From positions 1-36,437 of the forward strand of contig JAUIKF010000073.1 in assembly GCA_030430575.1 (NCBI GenBank): a stretch of DNA of 36,437 bases, in the 5' to 3' direction. Both the position numbers and the translations under genes were made by a program. This DNA comes from Bacteroidia bacterium (GTDB lineage Bacteria > Bacteroidota > Bacteroidia > J057). Numbering within the stretch: position 1 is the stretch's first letter; the number at the start of each line of letters is the position of its first letter. The notes under the pieces were generated by a model, which made no database searches, was not told where the DNA came from, and saw only the letters and a list, made by a program, of their open reading frames with translations. Of this stretch, positions 1 through 36,437 are shown one piece after another.

Positions 1-75
1 ATGAACAGAACCATCAACTTTCCCCGACAAAAGGGCTAGCTCTTTCTCTAACTCGGCAAATTCAACACTTGACAT
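1..75 (-). CDS. hypothetical protein, N-terminal 25 residues only (runs off left edge)
   Basis: Reading leftward from an ATG at 73-75, the frame encodes a start like MSSVEFAELEKELALLSGK and stays open to the window edge. The frame is also open upstream of this ATG back to a TAA inside the end of the neighbouring gene, so the true start could be earlier and non-ATG. The sequence is charged and possibly helical. I do not recognise a family. It lies directly downstream of, and on the same strand as, the truncated GNAT-like gene. The two could be an operon or parts of one decayed locus. Confidence 0.4.
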   Translation of the reverse strand, partial: MSSVEFAELEKELALLSGKVDGSVH

Positions 76-103
76 ACTCGAAGCTAAGAATTTTTCCCTA
101 TTT

Positions 104-487
104 TCAACAACCCCGCTGAATAGTTACTTTCGTTTTAGGTTTTAAGGAGACAAATCCATCATATTCTTTTTCAAATGCAAGCTCACAGGTATGAGCGATT
201 AAACACCCTGCAACATGATCGAATTTTTTACCTTTTCCTCGATTAGCTTTACTATTTTCAATCAAGCGTATATGAAGTCGAAATTCTTTCTCAATATTTT
301 CTACCGAAACAATCCCTAAAATCTCTTCTTCCAGTTCTAGGCGTATCTTATGGACTAAATAAGCTTTTTCTTTGCGCCAATTGAAGTCAAATTGACCTGA
401 TTTATCAATAATTTCCCAATCCTCATCTTTCACCAATTCAATAATAGCTTCATAGTATTCACCTGTTTTTTTATGCAGAACCTTCAT
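104..487 (-). CDS. GNAT-like acetyltransferase-fold protein, probably C-terminally truncated
   Basis: 127 residues from the ATG at 485-487. An upstream in-frame ATG at 526 would add 13 residues (MILIINKFMYIYW). I prefer the inner start because relatives that I recall begin with MKVL-KxTGEYYEA. The pattern of substrate-side strands (EEILGIVSVENIEKEFRLHI), a basic GKGKKFD stretch, then AGCLIAHTCELAFEKEYDGFVSLKPKT resembles small GNAT-fold proteins of Bacteroidota. Those proteins continue past the KPKT segment with a Y-x-KYGF-type strand and helix for some 35-45 more residues. Here the frame ends in TIQRGC-stop right after KPKT, so the acetyl-CoA-side C-terminus is missing. The next minus-strand frame starts within about 30 nt. 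The family call rests on memory of relatives, not on a search. Activity is doubtful if the truncation is real. Confidence 0.5.
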   Translation of the reverse strand: MKVLHKKTGEYYEAIIELVKDEDWEIIDKSGQFDFNWRKEKAYLVHKIRLELEEEILGIVSVENIEKEFRLHIRLIENSKANRGKGKKFDHVAGCLIAHTCELAFEKEYDGFVSLKPKTKVTIQRGC

Positions 488-567
488 CCAATAAATATAC
501 ATAAATTTATTGATGATTAATATCATTTTTTTTAGATCCTGCCCTTTCAGACAACCAGAATATTGAA

Positions 568-1770
568 TTATTTTTCCCTCGTGTCTAGGAGAAAAGCCAC
601 TTTCTCATCCTTCATCTGCGTACAATACAAAAAGCGATCGCCGCCTTCCTTGATCCCCGTCTGGCGACGGATTTCTGCCACACTGAATGGAAAATTCCGT
701 TTGACGACATGCATGCGCTGCTTGCCAAACAAGCGCTTCAGTTGCTTGGGTTTATATGGCAGTTGGTCTGCTATCTGAAACGCCCGCCCCGGGAATGCTT
801 CAGGAAGCGTTTCGGATAGAAATACGCCCTGGGGATGCGTTAGGGAGCCTTTTAACTGAGGGAAATAATCCGCGAGCAGCTGAGGTACCACCCGCGCTTT
901 ATAAAAACCTACATCGGGTTCACAGAGGTAATTTGATGAAAATCTAGGGGGAGAAACGATTTCAGGGGATGAATTTGGGGAAAACTCAAATTGCAGAGCA
1001 GTGCCTTGGCGATCACAGATGACAATGATTTGGGGGATAGGTGAGGGGGTAGCAAAATCACCTTCGATCAGGACTTCTTTGCATTCATTGTCGATAGAGA
1101 GGATGGTCAGTCGGGAGAGGGAGTTGGGAAAAAGGCGAAAGGCTTCCTGGATGTCAAATAACGGTGACATCTTGAGAACCAGGCGATGTGTATGTTGTTG
1201 GATGAGGGACAAAAGGCCGAGAATATCCGGCATGCAGTCTTCCAATCTGATTTGGCGTTTGCCTTTGGCATCACGGCGGTCGGGATCTGCATAGATCAGG
1301 TCAAATGGAGGTCCATTATACGTTTTCAGAAAGGTTTCTGCGGGAAGTTCCTGGACTTTGACCTTTGGCTGCCCCAGCAATTCCATATTATAGGCGGTGA
1401 CGGCGGCGAGCGTAAGATCGGCTTCCAAGGCGATGACTTCCTCAAATTTCTTTGCCAAATAAAAGCTATCAACCCCTAGGCCACAACAAAGATCTAAACA
1501 GCGTTTGCCGTTATATTTTTTATGACTGGCAGCCCGTTCACTGCTACTTTGTTCATAAGCACGAGGGGGGATGATGCAAAATTTTTTGTAAAAAGAAGGG
1601 AGTTTTTTCTTGCTTTTTTGCAAAATTTTTAGCTGACTGTAAACTAAAGCAGGATGACGGTCGTTCCCTTTCTTGGAGAGTGCGATCTTGGCAGAATCCT
1701 GATTTATATTTTTTTCGAGAAATTGCCTTATTTCTGAACGCTTCAACAGTTCAAATTCCTCTAGTGTCAT
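568..1770 (-). CDS. class I SAM-dependent methyltransferase with C-terminal THUMP-like domain
   Basis: 400 residues. The SAM-binding motif I is CLDLCCGLGVDS at about residues 91-102, followed by an acidic strand end (EVIALEAD). A catalytic-type motif DLIYADPDRRD lies at about 157-167. The first ~80 residues are helical and basic, with a conserved-looking CIIPPRAYEQSSSE segment. The last ~85 residues (LPYKPKQLKRLFGKQRMHVVKRN, RRQTGIKEGGDRFLYCT) fit the THUMP-like domain attached to such enzymes in Bacteroidota. This suggests an RNA base methyltransferase, substrate not determinable. The length is normal for the family. The gene is single and divergent from the small lipoprotein gene, with about 110 nt between them. 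Family confidence is high, exact target unknown. Confidence 0.8.
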   Translation of the reverse strand: MTLEEFELLKRSEIRQFLEKNINQDSAKIALSKKGNDRHPALVYSQLKILQKSKKKLPSFYKKFCIIPPRAYEQSSSERAASHKKYNGKRCLDLCCGLGVDSFYLAKKFEEVIALEADLTLAAVTAYNMELLGQPKVKVQELPAETFLKTYNGPPFDLIYADPDRRDAKGKRQIRLEDCMPDILGLLSLIQQHTHRLVLKMSPLFDIQEAFRLFPNSLSRLTILSIDNECKEVLIEGDFATPSPIPQIIVICDRQGTALQFEFSPNSSPEIVSPPRFSSNYLCEPDVGFYKARVVPQLLADYFPQLKGSLTHPQGVFLSETLPEAFPGRAFQIADQLPYKPKQLKRLFGKQRMHVVKRNFPFSVAEIRRQTGIKEGGDRFLYCTQMKDEKVAFLLDTREK

Positions 1771-1880
1771 AATTACTGTTTAACCATTAATAAATACACT
1801 TCGGGATCACTTTTATGTAATTTCTCAAGTAAATAAATTTCTTTGTAAACAAATCATTCTGCCAAAAAAGAACCAATCCT

Positions 1881-2006
1881 ATGAAACTTAAAGTTGTCAA
1901 AAAAGTCGCGATAGCCATCCTTCTACTGGGATTCTTAGCTGCCACAGCATCTTCTTGTACCGGTCACCGTGTGTGTCAGGCCAAGAAAATAGGCAATCAT
2001 CGCTAG
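1881..2006 (+). CDS. small lipoprotein, 41 residues
   Basis: ATG at 1881, TAG at 2004-2006. The product begins with a basic MKLKVVKKVA, a hydrophobic run (IAILLLGFLAATA) and a lipobox-like ASSC at residues 23-26. The mature part is only about 16 residues (CTGHRVCQAKKIGNHR) with a second cysteine. A perfect 14-bp terminator follows 24 nt after the stop, which argues that this tiny frame is a real transcription unit. It lies between the methyltransferase (divergent) and porZ (same strand). Very short Cys-rich lipoproteins of this layout are common in Bacteroidota. I know of no function. Confidence 0.6.
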   Translation: MKLKVVKKVAIAILLLGFLAATASSCTGHRVCQAKKIGNHR

Positions 2007-2030
2007 ACAGGAATGGAAAAAACATCCTCA

Positions 2031-2073
2031 CCAATAGCCCCAAACAATCTGTTTTGGGGCTATTGGTTTTTTT
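2031..2073 (+). terminator. strong intrinsic terminator after the small lipoprotein
   Basis: A perfect 14-bp stem (CCAATAGCCCCAAA at 2031-2044 with TTTGGGGCTATTGG at 2053-2066), an 8-nt loop and a run of seven T. It insulates porZ from upstream transcription, so porZ needs its own promoter in 2074-2148. Confidence 0.9.
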
Positions 2074-2148
2074 ATGGTCAAATTTCTACCTTCTATTATA
2101 GCAAACACTTCACTATTTTTGGAGCAAATTGACCTGACGTATTTTTTT

Positions 2149-4458
2149 ATGAAAAAACAGCTTTTTGCCCTTTTCCTCAGCCTGCTGATTCTCTCTAGTC
2201 CCTTATTGGCTCAAAACCGCTTGGGAATCGGCGAGTGGCGTACCTACCTGAGCCACAACTCTGTGCGCCAGTGTGTAGAAAAAGATGGAACTATCTATGC
2301 CATCACACAAGGAGGCATGTTTACCTTCAATGACAGTACCAAGGAGATCAAAACCTACTCTACCATTGAAGGACTCAGCAGTACTGAGCCTACGACGATC
2401 TTCTCGGACAATATAAGCGGCCTGATCTTCATTGGTTATGCCGACGGTACCATCAATTTTTTCTCTGACCCCTCTGAGATCCGCTACCTCACCGATATTC
2501 GGCGTAACGATTTTTTCACGCAAAAGCGCATCAATCAGTTTGACAGCGATGGGGCGAAGCTATATGTCGCAACAGATTTTGGCATCGTGGTCTATCGCCT
2601 GTGGACTTTCCTGACGGAGTTTACCATTACCCAGTTTGGGGAAAATCCTTCCAAAGAGCCTGTAAATTCCCTTGCAGTAAACCAAGGGTCTCTATGGGCC
2701 AGTCTGGGGGATTTGGGCCTTTTCCATGCACCACTCAATTCCATTAACCTGACAGACCCTTCTGTATGGACCAGAGAAGATGGCTCAAATGAGCTTCCCA
2801 TCACGAATGTGCTTGAGCTGGCAAGTTGGAAAAACAGACTTTTTGCCCGCGTTGATACCACTGTCTATAAGCAAACGGATGGCGGTCAATGGGCGATTGA
2901 CCCTATCCTCGATAAACCTTGGGACTATTTGTCTTCTCAAAATAATGCCCTCACCGCATCCAAAAATGCCGCCACAGTCGTGTTCCCAAATGATGGAAGT
3001 GCATACCAGTATTCAACCGAAGGGAAGGTCGTCCATTCCGTTCATACTGGCAAGGGGCTTACCTTCCTCGCTAATGAATTTGGCAGCCTCCAGCGGCACC
3101 AAAAAGAACAAACCCATGAACTCATCTCTCCTGATGGGCCACTAAATAATAACGCAACAAGGATTGTAGCTGGGAATGGAGAATTTTATGTGGCCCCTAA
3201 AGGCTATGATGATGGATTTAACCCTGTGGCTGATGGAAGTGGCATCTACTATTATAGCGACGATACAGGATGGGAAATCCTTAATGGACGAAATGGAGGC
3301 CTCCCTGAAACAGGGGTGAATGAACGTTTTGCCCGCGCACTCTACAACCCCAATACCCGCCAAGCCTATATTGGTTCTTGGGGACGCGGGATCGCTCGCC
3401 TCAAAGATGGCGTTCTGGAAGAAGTCTATGACTGTAGCAATTCTGGACTCAGCTATGTCGTCGGCAATACTTGCGACCTCAACAATGCTGTCAATACCCG
3501 CGTGAGCGGCATTGCAGAAGATCCTCAAGGCAATATCTGGGTCACTCAGTCTTTTGCTCAGCGTCCACTAGCTGTCATGACCACAACAGGAGAGTGGTAT
3601 AACTATCCAGGAAACCTCTTCCCTGACGCCAATATGATCGACTTGATTGTAGATGACTATGGGAGTAAATGGATTTTGAGTAGGAAAAATGGGGTAGTTG
3701 TGTTTAATGAAAATGGCACATTTGACAATACGGCAGATGACATCATTGTGAAGCTCACCTCAGGGCTCAATCTAGGGGACCTGCCTTCAGACAATGTGCT
3801 CTCTATCGCCAAAGATAAAGACGGCTTTATCTGGGTGGGGACAGACATCGGTGTGACCGTCTTCTTTGATCCCTTCACGGTCTCTCAAGGCCAGCGCGTA
3901 GACGCTAGCTGCCCTGTCTTTGAGTTGCGTTGCCTCCTCAAAGATGAGCAGATCAACGCCATCGCCGTAGATGGGGGTAACCGCAAGTGGATGGCTACGG
4001 ACAACGGCGTCTTCCTCGTCTCCGAAGATGGCGACGAATTGATTCACAATTTCACTACAGATAATAGTCCCTTATTGTCAAATAGCGTCTTGGACGTGAG
4101 CATCGATGGCAGCACAGGAGAAGTATTTTTCGCCACAGAAAAAGGTCTGATCTCCTATCAAGGTGACGCCACGGAAGGTTCCACCGACTGCAAAGATGTA
4201 TTGGTATTTCCCAATCCCGTTTTCCAATCCTTTGACGGCCAAATCAGCATCAAAGGCTCTGCATCTGCCTCCAAAGTCCGTATTACGACCGCTTCCGGCA
4301 TGCTCGTGCGTGAACTCACTGCCCAAGGGGGCACCGCCACCTGGGACGGCTATGACCTCTACGGCAACAAAGTTGCCTCAGGCATCTATCTCGCACTCAT
4401 TTCTCGTGATGACGGGACGAAGGGATGTGTGGGGAAATTCTCGATTTTAAATCGGTAG
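2149..4458 (+). CDS. porZ: type IX secretion system component PorZ
   Basis: 769 residues from the ATG at 2149. An upstream in-frame ATG at 2074 sits in the terminator's T-run and would add 25 residues ahead of a clear signal peptide (MKKQLFALFLSLLILSSPLLAQ), so it is rejected. The mature protein starts LGIGEWRTYLSHNSV and then has repeated propeller blades: GTIYAITQGGMFTF, SGLIFIGYADGTINFF, GNIWVTQ, GFIWVGTDIGVTVF, RKWMATDNGVFLV, GEVFFATEKGL. It ends with a ~85-residue C-terminal domain (VLVFPNPVF...ASGIYLALIS) resembling T9SS sorting domains. This is the PorZ layout: two beta-propellers plus a CTD-like fold. In Porphyromonas gingivalis PorZ is a surface partner of the PorU sortase and delivers anionic LPS for cargo attachment. 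The gene stands alone here. A T9SS cargo protein is encoded at 25502-28858. Confidence 0.85.
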   Translation: MKKQLFALFLSLLILSSPLLAQNRLGIGEWRTYLSHNSVRQCVEKDGTIYAITQGGMFTFNDSTKEIKTYSTIEGLSSTEPTTIFSDNISGLIFIGYADGTINFFSDPSEIRYLTDIRRNDFFTQKRINQFDSDGAKLYVATDFGIVVYRLWTFLTEFTITQFGENPSKEPVNSLAVNQGSLWASLGDLGLFHAPLNSINLTDPSVWTREDGSNELPITNVLELASWKNRLFARVDTTVYKQTDGGQWAIDPILDKPWDYLSSQNNALTASKNAATVVFPNDGSAYQYSTEGKVVHSVHTGKGLTFLANEFGSLQRHQKEQTHELISPDGPLNNNATRIVAGNGEFYVAPKGYDDGFNPVADGSGIYYYSDDTGWEILNGRNGGLPETGVNERFARALYNPNTRQAYIGSWGRGIARLKDGVLEEVYDCSNSGLSYVVGNTCDLNNAVNTRVSGIAEDPQGNIWVTQSFAQRPLAVMTTTGEWYNYPGNLFPDANMIDLIVDDYGSKWILSRKNGVVVFNENGTFDNTADDIIVKLTSGLNLGDLPSDNVLSIAKDKDGFIWVGTDIGVTVFFDPFTVSQGQRVDASCPVFELRCLLKDEQINAIAVDGGNRKWMATDNGVFLVSEDGDELIHNFTTDNSPLLSNSVLDVSIDGSTGEVFFATEKGLISYQGDATEGSTDCKDVLVFPNPVFQSFDGQISIKGSASASKVRITTASGMLVRELTAQGGTATWDGYDLYGNKVASGIYLALISRDDGTKGCVGKFSILNR

Positions 4459-4488
4459 GGGAAAATTCTGAGGGTCTGAGTGAGAAGA

Positions 4489-4875
4489 TCAGTTTGACAC
4501 CAAAGTTATATCGTCAATATATTGAAAATGAGTATCCCTCGTAAAAAGAGGGACTCTATTCACTATACAGATTGCTGCAATCCAAATATCATTCTCTGGG
4601 ATAGGTTTGCCTTTAGTCTTTAATTCATATCTGATAGAAGCGTATTCTTCTGCCACTAAATGGTTGATGTCTAAGATTTCACAACTTCCAATGAAAGCTC
4701 GAAATCTTTTTAGATTTTCCTCTCTCTTTCCCGAGTTTTTTGCACCAAATAGTAATTCACCTTCTACAGTTACAGGAAGGAAAATCAAGTCAAAAGTCCG
4801 AACAAATTGAATAGTATCAGTTTTACCATTAAGGATATCTGCAGCAATATTGGTATCAAGGGCTACTTTTTTCAT
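4489..4875 (-). CDS. vapC: VapC-type PIN-domain toxin ribonuclease
   Basis: 128 residues from the ATG at 4873-4875, which lies one base after the antitoxin stop (TGA-G-ATG). An earlier ATG at 4896 would overlap the antitoxin by 20 nt and is less likely. The PIN acidic residues are all visible: D7 (KKVALDTN), E40 (VEGELLFGA), D96 (IPENDIWIAA) and D114 (FTRDTHF). Together they bind the metal ions that cut RNA. The length is typical of VapC. The start/stop arrangement suggests translational coupling with the antitoxin, as expected for a type II pair. It converges on porZ with about 30 nt between stops. Confidence 0.85.
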   Translation of the reverse strand: MKKVALDTNIAADILNGKTDTIQFVRTFDLIFLPVTVEGELLFGAKNSGKREENLKRFRAFIGSCEILDINHLVAEEYASIRYELKTKGKPIPENDIWIAAICIVNRVPLFTRDTHFQYIDDITLVSN

Positions 4876-4876
4876 C

Positions 4877-5098
4877 TCAGTCCCAATCTCCTTCAATTTT
4901 ATTAAACTCCTCCTCTAGGTTTAGCTGAATAATCTTCCCTTCTTCACGATCTAAGGATCCTGCATATGCTAGAACTTTTTCAACATTTCCCTCCTTTTCA
5001 ACACTATTTTTTTTTATCAGATTAATAAACTCCCAAATCTGGTATAGGAGCCGAGGATTCCCAATATCAGCCAAATCTTTTAGGATATTTTCTCGCAT
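4877..5098 (-). CDS. antitoxin partner of the VapC-type toxin
   Basis: 73 residues from the second ATG at 5096-5098. The ATG at 5102-5104 would add two residues (MT). An AGGAG lies one base from the first ATG but seven from the second, so the inner start fits a Shine-Dalgarno pairing, which is unusual in this window. The protein is small and acidic: an N-terminal helical part (RENILKDLADIGNPRLLYQIWEFINLIKK) and a C-terminal tail (NLEEEFNKIEGDWD). This fits antitoxins whose C-terminus wraps the toxin. I see no clear named DNA-binding fold. The role is inferred from size and from the adjacent, coupled VapC gene. Confidence 0.7.
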   Translation of the reverse strand: MRENILKDLADIGNPRLLYQIWEFINLIKKNSVEKEGNVEKVLAYAGSLDREEGKIIQLNLEEEFNKIEGDWD

Positions 5099-5124
5099 TG
5101 TCATACTCCTAAATTACAGAATAT

Positions 5125-5136
5125 ATTATTAATAAT
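5125..5136. promoter_or_regulatory. palindrome upstream of the toxin-antitoxin pair, candidate operator
   Basis: ATTATTAATAAT is a perfect 12-nt palindrome about 26 nt upstream of the antitoxin start, in an AT-rich stretch. A -7-like TAATTTAG lies between it and the AGGAG. Antitoxins commonly repress their own promoter by binding such sites. An AT-rich palindrome can also arise by chance. Confidence 0.35.
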
Positions 5137-5148
5137 CATATAATTCCC

Positions 5149-7314
5149 TCACCGCCGCCCTCTCCTAGGCGGCCCATTCCCCTCCGGCTTCAGAGACAAA
5201 CTAATCCGCTTACGCTGCACATCCACCTCCACGACGCGTGCGCTGACCTTTTGGTTCACCTTCACCACGTCACTCGGATGCTTGATGAAACGGTTGGCGA
5301 GCTGACTGATATGGGCAAGGCCGTCCTGATGGACGCCGATGTCGATGAATGCGCCGAAGTCCGCCACATTGGTGACGATACCTGGGAGCCACATGCCAGG
5401 CACGAGGTCGTCCATCGTATTGACACGCTCATCGAAGCTAAACGCTTCGAACTGCTCCCGCGGATCGCGGCCAGGTTTGGCCAGCTCGGCCATGATGTCT
5501 TGAAGCGTGGGAAGCCCCACAGACTCGGTCGTATAATCCTTCAGGCGAATTTGCTTACGTAAATCTTCCTGCGCCATCAAATCCGCGACCTTTACCCCCA
5601 GGTCTTTGGCCATTTGCTCCACAATATGATAACTCTCAGGATGCACTGAGCTCGAATCTAACGGATGCTTAGCATCGTGTATGCGAAGAAAGCCAGCAGC
5701 TTGTTCGAAGGCTTTCGGGCCTAGGCGTGGCACTTTTTTGAGTTGAGCACGCGATTTGAAGGGCCCATTTTCGTTGCGGTAATTGATGATGTTTTGGGCT
5801 AAAACAGGCCCTAGACCCGACACATAAGTCAGCAATTGCTTACTGGCCGTATTGACCTCCACCCCTACAGCATTCACACAGGACATCACGGTATCATCCA
5901 GGCTCTTTTTGAGCAAAGTTTGATCTACATCGTGCTGGTATTGTCCCACCCCAATCGACTTGGGGTCAATTTTCACCAGTTCCGCTAGGGGGTCCATGAG
6001 TCTGCGACCGATAGAGACAGCGCCACGCACGGTTACGTCCTTGTCCGGAAATTCTTCCCGGGCAGCCTGGGAAGCCGAATAGATGGAAGCGCCGCTTTCA
6101 TTGACCATAACGACCTGGATATATTTTGGCAGGCGGCAGCTTTTGACAAAATTCTCCGTCTCGCGGCTGGCTGTGCCGTTACCAATGGCGATGGCTTGTA
6201 TGCGAAAGCGTTCTACCAAGTCGTGAAGCGTCGCTTCAGATCGCAGGGTCTCCCGTTGAGGGGGATGTGGATAAATGGTGGTGAAGTGCTCAAATTGCCC
6301 TTGCGCGTCCAAGCAGACCACCTTGCATCCTGTCCGGAAGCCTGGGTCTATGGCCATCACGCGCTTCTGGCCGAGTGGGGCAGCCATGAGCAGTTCGCGC
6401 AGGTTTTGGGCAAATACATTGATCGCATCTTCATCTGCACGATCCTTGCTCCAAATTCGAATTTCTGTCTCCATCGACGGGGCAAGGAGACGCTTGTAAC
6501 TGTCTTGGACAGCCATTTTCACCTGATCCGCCGCTTCTCCACGTCCAACCACATGCTGTCGAGACATCAAGTAGATCGCCTCTTCTGCCTCAGGCGCAAT
6601 CGTCAGCGCCAGCACAAGTTCTTTTTCACCTCGCCTCAAGGCCAGCATTCTATGGGAAGGAATGACCATGACGCGCTCATCCCATTCAAAATAATCTTTG
6701 AATTTTTGTCCTTCCGCTTCTTTCCCCTTGATCACCTTCGCCTTCACCGCTCCACTGCGCACATACAGCCTCCGTACCGTATCCCGCGTCTTGGCGTCTT
6801 CGTTCACTTTCTCCGCAATGATGTCACGTGCGCCTTGTAAGGCTTCCTCCAGCGTCTCTACACCTTTCTCTACATCAATATATTTGGCAGCCTCGGCCAT
6901 GATGTCCGATGATAGCTTCTGGTCATAGACAAGATTTGCTAATGGTTCCAAGCCTTTTTCACGGGCGATGGTAGCGCGGGTGCGGCGTTTGGGTCGGTAG
7001 GGTAAATAAATGTCTTCCAACTCCGTGAGGGTCGTCGCAGACATGATGGCAGCTTTCAGCTCATCTGTCAAGAGATCGCGTTCTTCCAGGGAAGCGAGAA
7101 TGGCTTCACGCCGCTTATCAAGGGCCGCAAGGGCTTCCGACTTGTCGCGGATCGCCGCGATCTGTACCTCATCCAGACTCCCTGTCACCTCTTTGCGGTA
7201 ACGGGAGATAAAAGGAATCGTCGCGCCTTCTTCCAGCAGCTTGATCGTCGCCGCCACTTGCCGTTCGCTGATGCCTAACTCCTTGGCGATCAGTTGTATG
7301 TGTTTATCAATCAT
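5149..7314 (-). CDS. tex: Tex family RNA-binding transcription accessory protein
   Basis: 721 residues, full length for Tex. The N-terminal helical domain starts IAKELGISERQVAATIKLLEEGATIPFIS, with the family signature RYRKEVTGSLDE. A YqgF/RNase-H-like domain follows at about 325-420 (KRVMAIDPGFRTGCKVVCLD). A helix-hairpin-helix region at about 480-560 includes VEVNTASKQLL, YVSGLGPVLAQNIINYR and LKKVPRLGPKAFEQAAGFLRI. A C-terminal S1 domain spans about 635-705 (GIVTNVADFGAFIDIGVHQDGLAHISQL). Tex binds nucleic acid and acts in transcription or RNA handling in the cytoplasm. Its exact role is unsettled. The gene lies downstream of the M42 peptidase gene on the same strand, separated by a GTCTGANN hairpin. 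Confidence 0.95.
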   Translation of the reverse strand: MIDKHIQLIAKELGISERQVAATIKLLEEGATIPFISRYRKEVTGSLDEVQIAAIRDKSEALAALDKRREAILASLEERDLLTDELKAAIMSATTLTELEDIYLPYRPKRRTRATIAREKGLEPLANLVYDQKLSSDIMAEAAKYIDVEKGVETLEEALQGARDIIAEKVNEDAKTRDTVRRLYVRSGAVKAKVIKGKEAEGQKFKDYFEWDERVMVIPSHRMLALRRGEKELVLALTIAPEAEEAIYLMSRQHVVGRGEAADQVKMAVQDSYKRLLAPSMETEIRIWSKDRADEDAINVFAQNLRELLMAAPLGQKRVMAIDPGFRTGCKVVCLDAQGQFEHFTTIYPHPPQRETLRSEATLHDLVERFRIQAIAIGNGTASRETENFVKSCRLPKYIQVVMVNESGASIYSASQAAREEFPDKDVTVRGAVSIGRRLMDPLAELVKIDPKSIGVGQYQHDVDQTLLKKSLDDTVMSCVNAVGVEVNTASKQLLTYVSGLGPVLAQNIINYRNENGPFKSRAQLKKVPRLGPKAFEQAAGFLRIHDAKHPLDSSSVHPESYHIVEQMAKDLGVKVADLMAQEDLRKQIRLKDYTTESVGLPTLQDIMAELAKPGRDPREQFEAFSFDERVNTMDDLVPGMWLPGIVTNVADFGAFIDIGVHQDGLAHISQLANRFIKHPSDVVKVNQKVSARVVEVDVQRKRISLSLKPEGNGPPRRGRR

Positions 7315-7329
7315 ATTGCAGAAAGTTTA

Positions 7330-7404
7330 ACGTCTGAGGGTCTGAAAGTCTGATGGTTGATTGTTCTTATCGTTCAGACGCTCAGACCATCAGACGTTCA
7401 GACG
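7330..7404. repeat. hairpin made of GTCTGANN octamers (locus B)
   Basis: The left arm has three tandem units (GTCTGAGG, GTCTGAAA, GTCTGATG). The right arm, read on the other strand, has GTCTGAAC, GTCTGATG, GTCTGAGC and GTCTGAAC. The arms pair over some 24-27 nt with mismatches only at the variable positions. It fills the space between the M42 peptidase stop and the tex start and may end the peptidase transcript. Confidence 0.8.
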
Positions 7405-7409
7405 TGGTT

Positions 7410-8450
7410 TTACCATTCTTCTTGAAACTCATCCATTCGCTCCACGCATGCTTTTAACAAAGTGATACATCCCTGCACATCTTCTTGGTGGACCATTTCT
7501 ACCACAGAGTGGATATGACGTGTGGGCACGGAGATACAGCCTACAATGGCTCCATCGCCTGAGCGCTGAAGGGCCCCTGTGTCGGTGCCCCCTCTCGGAA
7601 GAATTTCTCGCTGGAAGATAATACCTGCTTCCTCAGCCATTTTTTCCATAAACCGCACCATCCGAATATCCGTCACTACAGATGAGTCATAGATTTTGAT
7701 GGCTGCACCTTTGCCAAGAGATGTGACCATCTCGTGGGCTTTGGCGCTTGGGGTATCATTGGCGATGGTGGTGTCGAGGCCTATCCCAATGTCGGGATTA
7801 AGTGCACGGGTGACAGCAGTGGCTCCCCTAAGGCCTACTTCCTCCTGTACGGTGAATACCGCATAGAAGTCATGGGCTGGCGTAGTCATCGTTTTGAGGG
7901 CTTCTATGAGGATAAAAACCGAGATTCGGTTGTCGAGGGATTTGGAGGAGACGCAGTCGCCTAAGACGATCAAATCCCGATCTCGGGTCACGACATCACC
8001 TACGGAGACCCATTTGATCACCTCCTCATAAGGCAGGCCAAAATCGATGAAATAGTCCTTGATCTGAGGCGGTTTTTTACGGTCCTCTGGGGACATGATG
8101 TGAATGGGCTTGCTGCCCATAACGCCCATCATCTCACGCTTGCCGTGAACGATGACGCGCTGCGCCGTCAGGGTCTTGGGGTCAAATCCCCCCAAGGTAT
8201 GAAAACGGGCATAGCCATTGCTCCCTATATGGGTGACCATGAAAGCGATTTCATCCATATGGGCCGCAGCCATGACCTTCTTGCGCGTCTTGCCTTTTTT
8301 GAGGGCTACGACATTTCCCATATTGTCGACATAAAGGTCGTCAACCCACGGGCGGACTTCCTCGATGACACGACGACGGATCGGTTCTTCTCTTCCTGGT
8401 GCACCTGGCAGGCTACACAGTTCACTCAATAGGTCTATGGCTAAAGGCAT
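7410..8450 (-). CDS. M42 family metallo-aminopeptidase
   Basis: 346 residues, the usual length for the M42 (CelM/YsdC/glutamyl aminopeptidase) family. The expected metal ligands and catalytic residues are visible: H64 and D66 (AAAHMDE), D173 (LDNRIS), E203 and E204 (VQEEVGLRGA), D226 (GLDTT) and H314 (RHIHSV). The dimetal site removes N-terminal residues from peptides, and relatives form large cytoplasmic tetrahedral dodecamers. There is no signal peptide (MPLAIDLLSELCSLPGAPGRE). Some M42 members are annotated as endoglucanases, but peptidase activity is the better-supported reading. The gene has its own upstream space of 268 nt, shared with the divergent OmpA-type lipoprotein gene. Confidence 0.9.
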   Translation of the reverse strand: MPLAIDLLSELCSLPGAPGREEPIRRRVIEEVRPWVDDLYVDNMGNVVALKKGKTRKKVMAAAHMDEIAFMVTHIGSNGYARFHTLGGFDPKTLTAQRVIVHGKREMMGVMGSKPIHIMSPEDRKKPPQIKDYFIDFGLPYEEVIKWVSVGDVVTRDRDLIVLGDCVSSKSLDNRISVFILIEALKTMTTPAHDFYAVFTVQEEVGLRGATAVTRALNPDIGIGLDTTIANDTPSAKAHEMVTSLGKGAAIKIYDSSVVTDIRMVRFMEKMAEEAGIIFQREILPRGGTDTGALQRSGDGAIVGCISVPTRHIHSVVEMVHQEDVQGCITLLKACVERMDEFQEEW

Positions 8451-8544
8451 GGGATTAAGTGGTTTTTGGACTAAATTGCTCTTTATAAGAAAATTCGAGC
8501 GTTCGAGGGTTCGTTTACCATGAGATTGATCAGGTTGAAAATCT

Positions 8545-8711
8545 CTTTTTTAATTTTGATTTTCACTTTGATTTTTATTCTTCACCAAAGCTAAGGATTT
8601 GGCCTTTTCCCTCAAAATGGCTTTTTTGGGTTCATCGAAGATTTTCTTGATACAGGAAGAATAGGCCACGGATTACACAGATTTTCACGGATTTTCTTCT
8701 TTAATCTGAAT
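8545..8711. repeat. intergenic low-complexity tracts between M42 gene and OmpA-type gene
   Basis: Two elements are visible. At 8545-8585 a period-6 tract of AAAATN-like units (seen on the minus strand). At 8667-8711 a stretch with CCACGGATTACACAGATT followed by CACGGATTTTC and a partly complementary TTTAATCTGAATAAC. CCACGGATTACACAGATT-like words are, from memory, common between genes in Bacteroidota. A 39-codon minus-strand frame (8550-8669) lies between them and is treated as a finding. Confidence 0.5.
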
Positions 8712-8718
8712 AACAACA

Positions 8719-9444
8719 ATGAAAAAAATAGGCCTGATTATTATCCTAATTCCCTTTCTGGGGTTGTTTAGCTGTGATTCAAACGAGTCGCTGATCGACC
8801 TGAATCATCGTCAGGAGAAAATGTCGGAGGAACTGGAACGCGAACGATATATCCGTTGGCGGCTGCAAGCTTATATCGATAGCGTGATGGATGAGAATGG
8901 GAAAAGCTATATGAAGGAAATCATAAAAAAAACGGACCCTCGCCCGCCTCAGAAGAAAGATACGGTTTTCATTGAGTTACCGCCTGCGGATGACCCTTAT
9001 GTCATCACCCTGGCAACTGAGCTAGAAAAAGGGTTGAGTACCCAGCTTGGCAAGGGGCTGAAGGTAGCTAGACGTGGGGACCAGGTGTTGTTGATATTTG
9101 AAGAAGAATCTTTATTTGAGGACAATGGCCTCTTACTTAGCCAAAAAGGGCGCACGAACCTTCAGGAACTGACTAAATTGGTACTGCCTCGTACAGACCT
9201 ATTCCTGATGGTCGAAGGCCATAGCGATACAGGGCCATTGCCCAAGCAGTCTTCCAGCAAGGACCACGCAACCTATAGCTACCGCCGTGCCACTGCGGTC
9301 GTTCAAGCCCTCCAAGACCAGGGCATGCCCGCTCAGCAGTTGATTGCCGCTGGCGCAGGTGCTGCACACCCCATCGCAGATAACCAGACAGAAGCTGGGC
9401 GCTACCTCAACCGACGGGTTGTCGTGGCGGTGGGGAAGAAGTGA
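8719..9444 (+). CDS. OmpA-family peptidoglycan-binding lipoprotein
   Basis: 241 residues. The signal peptide ends in a lipobox (LGLFSC, Cys19). A charged, probably coiled segment (HRQEKMSEELERERYIRWRLQAYIDS) follows, then a proline-rich linker. The C-terminal ~130 residues match the OmpA/MotB domain: LLIFEEESLFEDNGLLLSQKGRTNL, then LMVEGHSDTGPLP, SYRRATAVVQAL and AGRYLNRRVVVAV. The HSDTG and N-RR positions are those that grip the diaminopimelate of peptidoglycan. The likely role is to tether the outer membrane to the cell wall. A CCACGGATTACACAG-type repeat lies just upstream, and a long imperfect hairpin lies downstream. Confidence 0.85.
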   Translation: MKKIGLIIILIPFLGLFSCDSNESLIDLNHRQEKMSEELERERYIRWRLQAYIDSVMDENGKSYMKEIIKKTDPRPPQKKDTVFIELPPADDPYVITLATELEKGLSTQLGKGLKVARRGDQVLLIFEEESLFEDNGLLLSQKGRTNLQELTKLVLPRTDLFLMVEGHSDTGPLPKQSSSKDHATYSYRRATAVVQALQDQGMPAQQLIAAGAGAAHPIADNQTEAGRYLNRRVVVAVGKK

Positions 9445-9452
9445 GGCATAAA

Positions 9453-9575
9453 AAAAGTAAAAATAACGAACAAGGAAGTACAAAATTAGAAGGCTCTCAA
9501 AGAGATTCTTTCCTTTTTACTTCCTTGTTTCCTTCGACAAGCTCAGGACATGTCTTGTTAGTTATTTTTACTTTT
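9453..9575. repeat. interrupted hairpin carrying a CCTTCGACAAGCTCAGG insertion
   Basis: The outer arms are AAAAGTAAAAATAAC (9453-9467) and GTTATTTTTACTTTT (9561-9575). The inner arms are GAACAAGGAAGTA (9468-9480) and TACTTCCTTGTT (9518-9529). The right arm is split by about 31 nt that hold CCTTCGACAAGCTCAGG (9531-9547), flanked by CTTGTT on both sides (9524-9529 and 9554-9559). Without the insert the arms would pair almost continuously. It follows the OmpA-type gene and could end its transcript. Confidence 0.75.
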
Positions 9576-9675
9576 CAAGCGGTCTTCAATTCCTAATTCA
9601 TCCTTAATCATTCATAATTTCCTCAAACACCCTCGCTTTTTACCCCTATGCATCGCCTTCGGCCTCCTGCTGAGG

Positions 9676-11064
9676 GTGGCTTGGCTGTTCTTATGGTCGC
9701 CTGCACCGATCAGTGACTTTGCGGATTATATGGAATTGGCGGGGGCATTGGTAAATGGGGAAGGCTATTCGGTCAATGGGGCAGCTACTGCTTTCCGTGC
9801 ACCTGGGTATCCTGCATTTTTGGCGGGATTATTTGCTGTATTTGGGGTGAAGGTCTGGGTGGGCCAGCTTGCCAACCTCCTCTTGGCGGGAATCGCCATG
9901 TGGCTGGTGTATCATGTCAGCAAAATGATTTTTGCAGATGAAGGAACAGGACGCATCGCCCTGCTCCTGATGACTCTCCACCCTAATGGCATCGCCTATA
10001 CGTCCTTGCTGTCGACAGAATTGCTTTTTGTGGTTTTGTTGCTGGCAGGGGTGGCGTGTGGGTTGCGAATGAAAGCGCATTGGGGCTGGCTGGTTGCTGC
10101 AGGACTGGCCTTTGGGCTGGCGACGTATGTGAAGCCGCAGGCGGTGCTGGTGCCTTTGGTGCTTTTGCTGGGGGGCTGGATTACGCGCAGAGCCGTCCCT
10201 TCAACCCCTTCGACCCCTTCGACAAGCTCAGGGGTCTCAGGGGTCTCAGGGGCCTCAGGGGCCTCATCCGGAAATCCAGCCCAGGGCATAAATATGCGCC
10301 CAGCCAAAGCTTCCTCATGGAAGCTGGCGTGGATTTCGGCTGTGTGGGGCTGGTTTGTGGGTAATCCACGCCTCGAAGGCGGGGTGCTGAAAGCGGCCTT
10401 TCGAGCTATGCGGCATCGCCGGGAGCCACAGCTTTTGCTGGCCTTCATCTTCACCGTTTTGGTGATTAGTCCGTGGGCTTTGCGGAACGCCTCTTATTTT
10501 GGCACCAATCCTCACCTCACGACCAACGGCGGCTCTAATTTGCTTGTAGGCAACAATCCTCATTCCAATGGAAAGTACAAATGGGGCACGGCAGAAGAAG
10601 CATTTTTGGCTCCTTTTGTCTCAAAAAGTCTTAATGAAGCTGAGCGGGATCAGGTTGCGGGTAAGGTCGCCTGGCAATATATCAAGGATCATCCTGGCCA
10701 GTTCCTAGCGCGAATACCGCTGAAGCTATGGCGATGTTATGCGTGGGATGTTGAGGGGTTGGACTGGGTACGGGAAGGGTGCGGAGGGCTCACAGGTTGG
10801 CGCCATCAGGTGATGCGTATTTGGAAAGCGTGGGCGCAGGTGTTTTATGTAGGCCTCCTCGTTCTTTTTGGCCTTTCGTTTTTTGCTAAATCTTCATTAA
10901 AAACCCCTTATTTCTATTGGGGAATTGCCCTGATACTGTACTTCAGTGTGGTGGTGATGGTGTTTTTTGGGGATGGGCGGTTTCACTTTCCTGTGTTGCC
11001 GTGGGTGATGATGTATGCGGCGGAAAGAATCAAAATTGAAATGAAAATTAAAATCAAAGTATGA
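9676..11064 (+). CDS. GT39/PMT-like polytopic membrane glycosyltransferase
   Basis: 462 residues from a GTG. The protein resembles ArnT/PMT-type glycosyltransferases: an acidic first loop (ISDFADYMELAGALVNGEGY), the signature FRAPGYPAFLA, and about eight to ten membrane segments. Such enzymes use polyprenyl-phosphate sugars to modify lipids or proteins at the outer face of the inner membrane. The start is unresolved. The frame is open upstream to 9562 and encodes a convincing continuation (HNFLKHPRFLPLCIAFGLLLR) with no ATG, GTG or TTG, so the true start may be a rare codon (ATT at 9610) or be hidden by a frameshift. Residues ~175-199 (PSTPSTPSTSSGVSGVSGASGASSG) are encoded by an inserted palindromic repeat. 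The C-terminus (KIEMKIKIKV) lies in a period-6 hairpin shared with nuoM. Confidence 0.75.
   Translation: MAWLFLWSPAPISDFADYMELAGALVNGEGYSVNGAATAFRAPGYPAFLAGLFAVFGVKVWVGQLANLLLAGIAMWLVYHVSKMIFADEGTGRIALLLMTLHPNGIAYTSLLSTELLFVVLLLAGVACGLRMKAHWGWLVAAGLAFGLATYVKPQAVLVPLVLLLGGWITRRAVPSTPSTPSTSSGVSGVSGASGASSGNPAQGINMRPAKASSWKLAWISAVWGWFVGNPRLEGGVLKAAFRAMRHRREPQLLLAFIFTVLVISPWALRNASYFGTNPHLTTNGGSNLLVGNNPHSNGKYKWGTAEEAFLAPFVSKSLNEAERDQVAGKVAWQYIKDHPGQFLARIPLKLWRCYAWDVEGLDWVREGCGGLTGWRHQVMRIWKAWAQVFYVGLLVLFGLSFFAKSSLKTPYFYWGIALILYFSVVVMVFFGDGRFHFPVLPWVMMYAAERIKIEMKIKIKV
10200..10266. repeat. in-frame repeat insertion inside the glycosyltransferase gene
   Basis: Centred on CCCTTCGACAAGCTCAGGG (10215-10233). 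It is preceded by 9-nt units of the form CCCTTCRAC and followed by four 9-nt units (TCAGGGGTC twice, TCAGGGGCC twice). All units are multiples of three, so the frame survives and yields a Ser/Gly/Pro/Thr-rich loop. The core matches the copies at 9531-9547 and 25334-25355. Confidence 0.8.
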
Positions 11065-11106
11065 GGCGGCTTTTTGATTTTAATTTAGATTTTCATTTTT
11101 ATTTCC
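11036..11106. terminator. period-6 AT-rich hairpin overlapping the 3' ends of two convergent genes
   Basis: The left arm (AAAATT/GAAATG/AAAATT/AAAATC units) codes the last residues of the glycosyltransferase. The right arm, read on the minus strand (AAAAAT/GAAAAT/CTAAAT/TAAAAT/CAAAAA units), codes the last residues of NuoM. The stops are at 11062-11064 and 11080-11082. Both strands have long T-runs, so it may act as a bidirectional terminator. Confidence 0.65.
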
Positions 11107-12642
11107 CACCTCCCCATCAGCCCTCGGAGGCAATTCACTTGTCGTTTCTTGCTGGACAAGCGGTGCGGTGCTTTGGTCGATGTGCTTGAGGAATGGGGTG
11201 GCATGCAGCCCGATCCAGAACATGAGGATGACGAGGGGCAATAGCAGCCCCATTTCGCGCCAGTTGAGGTCGGGCAAGTTTTTGAGGTCGTCTCTTTCTG
11301 CCCCGAATAGGACCTTACGGGTCATATTGAGCAGGTAAATGGCGGCGAAGATCACGCCGAGAGCTGCGAGGGCCGTCAGGACTTTGCTACCTGCCACGCT
11401 AGCGCCGAAGGCGCCTAGGAGAATCATGAATTCGCCCACAAATCCGCTTAGGCCTGGAAGGCCTACGGAGGCCATGACGCTCAGGACAAAGAGAAATGCG
11501 AAGTAGGGCAATTGCTTGGCGATGCCCTGGTAGTCGCTGATCATGCGACTGCGACCTCGATCTTCGATCATGCCGACAAGGAAGAACAGCGCAGCTGCGC
11601 CGATACCGTGGGCTACCATTTGCAGGACAGCTCCGCTCAGTGCCTGGCCTTGCATCACGAAGATGCCCAAGGCGATGAAGCCCATGTGCGAAAGCGATGA
11701 ATACGCTAGGAGGCGCTTCATGTCTTTTTGGGCGAATGCAGCCATCGCACCGTAGAGGATGCCGATCACGGCGAGGATAGCCATGATGGGGGCATATTCG
11801 GCAAAGCTATCAGGGAATAATGGGAGACAAAAGCGGATGAGGCCGTAAACGCCCATCTTGGACAGCAAGGCTGCCATGATGATGGTACCCGTCGTGGACG
11901 ATTCTGCGTAGGCATCTGCCTGCCAGGTATGGAAAGGGAAGATGGGTGCTTTGATCGCGAAGCTGATCGCGAAGGCAAGGAATAACCAGCCTTGCACACT
12001 AGGATCGAAACCCGCCTTCAATAGGGCAAAGTAATCTGTCGTAAAAATGCCCGGCACTGCAGCCATTCCCATATACAATATGGCAATTAGCATCAGAAGT
12101 GAGCCTGCCAACGTGTAGAGGAAAAATTTGATCGCCGCATATTGTCTGCGTTCGCTTCCCCAAATGCCGATGAAGAAGATCGATGGGATCAGGACCAATT
12201 CGAAGAATACATAGAACAACAGAAGATCCATAGACAAGAAAAAGCCGATAATGGCCGTCTCCATGAGCATGAGCATGACGTAGTACATGCGGACTTGCTT
12301 GCTCACTTTATTCCACGAATACAGCAAAATCAAGGGAAACAAGAGCGTCGTCATCAGAACGAGGTAAAGCGATATGCCATCGATGCCAAGAGCAAAGTTG
12401 ACATTGTACCCAGGTCCTGCGATCCACTCGACGGCATGATAAAAGCTGTAGCCGTCTTGGCCAAATGCTTCACCACCCATGAGAGGTCCTAGGAGGAAGA
12501 GGCTGAGGATAAAGGGTACCAATGACGCTGTAAACGCTGCTACTTTTGCCGTTTCCGCTTTGAATAAAGCGATTACGGGGATTGCCGCCAAAGGGGCAAA
12601 TAGCAGGAGGTATACCAAGGAGATGACCGTACTTTTGTCCAT
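11080..12642 (-). CDS. nuoM: NADH-quinone oxidoreductase subunit M
   Basis: 520 residues with about 14 membrane helices. The family's TM5 glutamate is present in FELVLIPSIFFIGIWGSERR (E148, matching E144 of E. coli NuoM). Further conserved parts are the discontinuous-helix region KAPIFPFHTWQADAYAESST, LAYSSLSHMGFIALGI and LPGLSGFVGEFMILLGAF. NuoM is one of the antiporter-like proton-pumping subunits of respiratory complex I in the inner membrane. The gene is not beside nuoL, nuoN or any other nuo gene in this window, and its own promoter-like site lies at 12668-12698. The last ~20 residues (ETTSELPPRADGEVGNKNENLN) go beyond the membrane part. The final GNKNENLN comes from the period-6 intergenic repeat. 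Confidence 0.95.
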   Translation of the reverse strand: MDKSTVISLVYLLLFAPLAAIPVIALFKAETAKVAAFTASLVPFILSLFLLGPLMGGEAFGQDGYSFYHAVEWIAGPGYNVNFALGIDGISLYLVLMTTLLFPLILLYSWNKVSKQVRMYYVMLMLMETAIIGFFLSMDLLLFYVFFELVLIPSIFFIGIWGSERRQYAAIKFFLYTLAGSLLMLIAILYMGMAAVPGIFTTDYFALLKAGFDPSVQGWLFLAFAISFAIKAPIFPFHTWQADAYAESSTTGTIIMAALLSKMGVYGLIRFCLPLFPDSFAEYAPIMAILAVIGILYGAMAAFAQKDMKRLLAYSSLSHMGFIALGIFVMQGQALSGAVLQMVAHGIGAAALFFLVGMIEDRGRSRMISDYQGIAKQLPYFAFLFVLSVMASVGLPGLSGFVGEFMILLGAFGASVAGSKVLTALAALGVIFAAIYLLNMTRKVLFGAERDDLKNLPDLNWREMGLLLPLVILMFWIGLHATPFLKHIDQSTAPLVQQETTSELPPRADGEVGNKNENLN

Positions 12643-12667
12643 GAATTTAGCTGGAAATTAATGCGTG

Positions 12668-12698
12668 CGAAGGTACTGCTTTTTGATTTGAGAATCAA
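12668..12698 (-). promoter_or_regulatory. Bacteroidota-type promoter for nuoM
   Basis: On the minus strand, TTG (12696-12698), a 20-nt spacer, then TACCTTCG (12668-12675), one base off the TAnnTTTG -7 box, 25 nt before the nuoM ATG. Spacing and sequence fit the primary sigma factor of Bacteroidota. Confidence 0.55.
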
Positions 12699-12720
12699 TT
12701 GAGGAATGGTGCTAACACAC

Positions 12721-12752
12721 AAAAGCCATCCTGAAAATTCAGGATGGCTTTT
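12721..12752. terminator. symmetrical hairpin terminator
   Basis: A perfect inverted repeat, AAAAGCCATCCTGAA and its complement with only AA between, flanked by A- and T-runs. It lies 32 nt after the stop of the small membrane protein gene (minus strand) and upstream of the nuoM promoter, so it likely separates these two tandem genes. It could work in both directions. Confidence 0.85.
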
Positions 12753-12784
12753 AAAAAGGCTCTATCAGTAATCAAAAATTAGGC

Positions 12785-13222
12785 TTATACATTGCGACGG
12801 TCTTCCATAGGATTCCAGGAATCGTCTTCCCGCTCATAGTCGTCAGCACTTCCAAATTCATCGATTCGGTCGTCATAATAATCGCCTTCGAGGGGCTCAA
12901 AATAATAGTGACCGTGTCCTAGAATGGGCCAGAATATCACGCCGAGGAAGGCCAGGCCTAGTCCAAATCCCACACTTTGCCCAAAGTTACGGGCGATGTC
13001 TACCATGGTAATAATAGCCATGATGATAAACAGCGGTGGAAAGAGAAAGGAAAGGACCCACCATTCAGATCTTCCACCCATCCGAAAAAGCACCATCCAA
13101 TTGTAGATAGGTACAATACACGCCCACCCTGGCTCTCCAGCTTTTTCAAAGGCTTTCCAAACTCCAGATAGATAAAAAATAAAAAAAGCGAGGGCAGCGA
13201 AGGCAGCAATTAATCCAAACAT
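12785..13222 (-). CDS. small integral membrane protein, DUF5684-like
   Basis: 145 residues: an N-terminal membrane helix (GLIAAFAALAFFIFYLSGVW), then KAFEKAGEPGWACIVPIYNWMVLFRMGGRSEWW, two more helices (VLSFLFPPLFIIMAIITMVDIA and VGFGLGLAFLGVIFWPILGHG), and an acidic cytoplasmic-type tail rich in Asp, Glu and Tyr. The GEPGWACIVPIYN motif is typical of DUF5684 proteins. These often occur near signal peptidase I in Bacteroidota, but no such gene is seen here. The function is unknown. A symmetrical terminator follows. The 104 nt upstream hold imperfect inverted words (GAACTTTTGCGCAACTCGTT and GAATTTGTTC) but no convincing promoter. Confidence 0.7.
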   Translation of the reverse strand: MFGLIAAFAALAFFIFYLSGVWKAFEKAGEPGWACIVPIYNWMVLFRMGGRSEWWVLSFLFPPLFIIMAIITMVDIARNFGQSVGFGLGLAFLGVIFWPILGHGHYYFEPLEGDYYDDRIDEFGSADDYEREDDSWNPMEDRRNV

Positions 13223-13326
13223 GGTGAGTGATTTTAGTTTAATATTAGGTACGAACTTTTGCGCAACTCGTTGAAAAAATTGCGATTTTATCGACGAATA
13301 ATCGAAGTCGTTCTGCGAATTTGTTC

Positions 13327-14613
13327 TTAAGCTTGTCGCTTACGTAGGCGGAGCAGAGAAATCGCAGCAATTACCATCACCAAAATGGCGATCAATAGGA
13401 GCCAGGGCAAGGTGGCTTGGTCGGAGGGCAACGCCCAGTCTAAGGCGCGAAAACTCGCCTTCAGCAGGTGTGTCAGGCCCAGAAATGAAGTCAGGCCTAC
13501 CAACAAAAGCATCAACCCATTTGAGGTCCAGGGATTGAGCTGGCCGATCGGCATAAGTTTGGGGTCATTGACGGCCATGAGGAGAAAAATCGTGACAATC
13601 GGCAGGAGTAACCCGTTGAGGGCCTGAGCAGCGATGATCACACTTGTGGGGGTACTATTTTGCCCTGAAACTACCCCAAACAGAAATCCAATGAGGAGGA
13701 CACTCCCCCAAACGATTCGCTCACGCTGAAGGCTTTCGCCAAAAATACTTTTGACGGTAATGGCAGCTGCCATGGGCGCTGTGATCGCTGAGCTAAAGCC
13801 TGCGGCCATTAATCCAAACCCAAATAGCCAGACGGCCCATGGTCCTAGTTGTGCTTGCATGGCGCCAGCCAATGCCCTAAAAGAGAAGTCTCCTTGTACT
13901 TGTGTTCCCACGATAAGGATAGCCATAGAGATCAAGCCGCCTAATACAATCGCAATAATTAGCCCTTGGCGCATTTCTTTTACCCCTTGGCCTGCGCTGA
14001 TGCCCGAACCCAAAAAGAGGTTATAGGGCACAATGGTGGTCCCTATCAGCCCAACCACAAGCCAGGCACTGCCATCATGCATGTGGGGAATCATTAATCC
14101 TTGAAACACTTCTCCCCAATTCAATTCGAGGCGACTCAGCACGATCACAAAAGCAATTCCCATCAACGCCACTACACCCCCTAATACTTTGGCAATCAGT
14201 TGATAGCTACTCAACCATAGAAGGAGGGCGCAGGGGATGAGTAGGCATAATAAAATCAGGGTTTTGCTGCTAGGCCACAATAAGGCGATGCCTTCTGTAG
14301 CACCAAGTAAGTTGCCAGCTTGATAAGCCACGCCTCCCACCAAGATCGCACCCGCAGCTAAGAATGCGAGGAAGCTTTTGCGCCCATGACGCTTAGCGAT
14401 GGCTTCGCCTAGGTTATGCCCTGCCAGGAGGGGTAGGCGCGCCGCGGCTTCTTGGAGGATGACACATGCTAAGGTGGAAAAAAGTAACGCCCACAATAGA
14501 GAAAACTCAAAACTAGCACCTGCCTTAGCAGCAGTCGTCACGGTCCCTGGCCCCACAAAGGCAGCCGAAATCACTGACCAGAAGAGAATGTTCCAAATGG
14601 GATTGCGTTTCAT
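13327..14613 (-). CDS. Nramp-like membrane transporter lacking the canonical metal-site residues
   Basis: 428 residues from the ATG at 14611-14613. A TTG at 14655 would add 14 polar residues and is not preferred. About 11 membrane helices are visible. The first helix carries FVGPGTVTTAAKAG, where canonical Nramp proteins have DPGN (here GPGT, residues 21-24). The sixth has GTTIVPYNLFLGSG, where canonical proteins have an M-P-H core (here V195-P196-Y197-N198). The QEAAARLPLLAGHNLGEAI segment after TM2 fits the family. The Asp and Asn of TM1 and the Met and His of TM6 that ligate Mn/Fe are therefore replaced. The fold assignment is good. Transport of Mn or Fe cannot be assumed, and Mg or another substrate is possible. 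It lies alone on the minus strand. Confidence 0.75.
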   Translation of the reverse strand: MKRNPIWNILFWSVISAAFVGPGTVTTAAKAGASFEFSLLWALLFSTLACVILQEAAARLPLLAGHNLGEAIAKRHGRKSFLAFLAAGAILVGGVAYQAGNLLGATEGIALLWPSSKTLILLCLLIPCALLLWLSSYQLIAKVLGGVVALMGIAFVIVLSRLELNWGEVFQGLMIPHMHDGSAWLVVGLIGTTIVPYNLFLGSGISAGQGVKEMRQGLIIAIVLGGLISMAILIVGTQVQGDFSFRALAGAMQAQLGPWAVWLFGFGLMAAGFSSAITAPMAAAITVKSIFGESLQRERIVWGSVLLIGFLFGVVSGQNSTPTSVIIAAQALNGLLLPIVTIFLLMAVNDPKLMPIGQLNPWTSNGLMLLLVGLTSFLGLTHLLKASFRALDWALPSDQATLPWLLLIAILVMVIAAISLLRLRKRQA

Positions 14614-14707
14614 GAGAGAAATGGCATATCGTTCAAAAAGGGGTAAGTCGTTCAAAGGAATTCAAGTCACTCAACACCCAAGGAAAAGATTCTCTTAGAA
14701 CGTAGAA

Positions 14708-14741
14708 CCCTGAACTCTGAACTCTGAACCTTTGAACTTTC
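14708..14741. repeat. period-7 GAACTCT-like tract
   Basis: Units GAACCCT, GAACTCT, GAACTCT, GAACCTTT, GAACTTT in a row, ending just before the stop of the neighbouring Omp28-like gene. No inverted arm is seen. It is one of several short-unit tracts that fill spaces between genes in this window. Confidence 0.6.
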
Positions 14742-14743
14742 AT

Positions 14744-15646
14744 CTACTCCACGCTAGCAACCTCGACCTGGCGCACTTCTTTTGTGGTGAAGTTGTGAAC
14801 AAAAGCGACGATCTTGCAATGTACAGCATCAAAATCAGCATCCAAGTCATGGCAAAGGGAGACGCGATAAGTGGCCCCTTCAGGCACTTCGCTCCTGGAG
14901 AGTTGTTGGCCCCAAGTTCCATTTAATGATTTGCGGAATACCTCATGATGGGTATAATCTGGAACATCTTCCTGGTCGCTTGGCAGGCGATAGTCTCTCT
15001 GCCAATCGATGACTTCGTCTTCGATCAAGCAGACCACCAGGAATTCCTGGTCAGTACCAGGCACCAGGTATTTGACATCTACGATGGTCACTAGCTCACG
15101 CGTAGCCTTATCAAAACAATTGGTAATGATGATTCCAGCCTCTACTGGTTTTGCCAGTTCTTCCGATATCGCAGTTTCCCATTTAAATGGACCAAAGAGA
15201 TGCAGCCCTGGTTCGCTTTCAGTTCGATTGATGAGACCAAAAGGAACGGCGTCAATCGGGAAGAATATATCATAAAGGGCTTCGCCCGTTTCTGTGCGAA
15301 AGTCTGTTTCGAATTCCCCGCCTGTCTTGGGAATGGCCAATCCCCCCGCGTGCATACTGACAAGGACCATCTGGTCCTTGAAAGTTTCGTCCCGAAGCTT
15401 TAAGGCAATATCAGTTGCTGCGGGACACATTCCACACGTATGGCCTGTAAATTCTTCAAGCAGCACTTTTTTCTGAATGGTAACACCCGCAAAAGGATCA
15501 TTTAGGGATGGCGCGGCATCTATACATGCCTGTTCAATCATGCAATCGCCTACAGTGGTAGTTTCAACGTAGGGGTATTCAACGATATCACATGCCGTGA
15601 AAGTAGTGATAAAAAGGACTAAAAGAATGCTCAGGTACTTGTTCAT
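14744..15646 (-). CDS. Omp28-related lipoprotein with CxxC motif (copy 2)
   Basis: 300 residues from the ATG at 15644-15646. An upstream in-frame ATG at 15688 would put 14 residues before the signal peptide and overlap the terminator region. Lipobox TACD, Cys19, followed by acidic residues (DIVEYP) that often mark surface-exposed lipoproteins in Bacteroidota. A thioredoxin-like N-terminal part has LLEEFTGHTCGMCPAATDIA (C71, C74), the Omp28 signature, and LVSMHAGGLAIPK. The rest is beta-rich (GIIITNCFD, DVKYLVPGTDQEFLVVCLIEDEVIDWQRDYR). It is closely similar to the next gene upstream, clearly a tandem duplicate. The role of Omp28 proteins is not established. The CxxC motif suggests thiol chemistry. 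A terminator separates the copies, so this copy probably has its own promoter. Confidence 0.8.
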   Translation of the reverse strand: MNKYLSILLVLFITTFTACDIVEYPYVETTTVGDCMIEQACIDAAPSLNDPFAGVTIQKKVLLEEFTGHTCGMCPAATDIALKLRDETFKDQMVLVSMHAGGLAIPKTGGEFETDFRTETGEALYDIFFPIDAVPFGLINRTESEPGLHLFGPFKWETAISEELAKPVEAGIIITNCFDKATRELVTIVDVKYLVPGTDQEFLVVCLIEDEVIDWQRDYRLPSDQEDVPDYTHHEVFRKSLNGTWGQQLSRSEVPEGATYRVSLCHDLDADFDAVHCKIVAFVHNFTTKEVRQVEVASVE

Positions 15647-15678
15647 AGGGGGAAGGAATAAGGTAAATGAGAAAGAAA

Positions 15679-15709
15679 GACCCCGCAAGTTTTTGAAACC
15701 TGCGGGGTC
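15679..15709 (-). terminator. intrinsic terminator between the two Omp28-like genes
   Basis: Read on the minus strand: GACCCCGCAGGTTT pairs with AAAACTTGCGGGGTC around a tiny loop (about 14 pairs with one G-T), followed by TTTCTTTC. It lies 14 nt after the stop of copy 1, so the tandem copies are separately terminated. Confidence 0.85.
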
Positions 15710-15722
15710 ATTTTATGCGGAA

Positions 15723-16643
15723 TTACTGTACAAGTGCCATCTCCACCTGACGAATTTCTTTCGTCTCGAAATTGTGAACAAAGGCCACAATCTTGCAATG
15801 TGCCGCATCAAATTCAGGATCTAAGTCGTGGCAAAAAGTTACTCGGTAAGTTTGGTCTTTTGGGACCACAGACCCAGACAAAGGGCGGCCCCAGGTGCCA
15901 TTCAGCGAACCACGGAAGATGTCATGATGATGGTAATCTGGGATATCTTGTTGATCACCCGATAGGCGATAGTCTTTTTGCCAATTCACGACTTCATCTT
16001 CAATCAGGTATACAGCAAGGTACTCCTGATCTGTCCCTTCGATCAAGTATTTCACATCCACAATCGTCACCAATTCACGCGCATCTTCATCATAACAATT
16101 GGTGATGATAATGCCTGCTTCTGCTGGCAGCGCCAGTTGCTCTCCTACTACCGTTTCCCATTTGAACTGGTCATAGAGGTAAAAATCAGGATCGTTTTCT
16201 GTCCGGTTGATTAAGCCAAAGGGCACTGCATCTGCAGGGAAGAAAAAGTCAAAAAGGTCCTTGCCTTCTTCGGTCCGGTAATCAGTCACGTATTTCGTAC
16301 CTGTCGTTTTCGGCTCAGCCAACCCCCCTTCATGCACACTGACGAGGATCATGCGGTCCTTATAGGTCTCATCGCGCAGCTTCACAGCGATCTCGGACGC
16401 TGCTGGGCAATTGCCACATGTGTGACCTGTAAACTCTTCGAGCATGACTTTTTTCTCAATAGTCACACCTGCAAAAGGATCGTCTATATCTGGTGCGTCC
16501 TCCAGACAAGACAACGCCAGCTCATACCCTGCTGGACAATCTCCTAAGGATGGCTCAAGATAAGGTTCTTCAATGATGTCACATCCTGCAACAATAAGGA
16601 TCAGTGTGAGGGTGAGGAGCAAGGAAATTTGATGCTTAATCAT
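15723..16643 (-). CDS. Omp28-related lipoprotein with CxxC motif (copy 1)
   Basis: 306 residues from the ATG at 16641-16643, giving MIKHQISLLL...IVAGC. An ATG six codons earlier is less likely. Lipobox VAGC, Cys21, followed by DIIEEPYLEP. Core motif VMLEEFTGHTCGNCPAASEIAV (C76, C79), then ILVSVHEGGLAEPK, DAVPFGLINRTENDP and a C-terminal half matching copy 2 nearly throughout (DVKYLIEGTDQEYLAVYLIEDEVVNWQKDYR). Extra cysteines near residues 36 and 46 also have counterparts in copy 2. It sits directly downstream of the DUF6029-like gene on the same strand with 77 nt between, holding GTCTGANN units. Association of Omp28, DUF6029 and TlpA-like genes suggests a shared envelope function, which is inference. 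Confidence 0.8.
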   Translation of the reverse strand: MIKHQISLLLTLTLILIVAGCDIIEEPYLEPSLGDCPAGYELALSCLEDAPDIDDPFAGVTIEKKVMLEEFTGHTCGNCPAASEIAVKLRDETYKDRMILVSVHEGGLAEPKTTGTKYVTDYRTEEGKDLFDFFFPADAVPFGLINRTENDPDFYLYDQFKWETVVGEQLALPAEAGIIITNCYDEDARELVTIVDVKYLIEGTDQEYLAVYLIEDEVVNWQKDYRLSGDQQDIPDYHHHDIFRGSLNGTWGRPLSGSVVPKDQTYRVTFCHDLDPEFDAAHCKIVAFVHNFETKEIRQVEMALVQ

Positions 16644-16661
16644 AATAGTAAAAGTTTGCAT

Positions 16662-16711
16662 GTCTGAAAGTCTGATGACCTGAGCGTTAAGGCTATTCCA
16701 ATCAAACGCTC
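16662..16711. repeat. partial GTCTGANN array (locus C)
   Basis: GTCTGAAA, GTCTGATG and ACCTGAGC in tandem (16662-16685), then a short inverted pair GAGCGTT (16682-16688) and AACGCTC (16705-16711). It lies between the DUF6029-like stop and the Omp28 copy 1 start. It looks like a decayed version of the hairpins at 7330 and 34865. Confidence 0.6.
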
Positions 16712-16720
16712 GTACTTTTG

Positions 16721-18394
16721 TTAGAACGTGCTTGTCATGGAAAAGGTCAAGCCCGTAGAGGCAGGAACTACCCGGCAGATGCCGCCGACACAGAGTAAGC
16801 CCGCTCGTTGGCGACCAAATCCTAAGGCTACACGATTAGCGCCAAAGCGATAGGCAGAATTTACATTGAAATAATGGGGGCGCTTATTGGGGTCGGGATT
16901 CCCATAATTATATTCGTCAAAAACAGAAAAAAACCAATTGGGGCGGATGGAATATTCTAATAAGGCCATGACCCAATCCCCTTGGTCTTCGTCCAATTTT
17001 GCATTCGTAAACATGCCTTGGAGTTCCCCACGAAGTGTCTGTTTATTCTTCAGTTTATAGGTAAATTCTAAGACAGCAATATTGATTCGTACAGAATCCT
17101 GGTTATTGTCTTGATCACCCAGTTCGATGACCCCTTTATTATAAAAGAGGTTGATATAACTGAATGTTGTCTTTAGCTTTTTACTCCACTTTCTAGAAAC
17201 CTCCAGGTTGATATCTTCAAAATACCGATTGTCCATATCTGGGCTGAATTCGACATCGTATTTAAAAATAGAATCCGTATAGGTCTTGTTTAGCCCGTGA
17301 ATGCGCGAATAGTTAAACGTGATCTGGGTACCGTATTTTCCGCCTATTGCTGTTTTTTTAGGGATTTTGTAGATAATGTCTAGTTGAGCACCAAATTCCC
17401 CTTGGGGCTGAGTCGCGTAGGGATACAGCGTTGAGAGGCGGTATAAGTGCTGCAAGGTAGTGGGGGGCAAAAAGTTGATGGTCAACTCCTCTACGAGGGG
17501 ATTGCGCTCCGACCGAAAGTCCAGGTTGTCGACGCGCTTGGCTGTGGCGATGATCCCTAAGCCTTTGGTATTATAACTAGCATTGAAGAAGATACCATTG
17601 CCAGAATTATAGGAGAATAGGTTTTTGTTAATCGGATCATTAATCTTATACGCATATTCCCCATTGAAATTAAATTTACCCTTGCCTACAGAAAAACGAG
17701 CGCCATAGGTAGATACATTTTCAGGCAAAATAAGGTTGACATCGTCATCTTCCAGAAATCGACTCATGAAACTGGTTCCTAGGCTGATTTGCCATTTATT
17801 TACAGCGAGTTTGGGGAAAGATTCGTGCAAAAACCACTCAGCGTCAGTCCCTCGCAACAACCCTGCACTTTTGTCCCAAAACTTCCGCTGACGCCCGGTC
17901 AAAGCCTTCACATAAAATCCCGGCAGCAAACTGAGCTTCACACGGACGCCGTCTACCGAGTTATCTATTCCCAATGTCCATTCCTGATAAGCGCGGAAGA
18001 TCATCCCTGACCCAAACTGGTCATAGAAATTCCCTACTGTCAATTCTAGCTTGTCTGTACGATAATTAGCAAAGCGATAAGGAACTCCTTGCCCTTGGTA
18101 TTCTCCTCGAAATCCCAAAAGTGGATTCAGATAGGCTTCATACCGTATACCTGCGCTGAAATCTCCACGCTGATATACCAATTGTAAGAAGGAATTGGAA
18201 CGAATATTCTCATCTACGGTCTGTGCACTGATCAATTTGTCTTCGAAATACCACTGAGCATCTGTCTGAAAACTGCCACTGATATTTCCAAGATTGAGTT
18301 CTTGTGCTCGAAGGTTCTGCTTCGAGCTTAGCAGAGCCAAGAGACAGATGATGGATAGCAGAAAGGGGCGAAACGAAGGTATTTTTCCGATCAT
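16721..18394 (-). CDS. DUF6029-like outer-membrane beta-barrel protein
   Basis: 557 residues from the ATG at 18392-18394. The frame is open further upstream (23 more residues, MLLFLCYRIFF...), but that part crosses the promoter box and terminator T-tract. A signal peptide is visible (FRPFLLSIICLLALLSSKQNLRAQ). The mature protein starts ELNLGNISGSFQTDAQWYFED, as in DUF6029 proteins, and continues with many alternating amphipathic strands (FSAGIRYEAYLNPLLGF, LELTVGNFYDQFGSGMIFR) and a C-terminal strand ending in an aromatic residue (SMTSTF-stop), as in outer-membrane barrels. The function of the family is not known. The gene has its own -7 box at 18422-18429 and leads into the Omp28-like genes. 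Confidence 0.75.
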   Translation of the reverse strand: MIGKIPSFRPFLLSIICLLALLSSKQNLRAQELNLGNISGSFQTDAQWYFEDKLISAQTVDENIRSNSFLQLVYQRGDFSAGIRYEAYLNPLLGFRGEYQGQGVPYRFANYRTDKLELTVGNFYDQFGSGMIFRAYQEWTLGIDNSVDGVRVKLSLLPGFYVKALTGRQRKFWDKSAGLLRGTDAEWFLHESFPKLAVNKWQISLGTSFMSRFLEDDDVNLILPENVSTYGARFSVGKGKFNFNGEYAYKINDPINKNLFSYNSGNGIFFNASYNTKGLGIIATAKRVDNLDFRSERNPLVEELTINFLPPTTLQHLYRLSTLYPYATQPQGEFGAQLDIIYKIPKKTAIGGKYGTQITFNYSRIHGLNKTYTDSIFKYDVEFSPDMDNRYFEDINLEVSRKWSKKLKTTFSYINLFYNKGVIELGDQDNNQDSVRINIAVLEFTYKLKNKQTLRGELQGMFTNAKLDEDQGDWVMALLEYSIRPNWFFSVFDEYNYGNPDPNKRPHYFNVNSAYRFGANRVALGFGRQRAGLLCVGGICRVVPASTGLTFSMTSTF

Positions 18395-18421
18395 GTTGAA
18401 AAAGGTGAATGCGTTAATTTT

Positions 18422-18429
18422 CAAAGGTA
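18422..18429 (-). promoter_or_regulatory. TACCTTTG -7 box for the DUF6029-like gene
   Basis: A perfect TAnnTTTG on the minus strand, 27 nt before the ATG. I see no clear TTG at -33. The expected spacer is occupied by the T-tract of the preceding terminator. Confidence 0.55.
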
Positions 18430-18477
18430 AAAAAAATATGCGATAGCAGAGGAATAAAAGCACTCCTGCTATCGCAC
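18429..18477 (-). terminator. strong intrinsic terminator after the TlpA-like gene
   Basis: On the minus strand, TGCGATAGCAG (18467-18477) pairs perfectly with CTGCTATCGCA (18439-18449), followed by TATTTTTTTT. The T-tract runs straight into the TACCTTTG promoter box of the next gene. Confidence 0.9.
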
Positions 18478-18545
18478 TGACATGGTGTTAGGCTTCTAAG
18501 CCTTTTTATTCAAAATTCACCATTCAATCATTCAAAATTATTCCC

Positions 18546-19973
18546 TTATCCCCCAAATATCTCTGCGAGTTTTGCCTCCAGGGCAGCACCTCTGAGTTTA
18601 TTGGCAATGATGCGTCCTTCCCGGTCGAGCAGGACGGTATAGGGAATAGAGCTGACGCCATAAAGCTGCGCAGCTTCGTTTTTCCACTGCTTCAAGTCAC
18701 TTACATGAAGCCAGTCCAAGCCATCTTTTTGGATGGCTTGAAGCCATCGGTTCTTGTCTCGGTCAAGGCTTACACTCAGGATTTCAAAGCCTTTGTCTTT
18801 GTATTTTTCATAGACCCGAACAACGTTGGGGTTTTCTCTCCGGCAAGGCCCGCACCAGCTCGCCCAGAAGTCAATCAATACAACTTTTCCCCTCAGGTCG
18901 CTGAGGTTGAGCATATTGCCGTCAGGCGTCGCCATCGTGATTTCAGGTGCGACAGCGCCGATGGTTCGGCTAGCGGCAGCGTTTACCTGCTTTTGTACTT
19001 GTGCCCTTAATTGAGGATTGTCCTTGGGGAAGTCTTCCAAATACCTTCTCCCAAAATGAATATAGTTCTCAACCCCTTGTCCCTGAAAACCAGCGGTAGC
19101 GCCTAGGACTGCCATCTTCTCCGCAGAACTGCCATCAGGAATCCCGTCTAGCGCAGCTATGACATAATCGCGTTGTACCTGGGCACTCAGCCCTATCCGA
19201 GTGAGCGTCGTTGCATACCCTTTGAAATGTTCGTGAAGGAGAGGTAATTGATTAAAAATAGGGCTTGCCAGGTCTGTATGGGTGAAGAAGTTTTTGGCAA
19301 AATATTCAGGTTCTCCCGAGTAAATCTGAGGTTCGCCTGATTGTTGATAATACTGGTAGCTGAGATAGGTCCGAAGGCCAACCACCTTGGCGATAAATGG
19401 ACTAGCAGTCTGTACTGAGTCTAGCAAAGCAAGCTTACGTTCATCCAACTTCACCATCTGCTGGGCCACATTTTCTAGCCCTTGGCCACTTTTCATCGCC
19501 TTGCGATACTGCTGAATCAAGCCATTAAATTGCTGGGTAAAACCATCTATCTGCCTACTTACTGTTGCATAATCACTATTAATTTTTGAATTGCCTACGG
19601 TGGCAAGCTGAAAGTTGCTACAGTTTCCATACAGCGTCAGGGACTCATCTTCCCCTAAGATCAGGAGTTTACTGCCTTGCCCTTTAGGGCCTATATAATA
19701 AAAGCCCTTTTCTTTCACCTGAAAATCTCCACTAAAGCTGCCTTGCCCATTTTCATAGGTAACCTTAAAGGCCGCTACAGGCGTCAAGGTAATCCCATCT
19801 GCCTTGAAAATTCGGATGGAGTCTGCATCACAACTCGTTACTGTACCAGAAATCAAAGTCGTTCCGTCAGGAGCAGTCGTTGCCTGCTCATTGCCAGTCT
19901 TATCGGCAGTGCTTTTACACGCCAATCCCACGGCCAAAAGGCCAAATATGAGGAAGTATCTTAAATAATTCAT
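18546..19973 (-). CDS. TlpA-family thioredoxin-like lipoprotein with N-terminal DUF4369-like domain
   Basis: 475 residues from the ATG at 19971-19973. The frame's earlier ATG (20027) would translate the AT-rich repeat (MIFNFEFNFHFF) and lies upstream of the promoter box, so it is rejected. Signal peptide with lipobox GLAC (Cys19). Residues ~35-130 form a beta-rich domain of the DUF4369 kind (ISGTVTSCDADSIRIFKADG, KEKGFYYIGPKGQGSKLLILGED). A helical middle follows. The C-terminal ~140 residues are thioredoxin-like: WASWCGPCRREN (C374, C377) and the cis-Pro loop SSIPY (P444). It probably reduces or maintains thiols in envelope proteins. The adjacent Omp28-like proteins with CxxC motifs are attractive partners, which is inference. 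Confidence 0.85.
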   Translation of the reverse strand: MNYLRYFLIFGLLAVGLACKSTADKTGNEQATTAPDGTTLISGTVTSCDADSIRIFKADGITLTPVAAFKVTYENGQGSFSGDFQVKEKGFYYIGPKGQGSKLLILGEDESLTLYGNCSNFQLATVGNSKINSDYATVSRQIDGFTQQFNGLIQQYRKAMKSGQGLENVAQQMVKLDERKLALLDSVQTASPFIAKVVGLRTYLSYQYYQQSGEPQIYSGEPEYFAKNFFTHTDLASPIFNQLPLLHEHFKGYATTLTRIGLSAQVQRDYVIAALDGIPDGSSAEKMAVLGATAGFQGQGVENYIHFGRRYLEDFPKDNPQLRAQVQKQVNAAASRTIGAVAPEITMATPDGNMLNLSDLRGKVVLIDFWASWCGPCRRENPNVVRVYEKYKDKGFEILSVSLDRDKNRWLQAIQKDGLDWLHVSDLKQWKNEAAQLYGVSSIPYTVLLDREGRIIANKLRGAALEAKLAEIFGG

Positions 19974-19977
19974 TCTA

Positions 19978-19985
19978 CAAAGGTA
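19978..19985 (-). promoter_or_regulatory. TACCTTTG -7 box four bases before the TlpA-like ATG
   Basis: A perfect TAnnTTTG followed by TAGA and then ATG. Transcription would start at or within a base or two of the ATG, giving a leaderless mRNA. No clear -33 TTG is visible. Confidence 0.5.
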
Positions 19986-19994
19986 CCTAAGGAA

Positions 19995-20157
19995 AAAATG
20001 AAAATTAAACTCAAAATTAAAAATCACCTGCCTGCTTGACCTAATGACAGCAAATAGGAAGAGATATTGTATGGGGAGGGAAATTAAAACTCAAATTCAA
20101 GTTCAAAAAAGAAGGTTTGAGTTTGAGTTTGTATTTGAGCTTGAACTTGAATTTTTC
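19995..20157. repeat. period-6 AT-rich tract and hairpin between yqgE-type and tlpA-type genes
   Basis: At 19995-20025, AAAATN-like hexamers in one direction. At 20083-20157, a hairpin: left arm AATTAAAACTCAAATTCAAGTTCAAA, right arm reading on the other strand as AAATTC, AAGTTC, AAGCTC, AAATAC, AAACTC, AAACTC. The hairpin begins right after the YqgE-type stop and likely ends that transcript. Confidence 0.7.
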
Positions 20158-20158
20158 C

Positions 20159-20722
20159 TTAGTTTAATCTGGGATCTACAGGGTAATTGGAAATGACGCG
20201 ATATTTTTCGCCCATACCACGCAGGATATTCTTCCAGAGGTCTTCATATTCTCCATCAAAAATATAGGCATCATTTTGAGGAGCGATGATCCATGATTTG
20301 CGTTCAAGCTCTTCAAATAGCTGACCTGGCGACCAGCCAGAATAGCCTACAAAAAAGAGGACTTCCTCCTCAGACGCTTCTCCAGAGCGGATCATTTCTT
20401 TGAGTTGATCGAAGTCCCCACTCCAATACAGATCACCACTGATATGGCGACTTCCGCTCAGTTGCTCTCCGAGGCGGTGCACATAGTGCAATGTATTTTG
20501 CTCTACAGGCCCTCCTAAAAAGACAGGGGAATCAAAATCATCCAAGTCTTCTACAATTTCATGTATACCTGCTTTCAACTGTCGATTCATAACAAAGCCG
20601 AGACTTCCATCCTCTCCATGCTCTACCAACAGCACCACCGTCCTCCGAAAATTGGGGTCTCCCATGAAGGGCTCTGATACTAAAAATCTGCCAGGTCCAG
20701 GTTTGAATTTACTTGTAATCAT
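20159..20722 (-). CDS. YqgE/AlgH family protein
   Basis: 187 residues from the ATG at 20720-20722, giving MITSKFKPGPGRFLVSEP. The frame's earlier ATG (20785) adds 21 residues without similarity to the family. Family hallmarks are GRFLVSEPFMGDPNFRRTVVLLVEHGEDGSLGFVMNR at the start, PVFLGGPVEQNTLHYVHR in the middle, then FFVGYSGWSPGQLFEELERKSWI. The length is that of the family. The fold is known from structures, but the biochemical role is not settled. It is cytoplasmic. It is divergent from the EamA permease gene, with 108 nt between starts. Confidence 0.9.
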   Translation of the reverse strand: MITSKFKPGPGRFLVSEPFMGDPNFRRTVVLLVEHGEDGSLGFVMNRQLKAGIHEIVEDLDDFDSPVFLGGPVEQNTLHYVHRLGEQLSGSRHISGDLYWSGDFDQLKEMIRSGEASEEEVLFFVGYSGWSPGQLFEELERKSWIIAPQNDAYIFDGEYEDLWKNILRGMGEKYRVISNYPVDPRLN

Positions 20723-20807
20723 AGGGAATGAAAAATTGCAATTTATGTCGATCTTTCCTAGAAAAAAACCAGTTTTTTCCAACACCGATTCTTTGGTGAG
20801 TTATTCC

Positions 20808-20815
20808 TACCTTTG
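20808..20815 (+). promoter_or_regulatory. TACCTTTG -7 box for the EamA permease gene
   Basis: A perfect TAnnTTTG ending 15 nt before the ATG at 20831, giving a predicted leader of about ten bases. No clear TTG at the -33 position. Confidence 0.6.
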
Positions 20816-20830
20816 CGCAAATTTTACCTT

Positions 20831-21757
20831 ATGGCTCGTAATCCTACTGTCTTGGCGTGGTCCATCCTGATCTTTTTGGCATTGGTATGGGGGAGTTCCT
20901 ATATCATGATGGAGCAAGGGTTGAAAGTGTTCAGCCCGACTGAGATCGCAGGCCTGCGCAATGTCATTGCAGGACTCTGTCTGCTTCCTTTTGCCCTTCT
21001 GGGCTATCGGAAAATTCACCGAAAAGAATGGAAATACATTGTCACCATTGGCGTGCTGGGCAATGCGCTTCCCGCCATTCTTTTCCCTTTGGCCCTTACA
21101 GTAGTCACTACCTCTACAGCAGGTATTTTAAATTCCTTAACGCCGCTTTTTACCCTATTATTAGGGGCCATGTTATTTGGAGTACCTTTCACAACCAGGC
21201 GTATCGTAGGGATTTTGATAGGGTTTGCAGGAGCTACATTACTGATTTTATTTAAAAGTGGTAAGCCTGATAGCATTACTGGGGAGGTCGTCGAGCATAG
21301 CTTTTGGACACATGCAGCCTTTGCAGCACTTGTGGTAGCAGCTACAGTACTTTATGCCATTAGTACCAATGTCATGAAAAAGCACCTCAACCAAACCAGC
21401 CCTGTATTGGTGTCGGCATTTGCTTTGGCGAGTATCTTGCTGCCTTATAGTCTATATTTACTGTTCACGGATGTACCCCGACTGATCGCAGAAGGGTCTC
21501 GGGAGATGTGGGTAGCCCTAGGATACATCGCCGTTTTGGGGGCGATAGGGACGGGCTTTGCTTTAGTCCTTTTCAATCGACTCATCCAATTGACAGACGC
21601 CATTTTTTCGACCTCTGTTACTTACATTATGCCAATAGTGGTACTGATTTGGGGCTTCCAAATTGGCGAAGAGATCGGTCCTGCGCAGATAGGGGGCATG
21701 ATCATCATTCTGGCAGGTGTTTATTTAGCGAATAAGAAAGAGACCGTTCGTCGCTAG
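20831..21757 (+). CDS. EamA-family (DMT superfamily) permease
   Basis: 308 residues from the ATG at 20831. A TTG start at 20813 would lie inside the promoter box and is rejected. Ten membrane helices form two EamA repeats: the first begins LAWSILIFLALVWGSSYIMMEQGL and contains LRNVIAGLCLLPFALLGY, the second begins FWTHAAFAALVVAATVLYAIS and ends GGMIIILAGVYLANKK. DMT carriers export or import small metabolites, often amino acids. The substrate cannot be read from sequence. The gene lies 96 nt upstream of, and on the same strand as, the hydroxyproline dehydratase gene, so hydroxyproline or a product could be the cargo (inference). Confidence 0.85.
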   Translation: MARNPTVLAWSILIFLALVWGSSYIMMEQGLKVFSPTEIAGLRNVIAGLCLLPFALLGYRKIHRKEWKYIVTIGVLGNALPAILFPLALTVVTTSTAGILNSLTPLFTLLLGAMLFGVPFTTRRIVGILIGFAGATLLILFKSGKPDSITGEVVEHSFWTHAAFAALVVAATVLYAISTNVMKKHLNQTSPVLVSAFALASILLPYSLYLLFTDVPRLIAEGSREMWVALGYIAVLGAIGTGFALVLFNRLIQLTDAIFSTSVTYIMPIVVLIWGFQIGEEIGPAQIGGMIIILAGVYLANKKETVRR

Positions 21758-21853
21758 CGCTCCTCACTACGAGGCCGCTCGAAGACTCGCTATTCTATCA
21801 TTCTATCCTCCACTCATTCAATCATTTCCATTTTCTCATCTTATCATTCTCTT

Positions 21854-22879
21854 ATGCCCACCTGGACCCCTCCTTCCCACTGGCAAGTCATCCATTCCAT
21901 AGAAGCGCATACAGGCGGAGAACCCCTGCGCATCATTACAGGCGGTCTGCCTGACATTCATGGAAATACAATTCTGGAAAAACGGCGCTATTTTAGAGAT
22001 CACTTAGATCACATCAGGACAGGCCTGATGTGGGAACCTCGTGGCCATGCAGACATGTATGGTGCAGTATTGACAGAAGCAGTGACGCCCGACGGGGACG
22101 CTGGGGTATTTTTTCTACACAATGAAGGGTATAGCACTATGTGTGGTCATGCAATTATTGCTTTGACCAAAGTGCTTTTGGATACGGGCATGGTCATAAA
22201 AAACGGAGATACGCCTCTGCTGAAATTGGATACGCCTGCAGGCAGAGTAGTTGCTACGGGGTACAGAGAAGGGGGTGTCGTAAAAAAGGTCAGTTTCAAA
22301 AATGTACCTTCATTTGTCTATTCCTTAGATCAAATGGTCATCGTTCCAGGCATAGGGGAGGTCCGATATGACATCGCCTTTGGTGGGGCGTTTTATGCGT
22401 ATTGTTCGGCACCAGCACTCGGCTTACAGCTAGACGCAGCTTCGCATGACCAGCTCATCGATTGTGGCCGTCGCATCAAACAAGCCGTCATGGCTCAACA
22501 ACCCGTGAACCACCCTTTCGAAGCAGATCTAAGTTTCCTGTATGGGACTATATTTGTGGGACCTGCTGTGAATGCTGACCATCACAGTCGCAATGTCTGC
22601 ATTTTTGCGGATGGAGAAGTGGACCGATCTCCTACGGGGACGGGTGTGAGTGGAAGGGCAGCGCTACATGTCAAGAAGGGGGAATTGGCCTTAGGGGAAA
22701 AGGTCACTATCGAAAGCATTCTGGGAACGACGATGGAAGTGGAAGCATTAGAAAAAACCACCTTCGGTGCGTATGAAGCAGTGATTCCCGAAGTCACGGG
22801 AACTGCTTCTATTATCGGTCAGCACCAATTTTATTTCGATCCTGCCGACGACCTAAATAAGGGATTTATTTTTAGGTAG
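21854..22879 (+). CDS. proline racemase-fold trans-3-hydroxy-L-proline dehydratase
   Basis: 341 residues. The family motifs are SIEAHTGGEPLRIITGG at the start, MWEPRGHADMYGAV, a first catalytic cysteine in STMCGH (C97), and the second catalytic motif DRSPTGTGVSGR. In proline racemases and 4-hydroxyproline epimerases the second motif has Cys (SPCGTG). Here it is Thr (T261). The Cys/Thr pair is the known signature of trans-3-hydroxy-L-proline dehydratase (human L3HYPDH type, EC 4.2.1.77), which dehydrates trans-3-hydroxy-L-proline to pyrroline-2-carboxylate. Hence dehydratase, not racemase. The partner gene for the next step (pyrroline-2-carboxylate reductase) is not in the window. Its 3' end overlaps the convergent TPR gene by 8 nt. 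Confidence 0.85.
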   Translation: MPTWTPPSHWQVIHSIEAHTGGEPLRIITGGLPDIHGNTILEKRRYFRDHLDHIRTGLMWEPRGHADMYGAVLTEAVTPDGDAGVFFLHNEGYSTMCGHAIIALTKVLLDTGMVIKNGDTPLLKLDTPAGRVVATGYREGGVVKKVSFKNVPSFVYSLDQMVIVPGIGEVRYDIAFGGAFYAYCSAPALGLQLDAASHDQLIDCGRRIKQAVMAQQPVNHPFEADLSFLYGTIFVGPAVNADHHSRNVCIFADGEVDRSPTGTGVSGRAALHVKKGELALGEKVTIESILGTTMEVEALEKTTFGAYEAVIPEVTGTASIIGQHQFYFDPADDLNKGFIFR

Positions 22880-23636
22880 ACTCGAACTTCTTCAAGAGCT
22901 GGAGGATCTTCGTCGCTTCTGCTGTCTTATAGTGCCGATTGACTTGCAAGATGGCTTCTGCTGCCTTGATCGCATTAGGCGTGTCTTCCAACTGCAAGTA
23001 GGAAAGCAGGCGAAACCACTGCGCATTTTGCACAAATACACTTCCAGGTTTCACTTTTTCCAAAGCGCCAAGTGCCTTATAGGGCTGTTCCAATTTGAGG
23101 TAACAAACGCCTAGATATAGTTGTGCTTCAGAAAAGTGGCCAAAGACAGTGGTGGCAACGAGTGCTTCTAAGGCTTTGGCAGCCTTTTCATAATCTCCTG
23201 CTTGGTAATAAGCCGCAGCTTCCTGCCAAGGCAGCTCTTCAGGGCTGTCTTGTGCGCTCCGCGCGACAAAATTAGGCGCTTGGAAGTTCTCCGCAAAGAG
23301 GTCTGCTGTGCCTTGCTGGTCAGCCGTCTGTGTGAAAAAGAACACAGAGAGTAGCAGGACAACGGCGGCCGCGGCGGCCATTATATAAGGCCGGAAAGAT
23401 AACTTCCTGACGGGTGTGGTCGCCTGAGCTGGCTTAAATCGCTGGTTGAGGGCGTTTTTGAGGTCGTTTTCCCCAGCAGTTTGTATCACCTGAATCTCAC
23501 GCGAATAGGTGTCAACCAAGGCCGCAAAGTCACTTTCTTTCTGATAACGTGTCTCGAAGGCTTGGCGACTTTCCTCATCTAGCGTATCTCCCAGATAAGC
23601 TTCCACTAGGTCAAATATGTGTGGGTTAGTTTCCAT
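22872..23636 (-). CDS. membrane-anchored TPR protein, probable anti-sigma factor
   Basis: 254 residues. The N-terminal ~75 residues are acidic and helical (NPHIFDLVEAYLGDTLDEESRQAFETRYQKESDFAALV), resembling the sigma-binding part of anti-sigma proteins. One membrane helix follows at about 84-103 (YIMAAAAAVVLLLSVFFFTQ). The C-terminal half has TPR-like helices (AAAYYQAGDYEKAAKALEALV, AQLYLGVCYLKLEQPYKALGALEKV). It is located just downstream of the ECF sigma gene on the same strand, with 135 nt between. No zinc-binding HxxxCxxC motif is seen. The anti-sigma role is inferred from layout and neighbour. Confidence 0.65.
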   Translation of the reverse strand: METNPHIFDLVEAYLGDTLDEESRQAFETRYQKESDFAALVDTYSREIQVIQTAGENDLKNALNQRFKPAQATTPVRKLSFRPYIMAAAAAVVLLLSVFFFTQTADQQGTADLFAENFQAPNFVARSAQDSPEELPWQEAAAYYQAGDYEKAAKALEALVATTVFGHFSEAQLYLGVCYLKLEQPYKALGALEKVKPGSVFVQNAQWFRLLSYLQLEDTPNAIKAAEAILQVNRHYKTAEATKILQLLKKFEST

Positions 23637-23771
23637 TTGAGGGCAATCAAATTATTCAGACAATTAATCAATCAACAATATATCAATTAATAATTTCTTC
23701 TGACTGTTGGCTATAAAAGTGTCGTTTGCCTGATTAGTCGACGCCTTACGCCAGTTCTCGCTATTTTGTTT

Positions 23772-24347
23772 CTATTTTTTCATATTTTTTCTCAATTTCT
23801 GCAAACACTTATATTTTCTATCACTCGCAATCTTGGAACTAGGGAGTCCAGAGCGCTTTGCGACCTCCTCCATATCATACTTCCAAAACAGGCAATCCAT
23901 CAGCACTTGTTTGCATATTTCGCCCAATCCATCCATGTAGCGCTGTACTGCTGCAAACTCTTCTTGGACACTCATATGACTCAAGGCATCTTTAGCAGGA
24001 TCGGCAATATCAGGAAACTCATATTCCGTAGGGACTCGCTGCCTACTCATTTTACGAATCGCATCTATGCATTTATTCTGATAAATGCGGTAAAGATAGG
24101 TACTGACGGCACTCTCTCCACGAAAATTCCCATTAAGCACCTGCCGCCTCAGTGCTATTACCGCATCAGTATAAGCATCTCGTGCTCCCTCTTCAGTAAG
24201 TTTGTGTTTGCGAGTAGCTTGGATAACCAACCCTTGATAGGTGTCAAATATATGGTTCACAAAACGCTCTTGCTGCGCGCCTCCTGCTTTGATACCTGCT
24301 ATGATTTGTTGGTCTGTAAATTCAGATGTGGTAGATGTGAGCTTCAT
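23772..24347 (-). CDS. ECF-type RNA polymerase sigma factor
   Basis: 191 residues from the ATG at 24345-24347. A GTG at 24371 would add eight residues encoded by a direct repeat and overlap the upstream stop. Region 2 includes FVNHIFDTYQGLVIQATRKH, TDAVIALRRQVLNG and STYLYRIYQNKCIDAIRKM. Region 4 includes LGEICKQVLMDCLFWKYDMEEVAKRSGL, then a helix-turn-helix with SSKIASDRKYKCLQKLRK. It would direct RNA polymerase to a dedicated regulon when freed from its anti-sigma factor, here probably the membrane TPR protein downstream. The type is common in Bacteroidota. Confidence 0.85.
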   Translation of the reverse strand: MKLTSTTSEFTDQQIIAGIKAGGAQQERFVNHIFDTYQGLVIQATRKHKLTEEGARDAYTDAVIALRRQVLNGNFRGESAVSTYLYRIYQNKCIDAIRKMSRQRVPTEYEFPDIADPAKDALSHMSVQEEFAAVQRYMDGLGEICKQVLMDCLFWKYDMEEVAKRSGLPSSKIASDRKYKCLQKLRKNMKK

Positions 24348-24370
24348 GATACTATCATATGATACTATCA
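24346..24370. repeat. tandem 12-mer at the junction of the membrane-protein and sigma genes
   Basis: ATGATACTATCA occurs at 24346-24357 and 24359-24370 with one base between. On the minus strand the first copy contains the stop of the membrane protein and the second copy ends in the ATG of the sigma gene. Confidence 0.8.
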
Positions 24371-25090
24371 CGAAGATACTTTTTTCTTGCTAATTAGCTG
24401 CTTCAATGAAACAACATGGAAAAATAAGGCCATCGGCACTAGAAATCCAGGGAGCCAGACAAAGGGGAAGTCTGCAATAAACGTATTGGCTGGTTCATTC
24501 ATGAACACACGCAGTTGGGTAGGCATGGACATGACGGCGATGGTCACAATCGTGAGCAGTAAGGCAAGCCCAAGGATATTGTAATAGATTGCGATACGGG
24601 TAGGCCATTGCTTTTTGGTGAAGCAAAAATACGCTACAGGTAAAGCCAAAATCCCTGACAATACATCAAAATTGAGGCCCTCAAAGGTCATTTGCTCAGG
24701 GATAACCCCTTCCACAAATAGCCGCCAGAGGATAATCTCTACTACGATTCGGAAGGATTGCAAGTAGATGGGCCATGTCTTTGGAATGCCTTGAACCATT
24801 TGCTTAAACCCTTTGGTTCGAGATACAATCAAAATCACTAAGACAGGAACCCCGACCAACAAAAAGGGCCTTGGTGGCAAGGAATTCCATGATTTGAAAA
24901 ATCCCTTCCCTGCCAATGCTGCCGTCAGCAGCAACCACCCCAATACGCCTACGGCCGTGAGGATCAGCACCCCACGCATATTGGTGTGACGCATTTGCTC
25001 CAAGCCGCGGTTGACGCCTTGCAATAAGAAGCCAAAAACAACAGCAGTAAGTCCAATAAAGAGTAGGGTGATGTATCCAGGAACAGGCAT
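24368..25090 (-). CDS. polytopic membrane protein of unknown function
   Basis: 240 residues with about seven hydrophobic helices (LFIGLTAVVFGFLLQ, VLILTAVGVLGWLLLTAALAG, PFLLVGVPVLVILIVS, LSGILALPVAYFCF, ILGLALLLTIVTIAVMSM, FVWLPGFLVPMALFFHVVSL). A short amphipathic stretch with FRIVVEIILWRLFVEGVIPEQMTFEG lies in the middle. I do not recognise a named family or catalytic residues. It is immediately upstream of the ECF sigma gene, 20 nt away with a shared 12-mer repeat at the junction, so the two may be co-transcribed. A period-6 AAAATN tract lies just upstream of its start. Confidence 0.65.
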   Translation of the reverse strand: MPVPGYITLLFIGLTAVVFGFLLQGVNRGLEQMRHTNMRGVLILTAVGVLGWLLLTAALAGKGFFKSWNSLPPRPFLLVGVPVLVILIVSRTKGFKQMVQGIPKTWPIYLQSFRIVVEIILWRLFVEGVIPEQMTFEGLNFDVLSGILALPVAYFCFTKKQWPTRIAIYYNILGLALLLTIVTIAVMSMPTQLRVFMNEPANTFIADFPFVWLPGFLVPMALFFHVVSLKQLISKKKVSS

Positions 25091-25501
25091 GTGAGGTAAA
25101 TCAAAATTAAAATGGAAATAAAAATGAAAATTGGAGCAAAAGTAAAACTAATTCATCCAAGCTAGAAGCATGTCTGATTTAGTTTTACAATAAAATGCTT
25201 AGGGGGCTTATTTGTTGAGGGAAATGGGGAAGAACAGGGAAAAGAGATTAAGGACCAGGCCATTAATAACTGTCCGACTTACTATTTGTCAACAACCTAA
25301 TAGGCTAGATCGATTTCAGAACAAGGATTACTTGCCCTGAGCAATGTCGAAGGGCAGAACAAGGACTTTTGAAGGATAAGAATCTTCTCATTTCATCAAT
25401 CATCAATCCTTGTTCGATATTCATCAATCAAAACCAACCCTAAACAAGACAATTGGTTATCTCTCATTCCCAAGGCATAATTCCCTATTCCCTTTTCTCC
25501 C
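25091..25501. other. 411-nt gap between membrane-protein and cargo genes: repeats, no gene
   Basis: I see no convincing gene. From left to right it holds a period-6 AAAATN tract (25098-25130), which would lie in the leader of the membrane-protein gene, then about 190 nt without structure that I can name. Next is a GAACAAGGATT / AATCCTTGTTC hairpin (25319-25415) interrupted by a CCCTGAGC...GTCGAAGGG palindrome, then pyrimidine-rich filler up to the cargo-gene stop. The hairpin may end the cargo transcript. Confidence 0.6.
25319..25415. repeat. GAACAAGGATT hairpin with inserted CCCTGAGC/GTCGAAGGG palindrome
   Basis: Outer arms are GAACAAGGATT (25319-25329) and AATCCTTGTTC (25405-25415). The palindrome GCCCTGAGC-AAT-GTCGAAGGGC lies at 25334-25355, flanked by direct repeats of GAACAAGGA (25319-25327 and 25357-25365). 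The arms and nearby words (TCATCAATC, CGATATTC) recur at 31240-31320 without the insert. Confidence 0.75.
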
Positions 25502-28500
25502 TTATTCCTTCACCACTTTCCGGAACACCACTCGAGCTTCATTCTGAACACGCAGGTAGTATACCCCACGGGCAAGTCCCTTCAGGGAGATGGTTTGGCT
25601 AAATGTCTGCGCAGTAGGTACCTCGTGGGCAAAGGTCGATAAAAGGCTGCCATTCAAGTCATAAACTGCCAATTGTAGTTTTCCTTTTACAGCACTCATT
25701 TCTATGTTGAGTTCGCCAGTCGTAGGATTGGGGTAAAGGTTGAGCCCTAATGCTTTCTCCAATTCTCTATCCAATGCAGTTGTGCTTAAGACGCCGTCTC
25801 CCTGGAAGTGAATCCAGTTGAGGTAGAAGAGGTTATTGGGGAAAACGGGATTGCTAAAGACGAAATAATATACGTCCGTACCGCCGGGGTCAGTGACGGG
25901 AATCGTGATGGTCGTATAGGTGGAAAAAGAGCCTGTATTCGGAACAGAGGCCGTATTCACAAGGGAGTTAACGCCATTGGGTAAGCCTTTGTGAATCTCG
26001 ATTACGCCTCCATTGCTGCCTGAAGCGACGCGGAAGCTGATTTCTTCAATGCCTTTGAGGTTCATGGGGTCAAAAGCAATATAATCTCCTCCATCGATGT
26101 CTACGACATCGGATATACTCATCGAGTCTCCCGTCGCTGCAATAGATACGCCACGGCTAGTAGTGAAATGCTCCGCCTGCTTCAGTTTGGGATGGAGCAA
26201 ATGGATTTTGCTACCGGTCAAAGTCCCCGTCCCAGGAGCCCCTTTGTCTGTATAATTGGCCTCAAATAGGTAGGTGATCTCATCTTCATCTATCGCATGC
26301 CCCGCAGTGCCGGTCTGGAAAGTCCCTGTACAACTATTGAGAATCACAGATGGGTGGGCGTGATCGTCATGGCCTAAGAGAGTCTGGTTATCTAAATCCC
26401 CACATTGGATGGTGCCAGCAGCTGTACTCCCGTCCTCGTCATCTGTGACGCTCACCTCGAAGGGAATGTCATCCCCAAAGTCAAAAAAGCCGCCATCTAC
26501 GGGCTTGATGATGTCAACGACAGGCTGGGTATTCCCCACGGTAACTGTAAGGATCGCAGCTCCTTTGCGACCAGAGACATTGGTGACGGTGAGTTTGGCA
26601 GTGTAAGTGCCGCTATTGGTATAAGTATAAGTGGGACTAATGGCTGTACTGAGTGGAGAACCGTCGCCAAAGTCCCATTCATGGGTAATGTTCAGGCCGC
26701 CTGGATCAGCCGATTTGCTCCCGTCAAAGTTCACAGTAAGTGGCGTAGGGCCAGCTAAGACATCGGCGTCTGCGACTGCCTGAGGCGAACGCCCTTCAGG
26801 CGTATAGCGAATCTGACTGATGCGTGAATCGGGGTTGGCAGCGCCTCCCCATCCGAGGTCCCACTCAAGGACATAGAGATTTCCATCAGGACCTGCCTTG
26901 AGGTCCATAGGGCGTCGCCAGTCGTAGCTAGGCAGGAAGGGATTTATCTTTACGGTCTCCCCGTTGGCATCCAGCTTCACTTCCATGATCCAGTTCCGTG
27001 TCCAATCCATAACAAACAGCGTCTTGTCATAATATGCGGGAAACTTTCCCACAGCTACCAAATTGTCATCATAGTGATACACAGGGCCTATCATCGCGGT
27101 AGCACTTCCTCCATCAAATTCAGGAAATTCGGGGGTCACGACCTGCTTATCCATCCACATAAAAGCAGGCATGGCAGGGGGTAAGTTTTTCTTGCCTGTA
27201 TTATGAGGAGAATCATTATAGGGGGCACTGGGATCAAAAGCAGGACCGCTCGTCTGGGTATCAAAGTCGTAGTCATTATAGGCATCATTGGCTCCAGCAA
27301 AATAAGGCCAGCCAAAATTACCCGCACTTTTTGCTACATTAAATTCATCCTTCCCAATAGGTCCACGCATAGGATCTGTAGTCACGGCATCAGGCCCCAC
27401 ATCTCCCCAATACACCCAATTCGTGGCTGTATCTACGGTCATCCGGAATGGATTGCGAACTCCCATGATATAGATTTCGCCTAAGGTAGAATCTGTAGGC
27501 GGAAAGAGGTTGCCACTTGGGAGCGTATAGCCATTTCCCAAGATAGGGGAAGGTTTTATCCTTAAAATTTTACCCCGAAAATCATCTGTATTTCCTGAAG
27601 TCCGCTGCGCGTCATAGATGTCATTGCCCATGCGCTCATCGATCGGTGCATAAGGATTGGTGCTCATCCCTGCACCATAGCTTGTATTGTCACCTGTCGC
27701 AATGAGCAAATTGCCATTGACATCAAAGTCTAGGCAGCCGCTGGAGTGGATTTCTGCGTCACGGTCGATGATATAGGTAAGGAGAATCTCTTCCGAAGAC
27801 ATGATCATCGAATCGCCGATCACCTCATAGCGAGAAATTCGCTGTTCGCCCGGACCCATATTCGCCCAGTTTCCATCTTGATAAGTATAGTGTAGGTAGA
27901 TGTGAGGCGGATTGGGAAAATTAGGCGCTAATGCCAAGCCTATCAAGCCATTTTCCCCTCCGGGGAAAACGGGCTGAAACCCTGCGGTTTTTGTTTGGCC
28001 AGTAGCGGGATTCCAAACGCTGATTGCACCGCCTTTCCCGATGAAAAATACCCGCCCATCATTGGCGATATCCATGGCCATTGGGTCCGTATTGTTGTCA
28101 TCTAAGATGACAATGTCAAAATTGTCTTCGATCGTCACGCCTGCATCTCCCCCTTGTGCGCCTGCACTCCACTCTATCCCACCTGTAAGGTGTTCAATGA
28201 AATTTACATCTGAATAAATGCCTGATGTCCCCCCTAGGGTGGTCACCCAAATACGGCCACCATCATACTCATGACACCAGGATACAGGGTGGTCAAAACC
28301 ATTGATTCCCCCAGAAATGGTATTTTCCGTAAGGGTAGCCAATACATGCACATCGCCACGCGGGTTGGCTTGCAGGTTATACCAGGCATCAGAGGTGTTC
28401 CAAAGCTGAGGGAGATTCGCTGTCGAAGGGTGGACCCCGTCTGCGACGATGATTTCACCCATCTGATTATTCACCGCACCGTCTACATAAGCCCCTGCGA

Positions 28501-28858
28501 GCCCATCGTACCAGCTCCACCCAGTGCCTTCCGCCAAAGCACTATTGATCAGCACAGCACCACCTCCCGACTGGACAAATGTCTCTACATCTGCTCGCTG
28601 CGTAGGATCGAGGTCATCTCCATTGCGATTGAGAAATAAGAGCACCTCATAGCTGGCAAGATTACTTGTATTTATATCTGTAGGACTGCCTGTCGACACG
28701 ACATTAAAGGTATGCACCATCGCCAGATTTGTAATAGCTGCTTCAGCATCACTGTCCAATTGACTAGGAACGGCTGGTCGAAAGATCAACACATCAAAAT
28801 TATGTGCCTGGAGGAAAGAAAGTGAAAAAAACAAGGGAAGGAGTATCAGTCTATACAT
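25502..28858 (-). CDS. secreted ThuA / PQQ-type sugar dehydrogenase / PKD multidomain protein, T9SS cargo
   Basis: 1118 residues. Signal peptide MYRLILLPLFFSLSFLQA. Residues ~20-230 are ThuA-like (FDVLIFRPAVPSQ, SYEVLLFLNRNGDDLDPTQRADVETFVQSGGG). Residues ~245-700 form a glucose/sorbosone dehydrogenase propeller (ENGLIGLALAPNFP, LDFDVNGNLLIATGDN, FRGKILRIKP, MGVRNPFRMTVD, DLKAGPDGNLYVLEW). A PKD domain follows at ~705-780 (VNFDGSKSADPGG...HEWDFGDGSP), then a ~100-residue segment with GHDDHAHPSV and a paired cysteine region. Residues ~900-1030 are CBM6-like (DVVDIDGGDYIAFDPMNL). The last 80 residues are a type A T9SS sorting domain (LNLYPNPTTGELNIEM...GVYYLRVQ). It would be exported by the PorZ-containing system and fixed at the surface or released, probably acting on extracellular sugars. 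The substrate is unknown. Confidence 0.9.
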   Translation of the reverse strand: MYRLILLPLFFSLSFLQAHNFDVLIFRPAVPSQLDSDAEAAITNLAMVHTFNVVSTGSPTDINTSNLASYEVLLFLNRNGDDLDPTQRADVETFVQSGGGAVLINSALAEGTGWSWYDGLAGAYVDGAVNNQMGEIIVADGVHPSTANLPQLWNTSDAWYNLQANPRGDVHVLATLTENTISGGINGFDHPVSWCHEYDGGRIWVTTLGGTSGIYSDVNFIEHLTGGIEWSAGAQGGDAGVTIEDNFDIVILDDNNTDPMAMDIANDGRVFFIGKGGAISVWNPATGQTKTAGFQPVFPGGENGLIGLALAPNFPNPPHIYLHYTYQDGNWANMGPGEQRISRYEVIGDSMIMSSEEILLTYIIDRDAEIHSSGCLDFDVNGNLLIATGDNTSYGAGMSTNPYAPIDERMGNDIYDAQRTSGNTDDFRGKILRIKPSPILGNGYTLPSGNLFPPTDSTLGEIYIMGVRNPFRMTVDTATNWVYWGDVGPDAVTTDPMRGPIGKDEFNVAKSAGNFGWPYFAGANDAYNDYDFDTQTSGPAFDPSAPYNDSPHNTGKKNLPPAMPAFMWMDKQVVTPEFPEFDGGSATAMIGPVYHYDDNLVAVGKFPAYYDKTLFVMDWTRNWIMEVKLDANGETVKINPFLPSYDWRRPMDLKAGPDGNLYVLEWDLGWGGAANPDSRISQIRYTPEGRSPQAVADADVLAGPTPLTVNFDGSKSADPGGLNITHEWDFGDGSPLSTAISPTYTYTNSGTYTAKLTVTNVSGRKGAAILTVTVGNTQPVVDIIKPVDGGFFDFGDDIPFEVSVTDDEDGSTAAGTIQCGDLDNQTLLGHDDHAHPSVILNSCTGTFQTGTAGHAIDEDEITYLFEANYTDKGAPGTGTLTGSKIHLLHPKLKQAEHFTTSRGVSIAATGDSMSISDVVDIDGGDYIAFDPMNLKGIEEISFRVASGSNGGVIEIHKGLPNGVNSLVNTASVPNTGSFSTYTTITIPVTDPGGTDVYYFVFSNPVFPNNLFYLNWIHFQGDGVLSTTALDRELEKALGLNLYPNPTTGELNIEMSAVKGKLQLAVYDLNGSLLSTFAHEVPTAQTFSQTISLKGLARGVYYLRVQNEARVVFRKVVKE

Positions 28859-28983
28859 AATGTAAGCTGTTTGGGGATGATGAAATTATTAATTGAATGA
28901 TTATAGGTTAATAACTTCGTAGAAGGAAAATGTCAGAAAATAGGCGAGTAATATTAATATAGTTTTTTTACAAAAAAAGCCAA

Positions 28984-30237
28984 TCAGGACGCCTCGTGCA
29001 AGTTGATTTGCTGCAAGGCAATCATCAAGGCATAGTTGGCGGCACGGGTACGATTGACATTGCGACTGTGGAAGAGTTCCACCCGCTCGGCGAGGTGCTT
29101 ATCTCCATCCGCAATGCCGATCCAGGCATGCGCCTTTTCTCCTGTCGCAGCGTCATCCTCCGCCAAACCCGTGGTAGCAATGCCAATATCTGCTTTCATC
29201 AGATCACGCACTTTTACCGCCATACTAGCAGCCACCGCCTCAGAGGCGACCCCATCTTGCTGAATCAGATCTGAAGGTACGCCCAAAACTGATGTTTTGA
29301 TGGCCGTGTCATACGCCGTCACAGATCCCTTGAAATAGGCCGAAGAGCCCGATACATCTACGACATGACTCGCGACCATCCCTCCAGTGAGGCTTTCGGC
29401 TATCGCGAGGGTAAATCCTTTATGCTTGAGGGCATCGCCGAGGAGCGTAGCGATAGTTGCCTCTCCTTCGCCATACCGCCAGGGGGCCAAATGGCTGGCT
29501 ACCCGTTCAAATGTTTTATTAAGCAAATGTTCTGCTTTTGCTCGCTCAGCCTGACGCTCAGTCAGGCTCAACTCCAGCCATAAACCGTCATGGCGGGGGA
29601 GGTAGGCAACCTCTATTTTTGAAGGAAGTAGCTCTTCTATTTCGGACATTCGCTCCGCAGCATGTGACTCTGGCAATTTTCCCAGTCTCAATATACGATA
29701 GGCATAGTAGTTCTTTGAGAAAAGGTTGTTCAGTCTGGGGATTACTTCGTGTGATACCATATGCACGAGTTCAAAAGGAACTCCAGGCATAGAGATAAGC
29801 ACCTTGTGCCCTTGCTGAAAAAGCATCCCAGGCGCCGTGCCTAAGGCATTGGGAATCACTTCGCAGACTTCTGGGACATGTGCTTGCAGCTTGTTGGTTT
29901 CTGTAAGCAGTCGCCCTCTACTAGCATAGCGCTCTTCTAAAAAGTCCATTGTGGGCTGGTGAATGACGAGTTTACTGTCAAACAATTCTGCCAGGCAATG
30001 TTTAGTAAGGTCATCCTTGGTGGGGCCTAGCCCGCCAGACATCAGGACGATGTCGCTTAGAGCCAGTTCAGCATTCGCTGCTGCCTGGATAGCAGCAGGT
30101 ATATCTGGGACCGTCAACACACGGTCCAAGGCAAAGCCATGCTGGCGCAGCATACTCCCGATCTCAGTCGCATTGGTATTGACAATCCGACCTTTCAGGA
30201 GTTCATTTCCGATAGTGATAAGACTGATTTTAGCCAT
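28984..30237 (-). CDS. cinA: CinA family protein (MoaB-like plus CinA C-terminal domain)
   Basis: 417 residues, full family length. The N-terminal MoaB/MogA-like domain is clear (ISLITIGNELLKGRIVNTNA, MSGGLGPTKDDLTKH at ~66-80, HKVLISMPGVPFELVHM). The C-terminal CinA domain at ~255-415 has LAIAESLTGGMVASHVVDVSGSSAYFKGSVTAYD. In relatives these parts give ADP-ribose pyrophosphatase and nicotinamide-mononucleotide deamidase activities in NAD recycling. The loop that in typical C-terminal domains reads TGIAGPGGGT or similar is here TGLAEDDAATGEKAHA (~356-370), so deamidase activity is uncertain. The gene is single. The 125 nt downstream are AT-rich and lead into the cargo gene on the same strand. 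Confidence 0.9.
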   Translation of the reverse strand: MAKISLITIGNELLKGRIVNTNATEIGSMLRQHGFALDRVLTVPDIPAAIQAAANAELALSDIVLMSGGLGPTKDDLTKHCLAELFDSKLVIHQPTMDFLEERYASRGRLLTETNKLQAHVPEVCEVIPNALGTAPGMLFQQGHKVLISMPGVPFELVHMVSHEVIPRLNNLFSKNYYAYRILRLGKLPESHAAERMSEIEELLPSKIEVAYLPRHDGLWLELSLTERQAERAKAEHLLNKTFERVASHLAPWRYGEGEATIATLLGDALKHKGFTLAIAESLTGGMVASHVVDVSGSSAYFKGSVTAYDTAIKTSVLGVPSDLIQQDGVASEAVAASMAVKVRDLMKADIGIATTGLAEDDAATGEKAHAWIGIADGDKHLAERVELFHSRNVNRTRAANYALMIALQQINLHEAS

Positions 30238-30710
30238 TTATAGAAAAAAAATTCTCGTTTTGGGTAATATACCGTCCATATAATTGGACATTTTTTTAAC
30301 TGATGTAACATGCACATTCTTTCGCCAAATAGCCCAAAACAGTGTTTTAGCCCCAATTTTATCGATTTAGATACAAAAGGGGGAAAAAGCATAACGTATA
30401 AGGACTGAGATGTGGCCTCCTTTTTGCCATTATAAGAACAGTGAAGACAAGAGTTTGATAAAAAGGGAATCGAAAGTGCACAAATTTACGTTAGGAAGTA
30501 AGTCAATATAAAAGAAACTGAGGAGCAGGGAAAGTCATTTTTGCAGGACTGAATATGTAAGTAGGGTTGAAGTCAAATTGTTTAATCGCGAAAAAGAGTA
30601 GGCTATTTAAACAATAAGTGAAGGATCGGAACTGTAAGAATAAACGGCAAATGAGATGAAACAATAGCCCATATAATTCGAATTTGAGTCAGAAACAAAC
30701 GCTAAATACC
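30238..30710. other. 473-nt gap between cinA and a small secreted-protein gene
   Basis: No convincing gene. Close to cinA lies a short palindrome GTCCA-TATAAT-TGGAC (30274-30289) followed by seven T, a possible operator or weak terminator-like hairpin. At 30366-30393 is a motif TTTAGATACAAAAGGGGGAAAAAGCA that recurs in similar form at 32157. A 33-codon frame (30410-30511, MWPPFCHYKNSEDKSLIKRE...) has no signal or start context and is not supported. The rest is AT-rich and appears structureless. Confidence 0.5.
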
Positions 30711-31127
30711 ATGAATACTCCCCCTAAAATCCGCTTTTACGCCATGTTTTTACTAGCTAGTTGTGCGCTTGGCAGCCACACCCTAGCGGCCGACAGCCCC
30801 GAACCTAAAGTCATGATGGTCTTTGAGTCCCTTGCAGGTGACTTCAGTGACATCAAACTTTCCCTAAAAGAAGATCACACGTTCGCCCTAGAGATGTACT
30901 TCTTTGATGAAAACAAGAACTATGTGATGGCCGGCAACTGGTCACAAGATGCCCAGACATTGAAATTGAGCTTCACTTATAATAAGCCAGACATTGAAGC
31001 TTTATTTGCTGAACCCATGATCGTCGATGAAGAAACTTTTGTGATCGAACTAAATAGTCAAGAGTTATGGATTTGGGATACGCTTTGTACCAAAATCGCT
31101 CCCGAAGAACTCGTAGCTTGTGACTAA
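30711..31127 (+). CDS. small secreted protein of unknown function
   Basis: 138 residues from the ATG at 30711. A TTG nine codons upstream is not preferred. Signal peptide IRFYAMFLLASCALGSHTLAADS. The mature domain (~112 residues) is beta-rich with one pattern repeated: VMMVFESLAGDFSDIKLSLKEDHTFALEMYFFDENKNYVMAGNWSQDAQTLKLSFTYN. An expected value for a stressor, a background and a G-x-W-x-x-D-x-x-x-L turn are typical of small envelope proteins that share the NlpE/lipocalin-like META layout. I cannot name the family. The single-gene unit ends at a strong GC-rich hairpin. Confidence 0.6.
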   Translation: MNTPPKIRFYAMFLLASCALGSHTLAADSPEPKVMMVFESLAGDFSDIKLSLKEDHTFALEMYFFDENKNYVMAGNWSQDAQTLKLSFTYNKPDIEALFAEPMIVDEETFVIELNSQELWIWDTLCTKIAPEELVACD

Positions 31128-31180
31128 GCAACATTTAAAGGAATGAATGATTTCATTCTTCCTAACAGCTAAACGAAAGA

Positions 31181-31211
31181 AAGCGGCCGCTCCCTCGGGA
31201 AGCGGCCGCTT
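31181..31211 (+). terminator. GC-rich hairpin after the small secreted-protein gene
   Basis: AAGCGGCCGCT and AGCGGCCGCTT pair over 11 bp, and the loop can add CCC/GGG. The T-tract is poor (TTGTGTTATAA). Each arm's core AGCGGCCGCT is itself a palindrome. Confidence 0.65.
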
Positions 31212-31239
31212 GTGTTATAAAGCATGATTTATGAATGTC

Positions 31240-31320
31240 GAACAAGGATTGATGATTTTAGAAGTAAAAAGGCCTCTTTATTTCGAAAATCCTTGTTCAT
31301 CAATCGATATTCTGCAATCA
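31240..31320. repeat. GAACAAGGATT hairpin between convergent genes
   Basis: GAACAAGGATT at 31240-31250 and AATCCTTGTTC at 31288-31298, followed by words TCATCAATC, CGATATTC and CAATCA shared with the copy at 25405-25430. It sits between the stops of the small secreted-protein gene and the BI-1 family gene and may serve both as a terminator. Confidence 0.7.
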
Positions 31321-31327
31321 ATTCCTC

Positions 31328-32080
31328 CTAATCTCTACTGCCAAAGAAGCGCAGCAAGAAGAGGAAAAGGTTGATAAAGTCGAGGTAAAGGCTCAATGCG
31401 CCAAGCAATCCTGCTTTCTGTACGCCTTCTTGATTGACATCTGCATGTGCGCCCATCTGGAGCAAACGTTGGGTGTCATACGCTGTAAGGCCACAGAACA
31501 GGGCAACACCAATAATAGAGATGATGAAATCAAATGTAGAGGACTGCATGAACATATTCACCACACTCGCAATGATGATCCCAATGAGGCCCATCCAGAG
31601 GATAGACGAAAATTTACTCAGATCAATTTTTGTCGTCATCCCTACCACAGCCATAATGCCAAAGGTCCCAGCAGTGATCAAAAAGGTCTTGAAGATAGAT
31701 GCCCCTGTATAGACCACAAATATGTAGGAGAGACTCAGCCCCATCAAGAAGGAAAATACCCCAAAGACTATACTAGCCGTCGAATAGCTCATGCGGTTGA
31801 TGCCAAAAGAAAGGGCCAAAACACCCGCAAAAGGGGCAAACATAACTACATACCTCATGGGACCTGAGATCAGCCAGGAATATTGGCATCCTGGATCAAA
31901 GTATCCTCCACTAAAGCAAGCCATCAATTCATTCCCAAAATACCAGGCTGTCAAGCCTGTAATTGCCAATCCTATCGCCATAGTCACAAAGACCGTCTGT
32001 AGGAAGGCGTTTGCTTTTCCAGAAGAAACATATCTTTCTTTGACTTGTTCCGTCCAGGAATCTCCATAATAATTTTGCAT
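31328..32080 (-). CDS. Bax inhibitor-1/YccA family membrane protein
   Basis: 250 residues with seven membrane helices, the layout of the BI-1 (TMBIM) family. Typical segments are FLQTVFVTMAIGLAITGLTAWYFG, YVVMFAPFAGVLALSFGINRMS, FGVFSFLMGLSLSYIFVVYTGASIFKTFLITAGTFGIMAVVG and the YDTQRL motif near the end (FCGLTAYDTQRLLQMG). It ends LYLDFINLFLFLLRFFGSRD, also typical. BI-1 homologues such as BsYetJ are pH-sensitive calcium leak channels. Bacterial roles are otherwise unclear. It is an inner-membrane protein and a single gene, divergent from the PIG-L deacetylase gene. Confidence 0.95.
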   Translation of the reverse strand: MQNYYGDSWTEQVKERYVSSGKANAFLQTVFVTMAIGLAITGLTAWYFGNELMACFSGGYFDPGCQYSWLISGPMRYVVMFAPFAGVLALSFGINRMSYSTASIVFGVFSFLMGLSLSYIFVVYTGASIFKTFLITAGTFGIMAVVGMTTKIDLSKFSSILWMGLIGIIIASVVNMFMQSSTFDFIISIIGVALFCGLTAYDTQRLLQMGAHADVNQEGVQKAGLLGALSLYLDFINLFLFLLRFFGSRD

Positions 32081-32265
32081 AATTATCTATAAACTTTTAG
32101 CTGTAAATTTTATTTGATTCTTTAAAAGTAACCCATTTCTACGATACTTTCCATTTTAGGATACAAAAGCGAAAAAGCAGTGAAACGATGAGGATTTGCA
32201 GCTTTTCATTTTTGCTTCTCACAATTGTAAAGCATTTTTGTAGGTATCAATAATACTAAAAAAAA

Positions 32266-34860
32266 ATGAAGATGTTTTATCATCACATCAAGACATTTCC
32301 CAAAATCTTATTCCTAGTCATCGGCCTCTTATATGGAGAAAATGCTGTTGCACAGCGCAATCTCAAGTCAAGTGCGCCCATGCGCTCTCTCAGTTCAGCC
32401 GAAATCCAAGAGAGTTTGCGCAAAGTTCAAGTACTAGGCAGTGTCCTCTACATGGCAGCCCACCCCGACGATGAGAACACCCGCCTCATCGCATACCTCA
32501 CCAACGGACGTGGCTATCACACCACCTACCTATCCATGACTCGTGGGGATGGGGGGCAAAACCTGATTGGCACCGAAAAAGGGCCTGACTTAGGCGTATT
32601 GCGAACCCAGGAGCTCCTTGCAGCTCGTAACATTGATGGAGGCCATCAGCGCTTCACCCGCGCCATAGACTTTGGCTACTCCAAAAACCCTGAAGAAACC
32701 CTCGAAATATGGGATAGAGAAGCCATCCTATGTGATGCTGTCATGACCATTCGTGAATTGAGGCCCGATGTCATTGTGACACGTTTTCCTGGTCCAGAAG
32801 ATGGCGGTGGTGGTCATGGGCACCATACTTCATCTTACATATTGGCGCGAGAAGCCTTTGACAAGGCAGCAGATGCTAGCTTCCACCCCGAGCTTGGGGC
32901 ACCCTGGCAGGTAGAACGCCTGATGTGGAATTCCTGGCGGCCATACTGGGACAAAAACTTTGACATTGAGAAGTCGGACCTGCTACAGATAGACATAGGC
33001 GAATACAATGCGATACTAGGCATGAGCTATGGAGAAATCGCTTCCCTGGCACGCAGTCAACATAAATGCCAGGACTTTGGGACCTATCGCCAACGTGGGC
33101 CTCGTATGGAGTATTTAGAGCACAAGGCAGGCACCAAGCCTAGTGAAGACTTCTTTGAAGGCATAGATGCGACTTGGAGTCGCCTCAAAGGTGGCGAAAA
33201 AGTAGGAGAAATTTTGGCCAAAGCAGCCAATAATTATAATTCGAGAAACCCTGAAACTATCGTTCCCACTTTGATAGAAGCCTATCAGGCTACAGAAGAG
33301 CTAGCAGACAGCCGCTGGAAGCAGATCAAGCAAGAGGAGATCAAAGACCTCATCGCTCAGTGTAGCGGCCTATGGCTAGAAGCCCTCACCGACGAGGCCA
33401 CGGCTTGCCTGGGGGATAGTTTTGGAGTGAGCACTATGGTGCTCAAGCGTTCATCAGTAGCTGCTAGTTGTACCAAAGTAACTTATAGGTGGAATTTCAC
33501 AGATGAATTAGCAGTTTCAGAAGGTGGCGACAATAAGGAAATAATTTTCGAAAGCGCTGAGCTGGGGAATAATGTCCCTTTAACCGATGAGCGGATGTTG
33601 GCACTGCCCAACAAGGTTTCCGCAAAAATGCCCGTTCCTACCCAACCCTACTGGCTCACAAAACCTGCGAGAAAAGGGATTTACCAAGTAGAACACGCAT
33701 CACTTCTTGGCTTGCCTGAAACCCCCGCAGCCATTTATGCAACCTTCGACATTACTTTTGGAACGGACGATCCTGTTACGATTTCTTATGACCTTCCTGT
33801 AGTTCACAAATACGTGAATCGCGCCGTGGGAGAGATGTATCGTCCGTTTCAGATTACGCCTAAAGTGACGGTCAATATCAATGAAAAAGTCTTGCTCTTT
33901 GCAGATGAAACCCCTCAACAGGTTTCCATTTTGATCAAAGCACATTCCGCGAATCCTACCCAGGGTACGCTTGCCTTCAATTTGCCAGAAGGATGGAACG
34001 TGGAGCCTTCAACCATCAAGCTAGACTTTTCGCAAAAAGGGGAAGAAATGCCCGTCAACCTTACGGTGACGCCTCCGGCTACCCAAAGCGTGGGACCACT
34101 GATCGCGATGGTCCAGATAGATGGAGAGGAAGGCGTAAGTTCTTTTAGCTTGAAAACGATCGAATACGGACATATCCCTACTCAACTGATATTCCCCCCA
34201 TCAGAGACCCGCCTTGTCAAAATTGACATCAAAAAGTCTGGAAATAAAATTGGCTATATCATGGGATCGGGAGATGAAGTCCCAGTATGTTTGGAACAAG
34301 TCGGCTATCAAGTGACATTGCTCGAAGACGATGACATCACGGTAGAGAACCTCAAGCAATACGATGCGATCGTGGCGGGTATCCGCGCTTATAATACGCG
34401 CAAGCGTATGGGATTCATGCAGCCTCAATTGCTGAAGTATGTAGAAGCAGGGGGAACCTATATCGTCCAATACAATAAGTCTCGCGGGCTAGCAACCGAA
34501 CAGCCAGGGCCATACCCTATCACTATATCTCGCGATCGCGTGACAGTGGAAGAAGCCCCTGTCAAGATGCTCGTACCTGACCACGAGATTTTCAACTCCC
34601 CTAATAAAATCACCAATGCTGACTTTGATGGGTGGATACAGGAGCGTGGGCTCTATTTTCCCAATGAATGGGATGAAAAATATACTGCCTTGACTGCTTG
34701 TAATGACCCCGGCGAGACTTCAAAAGAAGGCGCTCTATTGATCGCAGAGTATGGCAAAGGCCATTTTATTTATACTGGCTATAGCTGGTTCAGAGAACTC
34801 CCCGCAGGGGTACCAGGTGCTTATCGGATATTTGCCAATATGCTTTCAGTAGGGAAATAA
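32266..34860 (+). CDS. large secreted PIG-L/LmbE-family deacetylase
   Basis: 864 residues. Signal peptide with a hydrophobic core ILFLVIGLLYG and a likely cleavage after AVAQ. Residues ~55-280 are the PIG-L deacetylase domain: the metal motif MAAHPDDE (H66, D68, D69), GDGGQNLIG and PGPEDGGGGHGHHTSS (H184, H186, H187). The middle (~400-640) is beta-rich and Ig-like, including an NPCBM/NEW2-like part (VSILIKAHSANPTQGTLAFNLPEGW). The last ~210 residues (GDEVPVCLEQVGYQVTLLEDDDITVENLKQYDAIVAGIRAYNT) are ThuA/GATase-like without an obvious nucleophile. Family members remove N-acetyl groups from amino sugars such as GlcNAc derivatives. Its secreted form points to extracellular or envelope polysaccharide. 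No T9SS sorting domain is visible. Confidence 0.85.
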   Translation: MKMFYHHIKTFPKILFLVIGLLYGENAVAQRNLKSSAPMRSLSSAEIQESLRKVQVLGSVLYMAAHPDDENTRLIAYLTNGRGYHTTYLSMTRGDGGQNLIGTEKGPDLGVLRTQELLAARNIDGGHQRFTRAIDFGYSKNPEETLEIWDREAILCDAVMTIRELRPDVIVTRFPGPEDGGGGHGHHTSSYILAREAFDKAADASFHPELGAPWQVERLMWNSWRPYWDKNFDIEKSDLLQIDIGEYNAILGMSYGEIASLARSQHKCQDFGTYRQRGPRMEYLEHKAGTKPSEDFFEGIDATWSRLKGGEKVGEILAKAANNYNSRNPETIVPTLIEAYQATEELADSRWKQIKQEEIKDLIAQCSGLWLEALTDEATACLGDSFGVSTMVLKRSSVAASCTKVTYRWNFTDELAVSEGGDNKEIIFESAELGNNVPLTDERMLALPNKVSAKMPVPTQPYWLTKPARKGIYQVEHASLLGLPETPAAIYATFDITFGTDDPVTISYDLPVVHKYVNRAVGEMYRPFQITPKVTVNINEKVLLFADETPQQVSILIKAHSANPTQGTLAFNLPEGWNVEPSTIKLDFSQKGEEMPVNLTVTPPATQSVGPLIAMVQIDGEEGVSSFSLKTIEYGHIPTQLIFPPSETRLVKIDIKKSGNKIGYIMGSGDEVPVCLEQVGYQVTLLEDDDITVENLKQYDAIVAGIRAYNTRKRMGFMQPQLLKYVEAGGTYIVQYNKSRGLATEQPGPYPITISRDRVTVEEAPVKMLVPDHEIFNSPNKITNADFDGWIQERGLYFPNEWDEKYTALTACNDPGETSKEGALLIAEYGKGHFIYTGYSWFRELPAGVPGAYRIFANMLSVGK

Positions 34861-34864
34861 AATA

Positions 34865-34952
34865 ACGTCTGAGCGTCTGATTGTCTGAAAGTCTAAATAT
34901 CTGTATTATAAGAGAACAATCAGACTTTCAGACGTTCGGACGTTCAGACAAC
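34865..34952. repeat. hairpin made of GTCTGANN octamers (locus D)
   Basis: Left arm: GTCTGAGC, GTCTGATT, GTCTGAAA, GTCTAAAT. Right arm on the other strand: GTCTGAAC, GTCCGAAC, GTCTGAAA, GTCTGATT. A loop of about 20 nt separates them. It begins 5 nt after the PIG-L stop, so it likely acts as a transcript end. Same family as 7330-7404. Confidence 0.8.
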
Positions 34953-34964
34953 CCGTCTTACTCA

Positions 34965-34995
34965 TTGCCCTTGTCACGATCTTTTTGTAATTTGA
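34965..34995 (+). promoter_or_regulatory. candidate promoter for the aspartyl-protease gene
   Basis: TTG (34965-34967), a 20-nt spacer, then TAATTTGA (34988-34995), an imperfect TAnnTTTG, 48 nt before the ATG. The spacing matches the nuoM promoter. Confidence 0.35.
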
Positions 34996-35043
34996 GGCAG
35001 AACACTAGAAAAATTTTACTTATTAGCTGCAATTCCCATAATC

Positions 35044-36291
35044 ATGAATTATATGAGGAAAAGCCTTCTACTATTGTCCTGCCTATGGTTGAGCCAATTG
35101 CTACTGCCTGCCCAAGCGCAGATAGGATTTGGCTTTACAGACCCTTCTGTGAGGTCAGTAAAAATCCCTGTTGAAATCCACAACAACCTCATATTGATGC
35201 CTGTTCGTGTGAACAGTTCGTATTCATTTGATTTCATCGTGGATACAGGCGTAAGGACCACATTGCTCACAGAGCCGCTCATTGCCAACCTTTTGACCTT
35301 AAAGGATGTGCGGCCCATCCAGGTACGCGGTCTCGGGGAAGGGGAGAAGATCGATGCTCAGATTGCCCGAGGATTACGCATGAGTTTGCCAGGAGGGGTA
35401 GAGGGGAAAAATATGCGAATGATTATTCTGCCAGAGGGTGCTGTCTCCTATTCAGGAATGTTTGGAAGACCAGTAGTGGGCATCATGGGCTATGACCTTT
35501 TTCGAAGTTTTGTTGTGGAAATTGATTATTACCATAAATACATTCGACTCACTCGCCCCGATCAATTTCGAGCTAAAAAGCGCCATGGAGAAGCATTCCC
35601 GATTATCCTACGTCAGTCCAAACCATATATAAAGGCGGGGATGGTAGACTATAATGGAGACACCCTGTCGACAGACTGGCTAGTCGATACAGGCGCTAGC
35701 CAAGCATTGTCCATTTTTCATCAAGAGATTCAGCCGCCTGAAAACTATTTAGATGCATTTATCGGAAGAGGGTTGAGTGGCGATATGTTTGGAAAAATTG
35801 GCAGGGTACGTCAATTTCATGTGGGGCAAGGTGATGCCTATACGTTTAATGATGTTATTGCGGGATTTCCGGACCTTACGTCTATTCGCTGGGTGGCTAC
35901 GCAAGCCAAGCATTATACCAACTTAGGGGCTGCCGTGCTCTCTCGGTTCAAAGTCACTTTTGATTACTCCCGTTATTTTATGTACCTCAAGAAAAACCCC
36001 AATTACAATAAACCATTTGAATACAATACTGCGGGGATAGAAGTAGTTGCGATTGGGTCTCGTTTCGAACGATACATCATCTCCTATGTTCGCCCAAACT
36101 CCGCAGCAGAAGCGGCAGGGGTCAAAACAGGAGATGAAGTGCTCATTGTCAATGGACAAGAAGTCTCAGCCATCGGGATGCAAGAGCTGCATAATCTCCT
36201 CAACCGCAAAGCAGGCAAAAAAATCCGGCTAAAACTGGTCCGAGATGGAGACCGGATCTCTCGGAATTTTGTTCTGAAGTCGAGTATCTAA
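35044..36291 (+). CDS. secreted protein with two retropepsin-like aspartyl-protease domains and a PDZ domain
   Basis: 415 residues. A second ATG is three codons in. Signal peptide LLLLSCLWLSQLLLPAQAQ. Two DTG motifs in the same context are visible: FIVDTGVRTTLL (D67) and WLVDTGASQALS (D215), about 150 residues apart. Each lies in a beta-rich half (IPVEIHNNLILMPVRVN and GIMGYDLFRSFVVEIDYYHKYIRLTRP; AFPIILRQSKPYIKAGMV and LGAAVLSRFKVTFDYSRYFMYLKKN). A C-terminal PDZ domain spans ~335-412 (FERYIISYVRPNSAAEAAGVKTGDEVLIVNGQEV). Two retropepsin-like lobes in one chain could form an internal dimer with one active site, as in pepsin. Family: aspartyl protease with PDZ, common in Bacteroidota. Substrate unknown. 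It likely acts in the periplasm or at the surface. Confidence 0.85.
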   Translation: MNYMRKSLLLLSCLWLSQLLLPAQAQIGFGFTDPSVRSVKIPVEIHNNLILMPVRVNSSYSFDFIVDTGVRTTLLTEPLIANLLTLKDVRPIQVRGLGEGEKIDAQIARGLRMSLPGGVEGKNMRMIILPEGAVSYSGMFGRPVVGIMGYDLFRSFVVEIDYYHKYIRLTRPDQFRAKKRHGEAFPIILRQSKPYIKAGMVDYNGDTLSTDWLVDTGASQALSIFHQEIQPPENYLDAFIGRGLSGDMFGKIGRVRQFHVGQGDAYTFNDVIAGFPDLTSIRWVATQAKHYTNLGAAVLSRFKVTFDYSRYFMYLKKNPNYNKPFEYNTAGIEVVAIGSRFERYIISYVRPNSAAEAAGVKTGDEVLIVNGQEVSAIGMQELHNLLNRKAGKKIRLKLVRDGDRISRNFVLKSSI

Positions 36292-36295
36292 GAGG

Positions 36296-36313
36296 GTTTA
36301 GGGTTTAGGGTTG
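36296..36313. repeat. telomere-like TTTAGGG units
   Basis: GGGTTTAGGGTTTAGGGTTG: two and a half units of TTTAGGG, directly after the aspartyl-protease stop. Confidence 0.8.
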
Positions 36314-36317
36314 TCAA

Positions 36318-36395
36318 GGCTCACTAAGTCGTGCTAAGGAATTGGCTCATTAAGTCGTGCTAGGTAGGTGGCTCAAAAAGTCGTACTATGGGGTT
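36318..36395. repeat. three tandem 26-nt repeats at the right edge
   Basis: Units start at 36318, 36344 and 36370. Consensus GGCTCAnnAAGTCGTnCTA plus a seven-base variable tail. The first 19 positions differ at only three to four sites. The function cannot be seen. It could be a binding-site array for a gene beyond the window, or part of a longer satellite. The array is complete within the window, because the sequence after 36395 no longer matches. Confidence 0.75.
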
Positions 36396-36437
36396 AAATA
36401 ATGCTATATTGTTTAAATAATATCACAAGGGGAATTT

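Follow-up and report, generated by a model that had tools for sequence, protein, structure and literature searches.

The genome of the Bacteroidia bacterium analyzed here carries numerous hairpins with arms that are tandem arrays of a short word. They are anchored mostly to stop codons, several different words are in use in the same genome, and at the corresponding junctions of a congeneric species an array of another word is found or none. These word arrays belong, as a variant, to the class of short intergenic repeats, and their function is a matter of prediction. The best mechanism we can offer, with a probability of about 0.42, is that of a putative mRNA 3'-end or intercistronic hairpin in which a sequence-specific factor that differs between species would hold the word constant.

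The window, i.e. the whole stretch of 36,437 nt that was analyzed, is contig C116 of a host genome (G000) of 8.16 Mb in 127 contigs. Its elements and their neighboring genes are given below; the word-blind detector mentioned there takes 24-nt windows of period 5–10 with an inverted partner within 160 bp.

4466..4479, plus strand: remnant with one exact and one one-mismatch unit, shortly past the stop of ORF 2074-4458 (plus strand)
5149-7314, minus strand: Tex ORF (Pfam Tex domains)
7325..7410, minus strand: whole first hairpin, bordered by the stop side of the M42 peptidase and by the Tex ORF
7332..7353, plus strand: left arm, GTCTGANN three times, exact units starting at 7332, 7340 and 7348
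7374..7403, minus strand: right arm, four exact GTCTGANN units, separated by 6 nt from the end of the M42-peptidase ORF that carries the stop
7410-8450, minus strand: M42-peptidase ORF (Pfam Peptidase_M42)
11026..11098, no strand assigned: hairpin made of A-rich AAAATN hexamers (a different word), at the junction of the convergent ORFs 9676-11064 and 11080-12642 (word-blind detector and context)
14705..14738, no strand assigned: one-armed heptamer array, GAACTCT-like (Tandem Repeats Finder and sequence)
16662..16675, plus strand: decayed element, two units exact; its neighbors are the DUF6029 ORF, with its stop facing the element, and the Omp28 ORF (each on the minus strand)
20077..20140, no strand assigned: hairpin made of TCAARN hexamers (a different word), lying 18 nt from the stop end of ORF 20159-20785 (minus strand; word-blind detector and context)
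34867..34949, plus strand: second full hairpin with four units per arm, 6 nt past the stop of ORF 32266-34860 (plus strand)

The arms of the first hairpin (7332-7403) enclose a loop of 20 nt, and the RNA of 7325..7410, taken in gene direction, is predicted to fold with -34.8 kcal/mol (z -6.8). An earlier sequence-only reading of this DNA had located a second copy with four units per arm at 34865-34952. This is borne out by the hairpin at 34867-34949, in which one unit per arm deviates by one base; the predicted RNA fold of 34860-34955 reaches -46.4 kcal/mol (z -9.3). The weak copy suspected at 4467-4478 corresponds to the remnant listed above, and the three units read at 16662-16685 reduce to two exact ones, as the next in-phase hexamer, ACCTGA, is two bases off and the right arm has decayed. 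Two-unit matches with at most one mismatch occur 13 times in the window, 0.11 being expected from shuffles, and Rfam returned no match in the window at the gathering score of any family. The window further contains a 26-bp tandem repeat of 2.7 copies close to the contig end (36318-36388), 9-bp tandem repeats within ORF 9676-11064 (10197-10266) and, among its proteins, a PorZ domain (type 9 secretion system), which suggests Bacteroidota.

Arrays of GTCTGA recur throughout the host genome, mostly as hairpins of fixed polarity. Overlapping matches of two GTCTGANN units number 161 in the whole genome, against 7 for the reversed pattern, and for three units the figures are 68 and 1. The observation behind the sequence-only reading is confirmed by this and is larger than first stated: a repeat family had been suggested, and the outcome that would speak against it, only a few copies, is clearly not what the genome shows. 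A sample of 807 kb of the host genome, with the window included and partly picked around GTCTGA hits (its tiled part comprises 520 kb), contains 243 convergent and 23 divergent pairs of GTCTGA and TCAGAC within 120 bp, about 9 of each being expected from word frequency. None of the other 59 relatives searched (one from the same genus, 11 from the same family) has the three-unit GTCTGANN pattern. Among 395 genomes drawn from the whole class, five other than the host match it, with 1, 1, 3, 5 and 6 matches. A scan of genome contigs for two-plus-two hairpins, from which the host or very near records were possibly excluded, found seven contigs, four from Bacteroidota, with one stretch each; the design thus occurs elsewhere at low copy, in some cases with GTCTGAAG-like units. 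Three GTCTGA units are matched by 25 viral contigs.

The arms are built according to a rather strict plan. Two or more exact units occur in 57 arms of the 807 kb; as many as 36 of these have exactly four, six have two, eight have three and seven have five or more. Units with at most one mismatch have the core GTCTGA 184 times, GTCCGA 22, GTTTGA 15, GCCTGA 5 and others 7 times, and 42 of the 49 one-base core changes are pyrimidine transitions, namely the GTCCGA, GTTTGA and GCCTGA cases. The two spacer bases remain unpaired between the arms (31/134 matched in the outer register versus 41 after shuffling, 36 versus 39.5 in the inner one); spacer runs are common to different loci 42 times with 47.6 expected, i.e. 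there is no sharing; and adjacent spacers in four-unit arms are alike in 9/72 cases versus 8.0 shuffled. Compensatory pairing of spacers can be ruled out, as none was found between arms, and so can copying between loci by template switching, as no spacer runs are held in common. Thus, from the earlier description of a fixed core GTCTGA with two free bases, the second half stands, the free bases even varying independently, and the first does not, for the core varies too. The idea that pairing tolerates changes solely at the free positions falls on both sides, with cores that vary and free bases that are not paired. GTCCGA would form a C-A mismatch with TCAGAC, and therefore pairing is apparently not strictly guarded. 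With spacers independent between units, arms and loci, we infer a constraint on the word itself, because copying, slippage and pure selection for pairing would each leave other traces. C is the first spacer base in only one of 108 cases in GTCTGA arms; it is rare or absent as first free base in the 5' arms of the GTCTGA, GAATGA, GTTCAG and GTTTCG families, and occurs in 6/74 cases in GTTCTA.

Replication slippage could have made the arrays, with selection for gene-end hairpins keeping the inverted pairs. Some homogeneous arrays such as (GTCTGAGC)13 indeed look like slippage, GTTTTGG runs are present in the host, and over all arms, long ones included, adjacent spacers are alike in 28/117 cases versus 12.9 expected. 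Nevertheless, neighbors in four-unit arms are no more alike than after shuffling, arm lengths peak at four units, and local slippage leaves unexplained why one word is common to unrelated loci. We consider this origin quite unlikely for the family in general: unlike a slippage microsatellite it has mainly four-unit arms with independent spacers, and growth by units, which had been suggested for the family, lacks support as a general rule.

Loops were found by inspection to be dissimilar across loci, with the exception of a small composite subgroup. In these composite elements TCAARN hexamers lie next to or within a GTCTGA array (L019:4700-4849, L035:10149-10331, L036:310-371, L054:14304-14402), and several of them are 83–91% alike over about 70–120 bp, partly via common GTCTGAGC units.

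The position relative to genes (longest-ORF calls by script, uncurated) is the second characteristic of these elements. Irrespective of the word, 65 arrays were placed: 38 in co-directional, 8 in convergent and 4 in divergent gaps, with 12 more located within ORFs and 3 at the ends of stretches. The co-directional arrays start at most 20 nt past the upstream stop in 28/38 cases, in agreement with the location just after stop codons that had been suggested from the sequence, and end at most 20 nt before the next start in 14/38. Where at least 60 nt were free, 10/15 are at most 25 nt away from the stop and 0/15 at most 25 nt away from the next start, the expectation being 2.6 in either case. In convergent gaps the distance to both stops is 25 nt or less for 6/8 arrays. 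In several cases (e.g., L035, L053, L054) a unit itself provides the stop codon with its TGA. Provision of stop codons as the purpose of the word was rejected by inspection, 5' arms of GTTTCGN and TCAARN being without any. Divergent gaps of 60–400 bp in the host sample carry period arrays in 18/61 cases, and therefore stop anchoring is not universal.

Ordinary intrinsic terminators would be expected at such positions, and the strong predicted folds (z -4.3 for the RNA of the element between CcmE and CcmF) as well as a 3' flank with 60% T over 8 nt fit them. They are, however, very unlikely as a general explanation. The stem word is common to different loci genome-wide, a difference from ordinary terminators which the sequence-only reading had rightly pointed out, and arrays are also inserted into kinase genes. 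Even in co-directional gaps the A content of the 5' flank equals the T content of the 3' flank (60% A in the 8 nt before and 60% T in the 8 nt after 17 co-directional GTCTGA elements), and in several co-directional cases the space left on each side for a new promoter is below 20 nt. A simple terminator scan of window positions 7000-8000, which permits loops of 3–8 only, did not report the element at 7332-7403. In another Bacteroidota metagenome-assembled genome a GTCTGAAG hairpin (L017:1417-1484) lies directly upstream of what by eye is an ordinary-looking terminator, and therefore the array itself is not the terminator there.

GTCTGA is only one word of several; the others, like the different words of the congener, had escaped the sequence-only reading. 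The word-blind detector yielded 54 clusters in the 807 kb of the host, a few of which are not such word hairpins (e.g., the intragenic 9-mers at 10194). Samples of 200 kb gave 7 clusters in the congener G001, 2 in G005 and none in G003 or G007, and block-shuffled controls of all five genomes gave none. The host words include GTCTGANN, GAATGANN, GTTCTAN, GTTCARN and TCAARN; those of G001 are the GTTCTAN-like GTTTCGN, GCAGTNN and GCAGATNN; and G005 has GTGTTNGN. None of these words is common to two genomes in the sampled stretches. Outside them TCAARN-like hexamers occur in G001 too, and therefore the dialects are not fully private. By period alone, arrays were detected in 70/202 co-directional gaps of 60–400 bp in the host (1.2 in shuffled sequence) and in 38/124 of those in the less biased, tiled part; the same measure gave 10/58 in G001, 2/44 in G003, 2/34 in G005 and 0/65 in G007. 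Four-unit GTTTYGN arrays are concentrated in G001, with 1069 overlapping matches there (reversed 36), 98 in the host (reversed 97), nearly all of them, among the matches listed, homogeneous GTTTTGG or GTTTTGA, and one in the other 58 genomes. The host also has a family of nearly fixed sequence, aaccaTATAAG ... CTTATAtggtt, with 9 clusters in 807 kb (sites at L021:2707, L022:13445, L027:5844, L035:12054, L037:2263, L038:5200, L046:5128 and L048:18574), which is more MITE-like than the word arrays.

For the comparison with G001 34 array junctions were tested and flanking pieces were searched for 20 (7 + 13, two of them one-sided), which left 10 host array junctions comparable, with the same neighbor genes in the congener. 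Five of these hold an array of another word there, i.e. the GTTTCG/CGAAAC type in three cases, including the junction between CcmE and CcmF (gene names read from the sequences), TCAAAC hexamers in one and GAGANNN heptamers in one. The other five are array-free in G001, and four of them are gaps of 10–52 bp, i.e. empty sites. Arrays are found at 15/125 co-directional junctions of G001 in general (Fisher p 0.007 versus 5/10, post hoc), and with gaps of at least 60 bp at 13/63 versus 5/6 comparable junctions (p 0.004, post hoc); the junction sample is small and was chosen after the fact, and of 15 control junctions two were comparable, neither with an array. For five host junctions followed in G003, G005, G007 and G008, none of 17 junction-genome pairs has an array. 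The G001 counterpart of the junction at L051:8328, where the host has a hexamer array, contains a long hairpin of ordinary appearance, flanked by A and T (L233). The M42 gene of the window was searched separately and has an ortholog with 64–68% identity in 6/7 relatives searched, G001 having only a 30% homolog. In the loci fetched around these orthologs no match to tex was found, and therefore an empty-site comparison is not available at the window element.

Several arrays are situated in frame within histidine kinases, in one loop of the ATPase domain, which we take to be the one between the N and G1 boxes. Such loops carry a period array in 10/14 cases in the 807 kb of the host, and the kinases differ in the word (GTCTGA, GTTCTA or GTTCAG). 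GCAGT words stand in the same loop of two G001 kinases; two HATPase loops of a 220-kb G001 sample are without an array. With arrays the host loops measure 36–39 aa, in contrast with mostly 21–25 aa in array-free loops of other genera (28 of 30 loci examined, motif found in 23); loops above 25 aa without an array were seen by eye in G002, G005 and G008. All three GTCTGA inserts have GTCCGA as their second unit, at a position at which GTCTGA would give an in-phase stop.

Empty sites and the shorter, array-free kinase loops of most other genera are what a selfish palindromic element of the REP, RPE or MITE kind would leave if it inserted anywhere and survived at gene ends and in permissive protein loops, and a few composite copies (L019, L035, L036, L054) are alike. 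We nevertheless regard such an element as unlikely. Loops differ and spacer runs are unshared, unlike in copies of one element; apart from the small composite subgroup these word arrays have, in contrast with MITEs or other copied mobile elements, no sequence in common along their length; and 10/15 arrays sit at the stop although room exists elsewhere. The three Y1-transposase loci (PF01797) of the host, one of them near a contig end, have neither a tandem GTCTGA pair in about 1.5 kb of flanks nor any other of ten words tested. Alternatively, an enzyme could write the words, i.e. a reverse transcriptase or other template-guided polymerase with a templated core, loosely templated spacers and its own template in each species. 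The constant core with independent spacers, the typical unit number, the species-private words and the replacement by another word at the same junction would all follow from it; the inverted second arm, however, requires a further step, and the search for candidate enzymes covered PF01797 only. We rate its involvement as a long shot.

Rickettsia palindromic elements are tolerated in frame inside proteins, as the arrays in kinases appear to be. To our knowledge they have no word-array arms, and the placement described here differs in being mostly at stop codons. Cyanobacterial STRR heptamers resemble our arrays in forming several short degenerate tandem word families per genome; we know of no paired inverted arms at stop codons among them. 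GTCTGA is contained in the canonical DNA uptake sequence (DUS) of Neisseria. The DUS of Neisseriaceae are species-specific words of which inverted pairs can form stem-loops and are associated with terminators (PMC3630211), so that species dialects and inverted pairs near gene ends would both agree with an uptake function. Unlike with DUS (PMC3630211), isolated words are not in excess here (299 GTCTGA outside arrays versus 329 expected in 807 kb) and the arms are tandems of mostly four units, so uptake words are highly improbable.

The nearest kind of lineage-private intergenic word is the TAACTGA heptamer of Beggiatoaceae, cyanobacteria and some Bacteroidetes, the direct repeats of which are spacer-free, without predicted structure and in the focal genome mostly located just upstream of start codons (PMC4679880). 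Compared with these repeats (PMC4679880), the present arrays have inverted arms, free spacer bases, stop-codon anchoring and several words per genome; a triple TAACTGA does not occur in the 807 kb of the host. The likeness to REP/RAYT systems consists of short, many-copy intergenic hairpins, some of them within genes, and the difference of the missing full-length sequence in common and the missing tie to Y1-transposase loci (PMC3733652). By eye no GTAG/CGTC end tag stands out in the flanks of the elements. Slippage, REP/RAYT and uptake words thus each fail one test here. Searches of the open-access literature, judged by the titles and abstract openings they returned, yielded no description of word-built hairpins at stop codons.

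Under the preferred mechanism of a gene-end hairpin, the two arms, each a tandem of mostly four words facing the same word inverted, would pair in the mRNA in blocks of about 6 bp split by small internal loops, resulting in a putative stem some 30 bp long in which the upstream gene would end. This stem may act as a barrier that slows 3'-to-5' decay, aids partial termination or processing and separates neighboring genes. A role as transcript ends or binding arrays, as suggested by the sequence-only reading, would agree with position and predicted folding. Beyond pairing, the word would be kept by a species-specific factor, giving each species its own dialect, and the kinase inserts may be by-products that a permissive loop tolerates. 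Activity in RNA, the barrier and the word-reading factor are thus proposed because of stop anchoring, strong folds, the four-unit peak, the constant core with free spacers and the change of word in place. Several observations fit this proposal less well: in-frame kinase arrays are ill-suited to a 3'-end role unless they are by-products, arrays occur in divergent gaps, the commonest core variant, GTCCGA, would weaken pairing, half of the comparable G001 junctions are array-free, and a genome with several words would call for more than one reader or for a single reader of low selectivity.

A more far-reaching and rather doubtful reading assumes a dedicated system that writes or maintains species words as post-stop hairpins, the vocabulary of which would be swapped wholesale between congeners with many positions kept, either via a polymerase templated with the word or via an RNA-binding factor that reads it and has from scores to hundreds of targets in a genome. 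The word hairpins are a hint that gene ends are marked or protected in a way not described so far. Roughly one third of the sampled co-directional gaps of 60–400 bp carry arrays, chiefly of a small number of species-specific words. Should a factor read these words, this would represent a large post-transcriptional network, and if they are written, a DNA-writing activity of an unknown kind. The different words at the same junctions of two congeners make this question directly testable.
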